From: a virus
IMG/VR virus record: IMGVR_UViG_3300001848_000569
Coordinates: 1 to 53,369 of that record
Reading direction: 5' to 3' (one strand)
Length of the DNA stretch: 53,369 nt
This document shows positions 1-53,369 of the stretch, piece after piece (position 1 is the stretch's first letter; every line of letters starts with the position of its first letter). Under the pieces are notes generated by a model that ran no database searches, was not told the DNA's origin, and saw only the letters and a list, made by a program, of their open reading frames with translations. The translations under genes were made by a program, and so were the position numbers.

Positions 1-668
1 ACTTCTCTAATACTATTCCATTCTTTAATAAAATTACCATTTAGGTCATATTGAAGAATTATTTTTCTAGTATTACTAAGTAATCTTTTTTCCAAAACTT
101 GTTCTTGTGATAAATCATATGTTTTTCCTTTAAACTTAGAAATTCGACCTATATTTGCTCTTCTTATCTTTTCTCTAGTCTCTTGAGAGACTATTTTATT
201 TGTATGAATTTTTCGTAATATTTCTTTATTAATTTCAGTCATTTTTCTACCAATATTGCCTTTTGAAATTTTTCTACACGTTTCGATAGAATGTTTTCTT
301 CCTATACTTTTTAATCGTATTTTTTCTATAGTATCAATAGATAATTTTTTACCGAAATTAGGGTGATTTTTTCCACTTAAACCGGGATTTCCATTTCCGC
401 CGGGTGAAATATTATAACCATAATTATTATCTGTACTATTATAAACCTTAATCCAAAACTTTTCAAAAAAATCTAATTGCTTTTGATTTAATTTATTACA
501 TGATACAAGTATTTCTCTTTTAACATTATCATATCCATATTTTCTAATAGCTCTATGAATAACTTGTGAATTACCATTTTTATATTCTTTAAATCTTCTC
601 TCCACATTTTTACTTTGCCCAATATATACTTTACTATTAGGAAATAATAATATATATATTCCTATCAT
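1..668 (-). CDS. GIY-YIG homing endonuclease with NUMOD3-type repeat (3' end cut off by window)
   Basis: The minus-strand reading frame starts with ATG at 668 and is still open at base 1, so the C-terminus is missing. The N-terminus has the GIY-YIG nuclease pattern: a GIYILLF strand, then KVYIGQS about ten residues later, then an arginine-rich helix. Farther on, GLSGKNHPNFGKK matches the NUMOD3 DNA-binding repeat that follows the nuclease core in many phage homing enzymes. The start overlaps the stop of the upstream gene (TAATG), so it is translated from the end of the late transcript. Such enzymes usually cut intron-less or element-less alleles in relatives; here it looks free-standing behind a structural gene. 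I am confident of the family, not of the target. Confidence 0.88.
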   Translation of the reverse strand, partial: MIGIYILLFPNSKVYIGQSKNVERRFKEYKNGNSQVIHRAIRKYGYDNVKREILVSCNKLNQKQLDFFEKFWIKVYNSTDNNYGYNISPGGNGNPGLSGKNHPNFGKKLSIDTIEKIRLKSIGRKHSIETCRKISKGNIGRKMTEINKEILRKIHTNKIVSQETREKIRRANIGRISKFKGKTYDLSQEQVLEKRLLSNTRKIILQYDLNGNFIKEWNSIRE

Positions 669-1408
669 TACGCCATTAGATATTTAACTGTTAAATAATT
701 ACAAGTAACTGAGCCAGCTGTATAAGCAGTCATTCTTGTTTTTATAATATTTGCATTACTAAAATTAACTACTGCTGTGGTTGGAACTATTCTATTAATA
801 GCTATTAAAGCAGTAGAACTTGAATAAGCTTCAACTGTGCCATAATATTGAATAGAAGTATTAGAAATTCTATTTATATAAATAGTACATTTGATACCTG
901 CAACTGGACTAGCTGTACTGGAAACCAAATTAATGTTTAATACATCAAAATATACAGATAAACCAATATTACTAGCACTAGCTAAAGAAAAATCTGCTTC
1001 AACTACCAGTTGATCACCATTTGTATCAATAGTATTACCAACTAGAGTATATGACTGAAAATCACCAATTGTAGTTCGAGTTACCCCAGATTGAGTATTA
1101 TATAATATATTAGAATAAAGGTTAGTATCTAAATTTAAAGTTTGATTACCATTAACATCTGTATTAGTGGTAATAGTAATAGTATTGCCAGTAGAAGTAA
1201 ATTTATTAGCTAAATAATCAGCTAATGAATCAGACGAACTAATTTTAACTTTACCATTATTAACATTATTACAAAAAGTATTTATTAAACTCTTTAAAAC
1301 AGAGTTTAAATCATCTCCATAACATATTTTTATAGGACAAGTTGGAGAATTAAAGGTATCACCAGTATATATAATTTGTCCACTATTTACAGTAATTAGA
1401 GCAGCCAT
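668..1408 (-). CDS. Putative virion protein (crAss-like small tail/fibre cluster)
   Basis: A 246-residue protein rich in Ser, Thr, Asn and Ile, with no membrane segment. The N-terminal ~80 residues contain two cysteines around a CPIKICYGDDLNS stretch, and the rest reads as alternating beta strands, typical of fibre or adhesin-like phage proteins. It is the fourth of four tightly joined genes (1986-2504, 1695-1982, 1408-1695, this one) with one-base TAATG-type overlaps, so the four are surely co-translated. The series follows the lysis genes at the distal end of the late operon. No specific family is recognised; a structural role is inferred from context and composition. Confidence 0.7.
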   Translation of the reverse strand: MAALITVNSGQIIYTGDTFNSPTCPIKICYGDDLNSVLKSLINTFCNNVNNGKVKISSSDSLADYLANKFTSTGNTITITTNTDVNGNQTLNLDTNLYSNILYNTQSGVTRTTIGDFQSYTLVGNTIDTNGDQLVVEADFSLASASNIGLSVYFDVLNINLVSSTASPVAGIKCTIYINRISNTSIQYYGTVEAYSSSTALIAINRIVPTTAVVNFSNANIIKTRMTAYTAGSVTCNYLTVKYLMA

Positions 1409-1695
1409 TAATAATTTATTGTTAAAAGTTCAGCTTTTTGTAATATACCAAATGTAGTACCAGAAGATAATAAGATATAATTATTAAAATTAGTATTATT
1501 AATATAATAGTTTAAAGATAAAGTATTATCAATAAACTTCTTATATCTAAATGCTTCTTTTAATCTATCTTTATCCATCTGATATGAACCAAATGCATAT
1601 TTTTTGTCATTAGTAAATCTAGTCCCATTAAAGGATATGTATTTATCTAACTTATCTCTAAGTGTTAAAAGATCTATATAATTATAACTTGCCAT
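1408..1695 (-). CDS. Small protein of the distal late cluster
   Basis: A 95-residue protein, mostly helical in its first two thirds (MASYNYIDLLTLRDKLDKYI), with many Tyr and Asn residues. Stop and start codons overlap with the genes on both sides (TAATG), which ties it to the 668-2504 cluster. No motif or membrane segment is visible. It may be an assembly or structural partner of the neighbouring fibre-like proteins, but that is inferred only from coupling. Confidence 0.65.
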   Translation of the reverse strand: MASYNYIDLLTLRDKLDKYISFNGTRFTNDKKYAFGSYQMDKDRLKEAFRYKKFIDNTLSLNYYINNTNFNNYILLSSGTTFGILQKAELLTINY

Positions 1696-1982
1696 TAACA
1701 GTTAGTTGTATTTGTTATCATTGCTACCTCTTGAGATATATAATATATATAAGCATTGTATCTACAAGAAGTAGGTATTGCAATTTTATCATTTATAATA
1801 TCAGATAATAAATCTATGCGAGCTTGTATATACGCACTTGTATAGCCAGTTTGCGCATAATAATTATTATCCTTAACACATTGAAATTTAGCTTTATAAC
1901 CAATTAATATTGTAGAAGTTATATCGCTACAATCTTCACTAATAGGATTAGAACTATTATTTCCACCACATCCACAACCCAT
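1695..1982 (-). CDS. Small cysteine-rich protein with MGCGCGG N-terminus
   Basis: A 95-residue protein that begins MGCGCGGNNSS and carries further cysteines at the middle and the C-terminus, so it could bind metal or form disulfides. The rest is helical with a DLLSDIINDKI segment. It lies between two genes of the same tightly coupled late cluster. A glycine- and cysteine-rich start of this kind is common in small crAss-like structural genes near the tail fibres, but no biochemical role is known to me. Confidence 0.65.
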   Translation of the reverse strand: MGCGCGGNNSSNPISEDCSDITSTILIGYKAKFQCVKDNNYYAQTGYTSAYIQARIDLLSDIINDKIAIPTSCRYNAYIYYISQEVAMITNTTNC

Positions 1983-1985
1983 AAC

Positions 1986-2504
1986 TTACAAAGTATTAAT
2001 TTTATTACTAATATAATCTAATTTAGAACTAGCTTCATTGATTTTATTACATCTAGCATCAGATTCAGCTGATTCTAAAATCAATAATAAATCTTCTATT
2101 AATTTGATATTTACCTCAGTTTTAGGTAAACACCCCGGAGAATCCCTCATTAATATATTCTTACTATATGCACAAACTAAGAATAGTCTAGTTTGATAAC
2201 ATCTTAGGAATCTACCTCGTATAAATACATCTTCATTTGGACAAACTGAATAAGTATATTCATATATGCCATCTGGAAGAGATTGAATATCCATTCCAAT
2301 TGGTGTTATAAATAAATCACCTGAAGTATAATAATTCGTATTATTTGGTTCAAAGTTTACAAATATATCATTATTTATCCCCGGAACTCTTAATTTCAAC
2401 TGAGGATTAGTAATAGTTAAATCAGGATCATATACACTTATATCCCTGATAACCAACACATTAGAATCTTCTGGCTTTGGTATATATAATGATAAAATAT
2501 GCAT
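1986..2504 (-). CDS. Putative structural protein, first gene of the distal cluster
   Basis: A 172-residue protein. Residues 1-120 look like a beta-sandwich (strands around LSLYIPKPED, LTITNPQLKLRVP, IYEYTYSVCP), and residues 130-172 form a helical tail. It is the first of the four coupled genes running to 668. The 12-bp motif at 2526-2537 lies just upstream, so a transcript may begin here. I infer a virion or tail-tip role from the fold impression and position; no named family is recognised. Confidence 0.65.
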   Translation of the reverse strand: MHILSLYIPKPEDSNVLVIRDISVYDPDLTITNPQLKLRVPGINNDIFVNFEPNNTNYYTSGDLFITPIGMDIQSLPDGIYEYTYSVCPNEDVFIRGRFLRCYQTRLFLVCAYSKNILMRDSPGCLPKTEVNIKLIEDLLLILESAESDARCNKINEASSKLDYISNKINTL

Positions 2505-2525
2505 TATTATAGTTTATATTTATCT

Positions 2526-2537
2526 AATATACAAAAT
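2526..2537 (-). promoter_or_regulatory. Candidate late promoter motif, copy 1
   Basis: Read on the minus strand this is ATTTTGTATATT, found again at 9087-9098 and 16169-16180, each time in a short gap before a leftward gene. It resembles the TTTG-containing promoters of Bacteroidetes but does not fit the consensus exactly. Here it precedes the 1986-2504 gene by about 25 bases. Confidence 0.45.
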
Positions 2538-2538
2538 A

Positions 2539-3198
2539 TTAGTATTTAAAATCAAAAATATGTAAAAGAGTGTAAGTAATAGGGGGATTGTCAAATTTCT
2601 CCAAATATGGAATAATCTCTTTTTCTACAGATTCATCCATTACTTGACAGCCAGCCGATAAATTATCTACTGTTATTATATTAAAATTAGCCCATGTATG
2701 AAAATTTATTCCAAATAACCCTGTTTCTTTTGGACTATTTCTATTAATAAAATCTTCCCCCATTTCTCTATAAATGGTACACTGATTAATCTGTTGACAG
2801 TATGGATCGCCCGTCCATCCATTGTATACTTCATTAAATTGCCACAATCCTCTATATTGTCCTTCAACTAAACAAGCACATCCTTTGTGATCTTCTCCAT
2901 GTTGAGATAACCAATATTTACCGGGCTTAGTACTAATAGGAAATCCGATTAACTCACCATTTAAAATAATACATCCCCAATCTGTAAATTCATTTGTATA
3001 AATATCAGACATTCTAATACCTATAATTTGATTTCCTATATCTGAATATCCCTTACTAGTTATAATTTTAAATAACTTATCTTTAAGCATTGAAATAGCA
3101 ATGTTACTCTTTTCACCTATATCCCCATCAACATCTAGTTCTGGGTTTATCAATGCTTTACATATACTTTGTGTAAATTTAGCTAATACCTCAGTCAT
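2539..3198 (-). CDS. Endolysin-like cell-wall peptidase with peptidoglycan-binding N-terminus
   Basis: A 219-residue protein. Residues 8-43, containing LDVDGDIGEKSNIAI, resemble a peptidoglycan-binding type 1 domain. The C-terminal part has His167 in GINFHTW and Cys184 in SAGCQVM. This arrangement of histidine and cysteine is characteristic of L,D-transpeptidase/carboxypeptidase-like phage lysins. It would cut peptide links of peptidoglycan in the periplasm to release progeny. It sits directly after membrane-anchored and holin-like genes (3201-4299), which supports a lysis role. No signal peptide is visible, so export would depend on a holin. The exact bond cut is not evident. Confidence 0.6.
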   Translation of the reverse strand: MTEVLAKFTQSICKALINPELDVDGDIGEKSNIAISMLKDKLFKIITSKGYSDIGNQIIGIRMSDIYTNEFTDWGCIILNGELIGFPISTKPGKYWLSQHGEDHKGCACLVEGQYRGLWQFNEVYNGWTGDPYCQQINQCTIYREMGEDFINRNSPKETGLFGINFHTWANFNIITVDNLSAGCQVMDESVEKEIIPYLEKFDNPPITYTLLHIFDFKY

Positions 3199-3200
3199 AA

Positions 3201-3764
3201 TTATTTTAATCTAATCTTGTATTTAAAACCAACCTCATATAGTTTATTTACTGGATCATAACCACCAGATAGTATATTACCAAGTTTATTTTGATATGAT
3301 AAGTTTAAAAAACAGTTTGGATGAATACCATCATCACTATAAAGATCTATTCCTATTAGTATAGCCCGATTTTGTTTATTAACTATTACTTTAACGGGAA
3401 TTTTTAATTTATAGTTAATTCCCTGATTTATTAGCTTTCCGGCAATAGTATCATTAGTATATATTACAATATTAGTATCTTCATATTTATTTTGTATATC
3501 TCTAACTGATACTTTTTGTCCCGATATAATTATAGTTTTTTCTTTAGTAACTGTATCTATTAGAGTTAAAGTATCATGTTTCCATTTATATATAAATCTA
3601 TTAGAAACTAATGTATCTTCTTTTATTTTTGTTTTATAAGAAGTTAATACATGAATTTTATTATCTTTTACTACTAATATTTTATGGTTGTTTTTACATC
3701 CAATATATAACCCTAAAAATATACCTATAATTAATACCCAAATATAATTATAATACTTATTCAT
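3201..3764 (-). CDS. Membrane-anchored protein of the lysis group (spanin-like candidate)
   Basis: A 187-residue protein. Residues 6-23 (YIWVLIIGIFLGLYIGC) form an N-terminal membrane anchor ending in a cysteine, followed by a soluble periplasmic-type domain made mostly of beta strands and charged residues. It is translated just before the endolysin gene and just after a small two-helix membrane protein, with its start overlapping the stop of the latter. The size and topology fit proteins that accumulate in the envelope late in infection, for example an inner-membrane spanin. A crAss-like conserved protein of another function is possible. Confidence 0.55.
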   Translation of the reverse strand: MNKYYNYIWVLIIGIFLGLYIGCKNNHKILVVKDNKIHVLTSYKTKIKEDTLVSNRFIYKWKHDTLTLIDTVTKEKTIIISGQKVSVRDIQNKYEDTNIVIYTNDTIAGKLINQGINYKLKIPVKVIVNKQNRAILIGIDLYSDDGIHPNCFLNLSYQNKLGNILSGGYDPVNKLYEVGFKYKIRLK

Positions 3765-3988
3765 TATTTATTATTTTTTAAATACGTCATAAACTCCCAA
3801 CTAGTACTACCAAAGAAAAATGATATTAATCCTATTAAATAATAAAATATTTGTGAATCAACAGATTTACAAAATGTATTTATATAACACAAGCTTATAA
3901 ATACTAAAAGCAATAAAGTTCCATTTACTCTTTTTGAACTAGTAGATCCATCTGGACCACTTAACATATCTTTTATAAAAGTTTTCAT
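3764..3988 (-). CDS. Holin-like small membrane protein
   Basis: A 74-residue protein with two hydrophobic segments, about residues 23-40 and 47-64, separated by a short polar turn, and charged ends. The N-terminus KDMLSGPDGSTSSKR is cytoplasm-like. This is the usual layout of class II holins and of small holin-like proteins in Bacteroidetes phages. It lies between another one-helix membrane protein and the membrane-anchored protein before the endolysin, with one-base overlaps on both sides. Holin is inferred from size, topology and neighbours. Confidence 0.6.
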   Translation of the reverse strand: MKTFIKDMLSGPDGSTSSKRVNGTLLLLVFISLCYINTFCKSVDSQIFYYLIGLISFFFGSTSWEFMTYLKNNK

Positions 3989-4299
3989 TATTTTGATTCT
4001 TTAAAATCATTTTCTAGTCTATCCTGATTTTTTTCTAATCCCTTTATTTGTTCTGATAACTTAATTATACTACCATTTAATTGTTCAAGAGTTGTTCTTA
4101 AGCCACCATAAATAATATTTAAATTATTTACTTGTTTATCAAAAAAATCATGTTTTTCTTCAAGCTTTGTTATCCTGTTATCAAAATGATTAGCTTTACT
4201 ATTTAACCATCGGAATGAAAGAAAAAGTGTAACAATAATACCAAGTAATAAATAAATATCATTTAATGTAATTGGTATATTAGTAATATCTAAGAACAT
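3988..4299 (-). CDS. Membrane protein with coiled coil (holin accessory candidate)
   Basis: A 103-residue protein. One membrane segment lies at about residues 13-32 (NDIYLLLGIIVTLFLSFRW) and is followed by a long heptad-rich helix to the end (ITKLEEKHDFF, LEQLNGSIIKLSEQI, LEKNQDRLEND). The topology is like small hemolysin/holin-accessory proteins, which anchor a coiled coil to the inner membrane. It overlaps the holin-like gene by one base. Confidence 0.55.
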   Translation of the reverse strand: MFLDITNIPITLNDIYLLLGIIVTLFLSFRWLNSKANHFDNRITKLEEKHDFFDKQVNNLNIIYGGLRTTLEQLNGSIIKLSEQIKGLEKNQDRLENDFKESK

Positions 4300-4316
4300 T
4301 TTATAATAATTTTAGT

Positions 4317-4520
4317 TTAAAAATCAGTATCAGAATCAAGTTGTATAATTTGTGGAAGATTATTTGGGTCAAATAGTTCAGGAAAATCATTTAATGTATT
4401 TGAACTACAAACATTTTTATTGTCCTTTGTTTTTCCAAATCCAATAATAGAACACCCAGATTTATATCCAGTATTCTTATCTACAAAGTCTTGCGTTACT
4501 TCTATATAAAATGATTTCAT
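4317..4520 (-). CDS. Hypothetical protein, 67 aa
   Basis: A short, soluble, acidic protein with two cysteines and a beta-strand-like start (FYIEVTQDFVDKNTGYKSG). It lies between a LamG-like fibre gene and the membrane/lysis genes, with very short gaps on both sides. No family is recognised. Confidence 0.6.
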   Translation of the reverse strand: MKSFYIEVTQDFVDKNTGYKSGCSIIGFGKTKDNKNVCSSNTLNDFPELFDPNNLPQIIQLDSDTDF

Positions 4521-4522
4521 AT

Positions 4523-5302
4523 TTATACTTGTCTACCTAATGTTGTTTGAAATGTTTGTACTCTAGAATATAAATTACTCATATCTGTCTGACTTAAACC
4601 AGATCCAATTGATGCCCAAGCTAGATTTCTAGGGGCCGCATTAAAATCATTATTTCTACCACCAACCCAAATAGAATTGGTAGGAAGAGATGTACTAGCA
4701 ATAGATCCAGTATAATACGTTGAATTTCTTTGACCTTGAAGGGTAGTAGAAGATTGTCTTGAACCTATATATAAACCACTTCCATCTCCAATTGTTTGTC
4801 CGGGTTCAGTGCCACCAGAGCCATTAATTTGATAATAAAATTTGTTATCAGTCCACATACACTCTAAATCACATATTATAGTTGTAGATTGCTTACATCC
4901 CATATCTACTTTAGCAAAGCCACCAGTAGTTCTAGAATACACACTCATATGAGTATTATTTAAACTCAGAACGCTATTTGGTACTAATCCACTATCTGTA
5001 TATTGAGTGGTACCATTAAAGGTTATGCCATTACTATTAACTGTAGGACTACCACCCAATGTTAAATCATAAGTACCGGGGGTTTTTAAATTTCCAATTA
5101 CTGTATTGTTTGTCCCACCCACCATTGGGTATATGGCAGTCATTTTTGCCCAAAGACTATCATTCTTTAATCCAATGACTAATGTATTAACAGCACTAAT
5201 AATGGTCCCATTTGTTATCCCATAATAATTAAAAAATGCTTGAGCATTAGTATCATTTTGGGATATAGAACTAGCTATTATTCCTATAGATGCAGAAATC
5301 AT
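4523..5302 (-). CDS. Fibre-associated protein with concanavalin/LamG-like fold
   Basis: A 259-residue protein. After a helical N-terminus (AQAFFNYYGITNGTIISAVNTLV), residues ~90-250 look like a laminin-G/concanavalin-like beta sandwich: GITFNGTTQYTDSGLVPN, HMSVYSRTTGG, LYIGSRQSSTT, IWVGGRNN. Phages use such domains on receptor-binding tail or head fibres to bind glycans. It lies three bases from the end of the fibre-like gene 5305-6375, so the two are probably parts of one appendage. The fold is inferred from strand pattern and the residue spacing usual in phage 'N-G-x-x-Q-Y' modules. Confidence 0.6.
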   Translation of the reverse strand: MISASIGIIASSISQNDTNAQAFFNYYGITNGTIISAVNTLVIGLKNDSLWAKMTAIYPMVGGTNNTVIGNLKTPGTYDLTLGGSPTVNSNGITFNGTTQYTDSGLVPNSVLSLNNTHMSVYSRTTGGFAKVDMGCKQSTTIICDLECMWTDNKFYYQINGSGGTEPGQTIGDGSGLYIGSRQSSTTLQGQRNSTYYTGSIASTSLPTNSIWVGGRNNDFNAAPRNLAWASIGSGLSQTDMSNLYSRVQTFQTTLGRQV

Positions 5303-5304
5303 TA

Positions 5305-6375
5305 TTATGTAGTTATATCACCACTTAAATACCATTCATCAGTTCCCCTCTTAACTAAAGTTGCTAATGAGTATTGTCCAGTAAGTTTATTTTTACCAGA
5401 TGCACTCCTCATAGTTACACCGCCTGTTGGTGAAACAGTAACTTGTCCAGCACCATATTGAGCTATTACTATTTGTGTACCTATTGGGAAAGAAACAGAA
5501 GTATTTGTTGGAATAGTTAAAGTAACTGCTGAAGCTTTATTCATTTCGATAAGTCCATCTATACCATCTGTTAATACTAAAGTATAGTTATTTGTTTGAG
5601 TATTAATATTAACAGTAGTTAAACCAATTGTTCCAGACCTATCTTGTAAACTATAAGTACGGTTTGCAGTTAATGTTTCACTTCCTATTTGTCGTTGATA
5701 AGTATCATTACTTACAAAAATAAGTGCTTTTGGTTGTTTAAGATATCCAGAAGAATCAAGAGCAGTTACTCCATCTGAAACTGGAGAAATATATGGCAAT
5801 TTAACACCAGTTGTGTCCCAAGCTAATTTTGGAGTTCCACTAACTCCATCCATTAAATATCTATTAGCCCAATTAAGCGAAGTTGAACTATTTGCTGCTA
5901 AAAGTTGTCTATTACTTGGATCTAAACAATATGATCCATCTGATAAAAGAAATTTAGTACTATTTTCAATTATTAAAACAGGATTATTATTAACAAAAAA
6001 CTTAAATCTTTCATTAGAATCATCTATCCAAAAGTAAGTACCATTATCATAGAAGTCTATATCCCCTATAGCATATGTATCTAGACCTACATTTATTATT
6101 AAACCCTTATAATTTGGTCTACCAACTTTAAAAACAACACCATCATAATAAAAATTATCTGATCCTTGAATGCTATTTATCCCCGATCCATAAGCAACTT
6201 GATTTGTACTAATACTACCAGTAATACCATTTTGGTCTGTATTTTCCCAGCAATTAGTACTTTCATTATATCTCAAAACTTCTCCTGAAAGTGGATCAGT
6301 TATACAAAAAGAAGGTAAACAACAAACTTGTCGTTTAAGTTTATTAAATAATACTTCTAATTCGGAAGTTGACAT
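5305..6375 (-). CDS. Tail/head fibre protein
   Basis: A 356-residue protein with an N-terminal conserved module (LEVLFNKLKRQVCCLPSFC) and then repeated short beta motifs: GITGSISTNQVAYGSG, FYYDGVVFKVG, LDSSGYLKQPK, LTANRTYSLQDRSGTIG. The last of these is the common 'tape' before the C-terminal domain of phage fibres. The C-terminal ~100 residues (ALTIPTNTSVSFPIGTQ, ITVSPTGGVTMRS, LVKRGTDEWYLSGD) resemble a widely shared fibre tip domain. Leftward transcription ends upstream at the terminator 6394-6427, so this gene probably starts its own transcript or depends on read-through. Confidence 0.7.
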   Translation of the reverse strand: MSTSELEVLFNKLKRQVCCLPSFCITDPLSGEVLRYNESTNCWENTDQNGITGSISTNQVAYGSGINSIQGSDNFYYDGVVFKVGRPNYKGLIINVGLDTYAIGDIDFYDNGTYFWIDDSNERFKFFVNNNPVLIIENSTKFLLSDGSYCLDPSNRQLLAANSSTSLNWANRYLMDGVSGTPKLAWDTTGVKLPYISPVSDGVTALDSSGYLKQPKALIFVSNDTYQRQIGSETLTANRTYSLQDRSGTIGLTTVNINTQTNNYTLVLTDGIDGLIEMNKASAVTLTIPTNTSVSFPIGTQIVIAQYGAGQVTVSPTGGVTMRSASGKNKLTGQYSLATLVKRGTDEWYLSGDITT

Positions 6376-6393
6376 TTTGTATTTCTTTTTAGT

Positions 6394-6427
6394 AAAAAAG
6401 CCCGCCCTACACGAAGGGACGGGCCTT
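6394..6427 (-). terminator. Rho-independent terminator after the 6453-7664 fibre gene
   Basis: A GC-rich hairpin (GCCCGCCCT / GGGACGGGC) with a seven-base loop is followed on the minus strand by a run of six T. It stands out strongly from the AT-rich surroundings and lies between two fibre genes. Confidence 0.8.
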
Positions 6428-6452
6428 TAAAAGATAAAAGTAAAAGTATAAA

Positions 6453-7664
6453 TTAAGCAATTCTAAATAATACTGCTGCACTAGAACTAGTAAATACTAA
6501 TCTAAATACACCAACTTTATTAGTAGTAGTTACAGTAAGTGTGGTGCCACCTGTAATAGCACCTGTTGGTGCAGTAATACCAGCACCTAATGCAACTGTT
6601 ACTGTATTAGAACCTGCACTATTATCTACAATAAAGTCAAACATACTACCTTGTACAGCACCTAAAGTAGTTGCAATATTAGTTGCACTATCAGTAGTGA
6701 GAGTTACTGCTGCACCAGATGTAGATGTAAAATATCCTTTTACAAAATTAGCAGCAGCAACAGTTGCAGAAGTATTTACTGCAAAAGTAGTATAGTTTTG
6801 TAATACCCCAGCTGCTATGGTCATAAAGTTAGCTGATAGTGGAGTAATTTTATTTACAGATGTACCACTAGAGTTCCACTTTGCATATTGAACTCCTGAT
6901 CCTGCAAATGATACTTCGCCTGCCGAACTTCTATAAAAACCTGTAGTAGTATCACCTGTAAAAGTATAAGATGGAGTACCAACTGCCCCAACTGGATTAA
7001 CGTGAGGTAATGTACTAGTTATAGCAGTAGTAGAGATATCAAAACGAAGTGTACCATTAGTAGTAAAACCAATATCATTTGCTGCAACTCTATACATACC
7101 CGTATTAGAGTTAGAATTAAAAGTTACAGTTGGATTAGCTGCTGTACCATTTCCACCACTATATACTGATTGATTAGTATCCCAATTAGTAGTAGAATCC
7201 CCATAAAAAGTTTTAGTATCTCCACCCGGAATAGTAATAGAAGCATTAGCACTACCACTGTTAATAGTACCACTTGTAGCAGGAAATACTGCTAAATCAG
7301 TAGTAGTATTATTTTTTATGATAAATATTTTACCTATACCAGCTACAGGTAATTTTACAGAATCACCTGCTGTAGCAACAGTATCAACTCTATTATAATA
7401 AGTAGTAAGTAATACTGCACTTCCTTGACCACCACCTGCATGAGCGGTAATACCAGTAGTAACAGTAGGTTGAATTGGTGGTACAAAACCAGTAGAGCAG
7501 CATGGATCACTCATAATACCATAATCAATAAGTCTGGATATAAGCCAGTCACCCATTGTTATAGTAGTTTTATTTTCACCTAAACCCTTTTTCCAACTTC
7601 TCAAGGGAGCAGTTGCAGGAGTTTTAATATCAAAATCGTTAATATAAGGTGTTCTATTTGCCAT
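6453..7664 (-). CDS. Fibre protein with repeated beta modules
   Basis: A 403-residue protein low in charge and rich in Thr, Ala, Gly, Val and Asn. The N-terminus (NDFDIKTPATAPLRSWKKGLGENK) is likely the attachment part. The middle contains two repeats of the type NPTVTFNSNSNTGMYR... and TPSYTFTGDTTTGFYR..., the 'SxTGxY' module of phage fibre shafts. The C-terminus ends in a Thr/Val-rich domain. The gene is bracketed by strong hairpin terminators (7684-7724 and 6394-6427), suggesting separate control and high expression. Confidence 0.7.
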   Translation of the reverse strand: MANRTPYINDFDIKTPATAPLRSWKKGLGENKTTITMGDWLISRLIDYGIMSDPCCSTGFVPPIQPTVTTGITAHAGGGQGSAVLLTTYYNRVDTVATAGDSVKLPVAGIGKIFIIKNNTTTDLAVFPATSGTINSGSANASITIPGGDTKTFYGDSTTNWDTNQSVYSGGNGTAANPTVTFNSNSNTGMYRVAANDIGFTTNGTLRFDISTTAITSTLPHVNPVGAVGTPSYTFTGDTTTGFYRSSAGEVSFAGSGVQYAKWNSSGTSVNKITPLSANFMTIAAGVLQNYTTFAVNTSATVAAANFVKGYFTSTSGAAVTLTTDSATNIATTLGAVQGSMFDFIVDNSAGSNTVTVALGAGITAPTGAITGGTTLTVTTTNKVGVFRLVFTSSSAAVLFRIA

Positions 7665-7683
7665 GAGAATTTATTAATTATTT

Positions 7684-7724
7684 TTAAAATAAAGGGGTAG
7701 TCGTATTACACAAATACCTACCCC
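7684..7724 (-). terminator. Terminator after the 7752-9059 gene
   Basis: A hairpin with the perfect stem GGGGTAG/CTACCCC is followed on the minus strand by a T-rich tail (CCCCTTTATTTT). It lies directly downstream of the structural gene 7752-9059. Confidence 0.75.
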
Positions 7725-7751
7725 TAATATAATATAAGCAACAATCCGCTA

Positions 7752-9059
7752 TTAGTTAGCTTCAAAAGTTATACTAGTACCAGTAGAAAGATTTGTGAAA
7801 GCAGTATTAAGAGCAGTTACAGCACCACCAGAAGTAGGAGTAGCTATGATAACAATTTTATCTGTTCTATCATAATCCCCACCCATTTCAGTAGTAGGAT
7901 AAGCTGAACTATAATGAATATAGTATAAAGTATAAAGAATACCTGATGTAATAGAAGTGGTGTATTGATTTGCACCAGCATTCATAGCACAATCTTGGAA
8001 CCATTCTCTTACTTCACTATAACCAAGAGCATCCATTTCTAAGTAAACAAGTTCTCTTGAACTACCATTACCATAAGTAAGATCTTGTGCAGGAGGATTA
8101 GATACGGTAAAGCTACAACCTAAATCATCCGAAGCAATTAAGAAAGTAACACCTTCAAAATCAAATGGGAATGGAGGAAAGCAGCAACAACCATCAGTTA
8201 TACTTAGGAATTTACCTGTCCATTTAATACCTACATGAGTGCCATCAGTAGCAATATGACCACTATTGGCCGCTACCACTGTACCTGAAGCACCTTGATA
8301 TGGAGTATTTAAAGTAAGAGTTAAACTATTTACAGCAGTAATTTTATAAATAGGAGAGGTAGCACCAGTACCACCAATTCTAATTAAATCACCAACTGCA
8401 TAAGCTGTACCAGTATTATAAGTAGCAGCAGTAGCAAATACAATTTGATCACTACCATAGGTAACTGTCATATCATTATCAGATGCTAAGAAACTACCAT
8501 CATATACTAATTCTGCTCCAATGAAATTATTTAAAATCATCATTGAATTTGCAGTAGTAATAAACTTATAAGTTTCAACAATAGGATCAGAAGTACCACA
8601 ACCAGTATTGCAGCCCGTGCAACATTCTGTATGGATATCAATAGTCTTAATAAGACCAATCTTACCATAGAATTTATTGATATATGGAGAACTATCCAAA
8701 ACCACTCTCATAGAATAATCAGAATCACAGTTATATGAAAGAGTAGCTGTATTACTACCATTATAACCTGCATATCTAATCTGAGGTAAAGGAGAAGCAC
8801 TAGTCTTTCTTTCTAGTTTTGTAATTCTCTTAGGATCAATTACATCCGATTTAAGAGAGGGTTTGGTAGCATCAGAATACTTCTTTTCAGCAACATAGAA
8901 AAGAGTATTACCAATAGTAGATAACGAGCTACTTGCATTAGTATTATCAGATACTTTGAAAAACCCAATTTCACCTTGAGTAAACCCACTACTAGGGTTA
9001 GCAGCAGATGTTTCAAGATTAGTTCCCACAATTAATACGGGCTTCTTACTATAATTCAT
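7752..9059 (-). CDS. Abundant virion protein, crAss-like (head or tail decoration candidate)
   Basis: A 435-residue protein with mixed alpha/beta composition. It begins NYSKKPVLIVGTNLE and has a striking cysteine cluster at about residues 145-156 (TECCTGCNTGCGT), plus another (DGCCCFPPFPFDFEG) in the middle. It has its own candidate promoter motif (9087-9098) upstream and a strong terminator downstream, so it forms a single-gene unit, which fits a highly expressed virion protein. Position after the head-tail genes and before the fibres is the usual place for a conserved crAss-like structural protein. The exact place in the virion cannot be read from sequence. Confidence 0.65.
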   Translation of the reverse strand: MNYSKKPVLIVGTNLETSAANPSSGFTQGEIGFFKVSDNTNASSSLSTIGNTLFYVAEKKYSDATKPSLKSDVIDPKRITKLERKTSASPLPQIRYAGYNGSNTATLSYNCDSDYSMRVVLDSSPYINKFYGKIGLIKTIDIHTECCTGCNTGCGTSDPIVETYKFITTANSMMILNNFIGAELVYDGSFLASDNDMTVTYGSDQIVFATAATYNTGTAYAVGDLIRIGGTGATSPIYKITAVNSLTLTLNTPYQGASGTVVAANSGHIATDGTHVGIKWTGKFLSITDGCCCFPPFPFDFEGVTFLIASDDLGCSFTVSNPPAQDLTYGNGSSRELVYLEMDALGYSEVREWFQDCAMNAGANQYTTSITSGILYTLYYIHYSSAYPTTEMGGDYDRTDKIVIIATPTSGGAVTALNTAFTNLSTGTSITFEAN

Positions 9060-9086
9060 GTTTTATATTATTTTATTAGTTATTTA

Positions 9087-9098
9087 AATATACAAAAT
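9087..9098 (-). promoter_or_regulatory. Candidate late promoter motif, copy 2
   Basis: The same 12 bases as at 2526-2537 (ATTTTGTATATT on the minus strand), inside the 58-base gap before the 7752-9059 structural gene. The shared sequence in unrelated gaps suggests a transcription signal. Confidence 0.5.
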
Positions 9099-9117
9099 AT
9101 TTTCTATTGTAAATTAT

Positions 9118-9843
9118 TTATTCTTGTTTTGATACTTCTTTTTCTGCAATTTGATAACCTTCAACATTAGAAATTGTAGCTTGTGCCAATCTAACTGCTA
9201 ATGTTACTATATCTAAAAGAGAATAATCAGGAAGTTCAGAATCAATTGTTTGACTTGGATCACCATTAAATTTAGTATAACCAATTAAATCTATTTCCTT
9301 TGGATACTTTATATATTCTATATACAAAGTATTTAACTTAAATGTTCCATCTGTATATCCATATATTTTATTTTGAGATATAACAATTGGAATTTCTTGC
9401 CACTCAAAACTTGGATCTCTAGTTGGATCTACTAATACCTCATCTAATTCATCATGTGTAACTTGGGTATTCCAAAGAACTCTATTTTTACAAGCTCCCT
9501 TATCCCCATAACTTAAGCTACGTATTAAATGAAGATATTTACCTTTTTTAAGATTAGATATATCTGCGTAATATCTAGGTTCTTCTATATTAGAGTCATT
9601 CTGATATTGTATCTGAGGCTCATCTTTTACAACTAAGGCTGATAAATCATCAATTCTTTTTTGATCACCTTCAAAACCTAAATTGTAATTATTATTTAAA
9701 CCATAGCATTTTTGAACATATAAAATGATAGCTTTATTTAAAAAAGTTAATATTTGAGGAAGTGGGACATCTGGATAATCTTGAGAGTCTAACTTATCAA
9801 ATTCTAACTTAAATCTATAAACTAATTCATTTGTAGGTATCAT
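9118..9843 (-). CDS. Head-tail connector (ring/adaptor) protein, crAss-like
   Basis: A 241-residue protein beginning with a helical segment, LVYRFKLEFDKLDSQDYPDVP followed by ILTFLNKAIILYVQKCYG. This pattern (binding helices, then a beta domain, then a helical end) is typical of the small adaptor that sits under the portal in podovirus-like and crAss-like phages. It follows a conserved virion gene (stop and start overlap by one base) and the major capsid gene. Adaptor is inferred from the N-terminal pattern and gene order. Confidence 0.6.
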   Translation of the reverse strand: MIPTNELVYRFKLEFDKLDSQDYPDVPLPQILTFLNKAIILYVQKCYGLNNNYNLGFEGDQKRIDDLSALVVKDEPQIQYQNDSNIEEPRYYADISNLKKGKYLHLIRSLSYGDKGACKNRVLWNTQVTHDELDEVLVDPTRDPSFEWQEIPIVISQNKIYGYTDGTFKLNTLYIEYIKYPKEIDLIGYTKFNGDPSQTIDSELPDYSLLDIVTLAVRLAQATISNVEGYQIAEKEVSKQE

Positions 9844-10715
9844 TATCTATTACAGTCAATATCTATTTGTTCTAATAAATCTGCATTTTTTGGAGAAGAT
9901 AATGTGGTAACTATTCCACTTATATCCATACCTAAAATAACTCCTTCCGAATTATCTGGCATTACTCTATAGAATCTATCATTCTTTCTTCTAATAACTC
10001 CCTTTTCAATTGCCTTACGAACCATTGCTTCAATAGCTACTCTTGTTTCATTTAACTTTGTAGCAGCTATAAATTTACTTGGGTTCTTCTGACAATATGT
10101 AAAAAGATTCTTTTTAACTACAATATCCTTTTGATTATCAGTTGGTAAACCAAGTACCCAAGATAGGTTTCTACGTCTTTCTGGAGTTAATTCAGTAAAT
10201 ATAGTAATTGCTTCAGCAAGTAATTCCTGTTCCTTTTCTTCTTTTTCTGCTTCTGCAACTGGATCTTCTATATAAAATAAAGCATCCTTTTCACTTCTAT
10301 TATCAAGAGCTTCAGATAAACTTGAGGCAACTACTGGAAGAACTTTACATACATGATATATTAGTTCTTCTTTTGGATTATCTAGATCTAAGAGCATTGT
10401 CTTATTCTCCAGTTTAATTTTGTAAGTATCCCAGAAGGATGAATGAGGTGCCAATTCTCCTTCTCTTAGTCCCATTTTTCGTTCCATTACCCTAGCCAAA
10501 AGTATTGTTTTTGGTTCAGTTGAACCCTTTTGATAAAAGGGATTTGAAACTTCATATTCCAAACCTGTATCTAGTCTATTTAAACTAAGTTTAAATGGTA
10601 CCGCCCAAGTTCTTACGGTAGAGGGGACCATTTTATAACCATAGTTTTCATACCCCTTTGCTACTACCTCACCTTTAATTAAAGGAACTACATTTAATCT
10701 TACAATATTAGCCAT
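9843..10715 (-). CDS. Conserved crAss-like virion assembly protein
   Basis: A 290-residue protein. It has a beta-rich N-terminal half and a helical C-terminal half with a highly charged stretch (DPVAEAEKEEKEQELL) and a winged-helix-like end (AIEAMVRKAIEKGVIRRKNDRFYRV). It lies between major capsid and the adaptor. No specific fold is recognised; position and size fit a head-to-tail or capsid-associated component that is conserved in this order of phages. Confidence 0.6.
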   Translation of the reverse strand: MANIVRLNVVPLIKGEVVAKGYENYGYKMVPSTVRTWAVPFKLSLNRLDTGLEYEVSNPFYQKGSTEPKTILLARVMERKMGLREGELAPHSSFWDTYKIKLENKTMLLDLDNPKEELIYHVCKVLPVVASSLSEALDNRSEKDALFYIEDPVAEAEKEEKEQELLAEAITIFTELTPERRRNLSWVLGLPTDNQKDIVVKKNLFTYCQKNPSKFIAATKLNETRVAIEAMVRKAIEKGVIRRKNDRFYRVMPDNSEGVILGMDISGIVTTLSSPKNADLLEQIDIDCNR

Positions 10716-10767
10716 AGCTTTGTCTTAAATCTCTTTTAAATCTTAGTATATTATTATTTATATTTTG

Positions 10768-12225
10768 TTATGCAAGAACTACAGATGGTTTTAAAATACC
10801 AGTTCTAGTGACATCTTTTACCCAAATACCACATCTATCACGTGCTACAAGAGTATAGGCATCTTCAGTATTAGAGAGAACAGAGCCCTTTAACTCCCAA
10901 GGAGCAGAAGTACCAATTACATAACCATACTTTAAAGTATTTGGCATTCTAACCATGTAAATATTATCAGCACCTTCACCACTCAAATCAGTAATATAGA
11001 AAGTCTTAGATTCGATAGGATATCCATCTCTAGGATCTCTCATATTATTGGTAATATCTACATCTAAGTAAGGTAAATGCTTTAATGTAACAGTACCGCC
11101 ATTTACAAGTCTATATGCTTTAATTTGATACCCATAGGTAAGATTCATATTATCTGTACCTTGAATAACATTTTGTGCAGGAATTAAGAATTTATTTGCT
11201 TCATCCTTAAAGGCTTCATCAAACATTCTCATACCAATTTCACCTGTCATAAGCTCAATATTTCTATTTTCGCCAGCTACACGACCAAAGTGAACATCCA
11301 TAAGATAATCACGAATTAACTTAGCATCAAACTTACCATAAGTTTCAACATTACCCCACTCAAGTTGTTGTTTAAAACCATATGGGGAACGAGTCTTATA
11401 GCCCTTTTCACCATCTAAGTCCTGAGATCCACGACCCCAGAATAACATATTGCCCTTCTGTTTATCAAGTTCTTTCCAGAACTTTAATTCAGCACGACTA
11501 ATCCACTTAGTATCAGTAACTTTAATTACATTACCTGTCGAATCATCAACCTCAACTTGATCAAATTGAAGCACACGATCATCCACATAACCAGTTACTT
11601 TATGTTGTAATCTGATCATATCAGGAAGTTGATCCTTCAACTCGATCATTTGTTCAAAGTGCAAGTTTGTAGCTTGACTTGATTGCTCAGAAAACACACC
11701 GTGAACATTTACATATTCAGAGCCGGGGCGCATTAACCACTGTGGATAATAATCCAAAGCATTATCTGTAACTAACTGAACAGTATACACCCATCCACCA
11801 GACTCTTGATAAGGAGCCATTTGTTGTGATATACGAACAAAATGTTGTTTATCCGTAGTTAAAACTTCACCGGGAGAAAACCAGTCTTGGTCTAATTTTA
11901 ACTTGAAATACTGACGATCAATACCAGCCTTACTATTAGTAGATTCAAGATTTTCAAGAACTACAGCTGGGCGAGGTCTAATAGCCTGTTTCCAAGTCCA
12001 AGTATCAGTTGTACCATCCAATTCACGAACCTTCATTCTACCCTGAGTTAACTCACGAATAGGGTCATTTGGATATTGCATAAAACCAAATGCCATTTGA
12101 AGAGCATCATCAAACATTTGTGGATTGATGTTAGCAAAAGTTGAAAGGTGATTGCTATCAATCATACCAGACAATCTTTTGCCTTCTCTTATAACAAGTT
12201 TATTAGATGTATTAGTATACGCCAT
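10768..12225 (-). CDS. Major capsid protein (HK97-type fold, crAss-like)
   Basis: A 485-residue protein, the normal size for crAss-like major capsid proteins. The N-terminal arm and the body contain the features I associate with this family: DDALQMAFGFMQYPNDPIREL, then TWTWKQAIRPRPAV and a long central region with KLDQDWFSPGEVL. The C-terminus returns to a beta-rich end. It forms the icosahedral shell. It is directly preceded by a scaffold-like acidic protein and followed by head-tail genes. Codons are less extremely AT-biased than in small neighbours, in line with high expression. Confidence 0.85.
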   Translation of the reverse strand: MAYTNTSNKLVIREGKRLSGMIDSNHLSTFANINPQMFDDALQMAFGFMQYPNDPIRELTQGRMKVRELDGTTDTWTWKQAIRPRPAVVLENLESTNSKAGIDRQYFKLKLDQDWFSPGEVLTTDKQHFVRISQQMAPYQESGGWVYTVQLVTDNALDYYPQWLMRPGSEYVNVHGVFSEQSSQATNLHFEQMIELKDQLPDMIRLQHKVTGYVDDRVLQFDQVEVDDSTGNVIKVTDTKWISRAELKFWKELDKQKGNMLFWGRGSQDLDGEKGYKTRSPYGFKQQLEWGNVETYGKFDAKLIRDYLMDVHFGRVAGENRNIELMTGEIGMRMFDEAFKDEANKFLIPAQNVIQGTDNMNLTYGYQIKAYRLVNGGTVTLKHLPYLDVDITNNMRDPRDGYPIESKTFYITDLSGEGADNIYMVRMPNTLKYGYVIGTSAPWELKGSVLSNTEDAYTLVARDRCGIWVKDVTRTGILKPSVVLA

Positions 12226-12250
12226 GTTAAATAATTATATTTAAATTTTA

Positions 12251-13423
12251 TTATTTTCCTATTAGAACTTTTGTTTTATCAGCAAAAAGATTTTTCCAAG
12301 TATCTTGGGTTTTCTTTTCAGCAGTTATTTTTTGATCATCTTCAACAGTTAAACCAGTTGACTTGACTCTTGCTGCTCCTCTTGATGCGCTTTTTAATTT
12401 ATCTGCTAATTCAGATGTAGCCTCAACTTTAGCGGCTTTTTTTATACCCTCAACATTATACTTATTAAAACGCATCATATTGCGAAATATATAAGACTCT
12501 ACATCATTTTGTTCAGCTAGTTCATCTGCATATGCCTGACTTACAAATTGACCATTATCTAGCTTAACTGTGGGTTTAAAAAGATATTCTTCAAACTTCT
12601 TTTTAGTTCTAGCATCTTTTATATTAAAAAGACCTTTAACAGAATCATTTTTAGTTATAAAGTCTTTAACTGAACTAATTGCCTCATCCTTTTGTTTTTG
12701 GATAAGTTTTTCACTTTCTATTTGTTGTTTTTGAAACTCAGCTTGTTCTTTTTCTTGAACATCCTTTAATGCTAATAAGGCATCCTGAGCTTCATCCGCT
12801 AAAATACCAGAATCTTTAAATTTAGTAATTTTAGCTTTTATTCTTTCATCATTTAAACTGGTAGTCCTACGTAAAAAAGCCTCAACTACCTGTTCCTGAT
12901 CATTTTCATTCTTTAAATCCACATCTTTAAGTGGATCAGAATATACCTCAACAAATGAATTTAAATCACCCCCATTTTTAATATAATTAAAAAGATTAAT
13001 GGCCATATCAGCCTGTGGGTGACCTTCAAATATTGTCTTAATTGTATTATTTACTCGATTATTAACTGTATTTTCAAATGACTTTATAAATGAAGTCTCA
13101 TCTTCAATTTTATCTTCATCTGAAAGGTCAATAATGCCCTTAGTGGCAAGTTCTTTAGATAATATAGAAAATGTATTATTTTCTGGTTCATCTTCCTCTA
13201 CATCTTCCGTAGAAGTTTTTGTACCATCAATTTCAATTTCCTTAGTTAATTCTGTTTTAGGATCCTTTGGATCTTTTTCTACCTTTGGTAGAACAATTTC
13301 ATCATCATTAACTTCTAAAGCTTCTTGGCCTTCTTTACCTTTCTGAGATTCTTCACTATTCTCAGTTTTTGGTGTAATGATAGATGAAAAACTTGGAGTT
13401 AATTCAAAAAGTTTTTCTATCAT
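12251..13423 (-). CDS. Scaffold-like head assembly protein
   Basis: A 390-residue, very charged protein. Residues 20-90 are an acidic, Lys/Glu/Asp-rich, low-complexity segment (EKDPKDPKTELTKEIEIDG). The middle and end are long helices, several with coiled-coil heptads (ALKDVQEKEQAEFQKQQ). It lies between portal and major capsid, the classic place of a scaffold or internal head-assembly protein. It has no protease motif that I can see. Scaffold is inferred from composition and gene order. Confidence 0.65.
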   Translation of the reverse strand: MIEKLFELTPSFSSIITPKTENSEESQKGKEGQEALEVNDDEIVLPKVEKDPKDPKTELTKEIEIDGTKTSTEDVEEDEPENNTFSILSKELATKGIIDLSDEDKIEDETSFIKSFENTVNNRVNNTIKTIFEGHPQADMAINLFNYIKNGGDLNSFVEVYSDPLKDVDLKNENDQEQVVEAFLRRTTSLNDERIKAKITKFKDSGILADEAQDALLALKDVQEKEQAEFQKQQIESEKLIQKQKDEAISSVKDFITKNDSVKGLFNIKDARTKKKFEEYLFKPTVKLDNGQFVSQAYADELAEQNDVESYIFRNMMRFNKYNVEGIKKAAKVEATSELADKLKSASRGAARVKSTGLTVEDDQKITAEKKTQDTWKNLFADKTKVLIGK

Positions 13424-13496
13424 AATACTTAAATTTAAGAAATTTTATTTAATATAAAGTATTTATTATCAATTAGTTATATAATTAGTATATAAG

Positions 13497-13513
13497 TCAT
13501 TGATTATCAATGA
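13497..13513. repeat. Near-perfect palindrome TCATTGATTATCAATGA
   Basis: A 17-base dyad in the gap between portal and scaffold genes. Fifteen of its bases recur exactly at 23692-23706, and the core recurs inverted at 23789-23800. A role as binding site for a phage or host regulator, such as an IHF-like protein, is possible. Confidence 0.5.
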
Positions 13514-13523
13514 GTTAAAATTT

Positions 13524-16130
13524 TTATTTTTTATTATTCTTATCGGTTTTAGCTGACATTTTTCGTATTTTTAGTTTTTCTAATTTACTTTTAGCATTTA
13601 ATTCTTTATTTTTAAATGCTAATTGATCATCGGCCATTTGCTTTTGTATATCAGTTTGATGTTTAATTGCTTCTGTTCTTTTATTCTCAGTATCTTTTTT
13701 AGACTGAATATCTTTTTCCTTTAATTTAATTTCATGTTGACGTTGTTTTTCTTTATCTATTACTTCATTAGTATGTTCCAATTGTTTTTGTTGTAACTCT
13801 GCCTGTTGAATTATTAAATCAGAAGAATCTGGATTTTGAAATTCAACTTGACCTAATGTTTTCATTTCAGCTATTTCAAGTTCAACTTGACGATCTTTTT
13901 CTTTATTAGCATCTTCTCTATCAAGTTTTTCTATTTCTAAATCCTTTTTATCTTGAATAACTTGTTGCTCTTGCTGCATTTTTTGTTGTGCCATTTGAGC
14001 ATTAAGTTCCTTGAGTTCTTCTAGTTTTTCACGTATTACTGCAATAGAATCTTCTGATAATATCATGGCCACATCTGCTAAAGGAGTACCATTTTGTAAA
14101 GCAGGTTGAGCTAATTGTCGTAATGCCTGCAAAGCCTGTTGATCTTTAGCACTATCGGTAATATATACAGATAAATCAGAGAATGTAAACTTTTTACCAT
14201 CTATTTCTAGAAAACCTATACTCATATCATCTAAGAAAAAGGTTTCTTCACTAGTTTTATCAGCATATAAAGACTTAGCTTCTTCTAATAAATTAGTTAA
14301 AACACGAGCTTTAATATTATCATGTGTTCTAAAAAAATCATCTGTTTGATTAAAACTTCTATTTAATGCTGCATTAGTAGCAGTAGCAGTCTCACTTTGA
14401 GTAGCTTGTCCTAATCTTTGAACATTAAATCCTACTTGTTGCCAACACTTTTGTTCTAAAAGATTTAATAATTCAATTTTAGTTTGTATTGCTTGACCAA
14501 GAGTTGCATCAATTGAAGTAAATTGATTAAAAGTAGCTGGTTTTCCTTCAGCAGTAGGATCAACCATTACAATTTTCATTTTCTTAATCCAATATAACCA
14601 TTTTTCTAAATCCCACCCTTGCTTAGTTGGAATTTGGTTTGGATCCATTAATAATAATTGCCCTAATTCACTATTAAAATCTTCTTCTAGTTTATCTAAT
14701 ATAATATTATATAAAGCCTGATGAGGTTTCATTTCATCTACTATAGACACTGGTTTAGTATTTAAGGCATTGTAAACACCTCCAGTATATCCCAATTTAG
14801 TACCATATAGACGATTCATTGATCTATATTGGTTTTCTTTAGGTTGAACCTTTATATAAATATTCTGCCCTATTTTAGTTCCCTCCCATGCCTCATTAAT
14901 CCAAATTTCTTCAGACTCCCATCCCATTTCTTTTTGTTGCTTAGATAGTTTAAATTCACCATCTAATATCATTACTTGAGGATTACCATCATTATCTAAA
15001 AAGGTTATTTTATTTAATAATCTTCTAGACATCCACTCTGCATGGACTACTAATATATGATTTCTATAGCCATAAAGATTATTATAAGCATACTGATTAG
15101 AACTAGGACTAAATTCAAATATTCTATAGTCAGGACTAATAGGATACCTAGAATCATTCATAGCTGCCATTAAATATGGGTATCCATATTCAGTATATTG
15201 TTCAACGGTAGAAACATTAGGGTTAGTAGTAGTACCACCATTTCTATCATAATTCTCAATAGTTTTTACTTCCTCATCTGTTAGATACATTTTATATCTA
15301 TCAATTATATGAGCTTTTGTCATATAAACTCCTCTTACTACCCAATCTGCTTCATCTATATATGATACACTATCAGATTTATCATATACTATTTCAACAG
15401 GATTTATGTTTTCAACTATAAGTTGATCATTTAATCTACCAATCCAATAGTATTCTTCTGCTACTATACTAGCATGTTTAATACCAGTTTGAAATTTTTC
15501 CTTTAATAAAAGTTGTTTATTAAATTTATTTAAAAGAACAGTTCCAGTTTTTTCAATAGTAGTAGTATATTTTCTACGCATAAAATTTTCAATATCAGGT
15601 GGACTCATGGAATTTTGAGTATCTTGATATTGTTTATCATTTGGGTCTGATAAACCCATTGATTGTAATTGTTGAGCTACTATATTTTGTATATTACTCA
15701 TTACATAATGTTGTAATAAAGTAGTTTTATATCGTATATACTCATTTTTATTTTCCTCATCCTCACCTTTAACAATGAAACTAAATGGTCGTTTAGTTTC
15801 TTCTCCCCATAAATCTTTTAATGGTAAATTAAGTATAGGATAATGTTTAACAGGTTTATTCATATCCCCTAAATCCATACCTTCATAAGTAGTGGATAGG
15901 GCATTATATAATTCAGGAGTAAATTCACCAGCAACTAGTTTATAATTTACTATTTTTTCTCTTCTCCTATATGAATTTGTCATCCATTGGGTAGTAAAAA
16001 AATCCATACAATCTTTTTGCCAATTCTCATCTTTCTGAGTATATGGAATAGTTTGTATTGGTAAATAAAACTTATTACCACTAGTTGTTCTAGGATTAGA
16101 TAATGCTGGAAAAATATCAATAAAACCCAT
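13524..16130 (-). CDS. Portal protein (crAss-like)
   Basis: An 868-residue protein. The first ~600 residues have the portal body: MGFIDIFPALSNPRTT, the wing/crown segments, NINPVEIVYDKSDS, and the region DPNQIPTKQGWDLEKWLYW to the stem, followed by QVGFNVQRLGQATQSETATATN. The last ~170 residues are an unusually long, lysine- and glutamate-rich coiled-coil (DIQKQMADDQLAFKNKELN). The portal is the dodecameric ring through which DNA is packaged; this matches its place between the terminase and the scaffold/capsid genes. A candidate promoter lies upstream at 16169-16180. Confidence 0.85.
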   Translation of the reverse strand: MGFIDIFPALSNPRTTSGNKFYLPIQTIPYTQKDENWQKDCMDFFTTQWMTNSYRRREKIVNYKLVAGEFTPELYNALSTTYEGMDLGDMNKPVKHYPILNLPLKDLWGEETKRPFSFIVKGEDEENKNEYIRYKTTLLQHYVMSNIQNIVAQQLQSMGLSDPNDKQYQDTQNSMSPPDIENFMRRKYTTTIEKTGTVLLNKFNKQLLLKEKFQTGIKHASIVAEEYYWIGRLNDQLIVENINPVEIVYDKSDSVSYIDEADWVVRGVYMTKAHIIDRYKMYLTDEEVKTIENYDRNGGTTTNPNVSTVEQYTEYGYPYLMAAMNDSRYPISPDYRIFEFSPSSNQYAYNNLYGYRNHILVVHAEWMSRRLLNKITFLDNDGNPQVMILDGEFKLSKQQKEMGWESEEIWINEAWEGTKIGQNIYIKVQPKENQYRSMNRLYGTKLGYTGGVYNALNTKPVSIVDEMKPHQALYNIILDKLEEDFNSELGQLLLMDPNQIPTKQGWDLEKWLYWIKKMKIVMVDPTAEGKPATFNQFTSIDATLGQAIQTKIELLNLLEQKCWQQVGFNVQRLGQATQSETATATNAALNRSFNQTDDFFRTHDNIKARVLTNLLEEAKSLYADKTSEETFFLDDMSIGFLEIDGKKFTFSDLSVYITDSAKDQQALQALRQLAQPALQNGTPLADVAMILSEDSIAVIREKLEELKELNAQMAQQKMQQEQQVIQDKKDLEIEKLDREDANKEKDRQVELEIAEMKTLGQVEFQNPDSSDLIIQQAELQQKQLEHTNEVIDKEKQRQHEIKLKEKDIQSKKDTENKRTEAIKHQTDIQKQMADDQLAFKNKELNAKSKLEKLKIRKMSAKTDKNNKK

Positions 16131-16168
16131 TGAGTATAATATATATTATTATAGTTATATTAAATACT

Positions 16169-16180
16169 AATATACAAAAT
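16169..16180 (-). promoter_or_regulatory. Candidate late promoter motif, copy 3
   Basis: The third copy of the 12-base motif ATTTTGTATATT (minus strand), in the 58-base gap upstream of the portal gene. Here the flank also gives TAATTTTG, which fits the Bacteroidetes TAnnTTTG box. Confidence 0.5.
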
Positions 16181-16188
16181 TATAACTA

Positions 16189-18234
16189 CTAAAAATTTTT
16201 ATTTTTTAAACCCATTCTTACCATCCTAGCTCCTATTAAAAATTTATCTGCAAGTTTAGCAGCTGCGGACATTGGAGAGTTAACTGATTCTTCTTTGATT
16301 ACTCTCCTTTGATATAAAGCCTGCTCATATAATAAACATCCACGAAAACTAGTAATTCTATCAAAGTTATCTTCATCATTATAAGCTATAAGTTCTCTTA
16401 TAAGCCCCTTATCCTTAATACGGGTATATCCTAATATCTCTTTAGCTATAGTAGTTTTGGTATCATCAGTATATATATACCCTATTACTTCAGTAAGATA
16501 TTTAATAATAAGATTATCTCCATTTAGTATAACTTCTCTAGTTGGATGAAAACCATAACTTCTTGAAACTTTAGAGGTTGGGTTTAAACCTTTAATTTCA
16601 TCCATTTGTTCTTGAAGTATATATTCTTTATTTTTATTTCTAAAATGATTAACTATACCCACATTGGCATTTTCCACTAATAATTTAGCATTATAGTATT
16701 CACAAAGATTAATTGCTATATCATACATTTCCTCAGCAGTTGGCCTTCTACCATTATAAGTAGCCACTATTTTTCGATCTGTTTGATCTAGTGCGTTATT
16801 ATTTGTACGTTTATATATAGTCAATGAAAATATAGAGCTAGAAGTAGGGGCAGCATCTTGATCTACACTATCTACCATAGCTATATAAAGACCAGTTTGT
16901 TTTTCAGGAGAAGGTGGTTCATAAATCCATATAGATCCCTCTATTCCATCGTCAGTTTGTTCAATTGGGTATTTTTCATAAGGAGAAGATATTCCTAATA
17001 TTTTAGGTTTAACTACTCCTTTATCATTTAATAACTCTAACCCATATCCAACATTCCCTATTGAACCAACAGTTTCTAATTCAGCTAGCCATTTGGTTAA
17101 AAGTTCAACTGGAAATTTATTTACCGACTTAGATAAAAATGCTTCTTGTGGTTTAATAGGGTGCTGCGAAATATAAGTTAAATATTGTCTTACCGATTTT
17201 TTCTTTTGTTTTGCTCTTTCTCCATCTAAATATTTCAAAGAAGAATCTATATCTGAATTACCATTATCATCAATATAAGGCTTTAAACATATATACTCTG
17301 GAACAAAATAACCACACTTTTTATTTTTAGCTATTTCAACATCATCCCATATATTATCATAAGCCATAAAATCATTAGCCTCTGGCTCGTAAAATATTTT
17401 CTTTAACCCCTCGCACTTATCCAAGTCCCCAACTGAACCATACGCTATAATTAAACCAGTAGTAAAGGAACCATCCATAGTAGCTGGTTTCATAAACTCA
17501 AGTACATCTAGTAAATTAGGAAATACCCCTGCTTCTTCTATAACTGATAAATCAATAGCACCACCTACAGATGATTCTGCTCTATCTTTAAATGTAAGTT
17601 TATGAAGTTCAGATAAATAACCAGATTCCACTTTTTTACCATCTATTATTTCTTCAAAAGCCATACGAAGATATGATGCTGTATCTGGTAATCTATTTTT
17701 ATAAAAATCAGTAAATTTATTTATATGACTTAAATAGTCTTTAGTAAAAACCCATGTTTTAGTAGCATATTTTTCATAAAATGATCCTAAATAATTCATA
17801 GACTTTCTATGAAAATGAAGATTATGAATTATAGGAACTGCATCTTTTAACGAGAAACCTTTCTGACGGGCCTTTAATGCAGCTAAATGCCTACCTACTT
17901 TTTTAGCCTTATCTATTTGTAAAAACCAATCAGCATCTAAATCCCAAAAATCTGGAAATGTAAATAACTTTTTCTTTTTATTATATATTGGACAATAATT
18001 TAAATACATATAATGAAGGCCAGATATTTTCTGACCATCCACAGTTATACCATTTTTTAATCTATCTTCTTCTATATCCCAAAATTCTTTATAGGCATAA
18101 GTTCCCGAAGGGTAAGTACAATAAGTACCATCCTTTAAAAAACGCATAGCTGGCTCTCTAAACTTATCTACATCTTTCCAAAGAGAGTTACCATCTAAAC
18201 CGTTTAAAGGATAATATCTAGTTGTCCAACCCAT
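16189..18234 (-). CDS. terL: Terminase large subunit
   Basis: A 681-residue DNA-packaging motor. The ATPase part has a Walker-A-like KARQKGFSLK at residues 121-130 and Walker B plus catalytic glutamate at 227-236 (IDLSVIEEAG). The C-terminal nuclease starts with IAMVDSVDQD at 451-460, giving the first metal-binding aspartates. Length and the aromatic N-terminus (LHYMYLNYCPI) match crAss-like terminases. The gene ends with TAG, the only non-TAA stop I found in the late module. It is coupled by TAATG overlap to the Hint-domain gene upstream and is followed by portal. Confidence 0.92.
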   Translation of the reverse strand: MGWTTRYYPLNGLDGNSLWKDVDKFREPAMRFLKDGTYCTYPSGTYAYKEFWDIEEDRLKNGITVDGQKISGLHYMYLNYCPIYNKKKKLFTFPDFWDLDADWFLQIDKAKKVGRHLAALKARQKGFSLKDAVPIIHNLHFHRKSMNYLGSFYEKYATKTWVFTKDYLSHINKFTDFYKNRLPDTASYLRMAFEEIIDGKKVESGYLSELHKLTFKDRAESSVGGAIDLSVIEEAGVFPNLLDVLEFMKPATMDGSFTTGLIIAYGSVGDLDKCEGLKKIFYEPEANDFMAYDNIWDDVEIAKNKKCGYFVPEYICLKPYIDDNGNSDIDSSLKYLDGERAKQKKKSVRQYLTYISQHPIKPQEAFLSKSVNKFPVELLTKWLAELETVGSIGNVGYGLELLNDKGVVKPKILGISSPYEKYPIEQTDDGIEGSIWIYEPPSPEKQTGLYIAMVDSVDQDAAPTSSSIFSLTIYKRTNNNALDQTDRKIVATYNGRRPTAEEMYDIAINLCEYYNAKLLVENANVGIVNHFRNKNKEYILQEQMDEIKGLNPTSKVSRSYGFHPTREVILNGDNLIIKYLTEVIGYIYTDDTKTTIAKEILGYTRIKDKGLIRELIAYNDEDNFDRITSFRGCLLYEQALYQRRVIKEESVNSPMSAAAKLADKFLIGARMVRMGLKNKNF

Positions 18235-18662
18235 TACTCATTTGTTTTACACATTATATTAGATATAAAAGCATTATCATAATTTTGAGTATATACTTTT
18301 ATAACTTTATGAACAGTATGTGGAAAATCACATAACTTTTGAAAATTACTATTTAATTTATCTCCACAGACTACTGTATCTTCATTACATAGATTTTGTA
18401 CTTCAACCCAACCTTTATTAGTAGTCATTACTTTTTGATCACAAGTACATACTAAATAAAATCCATTTTCAAGATATAGTTCTTTTAAAGAAATAGTCGG
18501 ACCAAAATTCTCACCAAATATTACTTCTATATCTTTTATATTATCCTCAACTATATTAAGATTTGAATCATAACATGGTATAGTTCCTCTATAGTTAAGT
18601 GAACTTAATAACTTAGTTAATCTATAACTAGTATTAATAAACATTTCTTGCCAAATAGCCAT
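18234..18662 (-). CDS. Hint (intein/hedgehog-like) domain protein next to terminase
   Basis: A 142-residue protein with features of a mini-intein. Cys30 in RGTIPCYDSN could be the first residue of the Hint fold. GFYLVCTCDQKVMTTNKGW matches the block-B strand pair, although the usual histidine is Gln. The end, DNAFISNIMCKTNE, resembles the C-terminal intein block that finishes in Asn, here Asn141 one residue before the stop. There is no endonuclease domain. The gene overlaps the terminase start by TAATG. It may be an active self-cleaving protein or a decayed or domesticated intein; terminase genes are frequent intein hosts. Function is unknown. Confidence 0.55.
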   Translation of the reverse strand: MAIWQEMFINTSYRLTKLLSSLNYRGTIPCYDSNLNIVEDNIKDIEVIFGENFGPTISLKELYLENGFYLVCTCDQKVMTTNKGWVEVQNLCNEDTVVCGDKLNSNFQKLCDFPHTVHKVIKVYTQNYDNAFISNIMCKTNE

Positions 18663-18671
18663 TATAATTTT

Positions 18672-19196
18672 TTATCTTTCTCTTGAACCTACACTACCTT
18701 TACCTCTCTTAACCCCTTGCTTAGATACTTCTTTTTCAACAGCCTCTTTAATTTGATCATATGAATTTAAAGAGCTTGCTAAATTTTTAATAGATGCTAT
18801 TACGGATTGTATATTTCCATCTTTACCATCTCGAATTTTAGTAGTATCAAGCCATTGACTAACTTTAAATAAAGCATTTCTAGCTGATTCTAATAAGTAA
18901 TGTTCTGGAACTTTAACTAATGAATTATATTTTAGTATAGCAGATTTAATTAAAGGGTTAGATTCTTTTATATCTTTATCTCTAATAAAATCCTCCCGAA
19001 TAAATTTTTCTTTTTTATCAGGAGGATAGTTATTATACGGTGATTTAGGATCGCACATAAAATAAATATACTCAAATGTAGAATAAGCCAATTCTTTACT
19101 TTTAGAACTATCAGATTCCCATATTGCTTTAAATTCTGGTATAGCCAAAAGATCAGGATCAATAATTAGTTTATTACTTGAATCTATTTGAAACAT
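18672..19196 (-). CDS. Conserved crAss-like protein upstream of terminase
   Basis: A 174-residue soluble helical protein (AIPEFKAIWESDSSKSKELAY; FEYIYFMCDPKSPYNN), with a Lys/Gly/Arg-rich C-terminal tail ending KRGKGSVGSRER that could touch DNA. It sits two genes upstream of terminase large subunit, where a small terminase subunit is normally found, but the N-terminal helix-turn-helix expected there is not obvious. I class it as a packaging-region protein of unknown function. Confidence 0.6.
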   Translation of the reverse strand: MFQIDSSNKLIIDPDLLAIPEFKAIWESDSSKSKELAYSTFEYIYFMCDPKSPYNNYPPDKKEKFIREDFIRDKDIKESNPLIKSAILKYNSLVKVPEHYLLESARNALFKVSQWLDTTKIRDGKDGNIQSVIASIKNLASSLNSYDQIKEAVEKEVSKQGVKRGKGSVGSRER

Positions 19197-19345
19197 TATT
19201 CTTCTCTTTTTAAATCATTTTGTATCTTAATATATTGCCATTCAATTGCTTCACGAATACATTCAATAATTACTTCATACTCATAACAATTTTCTCTTTC
19301 AAGATAAACTTGTAACAAATCTTTTAGTGCTTGAATTTCTTTCAT
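19196..19345 (-). CDS. Small helical protein, 49 aa
   Basis: ATG at 19345 and TAA at 19196-19198 give a 49-residue, probably all-helical protein (KEIQALKDLLQVYLERENCYEYE). Its stop overlaps the next start (TAATG). Length and heptad-like hydrophobics fit a small assembly or adaptor protein. No family is recognised. Confidence 0.6.
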   Translation of the reverse strand: MKEIQALKDLLQVYLERENCYEYEVIIECIREAIEWQYIKIQNDLKREE

Positions 19346-19346
19346 T

Positions 19347-19604
19347 TTATACTTCTTTTACATAATTAGAATCAACATCTTTAATAATTGCTTGTTCTCC
19401 AGAGGTAATTTCATCATTTACAAATGATGTATTAATTGATATATCATAAAGAACTTTTCCATATATAGTAAATTTAACAGCTAATATGGTTGCTCTTTCT
19501 ACTAATCCTGAATTATAGAATTGTAAAATACATTTATCTCCCGGTTGAAAGTGGCTAGGTAATTTAGGTGTTGGTAAAATTAAATCATCAAATTGTTCTT
19601 CCAT
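19347..19604 (-). CDS. Hypothetical protein, 85 aa, SH3/KOW-like strands
   Basis: A short protein with a proline-rich start (LILPTPKLPSHFQPGDKCILQFY) followed by alternating beta strands. The 'PGDKCILQFYNSGLVERATILAV' pattern is that of a small SH3-like barrel. It lies next to tRNA-Thr and one base from the 49-aa gene. No role is known. Confidence 0.6.
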   Translation of the reverse strand: MEEQFDDLILPTPKLPSHFQPGDKCILQFYNSGLVERATILAVKFTIYGKVLYDISINTSFVNDEITSGEQAIIKDVDSNYVKEV

Positions 19605-19620
19605 TTTATTTTTATTTAGA

Positions 19621-19691
19621 GCCTATAGATAGAATCGAACTACCAAATGAGGTTTACAAAACCCCTGTTTTACCATTAGAACTATATAGGC
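19621..19691 (-). tRNA. tRNA-Thr (anticodon TGT)
   Basis: On the minus strand a full cloverleaf can be drawn: acceptor GCCTATA/TATAGGC, anticodon stem GGGGT/ACCTC with loop TTTGTAA (anticodon TGT, codon ACA), and a T loop GTTCGATTC. CCA is not encoded. It is the only tRNA in the late module and would be processed out of the leftward transcript. Confidence 0.85.
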
Positions 19692-19699
19692 AAATTAAA

Positions 19700-19882
19700 T
19701 TATTTATTTTCTTTTAACCATAAACCTTTTGGACATTCAGATTCCATACTTCTTATTTTAGCTTCTATAATACATTTACAAATCTTACACTGTTTTACTT
19801 TCATTACTGAGTTTAGATTTTGGTAGCTTGGGCATCCTATACACAAATCCTTCCGTCTTTTGGCTACTATCTCTATCCTCAT
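19700..19882 (-). CDS. Small zinc-ribbon-like protein (overlaps neighbour)
   Basis: A ~60-residue protein if started at the ATG at 19882; a longer frame reaches 19945. It carries paired cysteines RRKDLCIGCPSYQ, QCKICKCII and ESECPKGLW, a four-to-six cysteine pattern of a small zinc-binding protein common in Bacteroidetes phages. The C-terminal 'CPxGxW' is typical. It overlaps the end of the 19785-20279 gene by about 100 bases in another frame, so one DNA segment codes for two proteins. Confidence 0.6.
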   Translation of the reverse strand: MRIEIVAKRRKDLCIGCPSYQNLNSVMKVKQCKICKCIIEAKIRSMESECPKGLWLKENK

Positions 19883-20279
19883 TTTTGGAATTAGGAGATT
19901 CCAATAACCTAGTATTATCTGATATATAAGTTTTAATATTCCCACTTTTTAAATATTGATTTAGATATTTGTGATATAAATCCTTAACTCTTTTATATTG
20001 TTTTTCTGCAACCATTCTTTTAAATTCCCAAGGTGCATAATAATATTTCATTTTAATTAATTCTAAATACTTTTTCCAAAGTGTAAAAAAATTAATAGTC
20101 ATAGAACCAACCCCATGTATACGCATAGATGTGTACTGATTTTTACGGGCAGCCCTCGAAAGTTCATAAAAATATCGGGAATATATTTGTTCACAAGTTG
20201 TTTTAGGAAGATTGGACACTTCCTGCACTTTTGGTGTGAACATCCTCCAATTCTCTAGGATTGGTGGTTGTCTCTTCAT
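19785..20279 (-). CDS. IHF/HU-like DNA-binding protein candidate
   Basis: A 164-residue protein. Residues ~25-75 (TTCEQIYSRYFYELSRAARKN, then SMRIHGVGSMTINFFTLWKKY) look like the helical base and the conserved G-x-G turn of the IHF/HU fold as seen in crAss-like phages, which usually encode one or more IHF-like subunits in this part of the genome. The C-terminal ~60 residues are polar and disordered. Its end overlaps the zinc-ribbon gene and its start overlaps the winged-helix gene. It could shape DNA for packaging or transcription. Confidence 0.45.
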   Translation of the reverse strand: MKRQPPILENWRMFTPKVQEVSNLPKTTCEQIYSRYFYELSRAARKNQYTSMRIHGVGSMTINFFTLWKKYLELIKMKYYYAPWEFKRMVAEKQYKRVKDLYHKYLNQYLKSGNIKTYISDNTRLLESPNSKNEDRDSSQKTEGFVYRMPKLPKSKLSNESKTV

Positions 20280-20637
20280 CTACTGTAATTCTAAATGTTA
20301 AGATATACTCTTTAATCTCTGATGAAATTGGAAGTTCAATATCTGGATTAATCCGATATTCTCCCTTACTATCTTGAATGAGTAATCTCTTATCTTTTAA
20401 TTTTTTCTTATAATTATTAAGGTTTGGTCTACTAATTCCAATTGACTTTTCCAATTTAAATAAATCCCAAACATACACATTATTTCTAATTGAACAAAGT
20501 ATCTTTAACTCTGTTTCTGATAAATCTAAACCTGATCCACATAATAATTTTTTAAGATAAAGCTTATATAAATTATTCTGTTTAACCTTTATTGGTAATT
20601 CTCTATTAATTGATTGATCTTCTCTTTTAACTAACAT
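20203..20637 (-). CDS. Winged-helix DNA-binding protein
   Basis: A 144-residue protein. Residues ~37-90 form a helix-turn-helix with wing: LSETELKILCSIRNN, DLFKLEKSIGISRPNLNNYKKKLKDKRLL and then a strand pair (QDSKGEYRINPDI). The middle helix 'ISRPNLNNYKKKL' is the probable recognition helix. It may regulate the late operon or serve as an assembly factor. It is preceded by the 111-residue gene and overlaps the IHF-like gene by 77 bases. Confidence 0.6.
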   Translation of the reverse strand: MLVKREDQSINRELPIKVKQNNLYKLYLKKLLCGSGLDLSETELKILCSIRNNVYVWDLFKLEKSIGISRPNLNNYKKKLKDKRLLIQDSKGEYRINPDIELPISSEIKEYILTFRITVDEETTTNPRELEDVHTKSAGSVQSS

Positions 20638-20649
20638 AACTCTTTACTT

Positions 20650-20985
20650 TTATTTTCTACCTTTATATTCAAAACCTATTCTATTTATTTCCTTTTCTTT
20701 ACCATATACAATATCGGAGATTTTATTTTTAGAACCTTGAACTTTTAAAAATTCACCTTGTTCTATTTTAATTAAACAAGTATTTTTTTCTACTTTTAAA
20801 CTATTAGGGTTAATAAATTCTTTAATATATTCTATTTTGTATCTGGGTATATTTAGTTTACTTTTAATTACTTTTACCTTACTCTGTATTTTTGAATCCT
20901 GAGTCTGTTGAGTAGACTTCACGAATGTCTCTATTACTATCAGTTCTATAATATCCTCTTCGCTCCTTTTTATCTGCTTGATCAT
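20650..20985 (-). CDS. Hypothetical protein (start uncertain)
   Basis: A 111-residue frame with ATG at 20985, which overlaps the preceding gene (20879-21232) by 107 bases, an unusually long overlap. A later non-ATG start near QTQDSKIQSKVKVIKSKLN would make the overlap small. The last 70 residues read as beta strands and Lys-rich loops (FLKVQGSKNKISDIVYG). No family is recognised. Confidence 0.5.
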   Translation of the reverse strand: MIKQIKRSEEDIIELIVIETFVKSTQQTQDSKIQSKVKVIKSKLNIPRYKIEYIKEFINPNSLKVEKNTCLIKIEQGEFLKVQGSKNKISDIVYGKEKEINRIGFEYKGRK

Positions 20986-21232
20986 TTTTTCTACGCTTTA
21001 AAGCTTCTAAAGCATTTTTACAATAATTAATAAACTCAGTATTGTAAAAATTATACCTCTTATTATTAAGAGTTTTCATTCTAGATATAAGAGTATATAA
21101 AACTTCTTCGGTTGTTATACCATCAAGGATTTTTCCAGTTTCATCCTTTTCTATAAATTTAAGTTCTTGACACTTAGTCTTGTCTAGATAATTTGTTAAT
21201 CTAAAATGAACTCCTTCTTTAATTACTTCCAT
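20879..21232 (-). CDS. Small helical protein with weak resemblance to phage Acb2-type proteins
   Basis: A 117-residue protein. The segment DGITTEEVLYTLISRM, then LNNKRYN, then NYCKNALEALKRRKNDQ follows the pattern of a widespread family of small phage proteins with '(T/N)xEEVLxxLIxR ... AlxaLxxRt' helices, to which some anti-CBASS cyclic-nucleotide sponges belong, as I recall. The C-terminal 30 residues are charged (DRDSNR-like repeats). The resemblance is only at pattern level and could be chance. It lies in a stretch of small early-late genes near the divergent control region. Confidence 0.5.
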   Translation of the reverse strand: MEVIKEGVHFRLTNYLDKTKCQELKFIEKDETGKILDGITTEEVLYTLISRMKTLNNKRYNFYNTEFINYCKNALEALKRRKNDQADKKERRGYYRTDSNRDIREVYSTDSGFKNTE

Positions 21233-21515
21233 TTACTTTAAAATAAATTATACCACCATTAATTGTTCTATATCTGTTCTTGTCTAATCCGTCACAATTG
21301 TATCTAAAATTTTTAATACCTAAATCATTTATTAAATTAGTTATTCTATTTAAAAAATTCTGTGAACAGTTTATAATAACCTCATTATTATTTTGAAGAA
21401 CTATTTTACCAAATGTTAAATCCATTAAATTATTTCTAAATTCCAATTCAGTAAATATATCTTCATTTAAATTTAAATCTTTTTGTTGTATCTCAAACTC
21501 TTCTACTTTATCCAT
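21219..21515 (-). CDS. Hypothetical protein, 98 aa
   Basis: An acidic 98-residue protein (EEFEIQQKDLNLNEDIFTELEF) with a mixed alpha/beta end (IINCSQNFLNRITNLINDLGIKNFRYNCDG). It overlaps both neighbours by a few bases. No motif is recognised. Confidence 0.6.
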   Translation of the reverse strand: MDKVEEFEIQQKDLNLNEDIFTELEFRNNLMDLTFGKIVLQNNNEVIINCSQNFLNRITNLINDLGIKNFRYNCDGLDKNRYRTINGGIIYFKVNGSN

Positions 21516-21894
21516 TGTCTATAATACTTTTTAAAATCTCATTAATATTATTAAAATCTTTTTGTGGTATACGAATTAAATTTATTTTCTTTTGAATACA
21601 ATAGTTATCCTTTACTTTATCCTTAGCTTGATATTTTTTAAACCTTTCTATTGTTCTATGCATCTTTCTTATAAATCTTTCATGTTGTTCACCATCTAAC
21701 TCTATTATAAGATTTAATTCAGGAATCCAGAAGTCAAATATAAGTTTTTGTTTTGTTAATGGGTTAATACAGTCTTTAAATCTAGCATTGTAAATGTAGT
21801 TTATTTCATGTTCTTTAAGCCATTTACTTACAGTTATTTCTATTTTACTTGGTGGGTTACTCTGAAAGTATGGCTTAGTTTTTTTCTTAGCCAT
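21508..21894 (-). CDS. Vsr/PD-(D/E)XK-like endonuclease
   Basis: A 128-residue protein. The nuclease core is visible: Asp54 in LIFDFWIPE, then Glu65 and Asp67 in NLIIELDGEQHE, and a Lys/Arg-rich helix and strand (INLIRIP) that complete the Vsr-like restriction-endonuclease fold. Such small nucleases are common in crAss-like phages. Roles could be DNA processing in packaging or recombination, host DNA degradation, or homing. It is the second gene of the leftward operon after the control region. Confidence 0.75.
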   Translation of the reverse strand: MAKKKTKPYFQSNPPSKIEITVSKWLKEHEINYIYNARFKDCINPLTKQKLIFDFWIPELNLIIELDGEQHERFIRKMHRTIERFKKYQAKDKVKDNYCIQKKINLIRIPQKDFNNINEILKSIIDNG

Positions 21895-22109
21895 TAATTA
21901 TAATTAAGTCTAAAAATATTTTCATCTGGTTCCATTGCTTCAAATCCTTGAAGTAAAAGAAACTTTTCATTTTCATTTGTAGTAATCTCCTCAGCCCCCA
22001 CTATTGATTTTAAACACACCAAAGATTCATCTTTACTAGTTGATTCATATACTATCTCCATTTCTTCGGGCAATAAGGATAGGATATTTAATAATTCTTT
22101 TACTATCAT
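21894..22109 (-). CDS. Hypothetical acidic protein, first gene of leftward operon
   Basis: A 71-residue acidic protein (LLNILSLLPEEMEIVYEST) whose stop overlaps the next start (TAATG). It is the promoter-proximal gene of the late module; upstream lies the structured non-coding control region. No family is recognised. Confidence 0.6.
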   Translation of the reverse strand: MIVKELLNILSLLPEEMEIVYESTSKDESLVCLKSIVGAEEITTNENEKFLLLQGFEAMEPDENIFRLNYN

Positions 22110-22153
22110 ATTATACAGTATTAAGTATTATTAAGTAATAGGAAATTTAAACC

Positions 22154-22167
22154 CCAGTAAACACTGG
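22154..22167. other. Small hairpin CCAGT/ACTGG in leader
   Basis: A five-base-pair stem with an AAAC loop, followed by T-rich sequence on both strands (AGTTTTATT on plus, GGGGTTTAAATTT on minus). It lies in the leader of the leftward operon and could act as a terminator, attenuator or RNA-stability element. Confidence 0.4.
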
Positions 22168-22503
22168 AGTTTTATTACCTTGGATTCCAATAAGACGAAG
22201 GATATAAGTTTATTCATTCTGTATGGTTCGGCCTATAATTTCATGGAATTACTTCTTTAGAAATTATCCTAACGTGGACCTCTACTTCGCCAGTTACCTT
22301 CCCTAAAGGGCTTTTATCTAAGGTGAGAGACCAGAACTATTCAACTTACTCACAACTGTAATCTAGTGAAGTCTTAAAAAAATTCCTCCTTTCAGATTGA
22401 AATTTAAGGCACTAGATCAGTGAGTTATCAACTTCAAGTGGTAAATATACGATAAATAAATGATATTAAAGTAAAAATCTTTTAATGGCCGTATAACTGC
22501 CTG

Positions 22504-22518
22504 ATAATCAATATAAAA
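22504..22518 (+). repeat. 15-bp direct repeat, left copy (ATAATCAATATAAAA)
   Basis: Exactly the same 15 bases occur at 24782-24796. The two copies bracket the segment with more GC-rich genes, so they may be a shared promoter-like site or the edge repeats of an inserted segment. Confidence 0.6.
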
Positions 22519-22689
22519 AATTTTTAAAAAATTTTTTTTTGATAACTATAATTTCATGGATGAGAACCTAGGTAGATTCATCCCCCTCCCTTTGCTTTGG
22601 CTTTGGGGTATATCCCACACCTCAAAGTTGCCAAAACGCGTTTGGTTGATAAGTTGGGATAAATCATTTTACTCACAAAATTCAATACA

Positions 22690-23145
22690 ATGAATCAAAA
22701 TCACAAGGTTCGCGTGGTGAAGAATGCCAAGAATGGCCAAATCATCACCCAAACGGCCAACCCGGAATTTGGCTTTTTTCTGTTGGAGCAATCCACACGG
22801 GATAAATTCAGCAATTTCCTCAATGGTCAGCGTGTCACTAAGGTGATGGTTGCACCAATGGAAGAGCTGAAAAAGATGGGCCTGAAGGAAGGAATGGAGT
22901 TTCCCGGAAATCTGTTCGTCACGGAAAGTCATGAGCCGATCAATTCGACCAGTCAGGTGAAGATCTATCCTGCAAATCATCCCAAAGCAGGTCAGCCTGT
23001 TCTGAGTAGTGGTAAGCAGATATATCGTACCATTGGTTGGGATACAGCTGGAACAACTGAGAATACTCTGTTGCCCACTGATCGGGTGGTTGCTCCTGCA
23101 AAGCCTGAAGTAAAGGCAACTGCTGGTGTTACAGCCGGTAAATAA
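22690..23145 (+). CDS. Unrecognised protein with host-like, GC-richer codons
   Basis: A 151-residue protein (VRVVKNAKNGQIITQTANPEFGFFLLEQ at the start; HPKAGQPVLSSGKQIYRTIGW in the middle; Ala/Pro/Lys-rich tail). Third positions use G and C much more often than in every neighbour, which points to recent transfer or strong expression selection. The 'V-R-V-V-K-N ... NPEFG ... G-x-x-F-P-G ... Q-x-I-Y-R' spacing reminds me of small non-structural proteins of gut Microviridae, but I cannot verify this. It has a strong terminator right after it (23161-23188), so it forms a monocistronic unit. Confidence 0.75.
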   Translation: MNQNHKVRVVKNAKNGQIITQTANPEFGFFLLEQSTRDKFSNFLNGQRVTKVMVAPMEELKKMGLKEGMEFPGNLFVTESHEPINSTSQVKIYPANHPKAGQPVLSSGKQIYRTIGWDTAGTTENTLLPTDRVVAPAKPEVKATAGVTAGK

Positions 23146-23160
23146 GTGATCCAAAAAGAA

Positions 23161-23188
23161 AGGGGTTAGAGCAATCTGACCCCTTTTT
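23161..23188 (+). terminator. Rho-independent terminator of the 22690-23145 gene
   Basis: The stem AGGGGT/ACCCCT with a TAGAGCAATCTG loop is followed by TTTT. It lies 15 bases after the TAA stop. Confidence 0.85.
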
Positions 23189-23198
23189 AATTTACCCA

Positions 23199-23213
23199 CT
23201 TTATACAACTATT
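23199..23213 (+). repeat. 15-bp direct repeat CTTTATACAACTATT, copy 1
   Basis: Repeated exactly at 23666-23680, 467 bases away. The pair encloses the hairpin cluster. Confidence 0.7.
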
Positions 23214-23665
23214 ATTCTATTATTCACCCTATTAACCTTAATAATCCCTATTCTTATAAGCCACCACTAATATCTGAAGGGTGCTAACTGGTATAAAGAG
23301 TAAGAGTAAGTCGTAATTCTTATAGCTTTAGGGCATAAGTAGAAATCTCTGAGTCAGTTCTTATAAGAATTTTTAACTACTTCACGCCGCCTAAAGCGGC
23401 GAATATGTACTATAGCTGGTTGTACTATTGCTGGCTTTTATTCTTTTTATACCTATTTTGCATTATAAGGCTCAATAACCTGGGTATAGAAGGTTAATAT
23501 TAACGGCCTAACGGCCTTTGTTATTAAGCTACCACTAAACTAAGTACACTGGAACCCAGTGGTAACCTTTGTAATCCTGACGGATTAATCATTTCTATAT
23601 ACCTAGTAATGGGTAATAATGTAAGTTGCCTGACGGTATAACAACTTATTTAATAATAAGTTCCT

Positions 23666-23680
23666 CTTTATACAACTATT
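23666..23680 (+). repeat. 15-bp direct repeat CTTTATACAACTATT, copy 2
   Basis: Second exact copy of the repeat at 23199-23213, just before the TTGATTATCAA palindrome. Confidence 0.7.
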
Positions 23681-23691
23681 TTTTAAAAACT

Positions 23692-23706
23692 ATTGATTAT
23701 CAATGA
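23692..23706. repeat. Palindrome ATTGATTATCAATGA
   Basis: Fifteen bases identical to the palindrome in the portal/scaffold gap at 13497-13513; an inverted core copy (TTGATAATCAAT) lies at 23789-23800. The recurrence in two control regions suggests a protein-binding site. Confidence 0.5.
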
Positions 23707-23936
23707 TTATTTTGTATTAAACTTTCAAAAATAATTGAAAGATGATTAAAAAGTTATTAGAATTTTGTTAAAGATTTTACATAACTTGTTGATAATCAAT
23801 CATTTTTCACTTAACATAACATTCAACTTTAACAAAATTTGTTTTTTTAACGGCGGTTTTATTTCATTTACAGCCATTTTATTTTTGTCCATTTCCAAAC
23901 AACTCTTATACGGTCCTTCTCAAAGAGTCTAAACAA

Positions 23937-24047
23937 ATGAGAAAATCAGCCTGTAAACAATCAGGTGTGGTGCGTGGTAGCTCAAACCAAAAAACTAATC
24001 AATCATGGATCCCAAAAAAAATCCCAACTATCAGAGGATCAACGTAG
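23937..24047 (+). CDS. Possible 36-aa basic protein (doubtful)
   Basis: A 36-codon frame (MRKSACKQSGVVRGSS at the start) with many Lys/Arg/Ser residues, overlapping the first 43 bases of the 24005-24328 gene. It could be a leader peptide or a small basic packaging-type protein, but may be chance. Confidence 0.25.
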   Translation: MRKSACKQSGVVRGSSNQKTNQSWIPKKIPTIRGST

Positions 24048-24328
24048 ATCAACTGTTGGCCAAGTCTGATAAGATCAGCAATGCAGCCATTCGTTCAGCC
24101 ATCTCCAAGATGGAAGAAGAGAAGCAAAAGCTTCAGGAAGAAAAGCTTCTCGAACGCATTGGAGAGATACAAGCACATACTGCCAGTAAGCTGAATCATC
24201 TCCGCTTTGTACGTGAAGAAGAAAAGAAAGCAAAGAAGCAACTTCAGGTCTTTGCAGCTGCCGAACAACTATTCTATGAAACAGCAGATTTCGATCAGTA
24301 CAAAGAGTACATTGTCAAAAACCTCTAA
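24005..24328 (+). CDS. Small coiled-coil protein with GC-richer codons
   Basis: A 107-residue, almost entirely helical protein: residues 30-60 (AIRSAISKMEEEKQKLQEEKLL) form a strong coiled coil, then a Lys-rich second helix, and an aromatic end (LFYETADFDQYKEY). Codon choice is shifted to G/C third positions, like the 22690-23145 gene and unlike the rest. The pair may have come together. The start 'NPNYQRINVDQLLAKSDKIS' seems familiar from small gut-phage (Microviridae-type) proteins, without proof. A long structured 3' segment with a terminator follows. Confidence 0.7.
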   Translation: MDPKKNPNYQRINVDQLLAKSDKISNAAIRSAISKMEEEKQKLQEEKLLERIGEIQAHTASKLNHLRFVREEEKKAKKQLQVFAAAEQLFYETADFDQYKEYIVKNL

Positions 24329-24718
24329 AGAGGGAGTGGATTAGGCCACTATAAAGGGATAACAATCCCAGTAAAAATATATGGGTTAGAGTGAATTAAC
24401 ACTTGTAAGAGGCTTAGCTTCAATCTATATTGTCTGAAAAGGTAAAATGTGGTGTAAACTGTAACTACTTATACATAAGCACATTTCAGACTTTTACTAG
24501 CTATTTAAGCCTAATGCGTTCAAGTTTACTTGAGGTATAGATGATAATTTAGATATAGAAACGAAAGCTATTCAAAGAGCTTGACTCAACGAATATAAGA
24601 AGAATTAACTTCTTAGTTCACCCCCTAATAAAATCTCTGAAGTAGAGATTAAAAAGGCTTCAAATTTTGAAGAGAGGGAACTTGTTTTCAATCAAACCTT
24701 CATGGTAAAAAATCATTT

Positions 24719-24762
24719 ACAGTAGAGTTTCTATGGAAACATAGTTTTATCTACTGTTTTTT
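24719..24762 (+). terminator. Rho-independent terminator
   Basis: The stem ACAGTAGA/TCTACTGT encloses an inner hairpin (TTTCTATG/CATAG) and is followed by TTTTTT. It closes the transcript carrying the 24005-24328 gene. Confidence 0.8.
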
Positions 24763-24781
24763 AAAAATAACATATCTTATC

Positions 24782-24796
24782 ATAATCAATATAAAA
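24782..24796 (+). repeat. 15-bp direct repeat, right copy (ATAATCAATATAAAA)
   Basis: Second copy of the repeat at 22504-22518, ten bases upstream of the ATG at 24807. Confidence 0.6.
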
Positions 24797-24806
24797 CAGT
24801 CAACTT

Positions 24807-25016
24807 ATGGAATTCTCATACACTAAAACTGCCTACGGCACAAACAGACTTACTATTCAAAGACAGGAGATAACCAATCCCAATACAATAGTAGCATTAA
24901 ACGCTTTTTGTATTTGGGGAGGTGCTGATAAAGTGGATTCAAGGGAGATGAGTTGGGAATTTGAAGAATCTATAATCTTTGACATTATTAATCGAGCTTT
25001 AACAAGACTTGATTAA
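24807..25016 (+). CDS. Hypothetical protein, 69 aa
   Basis: A short soluble protein (MEFSYTKTAYGTNRLTIQRQ; EESIIFDIINRALTRLD) with strand-rich start and a helical acidic end. It opens the accessory region and stands alone between two long non-coding stretches. Codon use is AT-rich again, like the rest of the phage. No family is recognised. Confidence 0.6.
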   Translation: MEFSYTKTAYGTNRLTIQRQEITNPNTIVALNAFCIWGGADKVDSREMSWEFEESIIFDIINRALTRLD

Positions 25017-25528
25017 ATGTTACTATTTAAGCTAGTTTATGAACAGCCACAATATACGTATAAAAATAGAGCATATTAATATAGGTAATATTTTTTGGTA
25101 TATTGATTTAGTAACCAGATAATTTTTATCATGGTGAACATAAGAGGTGAGATGCCTTATAATGGAAAACTAATATTTACTTTTAATAGTAAATATAGTT
25201 AGTGGGGAGGGATTCCCATTTAGATCGGTGGTTTTCATGTTTCAGCCAGAAAAACATGATGTTAAAAGTACCTATAACGGGATACTAGTATTGACGCGGC
25301 ACTTAAATGTTGACTGCCTCTATACAGTGGTGTGCAAAGCCCGTTTTTATACAAATTAAGATGTGACCTTTTATAAGATTGGTCATTATGTATATATAGT
25401 AAACAAAAACTTTAGGAAGGGCGGCCAACCAAGTTCTAGGAAGAGTGTTATCTAGATACCTAAAGATCCATTTCTCACAATGGAAAACACGACTGCATAC
25501 ATAAAACCTTAGTGAGACAAGGTTTTAG

Positions 25529-25552
25529 CTCAGGTAAACCTCTGAGTTTTTT
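25529..25552 (+). terminator. Probable terminator within the ncRNA stretch
   Basis: A CTCAG/CTGAG hairpin is followed by a run of six T, immediately after the AAAACCTT/AAGGTTTT hairpin. It would end an RNA starting somewhere after 25016. Confidence 0.6.
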
Positions 25553-25560
25553 ATAATATT

Positions 25561-25616
25561 TTAAGTGGTAATATAATATCGTTAAATAGGGTTCGAGTCC
25601 AAGTGAGAACACTTAA
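25561..25616 (+). ncRNA. Stem-closed RNA element with T-loop-like sequence
   Basis: TTAAGTG at 25561-25567 pairs with CACTTAA at 25610-25616. Inside is GGGTTCGAGTCC, which resembles a tRNA T arm, but no full cloverleaf can be drawn. It may be a tRNA-derived remnant or mimic. Confidence 0.4.
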
Positions 25617-25622
25617 TAAAAT

Positions 25623-25712
25623 AAAAATTTAGTGCCAATTTATTAGTCGTTTAACGACTGGGGTATTCTGGTAAGATATCATACAAAGGGTAATAACCTT
25701 AACTAAATTTTT
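25623..25712 (+). ncRNA. Stem-closed RNA element, 90 nt
   Basis: An exact 11-bp inverted repeat (AAAAATTTAGT at 25623, ACTAAATTTTT at 25702) closes the element; an inner AGTCGTT/AACGACT hairpin sits at 25645-25659. It abuts the next element without a gap. Confidence 0.45.
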
Positions 25713-25863
25713 AATTAACTAAGTAATTGTTTTAACGGGGGTTGAAAGTTCTAATGGGTCCAGTGATCCGCTAAATTATAGCTAGTGAGGGGTAAATTTT
25801 AGTAAATTTTACTAGAGGATGTACTATATCGAAAGATATACAAGCTTAGTTACTTAGTTAATT
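25713..25863 (+). ncRNA. Stem-closed RNA element, 151 nt, followed by T run
   Basis: An exact 14-bp inverted repeat (AATTAACTAAGTAA at 25713, TTACTTAGTTAATT at 25850) closes the element and is followed by TTTTT, so the final stem could also serve as terminator. Inside is a gene-free sequence with TCCGCTAAATTATAGC and a small TATATC/GATATA hairpin. Confidence 0.5.
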
Positions 25864-25942
25864 TTTTTAAAATCTGCGTTATTTGATACTTGAGCAAGTA
25901 TAAAACAATAGAAGTCCAATAGATTTTTGGGTACACACTTCT

Positions 25943-26051
25943 ATAAACATATAGGGTTAAAGTGACATCAGTAATATAGCGTACTAAAAGCAGTAGAGTT
26001 AAATCTATAAGGAGACATCGTTATATGAAAGTCCACTTTTAATATGTTTAT
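25943..26051 (+). ncRNA. Stem-closed RNA element, 109 nt
   Basis: An exact 10-bp inverted repeat (ATAAACATAT at 25943, ATATGTTTAT at 26042) closes the element. It contains AAAGTGAC, similar to AGAGTGAA found near 24389 and in the 27064 element. Confidence 0.45.
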
Positions 26052-26069
26052 TTTAAACAATTTTGTAAT

Positions 26070-26276
26070 ATGGAACTAAAGCGAGATAATAAAGGTAATT
26101 TTTATAAAATAGAGAAAATATATACTTCTGTTTTAAATACTACTCTTATTTCAAAAGAAGAATATCTTACTATATTAGAAAAAAAATTATTTTTATTACT
26201 AAAATACAAAAAAGAGTTAGGATCTTTTTGTAATATTAAAGAACTACAAAAAGAAATTAAATCTTTAAAGAACTAA
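26070..26276 (+). CDS. Small Lys-rich helical protein, 68 aa
   Basis: A 68-residue protein (KRDNKGNFYKIEKIYTSVLN at the start) followed by two Lys/Leu-rich helices (KKLFLLLKYKKELG, KELQKEIKSLKN). It is flanked on both sides by structured non-coding DNA. A nucleic-acid-binding function is possible from charge alone; no family is recognised. Confidence 0.55.
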   Translation: MELKRDNKGNFYKIEKIYTSVLNTTLISKEEYLTILEKKLFLLLKYKKELGSFCNIKELQKEIKSLKN

Positions 26277-26710
26277 ATTTATCAATTTTAAAATAAAGGC
26301 TAAACATTGATCCTTTGTGAATTATTATGATAGCCCAGAGCATGAATGGCATATAAATATTAAGGAGGGTTTCCATACTTAACGATGCAATAATTCACAT
26401 AAAGATACTAATCCTGAATTGACAGGTTATTAATTTGATATCTACTGAAGTAATCACACTACAATTGCATAGTGGAAGAGATTGTTAATTAATATGGAGT
26501 AATCCTAGACTTGTTGTTCCCTTGAGAAAGGAATGAAACATAACAAATCCGACACCCTACAATGGAAGCAAAGCCTTGAAGGAGATGGACTCACAACAAG
26601 AATGTGTTCTCAGCTTGACCCTACTCTTATCTATCAGTGCTTGCACGGTACGTTTAAGACAAGAGGGTGCTAATAAACTAAACTTTAAACTTAAAATTAA
26701 AAAACTACAA
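26277..26710 (+). other. Gene-free structured segment before a membrane protein gene
   Basis: 434 bases. The stem-closed element at 26316-26399 lies at its start; a CACTA/TAGTG hairpin is near 26460, and ACACCCT near 26553 can pair with AGGGTGCT near 26664. A reading frame through the end of it exists but has no good start and no protein-like features before 26711. Confidence 0.5.
26316..26399 (+). ncRNA. Stem-closed RNA element, 84 nt
   Basis: An exact 11-bp inverted repeat (TGTGAATTATT at 26316, AATAATTCACA at 26389) encloses a loop with GGAGGGTTTCC and further small hairpins. The architecture is that of the other elements in this region. Confidence 0.45.
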
Positions 26711-27058
26711 ATGGATTTCAAACTAATTTTCGTAATTGTCATTGTAGCTTTCAGTGGTTTTCTCATTGTAAAATGTGGAAATGACATGAAAGTTGAGCAC
26801 GTAACTAATTGTAAAGTTATTCATTTACAACAACAGCAAATTATTTCTGGTCAAAATAATAATTTAAGTACTAAAATTCGTTACTTAGTTATTACTAATA
26901 AAGAAACTTTTGTTTGTGAATCTTCCTTGATTAATAATAAATTCGATAATTCAGATATTTTCTTTCGATTAAAGGAGGGAGAAACATATAATTTTAAGGT
27001 ATGTGGATGGGGTAAATCAGTTTTAACTGATTATCGTAATATAATCCAAATTGAATAA
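26711..27058 (+). CDS. Membrane-anchored protein, 115 aa
   Basis: Started at the ATG at 26711, the protein has an N-terminal membrane segment (FKLIFVIVIVAFSGFLIV), then Lys-Cys and a soluble extracytoplasmic domain with mostly beta strands (IRYLVITNKETFVCESSL; FFRLKEGETYNFKVCGWG). The anchor topology suggests an inner-membrane or periplasmic protein. It may modify the host envelope, for example in superinfection exclusion, but there is no direct sign of that. The stem-closed element 27064-27173 begins five bases after its stop. Confidence 0.6.
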   Translation: MDFKLIFVIVIVAFSGFLIVKCGNDMKVEHVTNCKVIHLQQQQIISGQNNNLSTKIRYLVITNKETFVCESSLINNKFDNSDIFFRLKEGETYNFKVCGWGKSVLTDYRNIIQIE

Positions 27059-27063
27059 AATAA

Positions 27064-27173
27064 ACTATAAATATAGAATATCAATGGTGGTATGTTATGG
27101 TAACGTAACAGAAACTAGAGTGAACTGGTCTAAATCACTTTAGGAGAATTGTTAAAGGGTCTATATTTATAGT
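27064..27173 (+). ncRNA. Stem-closed RNA element directly upstream of tRNA-Met
   Basis: An exact 14-bp inverted repeat (ACTATAAATATAGA at 27064, TCTATATTTATAGT at 27160) closes a 110-base element containing AGAGTGAACTGG. It ends four bases before the tRNA, so both may come from one processed precursor. The element before tRNA-Leu at 35179 has the same AAATATAG/CTATATTT closing bases. Confidence 0.5.
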
Positions 27174-27177
27174 AAAT

Positions 27178-27249
27178 AGCGGGATAGCGCAGTGGTAGAG
27201 CAGAAGTTTCATAAGCTTCAGGTCGGAGGTTCAATTCCTTCTCCCGCAA
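27178..27249 (+). tRNA. tRNA-Met (anticodon CAT), initiator-like acceptor end
   Basis: D arm GCGC...GAGC, anticodon stem GAAGT/GCTTC with loop TTCATAA (CAT), T arm GGAGG/CCTTC. The first base pair is an A-A mismatch, similar to the unpaired end of bacterial initiator tRNAs, but the three G-C pairs of the initiator anticodon stem are missing. A CAT anticodon modified to read AUA (Ile) cannot be excluded. Confidence 0.85.
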
Positions 27250-27398
27250 CTAGTAAGAAAAGTTTATTATTTATACGAATAATATTAAAACAATGTGAGT
27301 ACTTCATAATTTCAACTCTTAATTAATATGAGAAGTGGAGAGGTAGCTGAATTAACAGTAGCGAAGCTTTGTACTTTTCTTATTTTAAAAATCAAAAC

Positions 27399-27698
27399 AT
27401 GGAAACACAAAAGCATCGTTCTGTTTTAGAACTATTACAATTAATGTTAGATAATAAGATTCTTTTTGAAAGTTGATTATGTTCATGGGTATATAGATTA
27501 TTTCATAAAAGACTTATTTCAGTTGAAGAATTTAATTGTTTATTTACTTATATACAGTTAAATAGACCATCAAAGTATTCTTCTTTTGGAGCTTATATTT
27601 GCAAGGAAAGATCATATTATTGGAATCTGGGTAATATTAAGCCAAGAATTAAATGGATAAAGAAACATATTAAAAAATTAAAAGAACAAACAAAATGA
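27399..27698 (+). CDS. Small phage protein interrupted by in-frame TGA (codon 26)
   Basis: ATG at 27399, TGA at 27474-27476, and the frame then continues to a TGA stop at 27696-27698. Read through, it gives a 99-residue protein: a helical start (QKHRSVLELLQLMLDNKILFES), then LCSWVYRLFHKRLISVEEFNCL and a C-terminus YYWNLGNIKPRIKWIKKHIKK. This arrangement matches a small family common in Bacteroidetes phages, in which the segment before 'LCS' is continuous. No ATG lies just after the TGA to restart. Recoding, readthrough or a recent nonsense mutation could explain it. The stop overlaps the next start (ATGA). Confidence 0.6.
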
Positions 27699-27862
27699 GA
27701 GAACAACATTTCCCCATTTCTATCCCTTTTATGGATACAATGTTACCTATAATGCTTCCTTCTTCACCAATTTTTCCTCCTAAACGTCACACTAAAATGA
27801 GTTACAGGACACAAAATAAGCTTGCTAAAAAACGTAAGCATTTTAAAAATCGTGAGAAGTAA
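27695..27862 (+). CDS. Small basic C-terminal protein, 55 aa
   Basis: A 55-residue protein, proline- and methionine-rich in the first half (FPISIPFMDTMLPIMLP) and strongly basic in the second (KRHTKMSYRTQNKLAKKRKHFKN). It starts within the stop of the previous gene (ATGA), so translation is likely coupled. A nucleic-acid-binding tail is plausible; no family is recognised. Confidence 0.5.
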   Translation: MREQHFPISIPFMDTMLPIMLPSSPIFPPKRHTKMSYRTQNKLAKKRKHFKNREK

Positions 27863-27952
27863 CAAAATATAACTTCTTTTAAATCCCTTTGGCTGTCTTT
27901 TAGATAGTATCCATTAAATTTGAAAGAAGTTTATTTTTTAATTAGAATAATT

Positions 27953-28396
27953 ATGAAAAAGAAATTATATTTAGACGATATAAGGATTCCAAAAGATGAA
28001 TCTTGGAAAGTAGTAAAAAGTTTTGAGAAATTTGTACAAGCTATCGAACAAGAATTTCCAGATATAATTTCGTTTGATCATGATCTTGGCAAATTTGCCA
28101 TGAACGATTATTATAAAAACCAATATAACGGGGTTGATAAAATTAATTATTCATATATTAATAAAAATGGTGAAATGACTGGTCTTGATTGTGCCAAATG
28201 GTTAATTGATTATTGCATGAATAAATCATTGTCATTACCAAAGTGTTATGTTCACTCAGCTAATCCAATTGGGTCTGATAATATTATGGGCTTATTGAAT
28301 AATTTTTTAAAGAAGGTTGAAAACAAAGAACCCAATGTTATTAGAACTTTCTGGGAATTAGATGACGAAAAAATGCAAAATAATCTTTTAAATTGA
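27953..28396 (+). CDS. Cyclic-phosphate-processing receiver-like protein (cREC)
   Basis: A 147-residue protein with the motifs of the cREC_REC family: LYLDDIRIP near residues 5-13 with the aspartate pair, IISFDHDLG near 39-46, GLDCAKWLIDYC, and VHSANPIGS, then a C-terminal helix. The family has been proposed, from gene context in RNA-repair and phage systems, to act on cyclic-phosphate RNA ends. I chose the ATG at 27953 over an upstream TTG because the family starts there. It ends with TGA eight bases before tRNA-Pro; repair of cleaved tRNA would suit this neighbourhood. Confidence 0.8.
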   Translation: MKKKLYLDDIRIPKDESWKVVKSFEKFVQAIEQEFPDIISFDHDLGKFAMNDYYKNQYNGVDKINYSYINKNGEMTGLDCAKWLIDYCMNKSLSLPKCYVHSANPIGSDNIMGLLNNFLKKVENKEPNVIRTFWELDDEKMQNNLLN

Positions 28397-28403
28397 TTAT
28401 TAT

Positions 28404-28476
28404 ATAGGATTAGTTCAGTTGGTAGAACGCTTGCTTTGGGAGCAAGAGGTCGGTGGTTCAAGTCCACTATCCTATA
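28404..28476 (+). tRNA. tRNA-Pro (anticodon TGG)
   Basis: Acceptor ATAGGAT/ATCCTAT, D arm GTTC...GAAC, anticodon stem CTTGC/GCAAG with loop TTTGGGA (TGG, codon CCA), T loop GTTCAAGTC. CCA is not encoded. Confidence 0.92.
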
Positions 28477-28496
28477 CTTAAAATATTAGGTTTAAA

Positions 28497-28901
28497 ATGA
28501 AAAGTGTTTATAGAGTAGAACATAGTACTAAGAAGTGTCCGAAAAATAACAAAATTAACACTGGCCCTTATTATTATGCACAAGGATATAAGTCAATAAA
28601 AGATAAACGTATAATTTCGGATAAAGCCAATTATAGTTTAGAACATCCGGGACTTAGACAGGATTATGATATCGTTGTTATAATGTCGAAAAATATTAAA
28701 AATCCACTTTTTGCTTTTCCTTCTATTAATAAAGTCAATGAATGGTTTGATGAAGAATGCAAAAAAATCTTAAAAAGAAATAACTATATTTTAAGAAAAT
28801 ATTTTCTAAAAGATGAATCTATTGTATTATTAGGAGAAAGTAAAAAACAAGTAATATTTACAGAAGATTCTGTAATAAGAAAAAGAAAAATTAACTGGTA
28901 A
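28497..28901 (+). CDS. Hypothetical protein, 134 aa
   Basis: A soluble alpha/beta protein. It begins MKSVYRVEHSTKKCP and contains NTGPYYYAQGYKS and FAFPSINKVNEWFDEECKK, a layout I associate with small conserved phage proteins in which 'YRVE...GPY' starts a compact domain. The C-terminus is Lys/Arg-rich. It lies between tRNA-Pro and a membrane protein gene. No function is known. Confidence 0.6.
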   Translation: MKSVYRVEHSTKKCPKNNKINTGPYYYAQGYKSIKDKRIISDKANYSLEHPGLRQDYDIVVIMSKNIKNPLFAFPSINKVNEWFDEECKKILKRNNYILRKYFLKDESIVLLGESKKQVIFTEDSVIRKRKINW

Positions 28902-28912
28902 AAAAATTAAAG

Positions 28913-29122
28913 ATGGTAACATTCTTAATAGTACTAATATATAATATTATTTATATACATAGTATATTTAACGGAAATATAAAAGATTATTTAAAAGGGT
29001 ATTATTTTAAATCTTCAATTACAACTAATAAAATTATGTATTGGAGATACGGATGGACACCTTTTATTTGGTTATATAATATTTGGGGTATAAGTAGTTT
29101 AATATACTTTATTTTTAAATAA
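28913..29122 (+). CDS. Small membrane protein, 69 aa
   Basis: Two hydrophobic segments (MVTFLIVLIYNIIYIHSIF; PFIWLYNIWGISSLIYFIF) separated by a charged loop (DYLKGYYFKSSITTNK). It lies eight bases upstream of the tmRNA. No family is recognised. Confidence 0.5.
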   Translation: MVTFLIVLIYNIIYIHSIFNGNIKDYLKGYYFKSSITTNKIMYWRYGWTPFIWLYNIWGISSLIYFIFK

Positions 29123-29129
29123 AATACTT

Positions 29130-29502
29130 GGGCCATACAGGATTCGATAGTAATGATTAAGTAATTGGTTTATACATCGGTTTGGAATATCCCGATTAAT
29201 AAATAAGTTCTGAAAAATAGATGCTAACAATGTTAGACCTATGTTTGCTAAAAAGAAGGTAGCTACTACTTTCTATGCAAAGCGAGTATTGGCAGCTGCT
29301 TAAGTAATTAAGTAGTTCTTAGGAACAGAAAGCCAATAAATAGTTTACTAGTTCTATAAAAACTAGTTGGTGGAGTTTGCTCAATTTCAGGGCAGCCTTT
29401 TATTCTTTTGGAGAGTTAGTAAGATAAAACTCTATCCTAAGTATATAAATAAAACCAATTAATTAGCTTTGCTAGACCCCGGTTCAATTCCGGGATGGTC
29501 CA
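29130..29502 (+). ncRNA. ssrA: Phage tmRNA with unusually long 26-residue tag
   Basis: The ends form a tRNA-Ala-like acceptor: GGGCCAT at 29130 pairs with ATGGTCC at 29495, with a T arm CCCGG-TTCAATT-CCGGG before it and GGATTCGA after the 5' strand. The tag frame starts with the resume codon GCT at 29223, preceded by AATAGAT, and ends at TAA 29301-29303. The encoded tag begins ANNVRPMF, contains KKKVATTF and ends YAKRVLAAA. Usual bacterial tags are 8-15 residues, so this is long and basic, but the hydrophobic-Ala-Ala end keeps the protease signal. It would rescue stalled ribosomes or redirect products of degraded host messages. Confidence 0.85.
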
Positions 29503-29517
29503 CACAAAATTTCTAAT

Positions 29518-30474
29518 ATGAAAAAATTAAATGAAAAATTTAAATTAGGAAAATACGAATGTAAAATTGTATTAGTTAATGATAAAATACCCCTTTTGGG
29601 ATATTTTTTAAGTGAAACTTCTTGGAGAATGTCTAATTGCCTTTTTATACAGTTTGATTTAACATCAGATGACTTGAAAAAAGTATTTCCTAATATAATA
29701 CTTGGAAGTTTTAACCATACTCCTCAATTTAAAACTTTGAAAGAAATTAATGAACTTATTGAGTATTTACAATTATTTGAATTAAAAGTAGGTGATAAAA
29801 TTCAAATGGGAATAAATTTAAAAAATCTGATAAATACAACTTGGTTTTTAAAACAAAAAGAAAAGCAATTAAGTATGAAAAAAGAAAAAAGAGTAATTAC
29901 TCCAGTACAAGCTCAATCTATTATTGATTCTGCTTGCCGTGATTGGAAAGAGAGACTTTGTCTTATATGGGCTGTTAATATTGTTTTGAAAAAGGATATA
30001 GAAATTGCTGAATCTTTTTATCAAGAAATGCGAGCTGCTTGTACCAAAGAACAAAACCTCTTGTTTGATAAAATTTTTGGAAAAGATGTTAAAGTAGGAG
30101 ATAAAGTAATAGTATTACCCGGATCTAGTTATTTTCACCAAAGAAAGATTGGTGGTATATATACTATTGGTTTTTTAGATAGCAACTATTGTCGATTAAC
30201 TAATGAACTTAATGAAATAGATGATAATGGATATATTGAACAAAAATATGTTCGTTTAGCTACTCAGGAAGATATAAATAATTATTGCCCTTATGAAGAT
30301 GGAGAACCCATTTGGGTTCTTGATTTTAATGGAACATGGCTATTCCGTTATTCAAATGGTAAAAGAATTGGTGGTTCAATTCAAACGTATCAAAATCAGA
30401 AAAAGAATGGAGATGGTGCAATTTGGGATAAACATATGAAATTTGATCCTGATAATTTACCAGTTAATGAATGA
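29518..30474 (+). CDS. Hypothetical multi-domain protein, 318 aa
   Basis: The largest protein of this accessory stretch. Residues 1-130 are alpha/beta (KKLNEKFKLGKYECKIVLV; TLKEINELIEYLQLF). Residues ~125-190 are helical with ITPVQAQSIIDSACRDWKERL, and residues ~195-250 hold an SH3-like domain (VKVGDKVIVLPGSS, RKIGGIYTIGFLD). The phrase 'KVGDKI/KVGDKV' occurs in both halves. The gene ends in TGA; reading through it would add only seven residues before TAG. No function is assigned. Confidence 0.6.
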   Translation: MKKLNEKFKLGKYECKIVLVNDKIPLLGYFLSETSWRMSNCLFIQFDLTSDDLKKVFPNIILGSFNHTPQFKTLKEINELIEYLQLFELKVGDKIQMGINLKNLINTTWFLKQKEKQLSMKKEKRVITPVQAQSIIDSACRDWKERLCLIWAVNIVLKKDIEIAESFYQEMRAACTKEQNLLFDKIFGKDVKVGDKVIVLPGSSYFHQRKIGGIYTIGFLDSNYCRLTNELNEIDDNGYIEQKYVRLATQEDINNYCPYEDGEPIWVLDFNGTWLFRYSNGKRIGGSIQTYQNQKKNGDGAIWDKHMKFDPDNLPVNE

Positions 30475-30602
30475 TATTTAGTTCTTAATTACTAGTCTGA
30501 CGAACTATCTTATTACTGACTAGTCAAAGGGTAGGTGTGATAAAAACCTTGAACTTATTAGAGTTCTAGTAAGTGGTGAAACCTACATAAACTTGCATTT
30601 TT
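30475..30602 (+). ncRNA. Structured leader before tRNA-Ile
   Basis: ACTAGTC at 30491 pairs with GACTAGT at 30518. GTAGGT at 30531 pairs with ACCTAC at 30581, enclosing the near-perfect hairpin ACTTATTAGA/TTCTAGTAAGT. The layout is similar to the stem-closed elements before tRNA-Met and tRNA-Leu. Confidence 0.4.
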
Positions 30603-30676
30603 GGTCCCTTAGTTCAGTTGGTTAGAATAGTTGGCTTATATCCAAACGGTCCTAGGTTCAAGTCCTAGAGGGACTA
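30603..30676 (+). tRNA. tRNA-Ile (anticodon TAT, tentative)
   Basis: Acceptor GGTCCCT/AGGGACT, T arm CTAGG/CCTAG, D arm GTTC...GAAT. The anticodon loop reads CTTATAT, giving TAT for codon ATA. The anticodon stem has one G-A mismatch. A TAT anticodon is rare in bacteria but would match the many ATA codons of this genome. Confidence 0.75.
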
Positions 30677-30711
30677 CATTAAATACTTTAATAATATTAA
30701 ACTAAAGTACA

Positions 30712-30918
30712 ATGAAAATAGAAAACACTTTAAGGAAAAAAGATGGAGAAGATAAAGAAAAATGCAAAAAGATAACCAAGAATCTTCGTAGAGATATTAA
30801 AAATATCTATAATAAATATAAAGACGTTGATATAGATTATGATATGTTTCATTTAATACTTCTCGATTATTCAAATATGGAAAGAGTAATGAGAATAACA
30901 TTGAATTACAAAAAGTAA
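30712..30918 (+). CDS. Small charged helical protein, 68 aa
   Basis: Lys/Glu-rich helices (TLRKKDGEDKEKCKKITKNL; IKNIYNKYKDVDIDYDMF) and a short beta end. No family recognised. It follows tRNA-Ile and starts a run of small genes to 34.6 kb. Confidence 0.55.
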   Translation: MKIENTLRKKDGEDKEKCKKITKNLRRDIKNIYNKYKDVDIDYDMFHLILLDYSNMERVMRITLNYKK

Positions 30919-30948
30919 AATATTGGTAAACAACTAAAAACAAAACAA

Positions 30949-31140
30949 ATGACAGTACTTACAGTATTTGGAAAAGACAAATCAGTTCGGGTTGTCCGTA
31001 TTCCCGGTAAAACAAATAATCACTTTAAAGGCGATGATAAAAGTAAAGATTATTTTACAGTTACTACATCAGAAGTAGATAAACTTGCAAAAGATCTTGA
31101 AGGACTTAATTATTTTAGTCATACATGGCAAAGTCATTAA
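30949..31140 (+). CDS. Hypothetical protein, 63 aa
   Basis: A small soluble protein with a beta-hairpin-like start (TVLTVFGKDKSVRVVRIPG) and a helical end (TTSEVDKLAKDLEGL). Codon use is somewhat less AT-biased than in its neighbours. The next gene begins directly after its stop. Confidence 0.6.
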   Translation: MTVLTVFGKDKSVRVVRIPGKTNNHFKGDDKSKDYFTVTTSEVDKLAKDLEGLNYFSHTWQSH

Positions 31141-31141
31141 T

Positions 31142-31342
31142 ATGGACTTTAACACACATTATCATTGGCTTAAAGAATGGGGAATTAATCCCATTTTAAT
31201 AGATGAGGATATTGTATTAGAATATAATGCAATAGAATCTTTTGAAAGTGTTTTTTATACTAAACAGTTAAGTGAAAATGTTATTTTACTTGCTAATGAA
31301 GAAACAAGTGATCTTATCCACTATAGATTCTCAGCCAATTGA
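31142..31342 (+). CDS. Hypothetical acidic protein, 66 aa
   Basis: ATG at 31142 is chosen over an upstream TTG, because the latter would overlap the previous gene by more than 50 bases. The product (MDFNTHYHWLKEWGINPILI...) is acidic with an aromatic start. The stop is TGA; readthrough would add six residues up to TAA. No family is recognised. Confidence 0.55.
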   Translation: MDFNTHYHWLKEWGINPILIDEDIVLEYNAIESFESVFYTKQLSENVILLANEETSDLIHYRFSAN

Positions 31343-31383
31343 ACCTACTACAACTGATAATATATCTGGATAAATAATTTAAT

Positions 31384-31398
31384 AGAGTTTTATACAAT
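31384..31398 (+). repeat. 15-bp inverted repeat, left arm (AGAGTTTTATACAAT)
   Basis: Its exact reverse complement lies at 31802-31816. The pair brackets the 31410-31793 gene, so the mRNA of that gene could close into a panhandle. Confidence 0.7.
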
Positions 31399-31409
31399 AT
31401 AATAAATTG

Positions 31410-31793
31410 ATGTTAAAGAGTTTTAAAAAAATAATTAAAAAAATAAAGATGAATCTTTTTTATAATAAAGTAATTAATTCACTTAGAGGTGATCAAAAGG
31501 AGCAAACCGCTGCTCGTAATGCTGAATTTGCTCAGGCTGCCCTTCAAACTAAGAAGCAGCAGTTTAATATGGATAAATTGAATGCTCAACAAGCATTGAA
31601 TCAAGCTAAGATTAAGCTTGAAAATGCTAAATACCCAACCAGCAATATTACTGATGTAAGTACTTATTGGAATAACATTTCAGCTTGTCAGAGTGCGGTA
31701 GAAATTGCACAAGAGGAAGTAAATACTGCACAAGCTAATATGGATTACGTAGATTCTCTTATTACTGAAATGTTTGCAGAGGTTACTGCGTAA
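31410..31793 (+). CDS. Probably highly expressed coiled-coil protein flanked by inverted repeats
   Basis: A 127-residue protein from ATG 31410, or 114 residues if the ATG at 31449 (MNLFYNKVINSL) is used. A basic start is followed by a long alanine/glutamine-rich coiled coil (AARNAEFAQAALQTKKQQF; LNAQQALNQAKIKLENA; AVEIAQEEVNTAQANM). Codons are noticeably richer in G/C and favoured types than in adjacent genes, which suggests strong expression. The gene is framed by a perfect 15-bp inverted repeat. Function unknown; it may be a structural or scaffold-type early protein. Confidence 0.65.
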   Translation: MLKSFKKIIKKIKMNLFYNKVINSLRGDQKEQTAARNAEFAQAALQTKKQQFNMDKLNAQQALNQAKIKLENAKYPTSNITDVSTYWNNISACQSAVEIAQEEVNTAQANMDYVDSLITEMFAEVTA

Positions 31794-31801
31794 TTAAAAA
31801 A

Positions 31802-31816
31802 ATTGTATAAAACTCT
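31802..31816 (+). repeat. 15-bp inverted repeat, right arm (ATTGTATAAAACTCT)
   Basis: Exact reverse complement of 31384-31398, starting nine bases after the stop codon. A second hairpin (AATGG...CCATT) follows near 31825-31848. Confidence 0.7.
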
Positions 31817-31874
31817 TTGTTTTAATGGGGATGAGATATTCTCCATTAATTCTTCACATTTAAATTAAACTAAA

Positions 31875-32099
31875 ATGATATCTAAAACTAAAAATGTTCG
31901 TTCCGTCTATCTTGACGAAAATAATAACTTACGTGTAGATTATACTTGTAAGAATAATAAAGAAGTTCGATCTCTTTCTTATACTTATATAAAAAGGATA
32001 AAAAGGATACCGCCAGCTTTACAAAGAGATATTGCGGGGTCTATTAGTAGTAAACATTGGTCACATTTAATCGGTGTTTTTCAAAAAATATTAAATTAA
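31875..32099 (+). CDS. Small basic protein, 74 aa
   Basis: A beta-rich start (KNVRSVYLDENNNLRVDYTCKN) and Lys/Arg-rich second half with a possible amphipathic helix (HWSHLIGVFQKILN). No family is recognised. Confidence 0.55.
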   Translation: MISKTKNVRSVYLDENNNLRVDYTCKNNKEVRSLSYTYIKRIKRIPPALQRDIAGSISSKHWSHLIGVFQKILN

Positions 32100-32118
32100 T
32101 ATTTAAAAATCATTTATT

Positions 32119-32349
32119 ATGAAAGTAAAACATATTGACAAGCATTTAAATGTTACTGAGATAGATATCTCTTTAACCAAGCCACAACTACGTAGAGAGC
32201 AAAAACACGGTAAATTACAAAATATTTATACTGAAGCTCAATATCAAAGAGCTTTGTATCATCATAGATTTCTTAACCACTTAAAGGATCTAGTTAATGG
32301 TAAAAAGTATAAATATGTGCCAGTTCATATAAATAATAGTGTTCTATGA
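32119..32349 (+). CDS. Small basic helical protein, 76 aa
   Basis: Residues 15-60 form Arg/Lys/His-rich helices (KPQLRREQKHGKLQNIYTEAQYQRALYHHRF). The stop codon TGA overlaps the next ATG (ATGA), so translation is coupled to the following membrane protein. No family is recognised. Confidence 0.6.
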   Translation: MKVKHIDKHLNVTEIDISLTKPQLRREQKHGKLQNIYTEAQYQRALYHHRFLNHLKDLVNGKKYKYVPVHINNSVL

Positions 32350-32582
32350 CAAAAAGAAACATTTTAAAGTGGCTATTATTTAAAATAGTACTGTCTTTAA
32401 TTTTCATATTGTGGGGAATAGTTGGTTGGAATAGTTATTCAATTGACATTACTAATTCAAATAATAGTTTAAGTATATTTATAGATACTTTAGCTATTGT
32501 AACTGGTGTAGTAAGTGTTATATTTTTAATAGCAAATTTAATAGTTGATATCTCACTATATAAAGAAATAGAAAATGAATGA
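32346..32582 (+). CDS. Small membrane protein, 78 aa
   Basis: Two hydrophobic helices (WLLFKIVLSLIFILWGIVGW; IFIDTLAIVTGVVSVIFLIANLIV) joined by a polar loop. Start and stop both overlap neighbours by ATGA-type junctions. The function is unknown; small phage membrane proteins of this type often act in exclusion or lysis timing. Confidence 0.6.
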   Translation: MTKRNILKWLLFKIVLSLIFILWGIVGWNSYSIDITNSNNSLSIFIDTLAIVTGVVSVIFLIANLIVDISLYKEIENE

Positions 32583-32628
32583 TTGGTTTACTTTTAACCC
32601 TATTGATTATATAGGTGAAAAGATATGA
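32575..32628 (+). CDS. Possible 17-aa microprotein
   Basis: ATG at 32575 overlaps the previous stop (ATGAATGA); the frame MNDWFTFNPIDYIGEKI ends in TGA nine bases before tRNA-Arg. It is very short and may be chance. Confidence 0.3.
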   Translation: MNDWFTFNPIDYIGEKI

Positions 32629-32636
32629 ATAATAAT

Positions 32637-32710
32637 CTTCCCGTAGCTCAGCTGGATAGAGCAAAGCCCTTCTAAGGCAGAGGTCGGGAGTTCAAATCTC
32701 TCCGGGAAGA
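32637..32710 (+). tRNA. tRNA-Arg (anticodon TCT)
   Basis: Acceptor CTTCCCG/CGGGAAG, D arm GCTC...GAGC, anticodon loop CTTCTAA (TCT, codon AGA), T arm GGGAG/CTCTC. The anticodon stem is weak at its upper pairs. AGA is the dominant arginine codon in this phage, so the tRNA suits its codon use. Confidence 0.88.
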
Positions 32711-32724
32711 CTAAAATTTAAAAT

Positions 32725-32976
32725 ATGATTTATTTAATTCTATACTTTATTCTTACTATTATAACTTACATATTCATTAAAAGATATATAAGGGGTAATG
32801 ATTCTAATTTAGTTAAATGGGAAATATTTGATGGTAATTCTAACTGGGAAAATGTATTAATAACTTTAATATTTTCTTTATTATTTCCTGTATTTTGGAT
32901 TATCCAAGTAATTATTAAAATATGTATTTTTACAAATAAAATTTTAGATAAATATGATCCCCCTAAATGGCTTTAA
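32725..32976 (+). CDS. Membrane protein, 83 aa
   Basis: Hydrophobic N-terminus (IYLILYFILTIITYIFI), a charged loop and a second long hydrophobic stretch (LITLIFSLLFPVFWIIQVII). No family is recognised. Confidence 0.6.
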   Translation: MIYLILYFILTIITYIFIKRYIRGNDSNLVKWEIFDGNSNWENVLITLIFSLLFPVFWIIQVIIKICIFTNKILDKYDPPKWL

Positions 32977-32994
32977 TCTATAAAAATTAAAAAA

Positions 32995-33051
32995 ATGAAA
33001 CATAATTTTCCTGGTTTAAATACTAAAGTACTAGATAAATTTACATTATGA
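32995..33051 (+). CDS. Possible 18-aa microprotein
   Basis: A short frame (MKHNFPGLNTKVLDKFTL) whose TGA overlaps the ATG at 33048. It is supported only by the ATGA coupling pattern that is common here; may be a leader peptide. Confidence 0.35.
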   Translation: MKHNFPGLNTKVLDKFTL

Positions 33052-33302
33052 GTGTTGAAGAGTTTAACAATAAGTACAAAGATTATCTTGAAGATAGATA
33101 TTATGGCTTAGCTGTGGATATACCAGAATTTACAGAATGGTTAGATAATAAATTTCAAGAGTTTATTGAATATCCAGGCTTTAAGTATAGACAAATTAAG
33201 TCTAAGTTTAATTATGGGTGTTTTTACTGTACGGGTTTATCACAAGAACAAGTAATAGAAGTTCAAAATAAATTAACAAGTTATTTAAATCAAAAAACAT
33301 GA
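33048..33302 (+). CDS. Hypothetical protein, 84 aa
   Basis: An acidic, aromatic-rich, probably soluble protein (VEEFNNKYKDYLEDRYYGL; FKYRQIKSKFNYGCFYCTG). The end overlaps the following small frame (TGATG). No family is recognised. Confidence 0.6.
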   Translation: MSVEEFNNKYKDYLEDRYYGLAVDIPEFTEWLDNKFQEFIEYPGFKYRQIKSKFNYGCFYCTGLSQEQVIEVQNKLTSYLNQKT

Positions 33303-33382
33303 TGTGTGGTGTTATTTTATTAATTGTTTATTTAATAGGAATTCCAATTGCATGGGGACACCATCAAGTCCGAAAGGATTAG
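33302..33382 (+). CDS. Possible 26-aa membrane microprotein
   Basis: ATG at 33302 overlaps the previous TGA. The product has a single hydrophobic stretch (CGVILLIVYLIGIPIAWG) and a short basic end. Its size and coupling suggest a translated membrane peptide, but there is no independent support. Confidence 0.4.
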   Translation: MCGVILLIVYLIGIPIAWGHHQVRKD

Positions 33383-33405
33383 TTCAGAAAATGGATAGGC
33401 ATAAT

Positions 33406-33430
33406 GCAGGTTCGATTCCTGCCATAACCA
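33406..33430 (+). pseudogene. tRNA 3'-half remnant
   Basis: A perfect T arm (GCAGG-TTCGATT-CCTGC) followed by CATAACC and A has the form of a tRNA 3' end. No matching 5' acceptor (GGTTATG), D arm or anticodon arm is found upstream, so it is probably a decayed tRNA gene or the 3' exon of a rearranged one. Confidence 0.4.
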
Positions 33431-33466
33431 CAAAAACATAAGTATTTAAAACAAAATCAGTCAGTT

Positions 33467-33730
33467 ATGATAATATTATCTGTAATATTAAGCATTATAA
33501 TTATATTTGGGTCTGCCATATTTTTTGCTAATGGTGCGGCTGCGCTTGTAATAGTAAAGAAAGAAAATCCCAATGTGCTATGGCCTTCTTGGGTATTAAT
33601 TACAGGAGGAATATGTATGCTACTACTTTTTTCTTTAGGTGTAATATTTTGGGTCGAGAAAATTGCAAATACTCCAGATGGTCCTAAATATGAAATTGTA
33701 ACTGAACAATTATATAGACAGGTTAATTAG
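33467..33730 (+). CDS. Membrane protein, 87 aa
   Basis: Two membrane segments (IILSVILSIIIIFGSAIFFANGAAALVIV; VLITGGICMLLLFSLGVIFWV) and a charged cytoplasm-like tail. No family is recognised. Confidence 0.6.
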   Translation: MIILSVILSIIIIFGSAIFFANGAAALVIVKKENPNVLWPSWVLITGGICMLLLFSLGVIFWVEKIANTPDGPKYEIVTEQLYRQVN

Positions 33731-33735
33731 TAAAA

Positions 33736-33807
33736 ATGAATACACTAATTCGATTATTATTTCCTATTTGGTTTATGTTTGAAGACATTGGTAAAAATAA
33801 GCCATGA
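33736..33807 (+). CDS. Possible 23-aa microprotein
   Basis: The frame MNTLIRLLFPIWFMFEDIGKNKP ends with TGA overlapping the next ATG (33804). Mostly hydrophobic; may be a small membrane peptide. Confidence 0.4.
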   Translation: MNTLIRLLFPIWFMFEDIGKNKP

Positions 33808-34046
33808 AAGATAATTTACAAATATTAATTAAAAGGTTAGTTAAAATTGGCGTTAATATAGAAATTGTTAGCAATGTTCCTTGGGTATATCTATATTCTA
33901 TTAATGGTAAAAAAGTGACAGAAAAAACAGAAGATTCTAATCATGGTTTTAATATTGCTTGGATACCAATTAATCCTAATAAAGAATTGTATTTAACTAA
34001 TACTAAAGAACTATTTCAGTTAATACGAAAATATTTGAAATCATGA
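33804..34046 (+). CDS. Hypothetical protein, 80 aa
   Basis: A soluble alpha/beta protein: an N-terminal helix (LQILIKRLVKIGVNIEIV), then strands (PWVYLYSINGKKVTEK) and a helical end. Stop TGA overlaps the ATG of the following gene. The 'I-x-I-E-I-V-S-N-V-P-W-V-Y-L' pattern is like a small conserved Bacteroidetes phage protein of unknown function. Confidence 0.6.
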   Translation: MKDNLQILIKRLVKIGVNIEIVSNVPWVYLYSINGKKVTEKTEDSNHGFNIAWIPINPNKELYLTNTKELFQLIRKYLKS

Positions 34047-34222
34047 ATATCATTAGAACTAGTCATTCAAAACGGTCCAACTTTTATTGGTTAGTTTGTG
34101 CATTAACCAAATTAGTAGATAGTTTAGTTATTTTATGTTCGTTAGGATTTCTATGGAGTGATCTGGAATTTAAGTTTAAAACATTTCATATTCTAAAGGT
34201 TCATAAAAATGATAATAAATAA
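34043..34222 (+). CDS. Small protein, 59 aa
   Basis: ATG at 34043 inside the previous stop. The 59-residue product has a Lys/Arg-rich start (IIRTSHSKRSNFYWLVCA) and one hydrophobic stretch (DSLVILCSLGFLWSDL). The last 14 bases overlap the next gene. No family is recognised. Confidence 0.5.
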   Translation: MNIIRTSHSKRSNFYWLVCALTKLVDSLVILCSLGFLWSDLEFKFKTFHILKVHKNDNK

Positions 34223-34658
34223 TAATATTACAGAGGCTTATTGTTCTTTTGAAGTAAGTAAATTACTTAAAGAAAAGGGATTTGATATACCTTGTTTTTA
34301 TTACACTGGAAAACATAAGGGTGTGGTTGGATGGAAAGATGTGGAGAATATAGATACTACCTCAGATATATATGAAAATTTTCTTTCAAAAAACTCAGAA
34401 ATAGAAGAGTATTGTTCTTCTATACCAACTCATGCTTTAGCTATTGAGTGGATAAGAGTGAATTTTGGAACACAGTTTCATTTAATTCCTCACTGGATAA
34501 ATGGAATTTGTTATTATAGAATCGGCTGTACATTTATCAATTTTAAGAATGAAGTTGATATGTGGTTATCAAAAATAATTGATGAATTGGTAAATTATAC
34601 TTCTCCACAAGAAGCAACAGAAGCAGCACTTTTACATACACTTCAAAATTTAATCTAG
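34209..34658 (+). CDS. Conserved Bacteroidetes-phage hypothetical protein, 149 aa
   Basis: An alpha/beta protein starting with NITEAYCSFEVSKLLKEKGFDIP, a middle PTHALAIEWIRVNFG and an end YTSPQEATEAALLHTLQNLI. This combination ('AyvSfEVakLLKEKGF', 'pThq.a..WLr', 'eAteaAlkytLenli') recurs in many Bacteroidetes phages and prophages as a conserved protein without known function. It ends with TAG directly against the ATG of the next gene. Confidence 0.7.
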   Translation: MIINNNITEAYCSFEVSKLLKEKGFDIPCFYYTGKHKGVVGWKDVENIDTTSDIYENFLSKNSEIEEYCSSIPTHALAIEWIRVNFGTQFHLIPHWINGICYYRIGCTFINFKNEVDMWLSKIIDELVNYTSPQEATEAALLHTLQNLI

Positions 34659-35033
34659 ATGAATAAACCCACTATATTTGTCTTTGGCTCCAATACAGAA
34701 GGGAGACATGGAAAAGGAGCAGCTTTAACGGCTAAATTAAAATATGGAGCAATTTATGGACAAGCAAAAGGATTACAAGGAAATTCTTATGCCATTATCA
34801 CAAAAGACTTAGCAAAAGGAAGTAGAAGTGTTTCTTTAGAATTTATTAAAGATCAAGTAAATGAATTTTTATTATTTGCAAAAGAAAACCCACAATATAA
34901 CTTTTTAGTTACTGAGATAGGATGTGGTTTAGCTGGTTTTAAAATAGAAGAAATAGCACCTATGTTTAAAGACTCTCCTACTAATGTTCATCTACCAATA
35001 TCATTTATTAATCAAATTACTAATAATGAATAA
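34659..35033 (+). CDS. Macro-domain-like protein (A1S_2505-type)
   Basis: A 124-residue protein opening with TIFVFGSNTEGRHGKGAALTA, then YGAIYGQAKGLQGNSYAIIT and FLVTEIGCGLAGFKIEEIAP. The glycine-rich N-terminal loop, the 'GhGkGAA' turn and the second glycine-rich loop resemble ADP-ribose-binding macro domains and the phage/prophage family sometimes named A1S_2505. It could bind or remove ADP-ribose, for instance from proteins or tRNA modified by host defence, but substrate is unknown. It starts at the base after the previous stop. Confidence 0.6.
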   Translation: MNKPTIFVFGSNTEGRHGKGAALTAKLKYGAIYGQAKGLQGNSYAIITKDLAKGSRSVSLEFIKDQVNEFLLFAKENPQYNFLVTEIGCGLAGFKIEEIAPMFKDSPTNVHLPISFINQITNNE

Positions 35034-35118
35034 TTACGAACTCATAAAACAACATGACGAGTCAACTGGCTTCTGTTCATTACAAAATCATCTTCTTTAC
35101 AACCTTCTTATAGAATAA
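35026..35118 (+). CDS. Possible 30-aa microprotein
   Basis: ATG at 35026 overlaps the end of the macro-like gene by eight bases; the frame (MNNYELIKQHDESTGFCSL...) runs to TAA at 35116-35118. Short and unsupported by homology. Confidence 0.35.
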   Translation: MNNYELIKQHDESTGFCSLQNHLLYNLLIE

Positions 35119-35178
35119 AAATTATTGATAAAAAAGTATTTGAAATTTAATAATCTTAAAAAAGACTTAAAAATGATT

Positions 35179-35309
35179 AAATATAGTTATTCTTACTGTT
35201 GAAGGCGGCACACTGACAGGATAGAATGAAATGCGAAGAATAGTAGTAAGTAATTCTATTGCCAGCAAGCAAGGTTTGTAGAGTACCGTTAGTAAGAAAC
35301 TCTATATTT
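35179..35309 (+). ncRNA. Stem-closed RNA element abutting tRNA-Leu(TAG)
   Basis: AAATATAG at 35179 pairs with CTATATTT at 35302-35309, enclosing about 115 bases with small hairpins. The tRNA begins at the very next base. The closing bases are the same as in the 27064-27173 element before tRNA-Met. Confidence 0.5.
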
Positions 35310-35390
35310 GGCTCTATGGTGGAATTGGTAGACACGATAGTTTTAGGAACTATTGCTTCAAGCGTAAGAGTTCGAGTCTCTTTGGGGCTA
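35310..35390 (+). tRNA. tRNA-Leu (anticodon TAG)
   Basis: Type II tRNA with long variable arm (GCTTCAAGC). Acceptor GGCTCTA/TGGGGCT with several G-T pairs, D loop AATTGGTAGA, anticodon stem ATAGT/ACTAT with loop TTTAGGA (TAG, codon CTA), T arm AAGAG/CTCTT. CCA is not encoded. Confidence 0.9.
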
Positions 35391-35412
35391 CTAAAAATAA
35401 AAAAATAATCAA

Positions 35413-35769
35413 ATGGGAAATTTATTAGATAATGATTCAGCTTTTTCTAAAAGTTATTTAAAACACTTTTATAAAACTCATCAGGTTAAAAATACTAGTA
35501 CTAATGAAAGTGGTGTTTCTATATATATAGCTCAAGTACAACTAATTAAAAAAGTTAAAACGGTTTTTGAAAATATAACATCTAATGAGTATGAAGAGTT
35601 AGAATTTTCATTAACTAAAATTAATAAACTAATAAGTAAGATTAAAACTATTAATGTTTATGATAAATTAGTTATGTTAGAGGAAAAATTAGATGAATTA
35701 TCATTTAATGAGTTTTTAAAGGTTTTAAGAAATACTCGTAAAACAAGAAAAAATGAAAAACCAAATTAA
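35413..35769 (+). CDS. Hypothetical helical protein, 118 aa
   Basis: A lysine-rich helical protein: DNDSAFSKSYLKHFYKTHQ, then KKVKTVFENITSNEYEELEFSLTKINKLISKIK and a C-terminal basic helix (FLKVLRNTRKTRKNEK). Its end overlaps the next gene by 17 bases. No family is recognised. Confidence 0.55.
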   Translation: MGNLLDNDSAFSKSYLKHFYKTHQVKNTSTNESGVSIYIAQVQLIKKVKTVFENITSNEYEELEFSLTKINKLISKIKTINVYDKLVMLEEKLDELSFNEFLKVLRNTRKTRKNEKPN

Positions 35770-36202
35770 AAAAATTATATTAGAGGTTATTCCATATGTA
35801 ATATTTTTTATATGGTTTTTATTTATGACATGGATTATTAAATCTTCTGATGAGAATACATCTTATACTAGAAAATCATCTTTATCTTATTTAACAAAGC
35901 AAGATTCTATTTATATCTATATGCTTCATGATTCTATAGATTCTAAAGATATTGTTTATAATCAAATGAGATTAGAAACAGGTAACTTTACTTCAGAATA
36001 CTATAAAAAATATCATAATATGATGGGTTTTGGTGGTATACAACCTTTCAAATTTAAATCTGATAGTGAATGCATATATTATATCCATAAGTGGCAAAAA
36101 ATGGTTCCTAGGGCTTATAATGAATCATATTATGATTATTTAATTAGACGTAGATATGCAGAAGATAAAGAATATATTAATAAACTTAAGCAATTCAATT
36201 AA
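35753..36202 (+). CDS. Membrane-anchored glucosaminidase-like cell-wall hydrolase
   Basis: A 149-residue protein. Residues 10-30 (LEVIPYVIFFIWFLFMTWII) are a signal anchor. The soluble domain has the glycosidase-73-type core: QMRLETGNFTSEYY with the probable catalytic Glu75, then MMGFGGIQPFKFKSDSECIYYIHKW and the terminal RRRYAEDKEYINKLKQF. In this family a 'N-x-F-G-M/F' turn and a 'Y-A-x-D-x-x-Y-x-x-K' end frame the active site. It may act on peptidoglycan from the periplasmic side, perhaps to prepare lysis or DNA entry. It is encoded far from the late lysis genes. Confidence 0.65.
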   Translation: MKNQIKKIILEVIPYVIFFIWFLFMTWIIKSSDENTSYTRKSSLSYLTKQDSIYIYMLHDSIDSKDIVYNQMRLETGNFTSEYYKKYHNMMGFGGIQPFKFKSDSECIYYIHKWQKMVPRAYNESYYDYLIRRRYAEDKEYINKLKQFN

Positions 36203-36479
36203 ACTTATTTGGTTCCTTCTTTTTAAAGTAAAAATTACAGGAGTTTTAATTAAAGATGATATTCTTTTTGATACTGAAAAAGAAATAATTAAAATATTAA
36301 AAAGATCAGGGTTTACTGAAAATAATAAAGGAGATTGGGTTAAAGGATTTATTAGAGTTAGCTTAACACAAGATGGAGTAATGATTGGTATGACTACTAA
36401 TATTAATAAAAAGTTAATTTTTGTTAGTAACCCCCTATATACTTTACAATCTTGGATTAAATATTTTGAAAGAATATAA
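36156..36479 (+). CDS. Hypothetical protein, 107 aa
   Basis: ATG at 36156 overlaps the preceding gene by 47 bases. A weakly hydrophobic stretch (SIKLIWFLLFKVKITGVLI) comes early, then DTEKEIIKILKRSGFTENNKGDWVKGFIRVSLTQDGVMIG, a small alpha/beta module. No family is recognised. Confidence 0.5.
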   Translation: MQKIKNILINLSNSIKLIWFLLFKVKITGVLIKDDILFDTEKEIIKILKRSGFTENNKGDWVKGFIRVSLTQDGVMIGMTTNINKKLIFVSNPLYTLQSWIKYFERI

Positions 36480-36481
36480 AA

Positions 36482-36850
36482 ATGGAAATAATTTTAATAG
36501 TTATTGATGTTTTATTTACCCATTGAATGGCTGATTTTGTTTTACAAACTGAATGGCAGGCTATAAATAAATGGAATAATAACCTAGCTTTAATAAGTCA
36601 TACTACTAATTATAGCACTTGTTGGCTACCTCTTATTGTAATAATACAATGTATCCATACACACCCTAATTTAGTATGGTTTTTACCTATTACGTTTGTA
36701 TCTCATACTATTACAGATTATTTTACAAGTAAACTTAATCATAAATTATGGGAAAAGAAAAAAGTCTATTCTTTTTTTGTATCAATAGGATTTGATCAAT
36801 TTTTACACATAGTTCAGTTAGTATTAACTTATTATTTTTTAACAATTTAA
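36482..36850 (+). CDS. DUF3307-type membrane protein with in-frame TGA at codon 15
   Basis: ATG at 36482, TGA at 36524-36526, then the frame continues to TAA at 36848-36850. Readthrough gives 122 residues. The first 14 (MEIILIVIDVLFTH) complete the first membrane helix of the DUF3307 pattern, whose next residues are MADFVLQTEWQAINKWNN. In relatives the residue corresponding to TGA is often tryptophan (H-W-x-A-D-F-x-x-Q), as I recall. An ATG immediately after the TGA could restart translation, but the product would lack its first helix. Several membrane segments follow. Function of the family is unknown. Confidence 0.65.
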
Positions 36851-36860
36851 AATATAGAAA

Positions 36861-37232
36861 ATGGTACTCACTAAAATGCAGATAGAGGCATTAACTCAAA
36901 AAATATGTACAGAAATAAATACTATTATTAATAATAAGAATAATATATTAAAGAAAAACAGAGATAAAGAATTTAAAACACATCCTATTCATAAAATAGC
37001 TACTGAATATAATAAACTTATAAAGCAATATAATAATCTATTATTACCTGAGCGTAAACTTTTACAATCACAACGTGAATTACCTACTATTAATCCACGT
37101 AACTTTATCCAAATTGATGAAATACCTTTAGTAAAAGATTCAACCATTAGAAATGATATTGTTATTGCAACGATAGAGTGTGAAAATATTGATGAGATTA
37201 TTAATAAAATCAAAGATAAATACACTAAGTAA
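36861..37232 (+). CDS. Hypothetical helical protein, 123 aa
   Basis: A basic helical protein (LTKMQIEALTQKICTEINTII; KIATEYNKLIKQYNNLLLPERKLL) with an acidic helical end (CENIDEIINKIKDKY). The stop overlaps the next start (TAATG). No family is recognised. Confidence 0.55.
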   Translation: MVLTKMQIEALTQKICTEINTIINNKNNILKKNRDKEFKTHPIHKIATEYNKLIKQYNNLLLPERKLLQSQRELPTINPRNFIQIDEIPLVKDSTIRNDIVIATIECENIDEIINKIKDKYTK

Positions 37233-37435
37233 TGCTAAATACAAGAAACTTTCTTTTGGTTCTATTATGTATTTTATCGGTAATAATATTTACAATAGGG
37301 CCGGTTAATATAGCAATAATTCTATTCAATCTAAGTGATTATATTTATCTAGTTTTAGGTTTAATAGAATTAATAATAAGTATATATATTGAAATAAGAT
37401 TTTTACAATTTATTATTAAAAAATTAACAAATTAA
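37232..37435 (+). CDS. Small membrane protein, 67 aa
   Basis: Two hydrophobic helices (NFLLVLLCILSVIIFTIGPVNIAIILF; YLVLGLIELIISIYIEI) and a basic end. Coupled to the preceding gene by TAATG. It lies just upstream of the SPFH lipoprotein gene, a possible membrane partner. Confidence 0.55.
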   Translation: MLNTRNFLLVLLCILSVIIFTIGPVNIAIILFNLSDYIYLVLGLIELIISIYIEIRFLQFIIKKLTN

Positions 37436-37460
37436 AAGTTTAATCATTAAAACAAGAGTT

Positions 37461-38315
37461 ATGAAAAAATCATTTTTTCTTTTTGTCATTCTTGCAATTT
37501 TTATTACTGCTTGCACTCGTATCACTCCCGGTAATGTAGGATTTAAAGTATCCTATTCTGGTAATTATCGAGGAGTAGACTCCATTCCTCTTGAAAACGG
37601 TTGGGTATGGTATTTTCCTTTTACCTCTCATGTTGTGTCTTTTCCTGTTAGTATGCAGCACGTTGTTTACTCTAATTCTACTCAAGAAGGGGGAGAAGAA
37701 AATCAAGAACTTACATTGGGTTGTAAAGGAGGTTCTGGCTTTTATGTTAATGTAGGTCTTAACTACACTATCATAGCCTCTAAAGCCTCTCATATCTATC
37801 TTAAGTATAAAACAGATGATCTTGATGTCCTTAATCAAGGTTATATCCGTAATACTGTTAGAAAAGTTATGAATGATTTAGCAGGTACTTACACAATGGA
37901 TAGTCTCTTATCAAATAGACCTTCTTATGAAAGAGAAGCTGAAGCACAGCTTAAGGTTATCCTTGGAAAGGATGGATTTGATATTAGTCAACTATCAATT
38001 CTAGACAATCCTCGTCCTACCGATAAGATGATAGCTCAATCTATTTCTAATAAGATTAGAGCCAAGCAAGATGCTGAAACTGAACAGATGAAAGTTCAAC
38101 AGTCTATTGCTCAAGCTAATCAAAAGATTGCAGAAGCTAAAGGTGATAGTGCTAGTAAGATGATTAATGCCGCAGGTACAGCTAAAGCTAATGCTCTTAT
38201 ACAACAGAGCTTAACAGATTTACTTATCCAAAAATTGTGGATTGAACGCTGGAATGGACAAGTTTCTCAGTATAATCTTGGTGGATCAACTCCCTTGATT
38301 CAAATACCTCATTAA
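37461..38315 (+). CDS. SPFH/prohibitin-like lipoprotein
   Basis: A 284-residue protein. The N-terminus MKKSFFLFVILAIFITAC is a lipoprotein signal with the lipid-accepting Cys18. An SPFH (prohibitin/stomatin) domain follows: RITPGNVGFKVSYSGNYRG, then WVWYFPFTSHVVSFPVSMQ and VNVGLNYTII. The C-terminal third is the typical long helical stalk with KMIAQSISNKIRAKQDAETEQ and AEAKGDSASKMINAAGTAKAN. Codons are less AT-extreme, suggesting high expression. Proteins of this class form ring-like membrane assemblies; in phages a role in protecting or reorganising the host membrane is conceivable. Confidence 0.85.
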   Translation: MKKSFFLFVILAIFITACTRITPGNVGFKVSYSGNYRGVDSIPLENGWVWYFPFTSHVVSFPVSMQHVVYSNSTQEGGEENQELTLGCKGGSGFYVNVGLNYTIIASKASHIYLKYKTDDLDVLNQGYIRNTVRKVMNDLAGTYTMDSLLSNRPSYEREAEAQLKVILGKDGFDISQLSILDNPRPTDKMIAQSISNKIRAKQDAETEQMKVQQSIAQANQKIAEAKGDSASKMINAAGTAKANALIQQSLTDLLIQKLWIERWNGQVSQYNLGGSTPLIQIPH

Positions 38316-38361
38316 TAAAATAATGGGCCGAAGTGGTGAAAATGGTAGACACGCAAGACTT

Positions 38362-39070
38362 TAACTATAATTAATTTTTTTAATGTTTTATAAGGAACAT
38401 AAATTATATGGACCATATCTTTCTAAAGATGGTAGATTAAGAATATATTTGAAATATCTAGATGGTACTAATACTACCATTTCTTACCCAAAGTATTTGG
38501 TGGAAAAAGAAATAAATAGAATTTTAAATATTAATGAAACCATTGATCACATTGATGGTAATCCTCTTAATAACGATCTAGATAATTTAAGAATAATAAA
38601 TAGAAAAGAACATTCTATTCAGGATATAAAAAGACTTTACGATATCAAAGTAAAGTGTATATATTGTGGGACTGATTTTATAATAAAAGGTAACAAAATT
38701 AGAGACAGAAATAGAAATGGAAAATCTGGTCCATTTTGTTCTAAATCTTGTACTGGAAAATATGGAAGAGAACTACAACTTAATAATATATCCAAATTAT
38801 CTTCAATACCCATTGAAAGAAAGAAATATAAAAAGAAAGAATTAATAGAAATTGAGCCTAATATAAGAAATTATATTAGTGAACAGTAGAATATCGGCGA
38901 AAGCTTACTTGAAAGGAGTTGCTAACACCGAGGCATAGGCTATAAATTTATTATAGATTCAGCCGTAGAGACTAAATGCTACTGCACCTAAAATAGAAAT
39001 ATCATGGTGAAGAAATAGTCCAGACCACAAATTTATATTTATATAAAGTAGTGAAAACTATAGTGGTAAG
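38362..39070 (+). other. Group I self-splicing intron with HNH gene
   Basis: 709 bases. The exon ends in U and the intron in G, as expected. The core at the 3' side has GTAGAGACTA (near 38963) and AAGAAATAGTCC (near 39009), which supply the two strands of P7, and GAGTT at 38916-38920, which can pair with the exon end GACUU to form P1. If so, the open reading frame 38383-38889 sits in the P1 loop. Splicing is autocatalytic, with guanosine as cofactor. Confidence 0.82.
38383..38889 (+). CDS. Intron-encoded HNH endonuclease
   Basis: A 168-residue protein. The HNH motif is at residues 54-77: IDHIDGNPLNNDLDNLR and KEHS, with the first His56 and the final His77. A C-terminal zinc finger has KCIYCG (Cys92, Cys95) and FCSKSCTG. 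A Lys-rich tail follows. The N-terminal ~45 residues are a strand-rich DNA-binding part (YKEHKLYGPYLSKDGRLR). The enzyme would cut tRNA-Leu genes without intron and so spread the intron. Its gene starts 21 bases into the intron and ends before the intron core. Confidence 0.85.
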   Translation: MFYKEHKLYGPYLSKDGRLRIYLKYLDGTNTTISYPKYLVEKEINRILNINETIDHIDGNPLNNDLDNLRIINRKEHSIQDIKRLYDIKVKCIYCGTDFIIKGNKIRDRNRNGKSGPFCSKSCTGKYGRELQLNNISKLSSIPIERKKYKKKELIEIEPNIRNYISEQ

Positions 39071-39151
39071 AAAATCTTGTTGTCCGTAAAAGGCAGTGTG
39101 GGTTCGAGTCCCACCTTCGGTACTAAATTTAAAATATAATAGCTAAAATAA

Positions 39152-39583
39152 ATGAATAATTTGTATAAGCCTTTAAAACCTTATCTTTATTTAGAAGATG
39201 AGGAATATGAAGAAAAAAGAAAAGAGTTATATTCAGGAGAAGAAATGACTTTTAGTATAATAAATGAAGTTATTTCTAATTATAAATTAGAAGATGGGTG
39301 TGTTTTAAAAGATTTTATTATTTGTTGTAGAGGATCATATGAAGACTTTGATAAAGAAATGTATTTATCTGTTATTTATAAAAAACCTTTATCTTCTAAT
39401 AAAAAGAAGCAAGTTATAAGAAATAATAATATACGAAGAAAAGAATATAAGAAAAAATTAGAGGAATTTAAAGTGAGATACAAGGAATGGAAAGAATGGG
39501 AATCAAAAAAATCCGAAAGAAAAAAAGAATACCGTAAACAAACTTATATAAAACTTAAAAAAGAATTTGAAGATGGTCAATAA
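39152..39583 (+). CDS. Hypothetical charged protein, 143 aa
   Basis: A Glu/Lys-rich protein: acidic start (YLYLEDEEYEEKRKELYSG), a middle with CVLKDFIICCRGSY and YLSVIYKKPLSS, and a long basic helix (KKKLEEFKVRYKEWKEWESKKSERKKEYRKQ). It overlaps the next small gene by eleven bases. No family is recognised. Confidence 0.6.
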   Translation: MNNLYKPLKPYLYLEDEEYEEKRKELYSGEEMTFSIINEVISNYKLEDGCVLKDFIICCRGSYEDFDKEMYLSVIYKKPLSSNKKKQVIRNNNIRRKEYKKKLEEFKVRYKEWKEWESKKSERKKEYRKQTYIKLKKEFEDGQ

Positions 39584-39788
39584 ATATGTAGATCGCTTAG
39601 CTTCTGAATGAAAAACTCGTGGTATTTTTAGTAAGGGATTAGACAAATTATCTAACTACTTTGATGGTATTTATTGTACAAATGGCGTAAAAGATTTAGA
39701 TGATATTGATATTGAACTAGGAGAACCAAGTAGCCAACGCCAGATAAATTTTCTTAATGATAAAGTTAAACAATTAAATATTTATTAA
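39573..39788 (+). CDS. Small protein with in-frame TGA at codon 13
   Basis: ATG at 39573, TGA at 39609-39611, and an open frame to TAA at 39786-39788, 71 residues if read through. The start VDRLASE followed by the TGA and KTRGIF resembles a common Bacteroidetes-phage phrase 'LAxEWKxxG', in which tryptophan stands at the TGA position. The rest (YCTNGVKDLDDIDIELG, SSQRQINFLNDKVKQL) reads as normal protein. A nonsense mutation is the alternative. It overlaps its upstream neighbour by 11 bases. Confidence 0.55.
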
Positions 39789-39799
39789 ATAAAAAACTA

Positions 39800-39858
39800 A
39801 AGCAAGGGGAAGTAAGAGACTGGGGGTGTCCTCGATCAACTTTTCCTTGCTTGTTTTT
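39800..39858 (+). terminator. Strong terminator before the replication module
   Basis: AAGCAAGG at 39800 pairs with CCTTGCTT at 39845, extended by GGAAGT/ACTTTTCC, and is followed by GTTTTT. The ~30-base loop contains GGGGGTGTCCTC, which can itself pair, so an attenuator with alternative folds is possible. Confidence 0.75.
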
Positions 39859-39881
39859 AAAACTAAAAGATATAAGTATAA

Positions 39882-40061
39882 ATGAAATATGAAACTTTAA
39901 GAGCTAATACATTTGAACTCCTTTGGGATGAATATCAAGATTATTTAAAAAAATATCCTGTTGCTGGGTATGGAACTACTGTAATTAATATAGGTAAAGT
40001 ATTACTTAACGGACCAAATACATATTGGTTACAACTCTCTAGAAATGCATCATCTGACTAA
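39882..40061 (+). CDS. Small protein, 59 aa
   Basis: ATG at 39882, TAA at 40059-40061. The product (YETLRANTFELLWDEYQDYL; VINIGKVLLNGPNTYWLQL) has a helical start and a short beta end. It overlaps the next gene by 17 bases. No family is recognised. Confidence 0.55.
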   Translation: MKYETLRANTFELLWDEYQDYLKKYPVAGYGTTVINIGKVLLNGPNTYWLQLSRNASSD

Positions 40062-40290
40062 ATTTATTAAAAAGTTAAAAGAAGACTTTAAAACTTTTTT
40101 ATTTGATAAGGATAATTCAATAGAAGCAATTCAAAAAAATATTAATTACATTGATATACAAAAGGTAATTAATAAACTTGAAGGTTATTCTGATGATATT
40201 TTACACCATGCTTATCTTATTTATAATGAACATGGATTTTTTAAAGCAATAGTTTATTTAAAATCTAAACGTATACAAAATGCCGCATGA
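40045..40290 (+). CDS. Small helical protein, 81 aa
   Basis: Lys/Asp-rich helices (LTKFIKKLKEDFKTFLFDKDN; IDIQKVINKLEGYSDDILHHAYLIY). The stop TGA lies inside the next gene. No family is recognised. Confidence 0.55.
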   Translation: MHHLTKFIKKLKEDFKTFLFDKDNSIEAIQKNINYIDIQKVINKLEGYSDDILHHAYLIYNEHGFFKAIVYLKSKRIQNAA

Positions 40291-40477
40291 ACCTTTTAAA
40301 TGTGTTAAGGCACGTACAATGGAAGAACAAAGATTAGGAGAATATGTTCTTTATCATGAAGATAACCCAAAACAAGTTCTCGCATTTCACCCAAAGCATC
40401 TTTCTGAAGCTCAAAGATTGTATTTGGTTAATACTCTTAATGGAATTAAAAAATATAAATGGCCTAGTAAAATCTAA
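40280..40477 (+). CDS. Small protein, 65 aa
   Basis: A basic protein with aromatic residues (EPFKCVKARTMEEQRLGEYVLYHED; LSEAQRLYLVNTLNGIKK). It overlaps the previous gene by 11 bases. No family is recognised. Confidence 0.55.
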   Translation: MPHEPFKCVKARTMEEQRLGEYVLYHEDNPKQVLAFHPKHLSEAQRLYLVNTLNGIKKYKWPSKI

Positions 40478-40480
40478 ATT

Positions 40481-40804
40481 ATGAAAGTAAAATTTAAAAC
40501 TGGTGAAAGTATTATTGTTCAATTTGAACATTTTCAAGGTGAAAAAATAAGAGAAACTTATTGTCATATATCGGAATGGGATGATTTAAATAAAGAGAAA
40601 AATCTTATTTCTGAAGGAAGGTCTAAATGTAATAAATTAGATAGTTTTAATAAAAACTTTGCTCGTAAATTGTCTCTTCGCAGAGCTTTAGAGAATACTC
40701 ACTATACAAAAGAAGAAAGAAAACAAATTTGGTTTATTTATAATAATGAGGTTTCATCAAAGTATAAGTGGAAATGGCAAGAAGAAAGCGAGGTAGCTAT
40801 GTAA
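40481..40804 (+). CDS. Small protein with S-adenosyl-free DNA-binding-like charge, unknown
   Basis: A 107-residue basic protein: a beta-strand pair (KVKFKTGESIIVQFEHFQG; IRETYCHISEWDDL) and then Lys/Arg-rich helices that include NFARKLSLRRALENTHYTKEERKQIW. The helical part, 'R+LSLrRAL...ftk.eR..iW..y' is a pattern common in small conserved Bacteroidetes phage proteins of unknown function. Its end overlaps the next gene by 31 bases. Confidence 0.6.
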   Translation: MKVKFKTGESIIVQFEHFQGEKIRETYCHISEWDDLNKEKNLISEGRSKCNKLDSFNKNFARKLSLRRALENTHYTKEERKQIWFIYNNEVSSKYKWKWQEESEVAM

Positions 40805-41031
40805 AAATAAAGGAAAAAATTAATTCTTTTTCTTTAGAGAAAAGGCTATATGTTAGTGATATAATAAAATCTTATAAAACTTTATCTCCTGATCAAATAG
40901 TGGTTAAATTAAGAATGGAACATCAAATTCCAATGAATAAGGAAATGGTTGAAGAAATTATTAATGACCCTATGGAAGCAGAATATTATGATATTGCCTT
41001 AAATAAAAGTATAAATAATATATTTTACTAA
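40774..41031 (+). CDS. Small basic protein, 85 aa
   Basis: I use the ATG at 40774 (MARRKRGSYVKIKEK) rather than a GTG six bases before it. A basic start is followed by helices with SLEKRLYVSDIIKSYKTLSPDQIVVKLRMEHQIPMNKEMVEEI, which could be a helix-turn-helix. It ends TAATG into the next gene. It may be a DNA-binding regulator of the replication module. Confidence 0.5.
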   Translation: MARRKRGSYVKIKEKINSFSLEKRLYVSDIIKSYKTLSPDQIVVKLRMEHQIPMNKEMVEEIINDPMEAEYYDIALNKSINNIFY

Positions 41032-41591
41032 TGATCAAAATTAGTATTGAAAATTTAAATAAACATTTTTTAACCCCAGATGAAATATTATTTTTATATC
41101 TTCTTACTACGGAGTTTCAACTTTCTTCTTCGATTAATCTTTCTATTAGAGATAATTTTTTAATAGATAATCGCCTAATTATAAAAAGTTCTGATAATAA
41201 AATAAGTATTACTAAATATGGTTTAGAACTACTTAAAGACTTTGAAATAATTGAGGGTGAAAAGATATTAATGGCAGATGAATTAATGGAATTTTGTCAA
41301 GAATATAGAAATTTATTTCCATCTGGGGTTACAAGTGGTGGAAGATTGGTTAAAGGAGATAAGGCTGGGGTTTATCGTAAAATGAAGAAATTTATCTTAA
41401 ATCATCCCGGAGTATCTTTTGAAAGTATTTTAAATGTTACTAGATCTTATATTAGTAAATTTGAAGGTAATTACTCTTTTTTAACTTGTGCTGATTATTT
41501 AATTGAAAAAGATGGATTAAGTCAATTATCAGGATTAGTTGAGCAAGGACAAGTTAATGTTACTACTAGTATAGAAGAAAGGAGGTTATAA
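41031..41591 (+). CDS. Replication-associated protein upstream of helicase
   Basis: A 186-residue protein. Residues 10-70 form a winged-helix-like unit (LTPDEILFLYLLTTEFQL; ITKYGLELLKDFEI), and the C-terminal half (VYRKMKKFILNHPGVSFESILNVTRSYISKFEG) is helical with a compact end. It is directly coupled to the helicase gene by TAATG. Position and architecture suggest a helicase loader or accessory factor, without a recognised family. Confidence 0.55.
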   Translation: MIKISIENLNKHFLTPDEILFLYLLTTEFQLSSSINLSIRDNFLIDNRLIIKSSDNKISITKYGLELLKDFEIIEGEKILMADELMEFCQEYRNLFPSGVTSGGRLVKGDKAGVYRKMKKFILNHPGVSFESILNVTRSYISKFEGNYSFLTCADYLIEKDGLSQLSGLVEQGQVNVTTSIEERRL

Positions 41592-42697
41592 TGATATATG
41601 ATAGAGTAAAAGAAGAATTACTCATAAATAAAAAAATAAGAAAAGATGGGAGATACATTGCTATACCTTGGCCGAATATGCCTAAATTAAGTAGTGTAAT
41701 ACCCGGTATTCAAAGGAGTAGATATATAATTGTAACGGCAAATTCAAAGGTCGGTAAAACGCAGATTGGAGATTTCTTATTTTTATATGAACCACTTGAT
41801 TTTCTTTCTTCTCATCCCGATGCTAAACTTAAGATTAAAATATTCTATTTCTCTTTAGAAATAAGCAAGGAGGATAAAATTCTTCAAATGATTTCTAACA
41901 GAATATTTAAAGATTATCAGATTACTATTTCTACTGATAATCTTAGATCTTATTTTAACGGGTATATTCTTGAAGATAAATTAGTAGAAATTATATCTTC
42001 TTATGAAGAATATTTTAGATGGGTTGAAACAGTTGTGGAGTTTATAGACCAAGTAAGAAATCCTTATGGAATTTACAAACTAATAAGAGATTATGCTAAA
42101 ACGCATGGTAAGTTCTATAAAAATGATGGTACAGAGGTAATTATGAATAATGGTGAAAATCTAATGTATGATTATTATGTCCCAAATGATCCAGAAGAAC
42201 AGGTTTTGATAATAGTTGATAATTTTAATTTATTACAACCTGAAAAAGGAGAAGATCTTTGGTCTGCAATGCATAAATTTTCATCAGATTATGCTCTTAA
42301 AATAAGAGATAATTTTAAATATACCTTAATAGGTATACAGCAACAAGCTGCTGATCAGGAAAAACAACAATTTACTTTTAAAGGAAATAGTATTATTGAA
42401 AAAATAAGGCCATCAGCAGATGGATTAGGTGATTGTAAACTTACAGCTAGAGATTGTGATTTAATGATTGGTTTATTTGCTCCTTATAGATATAAAATAG
42501 TAACATATCCTATTAATGGTGGGTATGATATAAATAAATTAAAAGATAATTATCGTGAGCTTTCTATTCTTTTAAATAGAAGAGGAGGTGGTAATATCAA
42601 TTTAGATTTATATTTTAATGGTGCAGCCAATTATTTTGAAGAACTACCAGCACCTAATAGTAAGAAAATGATAGAAATTTATAACCAATTACAATAA
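41591..42697 (+). CDS. DnaB-like replicative helicase (RecA-fold ATPase)
   Basis: A 368-residue protein. Walker A is at residues 48-58 (VTANSKVGKTQ), followed by a strand with IKIFYFSLEISKEDKI, which is the DnaB-type 'SLEM' motif. Walker B is in LIIVDNFNLLQ near residue 210, and GIQQQAADQEKQQ farther on resembles motif H4. There is no N-terminal DnaB domain, so it is a short single-domain form typical of crAss-like phages. It would unwind the phage DNA at the fork, with the primase and polymerase of this module. Confidence 0.8.
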   Translation: MIYDRVKEELLINKKIRKDGRYIAIPWPNMPKLSSVIPGIQRSRYIIVTANSKVGKTQIGDFLFLYEPLDFLSSHPDAKLKIKIFYFSLEISKEDKILQMISNRIFKDYQITISTDNLRSYFNGYILEDKLVEIISSYEEYFRWVETVVEFIDQVRNPYGIYKLIRDYAKTHGKFYKNDGTEVIMNNGENLMYDYYVPNDPEEQVLIIVDNFNLLQPEKGEDLWSAMHKFSSDYALKIRDNFKYTLIGIQQQAADQEKQQFTFKGNSIIEKIRPSADGLGDCKLTARDCDLMIGLFAPYRYKIVTYPINGGYDINKLKDNYRELSILLNRRGGGNINLDLYFNGAANYFEELPAPNSKKMIEIYNQLQ

Positions 42698-42700
42698 TTA

Positions 42701-43447
42701 ATGGAAGAAACTTTTGTACTACCTACAGCTCCTATAGAAGCAAGTATAAAATCACCAAAAGTACTTATAATCTATAGCAAACCTAAGACTGGTAAAACCA
42801 CTCTTTTATCAGCTTTAAATAACTGTTTAATATTAGATACTGAACATGGTTCAGATTATGTTTCAGCTTTAAAAGTTAAGATTGAAACTGCACAAGATTT
42901 GAAAAGATGCGGAGATGCTATTTTAAAAGCTGGAAAACCTTATAAATATGTAGCAATAGATACGGTAACTGCACTTGAGGATATTGCTCTTAGTGTAGCT
43001 TTAGCAAAATATAAAGATACACCAATTGGTAAAAACTTTGGTAGTAGGCCGGGAGAAGATTCTGTGCTAAAATTACCCAATGGAGCAGGTTATTATTGGT
43101 TAAGAATAGCTATGGAATCCTTAACCAATTATATTGAGACTCTTGCTCCATATACTATTATTTGTGCTCATCTTAAAGAAAAGCTTTTAACTATTGATTC
43201 TAAAGAAGTATCAGCAGCAGATTTAGATTTAACTGGAAAAGTTAAAAATATTATTTGTGCTAATGCGGATGCTATAGGATTATTAAAACGAGAAGGAAAT
43301 AAAACGATATTAAGTTTTAAAACTAGCGATATTGTAACATGTGGAGCTAGACCCGAACACTTAAGAAACCAAGAATTTGTAATGTTACAATCAAACGATA
43401 AAAATCAAATAGAAGAAATAGGTTGGAATAAAATATATATTGATTAA
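42701..43447 (+). CDS. Sak4-like RecA-fold ATPase
   Basis: A 248-residue protein with Walker A SKPKTGKTTLL at residues 26-36, then CLILDTEHGSDYVSAL and Walker B-type KYVAIDTVTALEDI. This is the AAA_24/Sak4 single-strand annealing or recombination ATPase found next to SSB in many phages. It lies four bases after the helicase and just before the single-strand-binding candidate. It may load or act with that protein in recombination-dependent replication. Confidence 0.8.
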   Translation: MEETFVLPTAPIEASIKSPKVLIIYSKPKTGKTTLLSALNNCLILDTEHGSDYVSALKVKIETAQDLKRCGDAILKAGKPYKYVAIDTVTALEDIALSVALAKYKDTPIGKNFGSRPGEDSVLKLPNGAGYYWLRIAMESLTNYIETLAPYTIICAHLKEKLLTIDSKEVSAADLDLTGKVKNIICANADAIGLLKREGNKTILSFKTSDIVTCGARPEHLRNQEFVMLQSNDKNQIEEIGWNKIYID

Positions 43448-43482
43448 ATAAATTAAAATTTTAAAAATTAAAAAGTTAAATT

Positions 43483-44241
43483 ATGGCAATTACAGTTAAT
43501 GAAAATGAAAGTAAACCAAAGAGTAACAAATATCATGGTATTACTACTTTTAATGTTGTGTGTGTAAATCCTACTAAGGACGAAATGAATGAAATGGGGA
43601 TTAAAACTGACAAAGATCCCTCATATTTAAACACCGAAAGAGGTAATACTAGAATTGATATTTATTTGGAAAATACTACTGTTAAAACTAAAGCTACCTT
43701 CTTTTTATCAGTTGGTAAAGAATCTACTAAAAATCCCGGTAGTTTTCAATGGGTTGATAAATTTGGTAATTTCCAGTGGGGTACTGAACCAAGTAAAATT
43801 GGTCCAAGTAGAACTGTTAATGTTGGTGGTAAAGATATTACCTTTATCTTTGATCAAGAGAGTGCTAGAAAGGCATATGCTGGCGAAGAAGCACTTACTA
43901 ATTTTATTAGAGCTATCGGTTGTGTAGAAAAGGATCAGGAATGTCGTTTGGACACTATTGAGTCTATTTTTACTAAAGGTGATATTTCTGAAATAGCTTC
44001 TATTATTAATTCAGTTAAATCCACTAATTCTGTTTGGGCAGCTGTGGGTATTACTGGTAATGGATATTATAATATCTATAATAAGAAGTTTTTACCCGGA
44101 TTTGTTAAGAGTGTAGTTTCTATTGCGAATGCTATTCAAAAAGATAGTTATGCAAAAGAAAATTATGGTGTTTATCCTTATAATTTTGTACAAGAGGGGT
44201 CTGAACAACCAAAAGTTTCTTCTGAAACTAGTCCTTTCTAA
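43483..44241 (+). CDS. Single-stranded DNA-binding protein candidate
   Basis: A 252-residue beta-rich protein (HGITTFNVVCVNPTKDEM; KATFFLSVGKESTKNPGSFQW; TFIFDQESARKAY), ending in a flexible acidic tail that closes with SSETSPF. A terminal Pro-Phe after an acidic/polar stretch recalls the SSB C-terminal hook. Codons suggest high expression. Position between Sak4-like ATPase and primase is the usual one for the crAss-like DNA-binding protein. The OB-fold itself cannot be proved from motifs. Confidence 0.6.
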   Translation: MAITVNENESKPKSNKYHGITTFNVVCVNPTKDEMNEMGIKTDKDPSYLNTERGNTRIDIYLENTTVKTKATFFLSVGKESTKNPGSFQWVDKFGNFQWGTEPSKIGPSRTVNVGGKDITFIFDQESARKAYAGEEALTNFIRAIGCVEKDQECRLDTIESIFTKGDISEIASIINSVKSTNSVWAAVGITGNGYYNIYNKKFLPGFVKSVVSIANAIQKDSYAKENYGVYPYNFVQEGSEQPKVSSETSPF

Positions 44242-44260
44242 ATTTTATAAAGCTTAAATA

Positions 44261-45226
44261 ATGGTCAATATAGAATTAGCAATAACAAAGGAGTTAATCC
44301 TTAAAAAATGTTCACAAGAACAGATATATAGTCATTATTTAGGTAAATATAAAATTGGATCTGCCATGAAGTGCCCTTGGAGAGAAGATAGAACTCCTAG
44401 TTTTTCACTTTTCTATAACTCAACTGGGGTACTTCTATGGATAGACCATAGTTATCATGAAATAGGAAACGTATTTCAATTAGTCCAAAGAATATTTAAT
44501 TTGAGGTTTGTGGAGACTCTAAAGAAAATATCAGTTGATTTACATTTAAATACTATTACAAATTTTAATAATAATCCACTTGTAATAAGTTATATACATA
44601 ACAATCCGGTAGAATTTTCAGATGAAGAAAGACCATTTACTAGTATTGATTTACAATATTGGGAAAACTATGGTATAAGTCAAAAAACACTATTTAAGTA
44701 TAATATATTTGCTATTAATAAGCTATTTATTAATGGTAAGTGGAAATGGTCATATAGCAATTCTTGTCCTATTTATAAGTTTTTAGATCAAGAATCTATT
44801 AAATACTATAGACCACTAGCTCCAAAACATAGTAAATGGAAAGGAAATGGTGTTAATATTATACAAGGATGGGAACAATTACCAAAGGGAAAACTAGATA
44901 TGTTAGTAATTACCAAGGCTAGAAAAGATATAATGACCCTAGATGAGTTAGGTATATTTTCCATAGCTACTATTACTGAAAGTAAAAAATTTACCACTGA
45001 ACAAATATCTAATATAAAAGATAAGGCAAACATTATTGTGAGTGTTTTTGATAATGACGTTTGTGGCTTAAAACAAAAAGTTTACCTAGAATCATTTGGT
45101 ATTAAAGGTTTTATCATAGAAGAAAAAAGTAAATTAAATAAAAGATTGGATATTTCGGATTTTAGAAAAGAATATGGTAAAGAAAAATTAATAAATAAAT
45201 TAAAAAGTTTTAAAATTTTAAAGTAA
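44261..45226 (+). CDS. DnaG-type primase
   Basis: A 321-residue protein. The N-terminal zinc-ribbon-like domain has MKCPWREDRTPSFSLF and the later His pair DHSYHEIGNVFQLVQRIF. The TOPRIM-type catalytic domain shows LVITKARKDIMTLDELG (in which Lys replaces the usual Glu-Gly) and SVFDNDVCGLKQK with the D-x-D pair, followed by DISDFRKEYG. This reduced primase form is common in Bacteroidetes phages. It ends by TAATG overlap into the ubiquitin-like modifier gene, so they share a transcript. Confidence 0.8.
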   Translation: MVNIELAITKELILKKCSQEQIYSHYLGKYKIGSAMKCPWREDRTPSFSLFYNSTGVLLWIDHSYHEIGNVFQLVQRIFNLRFVETLKKISVDLHLNTITNFNNNPLVISYIHNNPVEFSDEERPFTSIDLQYWENYGISQKTLFKYNIFAINKLFINGKWKWSYSNSCPIYKFLDQESIKYYRPLAPKHSKWKGNGVNIIQGWEQLPKGKLDMLVITKARKDIMTLDELGIFSIATITESKKFTTEQISNIKDKANIIVSVFDNDVCGLKQKVYLESFGIKGFIIEEKSKLNKRLDISDFRKEYGKEKLINKLKSFKILK

Positions 45227-45705
45227 TGAGAACAGTTAAGTATGTTAATACTTCTAATAATGCAATTAGTAAGTTTGAAAATGTTGAAAATGGATTAACT
45301 TGGGGTGAATTTAATGAACAATATCTTCATCTAAGTTCTAGTGATCTAAGCGGTAATAATTTTGCTGTTATTGAAGGTTCAATTGGTTTAGTTGGCCCAT
45401 CAACTCTTTTACCTGATGGTGATATTAGAATTGCTTCTAGTCCAAGTAAAATGAAAGCCGGTGAAGTAGATTCTAATGAAATAGTTGAGCTTAGAAAATT
45501 AAGAGATGAATTAAATAATAGAATCAATTCTATTATTTTACATCCCGAAATTTGTGAGTCACTATATGATCTAATTGAATCATTGGAAACATCAGTAGAA
45601 ATTGCAGCAGATTCAGTTGGTACTGCTACTACTACTAGTAGTAAGAAATCTTCTTCTGATGATAGAGATTTAGAAGAGGCCCGTAAGCTACTTGGGGGAA
45701 GATAA
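45226..45705 (+). CDS. Putative ubiquitin-like modifier (beta-grasp) with LLGGR C-terminus
   Basis: A 159-residue protein. Residues 1-79 have the beta-grasp order: strand TVKYVNTS, strand AISKFENVENG, helix WGEFNEQYLHL, strand NFAVIEGSIG, then TLLPDGDIRIASSPSKMKAG, where LPDGD (62-66) matches the turn in ThiS/MoaD and in bacterial ubiquitin-like proteins. A helical extension (ELRKLRDELNNRINSI) and a Ser/Thr linker lead to the end LEEARKLLGGR (155-159 LLGGR). Removing the last Arg would expose a diglycine. Genes for an E2-like, JAMM and E1-like protein follow. Modifier is inferred from fold, ends and company. A terminator follows directly. Confidence 0.62.
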   Translation: MRTVKYVNTSNNAISKFENVENGLTWGEFNEQYLHLSSSDLSGNNFAVIEGSIGLVGPSTLLPDGDIRIASSPSKMKAGEVDSNEIVELRKLRDELNNRINSIILHPEICESLYDLIESLETSVEIAADSVGTATTTSSKKSSSDDRDLEEARKLLGGR

Positions 45706-45722
45706 TATACAGATATTAATAT

Positions 45723-45751
45723 AAAGGGGAAGATTCAAATTCTTCCCCTTT
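45723..45751 (+). terminator. Strong terminator between the modifier and E2-like genes
   Basis: A perfect AAAGGGGAAGA/TCTTCCCCTTT hairpin with a seven-base loop, followed by TATTATTTT. It would stop most transcripts after the modifier and let a minority continue into the three enzyme genes. Confidence 0.8.
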
Positions 45752-45772
45752 ATTATTTTAAACTTTAAAAAT

Positions 45773-47035
45773 ATGACAACCATATTAGAACCAGATACCA
45801 TTGTTAGTAAAACAGAGGATTTAGAGTTTTTTAATGAAAAAAGTAATATTTTTAATTATTATTTAGTAAATAGTAAAAAAAAAGACCCCACTTTTACGGA
45901 TATACTTAATGTTAAGAAAGTAGAAGTTTATAAAGATTCTTCAGCAGTTTATTATTTAAAGGATTTTTTTGGTGATGGGTATAGTTTTAGTGCAAAGGAC
46001 TTAAAAAGTACTTTTTCAATTATTAATGATGAACAAGTAAAAGTAATAGTAGATAAGTCTATTGGTCTTTTTAAGTCAAAATTACAAGATATTAAGGGTA
46101 TTTTTCAAACTTTTTATTTAGCAGAAAATCTCGATATTACGCAATTGGACTATCTTTTAGCGAATATAAAAACTATTAAAACTAGAGATACTAATTTCGA
46201 TATTTATATTAAATTTCCAAGTATTTTAATAAAAAATTCTAATGGGAAATCGCATTTTATAAAAGATTTATATATCAAATTTCAATTCTCTTATGATTAT
46301 GGAAATAATGTTTTGCGTTTAGCTAATTTATATGGCTATAGACCCAATAGAACTTTAGGAGAATGGAAAGCAGAATATATACATTCTCATATACAAGGTT
46401 CTGGTACTAGTAGCACTCCATTTAATTCTGGATTTTGCTTTGGGAGTACTAAGATTGCAGTTTCTTTTTCAAAATTACGTCATTCCGAAATAAATTTTAC
46501 TACGCAAGATTTAGAAACCTTTTTAATTGAATTTATAGGTTATTTATCTTGGGAATCTTTAGAGGGCGGGCCATATCGTAGAATAGGAGATATATCTAGT
46601 GCTAATTATATCCCTCTATCTGGTTTACAAAAATATAATATTGATACAGAAGAATGTGTTAAAATTATTCAAAATATTGATATTCCTATTATAGATAGAA
46701 ATGGTATTCCAGAAGTAGATTCGCAAAAGTTAGAAAAGATTTTATTAAGTTTGTCTATTCCTAATTTATCTATTCCTTTTTTAGGATTTAACTCAGAATT
46801 AAATTTATATCTAACACCAAATACTTCTGATGAAAGAGATGAAATAAATCGGTATAAAAAAGTAGTATCCCAAAGATCTTTTAAATTTAATAATTCTACT
46901 ATAAAAGGAGATGTAATTAGTACTGATTTTGAAAATAATTCATTAATTAACAAAGTTATTAATCCTAATTATCTTAATAGTCTAACAATTGGAATAAATA
47001 AAATTTTAATAAATAATTTAAACCATTTAATTTAA
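45773..47035 (+). CDS. E2-like ubiquitin-conjugating protein candidate
   Basis: A 420-residue protein. Residues ~140-230 show an E2-like series of strands: NFDIYIKFPSILIKN, KDLYIKFQFSYD, VLRLANLYGYRPN, then the flap-like WKAEYIHSHIQG (His204, His206) and a single cysteine, Cys222, in SGFCFGSTKIA. Prokaryotic E2 domains carry an HPH-type motif followed some 15 residues later by the catalytic Cys in 'CLG/CFG'. The N-terminal 130 residues and the C-terminal 150 are unassigned. It lies between the modifier and JAMM genes. E2 is a reading of this motif and the neighbours; another family is possible. Confidence 0.55.
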   Translation: MTTILEPDTIVSKTEDLEFFNEKSNIFNYYLVNSKKKDPTFTDILNVKKVEVYKDSSAVYYLKDFFGDGYSFSAKDLKSTFSIINDEQVKVIVDKSIGLFKSKLQDIKGIFQTFYLAENLDITQLDYLLANIKTIKTRDTNFDIYIKFPSILIKNSNGKSHFIKDLYIKFQFSYDYGNNVLRLANLYGYRPNRTLGEWKAEYIHSHIQGSGTSSTPFNSGFCFGSTKIAVSFSKLRHSEINFTTQDLETFLIEFIGYLSWESLEGGPYRRIGDISSANYIPLSGLQKYNIDTEECVKIIQNIDIPIIDRNGIPEVDSQKLEKILLSLSIPNLSIPFLGFNSELNLYLTPNTSDERDEINRYKKVVSQRSFKFNNSTIKGDVISTDFENNSLINKVINPNYLNSLTIGINKILINNLNHLI

Positions 47036-47043
47036 AAAAAATT

Positions 47044-48399
47044 ATGAAACATAATAGAAAAAGAACTATTGTTAAGGGATTTACTCCCCCTTCTAATAAT
47101 ATTCAGCCTACGATTACTCCGAGATTACAAGTAATTGATCTTTATCAAAATAAACCAACTGTTATAATTTCTGAAAAACTACAACAAGAAATAGATTTAG
47201 CTCATACAAAAGTTGGTCCTATTGAATGGTGTGGAGTACTATTGTTTAAAGAGGTAAGTGGTAATATTCATGATGGCAACCTAGTAATAATGGCAGATCA
47301 TTTTCATTTAATGGATATTGGTAGTGCAGCACACACTTCTGCTTCTATTACTACTGAAACCATTAGTGAAATGATGGATAAAGGTGGTGTATTTGATATG
47401 ATAGAAGATGGGTATAAACGTGGACTTATTCACACACATCATAACATGGCTACCTTCTTTTCAGGAACAGATATGGAGGAATTACAGGATAATACTCGTC
47501 ATTATGAGTATTATCTATCTCTAATTGTTAATTTTAAGGGAGAATATACTGCTAAAATAGCAATGATTGGTAAACCTAATAAGGAGGAATCACAAGTGGA
47601 GTATACGTATCGTTTTGGTAAAGTATATACTTCTCCTACAAAACTTAATGATGTTCTATTAACCGCGGATTGTTCTATTCAATTTGAACAACCTCCTTGT
47701 AATTTAGTTTCTGAATATTTTACAAACAGATTAACTGAATTTGTAAATAGACCAAAAACCTATCCTGTTTATCAACCGTTTAAAAGTAATACAACTATTC
47801 AAACTAATTTTCCAGTTACTACGATTAGACATCTTTATATGGATAAACAAGGGTGTAAGGAACTAATTAATCTTGAAAAGAGTAATTGTGTTGAAATAAG
47901 ACTAAGTTTAGTTAATACTCCTAATAATCGTTTTAATTTAAATATTAAAGATTATCTAACATTTGTATTTGCTGATTCGGCTGATGATTTAAGTAAAGAA
48001 TTATCTTATATTCTAGCTAACTTTAATAGAAAAAACCTAGTTAAAAACAAAAATGGTGTTACTATTATCAAGAACTTATTCATGGATTATTTCAAGAATC
48101 TTGATGATTTTATTGATCAATGTTTAACTACTGCCGGTATTCAACCTTCTATCATTGATAATCTATTAGGGAATCAACAATTATATAGCGAAGTTGTTTT
48201 AAAGGTAATAATGGCCTCTATTAAAATGTTGAGTAAATACGATTATTTAGAGTTAGTTAAAGATTATATTAATGAATTAAAAGACTCTAATATTGTAGAT
48301 TTTGATATTTCTGAACAGACTGTTAAAAACTATGGAGTAGAAGAAACTCAATCATTAATTATTCCTTCTATATCTGATTTTGCTGATTTTCATGAATAA
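47044..48399 (+). CDS. JAMM/MPN+ isopeptidase-like protein
   Basis: A 451-residue protein with a full zinc-protease signature: Glu61 in IEWCGVLLFK, and His130, His132, Ser140 and Asp143 in LIHTHHNMATFFSGTD, which is exactly H-x-H-x7-S-x2-D. JAMM enzymes process or remove ubiquitin-like modifiers at the Gly-end. The remaining 300 residues are alpha/beta and end in a helical domain (VLKVIMASIKMLSKYDYLEL). In this operon it would trim the C-terminal Arg of the modifier or reverse conjugation. It lies eight bases after the E2-like gene and ten before the E1-like gene. Confidence 0.85.
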   Translation: MKHNRKRTIVKGFTPPSNNIQPTITPRLQVIDLYQNKPTVIISEKLQQEIDLAHTKVGPIEWCGVLLFKEVSGNIHDGNLVIMADHFHLMDIGSAAHTSASITTETISEMMDKGGVFDMIEDGYKRGLIHTHHNMATFFSGTDMEELQDNTRHYEYYLSLIVNFKGEYTAKIAMIGKPNKEESQVEYTYRFGKVYTSPTKLNDVLLTADCSIQFEQPPCNLVSEYFTNRLTEFVNRPKTYPVYQPFKSNTTIQTNFPVTTIRHLYMDKQGCKELINLEKSNCVEIRLSLVNTPNNRFNLNIKDYLTFVFADSADDLSKELSYILANFNRKNLVKNKNGVTIIKNLFMDYFKNLDDFIDQCLTTAGIQPSIIDNLLGNQQLYSEVVLKVIMASIKMLSKYDYLELVKDYINELKDSNIVDFDISEQTVKNYGVEETQSLIIPSISDFADFHE

Positions 48400-48408
48400 T
48401 TTTTTAAA

Positions 48409-49137
48409 ATGGAAGATATACTTGAATTAGAAAATCCTGATTTGCTTGTTTCAAATAGAATGACAAGGTTTAAAGATTCAGGTTGGTATCAACGAGACAA
48501 TATGCCCGCAGTTTTAGTTTTAGGCTGCGGGTCTATTGGTTCTTTTCTATCTTTGTGCTTGTCAAGAACTGAATGTCCGTTATATCTATATGATATGGAT
48601 ACCTTTGATGAAGTTAACTTTTCTGGTCAACTTTGTAAAAAAGGAGATGGTGGTAAATTAAAAACTACAGCTTTAATAGAAACTCTTGCGCTATTAAATG
48701 ATGGAGTTAATTATGTTCAAGATTCTGGTCTTGAATATAATAATTCTTGCCCTACTAATAATATTGTTTTTTCATGTTTTGATAATATGAAAGCTAGAAT
48801 TTTAGCTTTTAATAAATGGAAAGAATATGAAAATAGAGAAATTTTTATTGATGGTAGAATAAATGCAGAAAGCTTTCAAGTATTTTTTGTACAAAAGGGG
48901 AATGAAGAGGAATATATGAAAAATCTCTTTGATGACTCACAGGTTGCTGATTTACCATGCACTTATAAATCTACTACTCATTGCTCAATGCAAATTGCTT
49001 CTATGATGATGGCAGGGTTTGCTAACTATTTATTTAATAAAAGAGTTGGAGATACTATTAGAGAAATTCCATTTAAATATGAACTAATAATGCCAATTTT
49101 TAAAAATGTAATTGAAAATGTCGGTAACACTAAATAA
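48409..49137 (+). CDS. ThiF/E1-like ubiquitin-activating protein
   Basis: A 242-residue protein with a Rossmann fold of the E1/ThiF/MoeB superfamily. VLVLGCGSIGSFLSLCL has Gly39-x-Gly41-x-x-Gly44. LYLYDMDTFDEVNFSGQL is the ATP- and Mg-binding segment, and GGKLKTTAL supplies the conserved Lys. FSCFDNMKAR has the Asp125-Asn pair. Cys184 (DLPCTY) or Cys192 is a candidate for the thioester cysteine. The usual Arg of the 'N-x-x-R-Q' box is Gly here. It would adenylate the modifier's C-terminal glycine. It is followed by an overlapping unknown gene. Confidence 0.85.
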   Translation: MEDILELENPDLLVSNRMTRFKDSGWYQRDNMPAVLVLGCGSIGSFLSLCLSRTECPLYLYDMDTFDEVNFSGQLCKKGDGGKLKTTALIETLALLNDGVNYVQDSGLEYNNSCPTNNIVFSCFDNMKARILAFNKWKEYENREIFIDGRINAESFQVFFVQKGNEEEYMKNLFDDSQVADLPCTYKSTTHCSMQIASMMMAGFANYLFNKRVGDTIREIPFKYELIMPIFKNVIENVGNTK

Positions 49138-50224
49138 TCTTTTTAACAGTAAACTTACTACAGTTCCTTTATTTAGTTTATCTTCTATAAAAGATGGATA
49201 TATTCCTGTATGCAGTATAGTTAATAATTACATTTCTTCTTTAAGGGAAGAATCGGAATTTATTAATTATAAAGGAAGTGAAAAGGTTCTTATATCCTTA
49301 ATGTTAAAAAAAGATATATTAACAAAAGATGTAGTTAATTCTATGACTCTTGGGTTACTAGAGGATAACTGTTCTAATGTAAGTATATATATGCAAAACG
49401 ATTCTTTAAACAAAGAGGAATTAGTACAGTCAATTTTATTTAAAGACGATGTTTCAACTTGTAGTTCTTTTAAACAAACCCGTATTGTTAATTCTTCATA
49501 TATAAGATCTTTCGGTTCTTTATTTACTAAAGATTATAAACCTATTGTACTAGTTTTACTAAAACAAGAGTATCTTGAAAAGTTTTGTTTAAAATTAATT
49601 TTAGGTAAAAAATTAATTCCTGAAAGTAATGATGAAGTAATTATTTATATAAATAATTCTTTGTTTGAATCGGAATTAAGTGATTCTTTACAAGCTCAAT
49701 TTAAATTAGTAATTAAAGAAAATAAACTACCAACTATTATAGATAATGGTGAAATGTTTTCAGATTATTTCTTTCCTTTTAAATATCCAGACTTTAGCGA
49801 TTTAAATGCTAAATCGAAATATTTTAAAGAAATGTCTACAAAATTTCGGACAATTGTAACAAATCGCTATGAAAAACTAAAGAAGGTTAATAAATTTAGA
49901 CCGCTCACTACGGAGATTTTAAAAAAAATAATTAGTAAAGGTGATGTATCAAAACTATTATTAAAAATAAATCCTGATAGCGTTGTATTGGATCCTAAAG
50001 GTAGAATGGTATTCAAAAAATATTCCGATGAAAGGTGTGGTTCGTTTGAAACGCCAATTAATACTATAATATCAGGAATAAATTTATCAAAAATAAATGA
50101 GTATACTTTTTCCATTTATTATGTTAATGAAGAGAGCGATGTATATTCTATTAGTAATAATGGAAAAGAATACAGTTGGAGATATTCTTCTGGCAATTAT
50201 TGGCTTTATAGACTCGAACAATGA
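49118..50224 (+). CDS. Unknown 368-aa protein, fifth gene of the modifier cluster
   Basis: ATG at 49118 is used; an alternative TTG lies six bases upstream. The start overlaps the E1-like gene by 20 bases and the stop TGA overlaps the next ATG, so it is translated as part of this series. The protein is alpha/beta throughout (KVLISLMLKKDILTKDVVNSM; KPIVLVLLKQEYLEKFCLK; EVIIYINNSLFESEL), with a C-terminal beta domain containing YSISNNGKEYSWRY. No family is recognised. Given its place, it could be a target adaptor, an E3-like factor or an independent replication protein. Confidence 0.6.
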   Translation: MSVTLNNLFNSKLTTVPLFSLSSIKDGYIPVCSIVNNYISSLREESEFINYKGSEKVLISLMLKKDILTKDVVNSMTLGLLEDNCSNVSIYMQNDSLNKEELVQSILFKDDVSTCSSFKQTRIVNSSYIRSFGSLFTKDYKPIVLVLLKQEYLEKFCLKLILGKKLIPESNDEVIIYINNSLFESELSDSLQAQFKLVIKENKLPTIIDNGEMFSDYFFPFKYPDFSDLNAKSKYFKEMSTKFRTIVTNRYEKLKKVNKFRPLTTEILKKIISKGDVSKLLLKINPDSVVLDPKGRMVFKKYSDERCGSFETPINTIISGINLSKINEYTFSIYYVNEESDVYSISNNGKEYSWRYSSGNYWLYRLEQ

Positions 50225-50685
50225 TTATTACACTAGGTAGATTTCCAACACATATTCAAACTTCTAAATATAAGTTTAAAAAAATAAATGGTAATCTAAT
50301 TTGGGCAACCACTAATCATTTTATTAGAGCAAAGATAAAAGAACAAATTAGTTCTTTTATTATACCTTTTTTACCTGAAATAGTTTTTCCTTACCCAGTA
50401 GAAATTGAAATGGAGTTTCATGTTCCTTGGAATTATAATACAGTTCAAATGAGAAAAGGACGTATTATCTGGAAAAATGAAACGAATTTTCCCAATAATC
50501 AAAAATGGGATGTTGGAAATTATGGAATGGTTTGGGATAAAGCCTTTCTTGACTGTATAGTTGAGAAAGGCTTACTTCCTGATGATAGTGTTACTTATAT
50601 TAGAAGTAGTGGTAAAGTTACTTTTTTCCCAGTTAACAGTCTGGAAGAAAGAAAAATAGTTTTTATAATAAAAAAATATAAATGA
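50221..50685 (+). CDS. RusA-like Holliday junction resolvase
   Basis: A 154-residue protein. The N-terminal strand pair (VEIEMEFHVPWNYNT) and the C-terminal motif KWDVGNYGMVWDKAFLDCIVEKGLLPDDSVTYI match the RusA pattern D-x-x-N-x-x-K ... D-x-x-x-x-x-G-x-x-x-D-D, with the aspartates as metal ligands. RusA cuts four-way DNA junctions produced by replication and recombination, in line with the Sak4-like ATPase here. Coupled by ATGA at both ends. Confidence 0.65.
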   Translation: MIITLGRFPTHIQTSKYKFKKINGNLIWATTNHFIRAKIKEQISSFIIPFLPEIVFPYPVEIEMEFHVPWNYNTVQMRKGRIIWKNETNFPNNQKWDVGNYGMVWDKAFLDCIVEKGLLPDDSVTYIRSSGKVTFFPVNSLEERKIVFIIKKYK

Positions 50686-51188
50686 TCAAAGAAGTTAATA
50701 TGTGTAATATATCCTTATGGGGAATATATCCACTATTGGAATTAGATAAGAAATATGATCATTTCTTATATGATACTTACATTAAATGTGAGCAATATAA
50801 TGAATTACCAGAGTGTCTATTTGTACTATTTAGTAGTACTGGAGGTGCTGATGAAATATTGGATAACTTAATAGCTACGCCAAATTATTTTTCATCTATT
50901 GATATTAGTGAGAAATATAGGTTAGTTATATTTACATTTCCTGATAAATATACTAATGATATCCATTTACTAATAGATGGTAAATATTCAAAATTATCTA
51001 TTCCTGCAAAAAACATTATTAAGAATAGAATGAAATATTCTGATATACATGGTATTCTTGATAAGAGTTTAGAAATGAAAAAATGGATAGAAAATAAAAT
51101 AGGAATGGATATTGGTGATAATGAAGTATGGGATAAAATGGATTTAAATAAAGAGACTCTAAATATTAATAATGATAGATTACAATAG
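50682..51188 (+). CDS. Hypothetical protein of the replication module, 168 aa
   Basis: An alpha/beta protein (SLWGIYPLLELDKKYDHFLYD; CLFVLFSSTGGADEILDNLI; YRLVIFTFPDKYTNDIHLLI). A second possible start is the ATG at 50700. The end overlaps the exonuclease gene by 17 bases. No motif is recognised. Confidence 0.6.
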   Translation: MIKEVNMCNISLWGIYPLLELDKKYDHFLYDTYIKCEQYNELPECLFVLFSSTGGADEILDNLIATPNYFSSIDISEKYRLVIFTFPDKYTNDIHLLIDGKYSKLSIPAKNIIKNRMKYSDIHGILDKSLEMKKWIENKIGMDIGDNEVWDKMDLNKETLNINNDRLQ

Positions 51189-52008
51189 TTTGATCAATAG
51201 TAAGAGTGATAATATAGAAAAAAATAACCTATTAATTATTGACGGGGACTTTATTTTATATATTGTTACTAATAAAAATAAGGTGTTAGATCAATTTGGT
51301 AAACCTGAATTAGATCCAAATGGTAATTATATATATTATGATAAAAATTTAGAGGAGGTTAAGGGAGCTATTGACTCTTATTTAAATACTTTATTTACTG
51401 GTTTAAATGCTTCAGAATATATAGGATTTATTGGTGGAAATATTAGAAATTACTTTAGAAAGAAATACTATCCTAACTATAAAGAGAATAGAAAAAAGAT
51501 TGAGAGACCACAGTTTATTTCTGAAGCTAAACAGTATTTAATTGATCAATATCATTTCATACCTGTTGATATTATTGAAACGGATGATGCAGTTAATATT
51601 ACTAGATTACACTATCCTAATAGTATACCAGTAGTAGTAGATAAAGATTTAAAATCTTTAGAAGGAAAATGGTATGATGCTTATCATAATGTATTCGTAA
51701 ATACTACACTTGAAGAACAAGATAAGTTTATTTGGTCTCAAATGATAACCGGGGATACTTCAGATGGAGTATCAGGCATACCAAAAAGGGGGATAAAATA
51801 CTTTGAGAAAATAGTACAAGAAAATGAGATGCGTGCTGAAAACTCTTTACCTGTTTTAATATATGAAGAATATATTAGTCACTATGGCTTAGAAAGGGGA
51901 ATAGAGGAGTTCTATGCAAATTGGAAAGCACTTCATATATTAAAATCTATTGAAGAATTACCCCAAGATTGTACTTTTACTATACCTGAACCAATAAAAA
52001 TAACATAA
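51172..52008 (+). CDS. 5'-3' exonuclease (FEN/RNase H-like)
   Basis: A 278-residue protein with the FEN-family metal ligands: LLIIDGDFILY near residue 20, RKKYYPNYKENRKK, VDIIETDDAVNIT, VVVDKDLKSLEG and ITGDTSDGVSGIP, which is the helix-hairpin-helix region that binds DNA. The enzyme removes RNA primers or 5' flaps during lagging-strand synthesis, as T4 RNase H and the PolA 5' domain do. It precedes the family B polymerase, which has no 5'-3' exonuclease of its own. Confidence 0.85.
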   Translation: MIDYNSLINSKSDNIEKNNLLIIDGDFILYIVTNKNKVLDQFGKPELDPNGNYIYYDKNLEEVKGAIDSYLNTLFTGLNASEYIGFIGGNIRNYFRKKYYPNYKENRKKIERPQFISEAKQYLIDQYHFIPVDIIETDDAVNITRLHYPNSIPVVVDKDLKSLEGKWYDAYHNVFVNTTLEEQDKFIWSQMITGDTSDGVSGIPKRGIKYFEKIVQENEMRAENSLPVLIYEEYISHYGLERGIEEFYANWKALHILKSIEELPQDCTFTIPEPIKIT

Positions 52009-52010
52009 TT

Positions 52011-52217
52011 ATGTCAAAAGTAACTATATTTATAGAGCTTTTTCCCAAAATGAGCGGAAAGGGAATAAGGGTATCTAGTGATTCTCTTGAATATCCAGTT
52101 GAAATTAAATTAATTAATTGGGGTAATCAAGTGGTTGTCCATGATGCTAGAGTTAGACAACAATTAGAAAATTTAACAAGTGAAACATTTGATTTACCAG
52201 TTGAGGATTTAACATGA
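52011..52217 (+). CDS. Small protein between exonuclease and polymerase
   Basis: A 68-residue protein with strands (KVTIFIELFPKMSGKGIRV; EIKLINWGNQVVVHD) and a short acidic helical end. The stop TGA overlaps the polymerase start (ATGA), so translation is coupled. No family is recognised. Confidence 0.6.
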   Translation: MSKVTIFIELFPKMSGKGIRVSSDSLEYPVEIKLINWGNQVVVHDARVRQQLENLTSETFDLPVEDLT

Positions 52218-53369
52218 TAAATAATTCATTGATATATGATATTGAAACTTTAAAAGAACTATTCTTGGTTTGCTTTAGGGATGTTAAAACACAAAAGAAA
52301 AAAACCTTTTTTGTACACAAGGATTATAGTAATTTAAAAGATCTTATTGATTTTTTAGCATCCTGTAAGCAATCTGATTATTATTTTATTGGATTCAATA
52401 ATTTACATTTTGATTCCCAGATAATAGAATTTATATGGATGAATTATATTAGTTGGTGTAAAAATTCTATTACAAATGAAAATATAATATTGCAAATATA
52501 TAATGAAGCACAACGAATTGTAAATTTACCAGATGAATCTAAATATTTAAGTTTACTTCCTGAATGGAAATTAAGTTTCAAGCAAATTGATTTATATTTA
52601 ATTCATCATTATAATAATAAAAATAAAAGAACTTCGTTAAAATACTTAGAATTTACTATGAAGATGGATAGTATTGAAGAAATGCCTATTCATCATGATT
52701 CTTCTATAACACTAGATGATATTCATACTATAGAATTATACTGTTTAAATGATATAGAAGCTACCTATCAATTCTATTTAAAATCAATAGAAGCTATTAA
52801 ACTACGAGAGGATTTTAAAGATAAATATGACCTAAATTGTTTAAATTGGAATGATGTTAAACTTGGTAATCAATTATTATTAGATATATATTGTAAAAAA
52901 GAGTTTCAAGATAAGAACTATATTAAAACTTTAAGATCTCCTAGGACATCAATTAAGTTCTCTAATTTGATATTACCAATTATTGATTTTAAAAATGATG
53001 AATTTAAGACACTACTGGCAAAATTTAAATCAACATCTATATCTAATACTAAAGGTGAATTTACATTTTCTTTAAAATATAAAGGAATTACTTATGAATA
53101 TGGACAAGGAGGTATTCATGGATGTAATAATCCTGGAGTTTATAATTCTGATGATGAGTATATAATTTATGATCTAGATATTGGCTCTTTATATCCAAGT
53201 ATAGCTGTTAATTTTAATCTATTTCCTGAACATCTTAGAAACATAGGTGAAATATATTCAACAGAAATTGTACAAAGAAGGTTAGACGAAAAATCTAAAG
53301 GTAAAGTTGGTGATAAAAATTTAATAGCAGCCTTAAAGCTTGCTGCAAATGGTGGATTTTTCGGTCGAG
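52214..53369 (+). CDS. Family B DNA polymerase (3' end outside window)
   Basis: Starts at ATG 52214 and is open to the window end; 385 codons are present. The 3'-5' proofreading domain shows IYDIET (ExoI, with Asp9 and Glu11), FIGFNNLHFDSQII (ExoII) and YCLNDIEATYQF (ExoIII). The polymerase domain begins with DLDIGSLYPSIAVNF, the metal-binding motif A, and ALKLAANGGFFGR near the end is motif B. The GGIHG sequence before motif A is also usual in crAss-like polymerases. It is the replicase of the phage. Confidence 0.92.
   Translation, partial: MINNSLIYDIETLKELFLVCFRDVKTQKKKTFFVHKDYSNLKDLIDFLASCKQSDYYFIGFNNLHFDSQIIEFIWMNYISWCKNSITNENIILQIYNEAQRIVNLPDESKYLSLLPEWKLSFKQIDLYLIHHYNNKNKRTSLKYLEFTMKMDSIEEMPIHHDSSITLDDIHTIELYCLNDIEATYQFYLKSIEAIKLREDFKDKYDLNCLNWNDVKLGNQLLLDIYCKKEFQDKNYIKTLRSPRTSIKFSNLILPIIDFKNDEFKTLLAKFKSTSISNTKGEFTFSLKYKGITYEYGQGGIHGCNNPGVYNSDDEYIIYDLDIGSLYPSIAVNFNLFPEHLRNIGEIYSTEIVQRRLDEKSKGKVGDKNLIAALKLAANGGFFGR

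Follow-up and report, generated by a model that had tools for sequence, protein, structure and literature searches.

The window (i.e. the whole 53,369-nt stretch of DNA analysed) belongs to a crAss-like phage, and at 26295-26673 it holds a member of a large structured RNA family that no model of Rfam 15 detects. This RNA of about 380 nt, the ends of which are approximate, was identified by cmsearch, by covariation in its relatives and from the sequence itself. The stretch 24329-27173, in which a first-pass annotation had seen one repeating design of small stem-closed units, comprises several different elements. With moderate confidence it is explained here as the front part of a crAss-like phage RNA island, of which the large RNA is the main component and would act in trans on the translation side, and which also bears a Pistol-like ribozyme with an insert; this degree of confidence applies to the explanation as a whole.

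As the first-pass annotation had proposed, the stretch is largely non-coding, with structured RNA beside tRNA genes. Its three short proteins were confirmed as ORFs at 24807-25016, 26070-26276 and 26711-27058 (the last one counted from its ATG). A tRNA-Met gene is present at 27178-27250 (ARAGORN; Rfam 57.5 bits) and a phage tmRNA gene at 29130-29503 (ARAGORN; Rfam 63.5 bits). These two genes and the RNA elements of the window described below are on the plus strand. The stretch sits between a leftward and a rightward gene block, which are divergent. A TerL search for close kin of this phage returned only the identical sequence and two distant ones.

The large RNA and its family

The core covariance model used on the window was built from 33 other phage copies, with the window copy left out. 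In cmsearch, 26487-26625 obtained 44.3 bits with E values from 1.4e-9 to 7e-8 (7e-8 in 309 kb). The family fold consists of six helices and a pseudoknot. Judged by sequence and coordinates, P1 (26295-26299/26312-26316), P2 (26317-26326/26389-26398), P3 (P3a, 26412-26415/26423-26426; P3b, 26428-26435/26487-26494), P5 (26510-26516/26594-26600), H5 (26517-26520/26530-26533) and P7 (from 26617-26629 with 26655-26668) are all able to form in the window copy, which further contains the AGTAAT hairpin (26496-26505) and the pseudoknot (26522-26528 with 26607-26613). P5 is altered on both strands (CTTGTTG/CAACAAG), and P6 is absent, as it is in the relatives L021 and L069. No open frame runs through the copy, which is separated by 37 nt from ORF 26711-27058. 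The exact 11-bp inverted repeat at 26316-26399, taken previously as a unit of its own, is the P2 arm of this RNA, and its GTRAAT/ATTYAC strands are paired in the relatives. No second copy was found within the region, the best other match being 12.7 bits.

The fold is conserved with compensatory changes and the covariation is strong: 96% of the core cells are paired, and 61 two-sided changes were counted against 12.7 in shuffles. For the RNA that holds the 26316-26399 stem, the paired bases are thus conserved in related phages, which is the finding on which the first-pass annotation had made its claim depend. As the pseudoknot and P7a hardly vary, the covariation is no test of these two. Sliding-window folding energies did not single out the region, and the z-score of the conserved RNA itself was near 0.

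Two 19-nt patterns retrieved more than 100 IMG/VR stretches, amounting to 88 non-redundant copies, and also the cultured Cellulophaga phage phi14:2 (host Cellulophaga baltica; KC821624, about 2905-3360). About 90 distinct copies were found here in phages, many of them crAss-like, and a crAss capsid gene was present on 24 of the 50 contigs carrying the large RNA. One of 84,980 bacterial species genomes was matched, by one pattern. The core spans about 230-500 nt; copies occur in tandem in L023, and in L021 a tRNA sits within the variable arm. A match in crAss001 (24 bits, E 0.002) was rejected as weak, with P3 mispaired and the variable part almost missing. A text search of open papers found none of the conserved sequences of the family. 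Small hypothetical ORFs are annotated across the RNA in phi14:2; because of these, and because no Rfam 15 model finds it, the family is easily missed.

The large RNA is frequently located on the same strand as phage tRNA or tmRNA genes and a short way upstream of them. A tmRNA was detected at E<1e-15 on 11 of the 50 contigs. It lies downstream on the same strand in nine (within about 240 nt in five of these) and far off in the other two. The order of large RNA followed by tmRNA is common to phi14:2, the relatives L024, L028, L106, L114 and L119, and the window. Many of the contigs, which may be fragments, show no tmRNA, and in Flavobacterium phage FpV4 a tmRNA occurs with no significant match to the large RNA.

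Possible functions of the large RNA

The function of the large RNA is inferred from its neighbours only. Our best guess is that it is a structural RNA which acts in trans and is made alongside the tRNAs and tmRNA of the phage; it is GOLLD/ROOL-like in context and matches neither family. It would be transcribed together with the tRNA and tmRNA genes and subsequently be released by processing. As a stable structural RNA it would then act in trans on translation during the infection, i.e. in ribosome, tRNA or tmRNA handling, a role that may be comparable to that of GOLLD and ROOL. More tentatively, it could represent one more class among the large phage RNAs of tRNA islands, with no sequence relationship to GOLLD and ROOL, and would work alongside the phage tmRNA and tRNAs in seizing or protecting host translation; in this phage it would be accompanied by an insert-bearing Pistol that processes a neighbouring transcript. 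Large structured phage RNAs of the GOLLD/ROOL type are widespread and unexplained; the present family adds another, sequence-unrelated one with a recurrent tie to tmRNA. Its function is directly testable, since a member is present in a cultured phage-host pair (phi14:2 and C. baltica).

The GOLLD and ROOL models of Rfam gave no match at E<=5 in 23800-28450 nor in the relatives, in agreement with the earlier impression that the region differs from these RNAs. GOLLD resembles the large RNA in being a phage RNA of large size and many helices that is found near tRNA genes, the variable part of which can be occupied by a tRNA (as in L021; GOLLD linkers sometimes contain tRNAs, PMC12286853). It differs in that its model finds no match and in that the large RNA is shorter and has other conserved sequences. 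ROOL is likewise a large phage or prophage RNA near tRNA islands (PMC12286853); its model does not match either, and it was described from prophages, whereas the large RNA is nearly absent from the scanned bacterial genomes. It is nevertheless conceivable, though rather unlikely, that the large RNA self-assembles in the manner of GOLLD and ROOL, several copies closing into a particle in which tRNAs, ribosomes or other cargo would be stored or shielded while the cell lyses. The same kind of site (phage tRNA/tmRNA islands), the many conserved loops and the pseudoknot would suit such a particle, as would the tRNA inside the L021 arm, whereas the lack of similarity to both models and the shorter core speak against it.

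The position of the large RNA 37 nt ahead of ORF 26711-27058, and immediately ahead of the tmRNA in several relatives, could also indicate a leader that regulates, in cis, whichever gene or tmRNA follows. This is unlikely, because the downstream feature varies among the phages (small ORF, tmRNA or tRNA), because tandem copies are possible and because the RNA is larger and more complex than usual leaders. Still less probable is a decoy or inhibitor directed against host defence, e.g. against nucleases directed at tRNA or translation, which would accompany replacement tRNAs and tmRNA. The association with tRNA/tmRNA islands and the near absence of the family from bacterial genomes would agree with a decoy, but the conservation of the loops points to a partner that is specific and stable, and not to a decoy that changes. 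That the element works as RNA rather than as DNA is supported by one P3 pair, where U-G is the most frequent type, and by an orientation in line with that of tRNA and tmRNA. Repeats working at the DNA level, e.g. as an origin or a site for recombination, to which their position between the divergent gene blocks would be suited, are very improbable given the common G-U pairs in conserved helices, the single orientation of the family relative to tRNA/tmRNA and a pseudoknot not expected in duplex DNA.

A probable Pistol-like ribozyme with a large insert

At 24335-24540 a partial Rfam match and a full descriptor predict a ribozyme that probably cuts itself and that carries a large insert. Its three stems, P1 (24335-24339/24346-24350), P2 (24501-24504/24537-24540) and P3 (24519-24524/24529-24534), all pair, and so does the pseudoknot that joins the P1 loop to the P2-P3 junction (24341-24345 with 24510-24514). 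What we take to be the conserved Pistol set, compared with the Rfam consensus line, is an A-rich linker, an AAG that precedes the pseudoknot strand, GCG and GU, all of which are present here: ATAAA (24351-24355), TTAAG (24505-24509), GCG (24516-24518) and the GU cleavage step (24535-24536), with the predicted cut between 24535 and 24536. The full descriptor was unique in 2.4 Mb and had 0 matches in 12.1 Mb of shuffled sequence. Unlike Pistol (RF02679; consensus used, PMC4604425), this element has a structured insert of 145 nt (24356-24500) between the linker and P2. Because of the insert, P1 falls outside the Rfam alignment, which covers the 3' half only and scores 26.5 bits where the cut-off is 34.5; the element is therefore reported as Pistol-like and not filed as a member. 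The exact 8-bp inverted repeat at 24432-24491, another of the supposed repeating units, is part of the predicted fold of this insert (z=-2.5).

Downstream, a terminator-like hairpin followed by T6 was found in the sequence at 24719-24762 (24626-24775, z=-4.9); it is missing from the terminator scan, in which loop size is limited. The ribozyme would cut the transcript of the gene at 24005-24328, and would thereby free an RNA of about 230 nt ending in this terminator. Relatives of the 107-aa protein upstream were not found, nor was a Pistol relative with the same insert; the P1 pattern gave one match in viral contigs, without the other ribozyme parts.

Remaining stem-closed units

All seven inverted repeats listed in the first-pass annotation are exact in position and length, although the 11-bp repeat at 25623-25712 extends in fact to 12 bp (25622-25713). 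The recurrence of AGAGTGAA/AAAGTGAC also occurs as described, but nothing was found to show that a shared module is marked by it, and the units outside the large RNA and the Pistol-like element have no demonstrable common module. Relatives of these units were not found; internal sequences of 25713-25863 (a 20-mer) and of 27064-27173 (a 19-mer) had no exact match elsewhere. The 7-bp unit at 25561-25616 folds no better than shuffles (z=-0.2) and is unsupported as a structured RNA. Its reading as a decayed tRNA was rejected, since the GGTTCGAGTCC motif is not beside the acceptor-like stem and the tRNA model of Rfam gave no match. A weak wcaG-like hairpin pair at 25171-25273, with two hairpins and similar junction and loop letters as in wcaG RNA (RF01761), was not accepted (21.9 bits, cut-off 42). 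The terminator scan returned a terminator-like hairpin with a T tail at 25527-25552.

The z-scores of the units are biased downwards because the pieces were chosen for being stem-closed; they were -2.9 for the 12-bp candidate (on 25623-25712), -2.3 for the 10-bp candidate at 25943-26051, -3.9 for the multibranched candidate RNA at 25713-25863 (14-bp closing stem; 1 of 200 shuffles as good) and -5.2 for the four-way-junction candidate RNA at 27064-27173 (14 bp; 0 of 200 shuffles), which ends 4 nt before tRNA-Met. The last can be compared with the tRNA-associated theta ribozymes, which in Bacteroidota phages are structured RNAs adjoining the phage tRNAs (PMC10879173); these ribozymes, however, are of the HDV-like kind and follow immediately after tRNAs, whereas 27064-27173 lies ahead of its tRNA and an HDV-like match was not found.

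Stem-closed units were rejected as a general companion of the large RNA, as their excess upstream of it (44, 29 expected) also occurs far away (18, 11 expected). There is nearly an even chance that 25622-25713, 25943-26051 and 25561-25616 are mere chance hairpins in AT-rich intergenic DNA, in keeping with their z between -0.2 and -2.9. Repeats of at least 10 bp with 30-140 nt between the arms number 37 in the 53-kb window (about 2 per 2.85 kb), and related phage DNA is 1.5-fold over shuffles even far from the large RNA. Relative to this background of the window, the excess in 24329-27173 is smaller than against shuffles, roughly 2.5-fold. Against chance, the stretch contains 5 such repeats, where 200 dinucleotide shuffles gave a mean of 0.79 and never reached 5, and the folds of two further units, 25713-25863 and 27064-27173, are far better than those of shuffled sequence.

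Inverted repeats upstream of the tRNA genes

The 53-kb virus record derives from a crAss-like phage, in which the gene for the Crassvirus major capsid protein (10768-12225, minus strand; PF23898, E 1.6e-79) shares its strand with the portal and terminase genes. The stretch 24329-27173 is situated between the leftward structural block and a rightward gene block. As the first-pass annotation had stated, it adjoins tRNA genes, lying directly upstream of tRNA-Met, tRNA-Pro and a tmRNA. The latter (29130-29503, plus strand) is phage-encoded and carries the tag ANNVRPMFAKKKVATTFYAKRVLAAA.

All seven inverted repeats that had been reported in this stretch were exact. Five repeats with arms of 10 bp or more, separated by 30-140 nt, were counted here, against 0.79 expected from 200 shuffles. 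The same class occurs 37 times over the whole window, which reduces the local excess to about 2.5-fold over the phage's own background, and in related phage DNA inverted repeats exceeded the shuffles by about 1.5-fold, kilobases away too. The repeats are real, yet the number of stems by itself is just moderately unusual. Folding makes two units good RNA candidates: 27064-27173, predicted to form a four-way junction (z=-5.2), and 25713-25863 (z=-3.9). The case for 25622-25713 and 25943-26051 is weaker, and 25561-25616 was unsupported as a structured unit. Searches with TerL, a 107-aa protein and internal 19-20-mers of two units revealed no close relatives of the window phage with which these units might be compared.

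A large RNA with a conserved fold

When the stretch and its surroundings were searched with blastn, one place was notable besides the tRNA and tmRNA matches. Positions 26394-26530 showed 73% identity to Cellulophaga phage phi14:2, where small hypothetical ORFs are annotated; in a side-by-side comparison the likeness runs from TAAACATTGA to AGAGGGTGCTAA. Two 19-nt patterns retrieved 23 and 104 stretches from IMG/VR, and a pattern scan of 84,980 species genomes yielded one contig, a true member by its model score (54.3 bits). A few pattern matches were rejected as chance, for example a coding stretch (L020). About 88 non-redundant copies were obtained around the core of this large RNA, which in the window spans 26295-26673.

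P1 of the RNA is a short hairpin, of which the loop AAACATTGA is almost fixed and the stem is free to change (AGG/CCT, CTCG/CGAG, AGTCGT/ACGACT, CCGCT/AGCGG, ACTTGA/TCAAGT). P2 (GTRAAT/ATTYAC) bears a variable arm and is missing from some members. P3 occurs either as a 5-bp hairpin with the loop AGTAAT or in a long form, present in the window copy, that consists of the hairpin ATCCTG-AATTGA-CAGGAT, a variable arm and the hairpin GG-AGTAAT-CC. P5 (GTGTTG/CAACAC) closes H5 (TTCC/GGAA), whose loop CTTGAGAAA is able to pair with a downstream TTCTCAG as a pseudoknot. P6 (GTAGTTA/TAACTAC) is optional, and P7 (ACCCT/AGGGT and CTTAT/ATAAG) forms the 3' end. In one phage stretch (L021) a tRNA gene (2233-2301, minus strand; Rfam, 31.3 bits) lies within the variable P3 arm. 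Tandem pairs about 350 nt apart were seen in three others (L023, ~3850-4670, plus strand; L027; L039). In L037 (3080-3842, plus strand) the RNA is seemingly split: a coding-looking insert follows the 5' part at 3080, and beyond the insert P1 recurs ahead of the 3' part.

The fold was examined in A1, an alignment of the core region from 33 phage copies, with the window copy left out of the model. In A1 96.3% of the cells were paired (85.8% in shuffles), and 10 pairs and 61 cells showed two-sided changes (6.1 and 12.7 in shuffles), including 5/5 pairs of P3 and 4/4 of H5; none of 500 shuffles reached any of five measures. These shuffles leave relatedness among the copies in, which is partly addressed by a slide control: with partners shifted by 1-3 columns, pairing was 36-47%. 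The alignment of the 3' domain (A2, 35 copies) was 93.4% paired and contained seven pairs with two-sided changes; four measures were reached by 0/500 shuffles and the fifth by 17/500. In an anchors-only test P1, P2, P5, H5 and P6 each scored above all 300 partner shuffles, while the nearly invariant pseudoknot and P7a gave no covariation evidence. The window copy scored 44.3 bits against the model built without it, and its P5 is altered on both strands (CTTGTTG/CAACAAG). Conservation of the paired bases in related phages, on which the first-pass annotation had made its reading depend, was observed, with compensatory changes, for the large RNA that contains the 26316-26399 stem. A conserved, covarying RNA fold exists in these phages in a tRNA/tmRNA neighbourhood, and the family is almost certainly real.

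No Rfam 15 family matched the large RNA in the window stretch at E<=5. Five relatives (E<=1) gave only tRNA, tmRNA and one 33-nt DUF805b match, and nine further loci at gathering scores only tRNA and tmRNA families. The DUF805b match (L019, 1208-1240, minus strand; 29.4 bits, E 1.5e-4, below the cut-off of 35.6) lies close to the 3' portion of the large RNA. Unexplained RNAs of large size are already known from phage tRNA islands, and open-access work on large phage RNAs covers GOLLD, ROOL and OLE (PMC12286853). Judged by sequence and fold, the family matches none of the known large RNAs tested. No description of it was found in the open-access papers searched.

A Pistol-like ribozyme candidate

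At the other end of the stretch, the Rfam Pistol model aligned 24488-24540 alone (26.5 bits). A P1 was found upstream of this match (AGTGG-ATTAGG-CCACT-ATAAA, 24335-24355), the loop of which contains TTAGG, complementary to CCTAA at 24510-24514, with which it would form the pseudoknot. P2 (CTAT/ATAG), P3 (TTCAAG/CTTGAG) and the GU step agree with the Pistol consensus (PMC4604425). A descriptor with a linker of <=250 nt matched solely the window site in 2.4 Mb and nothing in 12.1 Mb of shuffled sequence; it was composed after the candidate had been seen, and the shuffled control gauges chance, not the choice of descriptor. It is quite probable that 24335-24540 is a Pistol ribozyme. Cleavage would occur at 24535|24536, and the predicted cut falls between a gene (24005-24328) and a terminator-like hairpin (24719-24762). 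Pistol cleavage leaves a cyclic phosphate. The island shared with this candidate also encodes a cREC_REC protein with a cyclic-phosphate processing receiver domain (27920-28393, plus strand; PF20274, E 1.1e-22); a link between the two is speculation.

Carriers, tmRNA neighbourhood and possible role

Among 50 contigs with the large RNA, 24 contained the crAss capsid family and the remaining ones reach 373 kb. A tmRNA was found in nine of the 50 above the Rfam cut-off and in 11 at E<1e-15. By coordinates it lies downstream on the same strand in 9/11, about 160-240 nt past the modelled part in five (G014, G021, G025, G043, G045) and 1.1-7.3 kb downstream in four (G023, G029, G033, G044); G019 and G031 are the exceptions. 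The order large RNA, then tmRNA was also observed in the window, phi14:2 and five other stretches (L024, L028, L106, L114, L119), and is reversed in L021, with the tmRNA upstream. One of the top capsid matches, Flavobacterium phage FpV4, has a tmRNA and no significant large-RNA match, which indicates that the coupling of tmRNA and large RNA is not strict.

The large RNA may be a free trans-acting RNA that is made along with the neighbouring tRNA and tmRNA genes. Its target would be translation, on which it could act as an oligomer; this role is offered tentatively. The RNA family, the Pistol candidate and the translation role taken together form the best explanation, which we favour slightly.

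In phi14:2 (L002, KC821624) ARAGORN identified the tmRNA gene at 4031-4500 (Rfam 46.0 bits, cut-off 47), which is missing from the record annotation, small hypothetical ORFs being annotated there instead. Another contig with the large RNA (L107) has a permuted, two-piece type tmRNA (13335-13599, plus strand; RF04321, 57.8 bits). A recurrent non-coding element, GTGGTCCTACATCCAC...GGATTGGTCTCTGATGTTAGGGAACACTTGTGAGTTGC, was seen upstream of the large RNA in L117, L118 and L127, and a second one, ATAGCTAAGCTGTGTAAAGC...GAAGCTA, in L035, L044 and L117.

Follow-up and report, generated by a model that had tools for sequence, protein, structure and literature searches.

A tRNA-Leu(UAA) gene of a crAss-like phage is split directly after U34 by an insert that we interpret, with a probability of about 0.88, as a self-splicing, IC3-like group I intron carrying in its P1 loop an HNH gene that most likely encodes a homing endonuclease. 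The window, i.e. the whole stretch of 53,369 nucleotides analyzed here, belongs to a crAss-like phage (Crassvirales): it encodes a crassvirus major capsid protein (PF23898, Crass_capsid, E-value 1.6e-79), to which the closest named capsids, about 30% identical, are those from Flavobacterium psychrophilum phages. The intron-bearing locus is also present on a second viral contig (99.985% identity over 6504 bp, one mismatch), and an assembly artefact is therefore unlikely. Crass capsid matches were found in 0 of the 44 other intron-bearing viral records, and the controls gave none either. The phage also encodes a tmRNA (window positions 29130-29503) with an unusual predicted tag, ANNVRPMFAKKKVATTFYAKRVLAAA, and, on the reverse strand (18234-18662), an ORF of 142 aa that immediately precedes the gene for the terminase large subunit and weakly resembles an intein splicing domain (PF14890, E-value 0.0027); TerL inteins are known from crAss-like phages.

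The 5' exon (38327..38361, like all intron features on the plus strand) reads from GCCGAAG to CAAGACUU and has U34 as its last nucleotide, and the 3' exon (39071..39122) extends from A35 through the discriminator A. Joined, they give 87 nt that fold as a type II tRNA-Leu with a 7-bp acceptor stem and the loop CUUAAAA. With introns allowed, ARAGORN reports a tRNA-Leu(taa) spanning 38327-39123, of which 709 nt are intron, and makes no intron-tRNA call in 300 shuffled versions of the region; in its default run the intron-bearing tRNA-Leu is missed. As UUA makes up 59% of the leucine codons in the 16 window genes counted, the spliced tRNA would be useful to the phage.

The insert itself (38362..39070, 709 nt, the last nucleotide being G) is, judged from its sequence by Rfam, a covariance model and the splice boundaries, a group I intron. 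The Rfam Intron_gpI model matches the window at 38834-39043 with 35.9 bits (E-value 2.8e-7), which falls short of the gathering score, 50; a scan of the whole window at the gathering cut-off did not pick up the intron, and at an E-value of 0.1 Rfam still missed three homologous introns. A covariance model made from 28 other aligned tRNA-Leu introns, with the window left out and the P2-P9 structure written by hand, gave one match in the window, at 38851-39076 (116.8 bits, E-value 7.1e-28). In the family alignment 91.8% of the cells are paired and 33 of the 53 pairs have changed on both sides, and when the structures are slid by 1-3 columns pairing falls to 25-41%, a control that, unlike column shuffles, allows for the relatedness of the sequences, although it somewhat favours the hand-derived structure over the slid ones. 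Compensatory changes occur in each of P7, P6, P4 and P9, including an A-U to U-A exchange in P7.

The core comprises the P2 hairpin CUAAUAUAA-GAAA-UUAUAUUAG (38858..38879, from the covariance model), the P3 5' strand CAGUAG (38884..38889), which overlaps the stop codon of the ORF and pairs with CUACUG at 38979-38984, P4-P5 (38894..38931; P4 UCGG/CCGA, P5 AGC..GCU with ACUU-GAAAG-GAGU), P6/P6a (38932..38964; GGC/GCC and CUAUAA/UUAUAG), the P7 strands GAGACUA (38968..38974) and UAGUCC (39016..39021), both placed by the family alignment and the covariance model, P8 (38985..39009; CACC/GGUG with AUA-GAAA-UAU) and P9 (39024..39067; ACCAC/GUGGU with two inner hairpins, one of them GAAA-looped). J7/3 is one nucleotide longer in the window than in the homologues, and the terminal G39070 is followed by AAAAUC. 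GAAA loops on P2 and P9 together with a compact core are what we take to define subgroup IC3, that of the tRNA introns; both loops are present in the predicted fold of the window, hence our designation IC3-like. The first-pass annotation of this DNA had read from it a clean type II tRNA with anticodon TAA in the joined exons, an intron after U34 (the site of cyanobacterial tRNA-Leu introns) that ends in G, P7 strands GAGACTA and TAGTCC, and an HNH gene; all of these agree with our results, and the group I core that it proposed is recovered from P3 to P9 with the guanosine site in P7.

The same annotation had tentatively taken GAGTT at 38916-38920 for the guide, and on that basis had placed the HNH gene in the P1 loop. 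This guide is rejected, because in the alignment to ORF-less homologues, where the guide lies a few bases past the 5' splice site and is followed by P2, P3 and P4, GAGTT is the 3' strand of P5. The internal guide sequence, i.e. the 3' strand of P1, is instead UUGAGCC at 38852..38858, placed by the same alignment and by pairing read from the sequence: CUU of the 5' exon pairs with GAG (38854-38856), with U34.G at the splice site, and the UU of the guide can pair with AA of the 3' exon as P10. Since this guide lies within the last HNH codons, the ORF (38383..38889, 168 aa) does fill the P1 loop, as had been supposed, running through the guide and P2 and stopping inside P3. The long A/T-rich extension of P1 between the ORF ends is not stable above chance, 72 of 300 composition shuffles being as stable.

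The ORF product contains HNH_3 (E-value 6e-7) and zf-FCS domains and matches PHROG 14913 (E-value 6e-21). We consider it a probable homing endonuclease acting on intronless tRNA-Leu genes. An intronless close relative of the locus, sought via the flanking genes, was not found: relatives of the SPFH-domain gene (44-49% identity) have no tRNA-Leu(UAA) beside them, and the only match of the downstream flanking gene is the duplicate contig. According to printed sequences, weak blastp matches and inspection, several long phage tRNA introns carry an HNH gene of another family, and some bacterial tRNA introns carry genes resembling PD-(D/E)XK nucleases. In a 595-kb phage (LR756511.1, L341 1168-1954) a tRNA-Leu(UAA) has a 700-nt intron with an HNH gene in P6 (P4-P7), a place unlike that found in the window.

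Scans of viral sequences, with a splice-site pattern and then with a tRNA-blind core motif, AGTCCAGACYACAAA, gave at least 147 viral stretches. The second scan revealed at least 121 motif places, at least 106 of them with the other P7 strand or a surrounding tRNA. The first-pass annotation had considered intron-bearing tRNA genes rare in phages, which is at odds with our counts: at least 83 of the at least 106 cores lie in tRNA anticodon loops, most commonly in Leu(UAA) after U34 (at least 51), others being e.g. in Arg(UCU), CAU tRNAs and Asn, with the proviso that near-duplicates are included and that bacterial sequences could be present among the IMG/VR records. If more than one G is a possible intron end, the automatic splicer puts some tRNA identities a few bases off (e.g. 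"after 32", "ATA after 35"), and therefore only the counts for Leu(UAA) after U34 are relied on, with the "ATA after 35" group added after inspection. Among the matches listed, 54 of 83 introns are shorter than 260 nt and 18 of 83 are at least 600 nt long.

Many phages have ORF-less introns with the same site and boundaries as in the window, including a 735-kb phage (LR756501, L001), and the cultured jumbo Agrobacterium phage Atu_ph07 (MF403008.1, a 490-kb record) has its tRNA-Leu(UAA) (L340 1789-2150, at about 112,890-113,251 of the record) interrupted at this site by a group I intron of 278 nt; these two genomes serve as checks against bacterial contamination of IMG/VR records. The Atu_ph07 intron is unannotated, with annotated small ORFs adjoining it, and the paper on this phage gives 33 tRNAs and does not mention introns. 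We also found an empty site: the uninterrupted tRNA-Arg of Synechococcus phage S-SZBM1 nearly matches the joined exons of three intron-bearing phage tRNA-Arg genes (L105, L112 and L116) across the junction. In Pelagibacter phage HTVC120P (L344 1501-1655) a related intron core separates two annotated pieces of a capsid gene.

In bacteria, the core motif was found in 117 genome stretches, mostly within tRNA genes (identities assigned automatically): Leu(UAA) in Bacteroidota and Proteobacteria, Thr and Tyr in Clostridia, CAU tRNAs, and Arg(CCU) in Bartonella. Covariance model R1 has matches in 17 of the 59 cyanobacteria and 11 of the 198 Bacteroidota sampled, numbers that are lower bounds owing to stricter filters and that include tRNAs other than Leu. 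We calculated a tree of 98 cores over 187 columns, in which the bootstrap is unsettled. Phage and Bacteroidota Leu introns are mixed in supported clades (L150 with L222/L268; L165/L269 beside five phages). As Bacteroidota are the hosts of Crassvirales and possess such introns, the phage could have taken its intron, exons included, from a chromosomal tRNA-Leu(UAA) gene of its host and kept it. This origin is possible, but we regard it as unlikely: the cores nearest to that of the window are those of phage tRNA-Leu introns (up to 70% identity), Bacteroidota reaching 67% at best, the branch of the window has no firm placement, and some of the "bacterial" contigs may in fact stem from phages binned into MAGs. 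Introns resembling those of phages occur in tRNA-Leu genes on Bacteroidales and Bacilli contigs (L222, L227, L268); the HNH genes in L222 and L227 are similar to those found in phage introns, and in the tree the phage intron L150 is the sister of L222/L268, a resemblance for which host-phage transfer or phage contigs in MAGs are possible explanations.

The tree groups the window weakly (83/74) with the dnaB introns of the crAss-like phages Kolpuevirus and cr112_1, and blastn detects 75-78% identity to them over 98-123 bp. The core might thus have moved within Crassvirales between the dnaB helicase gene and the tRNA gene and changed its guide. This scenario seems to us rather improbable, as the grouping is not starred and the branches on the dnaB side are long, identity to protein-gene introns over the full core does not exceed 63%, and the guide of the window is that of the other tRNA-Leu introns and not that of the dnaB introns.

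The exons, the core fold, the position of the guide, the family of the ORF and the wide distribution among phages were obtained by computation, and from them we infer splicing, homing and competition between translation and folding, as follows. In the precursor RNA, CUU of the 5' exon would form P1 with the guide GAG, and cleavage after U34 by a guanosine held in P7 would release the 5' exon, which would then attack after G39070; the joined exons would yield tRNA-Leu(UAA), the reader of UUA. The HNH endonuclease most likely spreads the intron by cutting, in co-infecting relatives, tRNA-Leu alleles that lack it. Since the guide, P2 and one half of P3 are formed from the last HNH codons, ribozyme folding should compete with ORF translation. 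Splicing itself is deduced from the sequence, and the intron could in principle be a decayed one in a dead tRNA gene, which we consider very unlikely, given that all core helices pair, the features of both splice sites are intact, the ORF is open, and the exons make a clean tRNA that suits the codon usage.

The intron shares with the cyanobacterial tRNA-Leu(UAA) introns the tRNA, the site after U34, the guide UUGAGCC, the GAAA loop of P2 and the terminal G, but it resides in a phage, has an HNH gene in its P1 loop, and lies outside their clade, core identity not exceeding 55%. Direct descent from a cyanobacterial intron is the least credible origin, since despite the identical site and guide, and an AU test that does not reject joining the two (p 0.153, at a cost of 40 log-likelihood units), the tree sets the cyanobacterial Leu introns apart as one clade (100/100), they are the group least similar to the window (mean 54%), and the phage is crAss-like and not a cyanophage. 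Independent invasion of the same site, which the first-pass annotation had raised, is not supported as such: site and guide are common to the introns of phages, Bacteroidota, proteobacteria and cyanobacteria detected with one covariance model, so that common descent with horizontal spread appears at least as likely. The introns of alpha-proteobacterial tRNA-Arg(CCU), beta-proteobacterial tRNA-Ile(CAU) and cyanobacterial tRNA-fMet likewise have a compact IC3-like core in the anticodon loop and are found by the same motif or model, but differ in tRNA, site and endonuclease family; ORF-bearing members of the bacterial tRNA introns are known (I-Ssp6803I type). The phage introns of T4 td and Twort, and those of crAss-like dnaB, MCP, PolB and primase genes, are also group I introns with homing endonucleases, but sit in protein-coding genes, whereas the one described here sits in a tRNA gene. 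The phage tRNA-Leu(UAA) introns (L001, L016, L034, L125 and Atu_ph07) share tRNA, site and core with the window, but most lack an ORF, and those with one carry an HNH gene of another family, weakly similar to that of the window.

According to a 2014 review, all phage introns observed by then were in protein-coding genes (PMC3984707). A survey of the intron-rich crAss-like phages lists introns in core protein genes (PMC7886860), an overview of jumbo phages names introns in a protein gene only, and the huge-phage paper contains no word starting with "intron". Papers on integration at tRNA-Leu (PMC6811365, PMC3706429) concern attB sites and not introns. Phage group I introns with endonucleases being known, what appears new is the location in phage tRNA genes, for which we claim no priority, our literature search having been made without subscription papers and preprints.

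Such introns are overlooked by normal annotation, as both the ARAGORN default and the Rfam gathering cut-off miss the one in the window. Should their true frequency be that indicated by the motif scan, the tRNAs of phages have been undercounted, and it becomes possible to test, in the cultured Atu_ph07 among others, how tRNA-Leu(UAA) introns have spread, a question of long standing. We tentatively suggest, at somewhat less than even odds, that tRNA group I introns have in phages a major reservoir of which hardly anything is on record, that there is exchange in both directions between the tRNA genes of phages and those of bacteria, and that phages may have carried tRNA-Leu(UAA) introns from one bacterial phylum to another, the cyanobacteria perhaps among them.

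Follow-up and report, generated by a model that had tools for sequence, protein, structure and literature searches.

We find that a crAss-like phage probably carries a self-contained ubiquitin-like (Ubl) conjugation system of its own, which would attach a modifier to target proteins; we put the probability of this reading at about 75%. The cassette lies at positions 45226-49137 of the window, i.e. the whole stretch of 53,369 nt that was analysed (IMG/VR record IMGVR_UViG_3300001848_000569). It consists of four adjacent ORFs on the plus strand which encode, in this order, a beta-grasp modifier precursor, an E2-like cysteine protein, a JAMM/JAB metalloprotease and a ThiF/E1-type enzyme. The computational evidence comprises this gene set and its linkage, the predicted fold of the modifier, the conservation of the active sites, a glycine (Gly79) followed by an extension, and a hairpin. 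The features of the locus are:

45226..45705, plus strand: pro-modifier (Ubl precursor), gene 1, 159 aa (ORF; AlphaFold2 beta-grasp; Foldseek)
45226..45462, plus strand: residues 1-79, the predicted mature modifier with the C-terminus ...SPSKMKAG (Gly79 conservation, short natural versions)
45460-45462, plus strand: Gly79 codon, invariant in relatives
45463..45702, plus strand: C-terminal tail of 80 aa, putatively removable, with a helical hairpin and a C-terminal helix ending in LLGGR (AlphaFold2 model)
45721..45753, plus strand: terminator-like hairpin with 13 bp stem, 7 nt loop and T-rich tail, a predicted attenuator (folding energy, conserved position)
45773..47035, plus strand: E2-like protein, gene 2, 420 aa (conserved His/Cys, predicted topology)
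46388-46390, plus strand: codon of His206 of gene 2
46436-46438, plus strand: codon of Cys222 of gene 2
47044..48399, plus strand: JAMM/JAB protease, gene 3, 451 aa, with E61, H130, H132, S140 and D143 (Pfam, PDB profiles, motif)
48409..49137, plus strand: E1-like ThiF-family enzyme, gene 4, 242 aa, with GxGSIG ATP loop, D62, N70, K85 and D125 (Pfam, PDB profiles)
48958-48960, plus strand: codon of the candidate catalytic Cys184 of the E1 (81/81 relatives)
49112..50224, plus strand: gene X, fast-evolving, overlapping the E1 end (ORF behind E1 in relatives)

The start codon of the modifier overlaps the stop of the upstream primase (44261-45226), while a family-B-like DNA polymerase starts downstream, after about 52217; both were recognised by reading the sequence, and the initial annotation had placed the cassette correctly between them. 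The neighbours are the primase, X, a RusA-like protein and an exonuclease. Elsewhere in the window, recoding of TAG or TGA gave no clear gain in the sparse region at 22-35 kb.

The initial annotation had called the four genes a modifier, an E2-like protein, a JAMM protease and an E1-like enzyme. This reading stands for the modifier, the JAMM protease and the E1; the proposed modifier end, LLGGR, had to be given up, and the E2 fold found no match in Foldseek, Pfam or profile comparison.

The cassette is not a peculiarity of one phage. Whether the search started from E1, E2 or JAB, the same four genes were found in the same order, and all four were present at 128 of 128 E2- or JAB-anchored loci with enough flank, some contigs being counted twice. 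The carriers form a large group of crAssphage-related gut and water viruses; besides the cultured phages crAss001 and FpV4, they comprise far more than a hundred phage contigs. Across nine phage genomes presence is all-or-none: some Steigviridae, and the members tested from other Crassvirales families, have none of the four genes. The all-or-none presence in the genomes tested, the constant order, the conserved catalytic residues and the predicted beta-grasp fold together support that the four genes form one system. In the annotated phage records that we checked, the proteins are labelled as thiamine biosynthesis, metalloprotease or hypothetical protein, and the literature searched contains no description of this phage cassette, in line with the initial annotation, which knew of none.

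For structure prediction, alignments were built solely from the window and from IMG/VR or genome-contig loci. The AlphaFold2 model of the modifier has a beta-grasp N-terminus (mean pLDDT 84.8), as had been suspected from the sequence, and its Foldseek neighbours include SUMO, ubiquitin, NEDD8 and MoaD, with TM by target of about 0.5-0.69 and a probability of about 1, yet every E-value is at least 0.001. The LPDGD motif noticed earlier is real, L62-P63 being a near-invariant loop. LLGGR, on the other hand, is ruled out as the acceptor end by its lack of conservation; what never varies is Gly79 (SPSKMKAG|E), located where the beta-grasp domain ends; this Gly is found in 78/78 and 82/82 relatives, i.e. 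160/160. We therefore predict Gly79 to be the acceptor residue. Further, since Gly79 is invariant and the short natural versions stop 1-5 residues past it, none at Gly79 itself, the gene 1 product appears to be a pro-modifier that needs trimming, and the JAMM enzyme is most likely the trimmer. A Ubl conjugation system should have a beta-grasp modifier and a C-terminal Gly that becomes exposed on processing; the phage has such a modifier by structure prediction, and a Gly with an extension behind it, where cleavage is predicted. The tails of the relatives range from 1 to over 200 aa and mostly have no Pfam match, with one SAP-like and one L7/L12 domain among them.

Between the modifier and the enzyme genes the window contains a hairpin of -19.2 kcal/mol (z -4.7). 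Hairpins occur at the same position in 62 of 72 such gaps (13.6 expected) and in 69 of 74 gaps of a new set (12.5 expected), together 131 of 146 distinct gaps, although the counts are not independent across related phages. The rate is 45/47, compared with 29/80 for other gaps of like length. We predict that the hairpin is an attenuator.

Gene 4 belongs to the ThiF/E1 family (PF00899, 3.9e-11) and its best PDB match is UBA5 (3.6e-13). The ATP-binding site noted earlier is present as a GxGSIG loop, DMDTFDEVNF corresponds to the E1 signature DxDxVxxxN, and Cys184 is conserved in 81/81 relatives. An E1 should have an ATP site and a cysteine, and both are found here; the usual Arg of NLxRQ is replaced by Gly (NFSGQ; NxSGQ). 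Gene 3 matches Prok-JAB (PF14464) at 2.1e-4, its 21.6 bits falling short of the cut-off of 25, and a PDB profile search gives CSN5 and JAMM1 at 9e-4 to 0.13. The H-x-H-x7-S-x2-D motif and Glu61 are, as first described, complete, and E61/H130/H132/S140/D143 are kept in all aligned relatives, bar gaps and one H130.

Gene 2 is the weakest link of the reading in terms of fold. The HSH (residues 204-206) and Cys222 pointed out in the initial annotation are present: Cys222 is found in 80/80 and 83/83 relatives (163/163) and His206 in 80/80 and 82/83. In fact, H206, C222, G224, E261, S262, G265 and P267 are each conserved in 80/80, and near-identically in the 83 new members. The predicted structure runs from a helix through three long strands, HxH and Cys to two helices, a topology compatible with UBC. 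However, the suggested structure check gave no support for the E2 fold: Foldseek with the full model returned nothing usable (residues 5-73 are of low confidence), no Pfam domain matches, PF14459 and PF14455 are absent in all 73 family members scanned, and no PADLOC match is common to the family. Against PRTRC-B, hhalign gives E 0.035 with only the C-x-G motif in common; the best local profile match aligns both predicted catalytic cysteines. The HSH also raised the idea of a second JAMM protein, but no S-x2-D follows and the PRTRC-A profile match consists of the letters HSH only. We infer that gene 2 is probably an E2.

Behind E1, an ORF is found in 93 loci, and X of the window aligns to a 48-member X family (hhalign 1.1e-6, 83%). 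X is a conserved fifth gene; an adaptor or E3-like role for it is a guess.

In bacteria, complete Ubl cascades are known as plasmid cassettes or defence systems. The PRTRC plasmid cassette (Iyer/Aravind type 6d) has an identical order: C (Ubl), B (E2), A (JAB) and ThiF (E1). It shares with the phage a single-Gly modifier end with optional tail (mostly xKG in PRTRC, K-x-K-S-G in the phage), E1 profiles that align at 2.5e-15, a weak JAB likeness (HSH...FS.TD), C-x-G at the E2 Cys, and carriage by a replicating mobile element. However, homology is undetectable for two of the four parts, the modifier (hhalign E 0.56 against PRTRC-C) and, beyond C-x-G, the E2. Also, the phage E1 scores 25.8 bits where the PRTRC ThiF family cut-off is 144.75, the conserved E2 His precedes the Cys instead of following it, and in place of adjacent ParB, E and F the phage has primase, X and replication genes. 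CBASS Cap2/Cap3 and 6A-MBL resemble the phage system in E1-type activation and JAB reversal, and PADLOC E1-E2 models match the phage E1. There, E2 and E1 are fused, as type II CBASS requires together with a CD-NTase gene, whereas the phage has separate ORFs, with no nucleotidyltransferase (CD-NTase) or effector among the scanned neighbours. UFM1 has a single C-terminal Gly, a short precursor extension and a small E1, as in the phage, and among solved structures UBA5 comes closest to the phage E1; no sequence relation to the phage modifier or E2 is evident, and UFM1 is processed by cysteine proteases, not by a JAMM enzyme. The ISG15-like Bil operon also has Ubl, E2, DUB and E1 as separate genes. 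Here, the system is phage-borne, and gene 2 matches neither PF14459 (Prok-E2_C) nor PF14455, the domains given for ISG15-like systems (PMC10952713). Membership in PRTRC, Bil or CBASS, all named in the initial annotation, is not supported by the tests run. In Lambda-type tail protein I, Ubl and JAB peptidase are also phage-borne (PMC1779556), but this protein is without E1 or E2 and sits in tail assembly, not among replication genes.

We infer the enzymatic steps and the targets as follows. The JAMM protease would cut the pro-modifier, a 79-residue beta-grasp domain plus tail, behind Gly79, giving the mature modifier and freeing the tail. The E1-like enzyme would adenylate Gly79 and then form a thioester, probably on Cys184, from which the modifier would be handed to Cys222 of the E2-like protein. 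It would then be attached to targets, most likely replication/recombination proteins of the same operon, possibly via X, and could be removed again by the JAMM protease. The hairpin may keep the modifier in excess over the enzymes.

The order shared with PRTRC and the replication genes nearby also speak for Ubl conjugation. Against it stand the missing Pfam and Foldseek matches of gene 2, the absent NLxRQ Arg and the single terminal Gly. The cassette could instead be a sulfur-carrier pathway, in which a ThiS/MoaD/QbsE-like carrier is matured by JAMM and activated by E1, and gene 2 is the acceptor enzyme for small-molecule or nucleotide sulfur. The phage E1 does score with ThiF adenylyltransferases too, JAMM-trimmed carriers exist (QbsD/QbsE) and nucleotide thiolation by a phage is conceivable. 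We consider this very improbable: the modifier mostly ends in [SA]G and not GG, its tails are long and variable, the scanned neighbours include no sulfurtransferase, desulfurase or thiamine/Moco enzyme, and gene 2, which stands where PRTRC has its E2, shows strict conservation of a Cys and a His. Against the ThiF equivalog of the thiamine pathway the phage E1 reaches 32 bits, where the cut-off is 159. Somewhat less improbable, but still clearly unlikely, is conjugation without an E2, with direct transfer by E1 as proposed for archaeal SAMPs and gene 2 being another thiol enzyme or an adaptor. The missing E2 fold match fits this, and the invariant His206, Cys222 and Glu261 could also make a Cys-His-acid site, but the UBC-like order of predicted elements, the pairing of cysteines with PRTRC-B and the operon position of gene 2 argue for an E2.

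The same machinery might also be aimed at host proteins, for counter-defence or host take-over, which differs from our preferred explanation in the targets only. Ubl systems of bacteria, CBASS Cap2/Cap3 and Bil among them, serve in defence against phages, so Ubl chemistry is part of the phage-host arms race, and some Crassvirales lack the cassette altogether. On the other hand, in the annotated records that we read the cassette adjoins the primase amid replication genes and not in a variable accessory region, and those domains that could be recognised in the modifier tails resemble SAP and L7/L12. We consider host targets rather unlikely. The full proposal, a complete virus-owned pathway that reversibly tags the phage replication machinery and forms a Ubl lineage apart from the tested bacterial families, is tentative, at slightly less than even odds.

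If the reading is true, four proteins of much-studied phages that now carry generic labels or are called "hypothetical" would gain a function. Since cultured phage-host pairs exist, crAss001 on Bacteroides intestinalis and FpV4 on Flavobacterium psychrophilum, the pathway is open to direct testing. An abundant lineage of bacterial viruses would own a Ubl cascade, kept among its replication genes, and a divergent branch would be added to the history of Ubl signalling.

Gene 1 of the cassette, the pro-modifier (45226-45705, + strand), is predicted (mean pLDDT 84.8) to consist of a beta-grasp domain with a helical tail behind it. SUMO, ubiquitin, NEDD8, Rad23 UBL and MoaD-type proteins are among the top Foldseek matches of this model in the PDB, with probabilities of about 1, yet with a best E-value of 1.4e-3. 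Structure prediction thus supports the fold proposed in the initial annotation. The position of the modifier end has to be moved: LLGGR, which had been taken as that end, is the terminus of a predicted removable tail, while the sole invariant residue in an alignment of 70 relatives (13-31% identity to the window protein) is Gly79. None of 78 distinct modifier sequences terminates exactly at Gly79, 16 terminate 1-5 residues past it (e.g. VKSGF, VKSGK, MAAGY, KSGTSI) and the remaining ones have tails of 21 to 213 residues. The glycine is also kept in 82/82 further modifiers found from other anchors, several of which again end one residue after it. The predicted modifier therefore ends at Gly79 with an extension behind it, an arrangement typical of ubiquitin-type precursors.

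The tails are diverse across relatives. In cr126_1 (locus L010, 2629-3267) the tail includes the C-terminal domain of ribosomal protein L7/L12 (PF00542, 2.6e-12), which recalls the eukaryotic ubiquitin-ribosomal protein fusions, and another tail contains a SAP-like domain (7e-5, slightly under the cut-off). A peptide similar to SxxEIDDMF recurs at the C-terminus of many Steigviridae tails (loci L003-L013) and may be a short motif for binding. In cr106_1 (locus L006, 2770-3973) an HNH endonuclease gene interrupts the pro-modifier gene directly past the KSG point (KIKSGKF), so that modifier and tail are two separate ORFs.

The enzymatic steps of the cassette are predicted from its genes. Gene 4 (48409-49137) belongs to the ThiF/E1 family (PF00899, 3.9e-11); a profile of 12 phage E1 proteins matches UBA5 (top PDB match, 3.6e-13), MccB, ThiF, MoeB, eukaryotic E1s and Cap2. 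Residues G39, G41, D62, D64, N70, K85, D125 and Cys184 are kept in 81 relatives, apart from one D62E and one gap, and the classical NLxRQ motif reads NxSGQ here, without its Arg. Gene 3 (47044-48399) matches Prok-JAB at 2.1e-4, under the curated cut-off, and CSN5 and JAMM1 weakly; its relatives keep the full JAMM residue set. Library searches with gene 2 (45773-47035) returned no informative match, just uncharacterised phage families. Seven of its residues, including His206 and Cys222, are identical in 80/80 relatives; by its conserved Cys/His, operon position and predicted topology it is a candidate E2.

All four genes are seen in 86 of 94 E1-anchored loci (the window counted), a set conditioned on E1; the others are mostly cut by contig ends or lack a recognisable modifier. 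The search was therefore repeated from E2 and JAB, giving 158 loci (some contigs occurring twice, some shared with the E1 set), and the cassette is complete in all 128 with enough flank. Nine named phage genomes have all four genes or none: crAss001 and FpV4 carry them, so the gene set does occur in other crAss-like genomes, and three Suoliviridae, one Crevaviridae, one Intestiviridae and the Steigviridae phi14:2 and cr108_1 lack them. Annotated phages with the cassette (74 records) are chiefly Bacteroides Steigviridae and Flavobacterium psychrophilum phages, and 26 of 43 cassette-bearing IMG/VR records also have a crAss-type terminase. In the record of one comparison locus, L057 (G023), the terminase frame holds 17 in-frame TAG codons, and TAG is therefore probably read through in this phage. 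When 84,980 genomes of bacteria and archaea were scanned with short peptide patterns, which distant cellular relatives may escape, two loci came up, on MAG contigs of 3.7 kb and 12.3 kb; the 12.3 kb contig holds a complete cassette of the phage type.

Within the cassette, E2 and JAB overlap in 77/86 loci and JAB and E1 in 50/86, and the modifier-E2 junction is the only one regularly open (median gap 64.5 nt). In the window this gap contains:

45721-45753, + strand: terminator-like hairpin (-19.2 kcal/mol, z -4.7)

Such hairpins are found in 62 of 72 distinct modifier-E2 gaps (shuffle expectation 13.6) and in 69 of 74 further ones (expected 12.5). The stems differ strongly in sequence. Among gaps of 40-90 nt in the same loci, the hairpin is present in 45/47 at modifier-E2 and 29/80 elsewhere; the p-value of this comparison should be read with caution, as related phages are not independent. 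Acting as an attenuator, with read-through, it would keep the modifier plentiful and the enzymes scarce.

The window is a 53,369-base virus record from IMG/VR, and its right end is a replication module:

41591-42697, + strand: DnaB-like helicase
42701-43447, + strand: Sak4-like protein
44261-45226, + strand: primase, directly before the cassette
50221-50685, + strand: RusA-like protein, 3' of the cassette genes
51172-52008, + strand: exonuclease, 3' of the RusA-like protein
after the exonuclease, + strand: family-B-like DNA polymerase, start only, identified by reading the sequence

The primase stop codon and the modifier start codon overlap. Terminase, portal and major head genes match families present in crAss-like phages. 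The terminase (16189-18234) is nearest to Suoliviridae (36%, versus 27% for Steigviridae), yet the tested Suoliviridae lack the cassette; either mosaicism or lineage-wise loss would account for this. Between 22000 and 35500 the ORFs are short and sparse, and neither TAG nor TGA readthrough clearly opened this region, which includes several tRNA genes and a phage-encoded tmRNA gene (29130-29505, Rfam RF00023, 63.5 bits; predicted tag ANNVRPMFAKKKVATTFYAKRVLAAA).

A type 6d with a Ubl, E2, JAB and E1 make-up was described by Iyer et al. 2006 (PMC1779556). No paper on the phage system was found in a search outside which most subscription journals and preprints lie, so a description may exist. Plasmid PRTRC cassettes, found with a query sequence and confirmed by the records' own PRTRC annotation, have the order ParB-E-C-F-B-A-ThiF. 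In a Xanthomonas plasmid (locus L101, 1164-9807) a PRTRC cassette is flanked by ssb and a gene for the beta subunit of DNA polymerase III; here too the neighbours are replication genes. The likeness to PRTRC raised in the initial annotation holds for the shared Ubl-E2-JAB-E1 order and for E1, whose profiles align (2.5e-15), and weakly for JAB (2.6e-4); it fails for E2, where only C-x-G at the predicted Cys is common, and for the modifier, which does not align at all. By these sequence comparisons the phage cassette is therefore PRTRC-like and not a PRTRC member. The two may descend from the same stock, and the phage cassette would be predicted to work like PRTRC.
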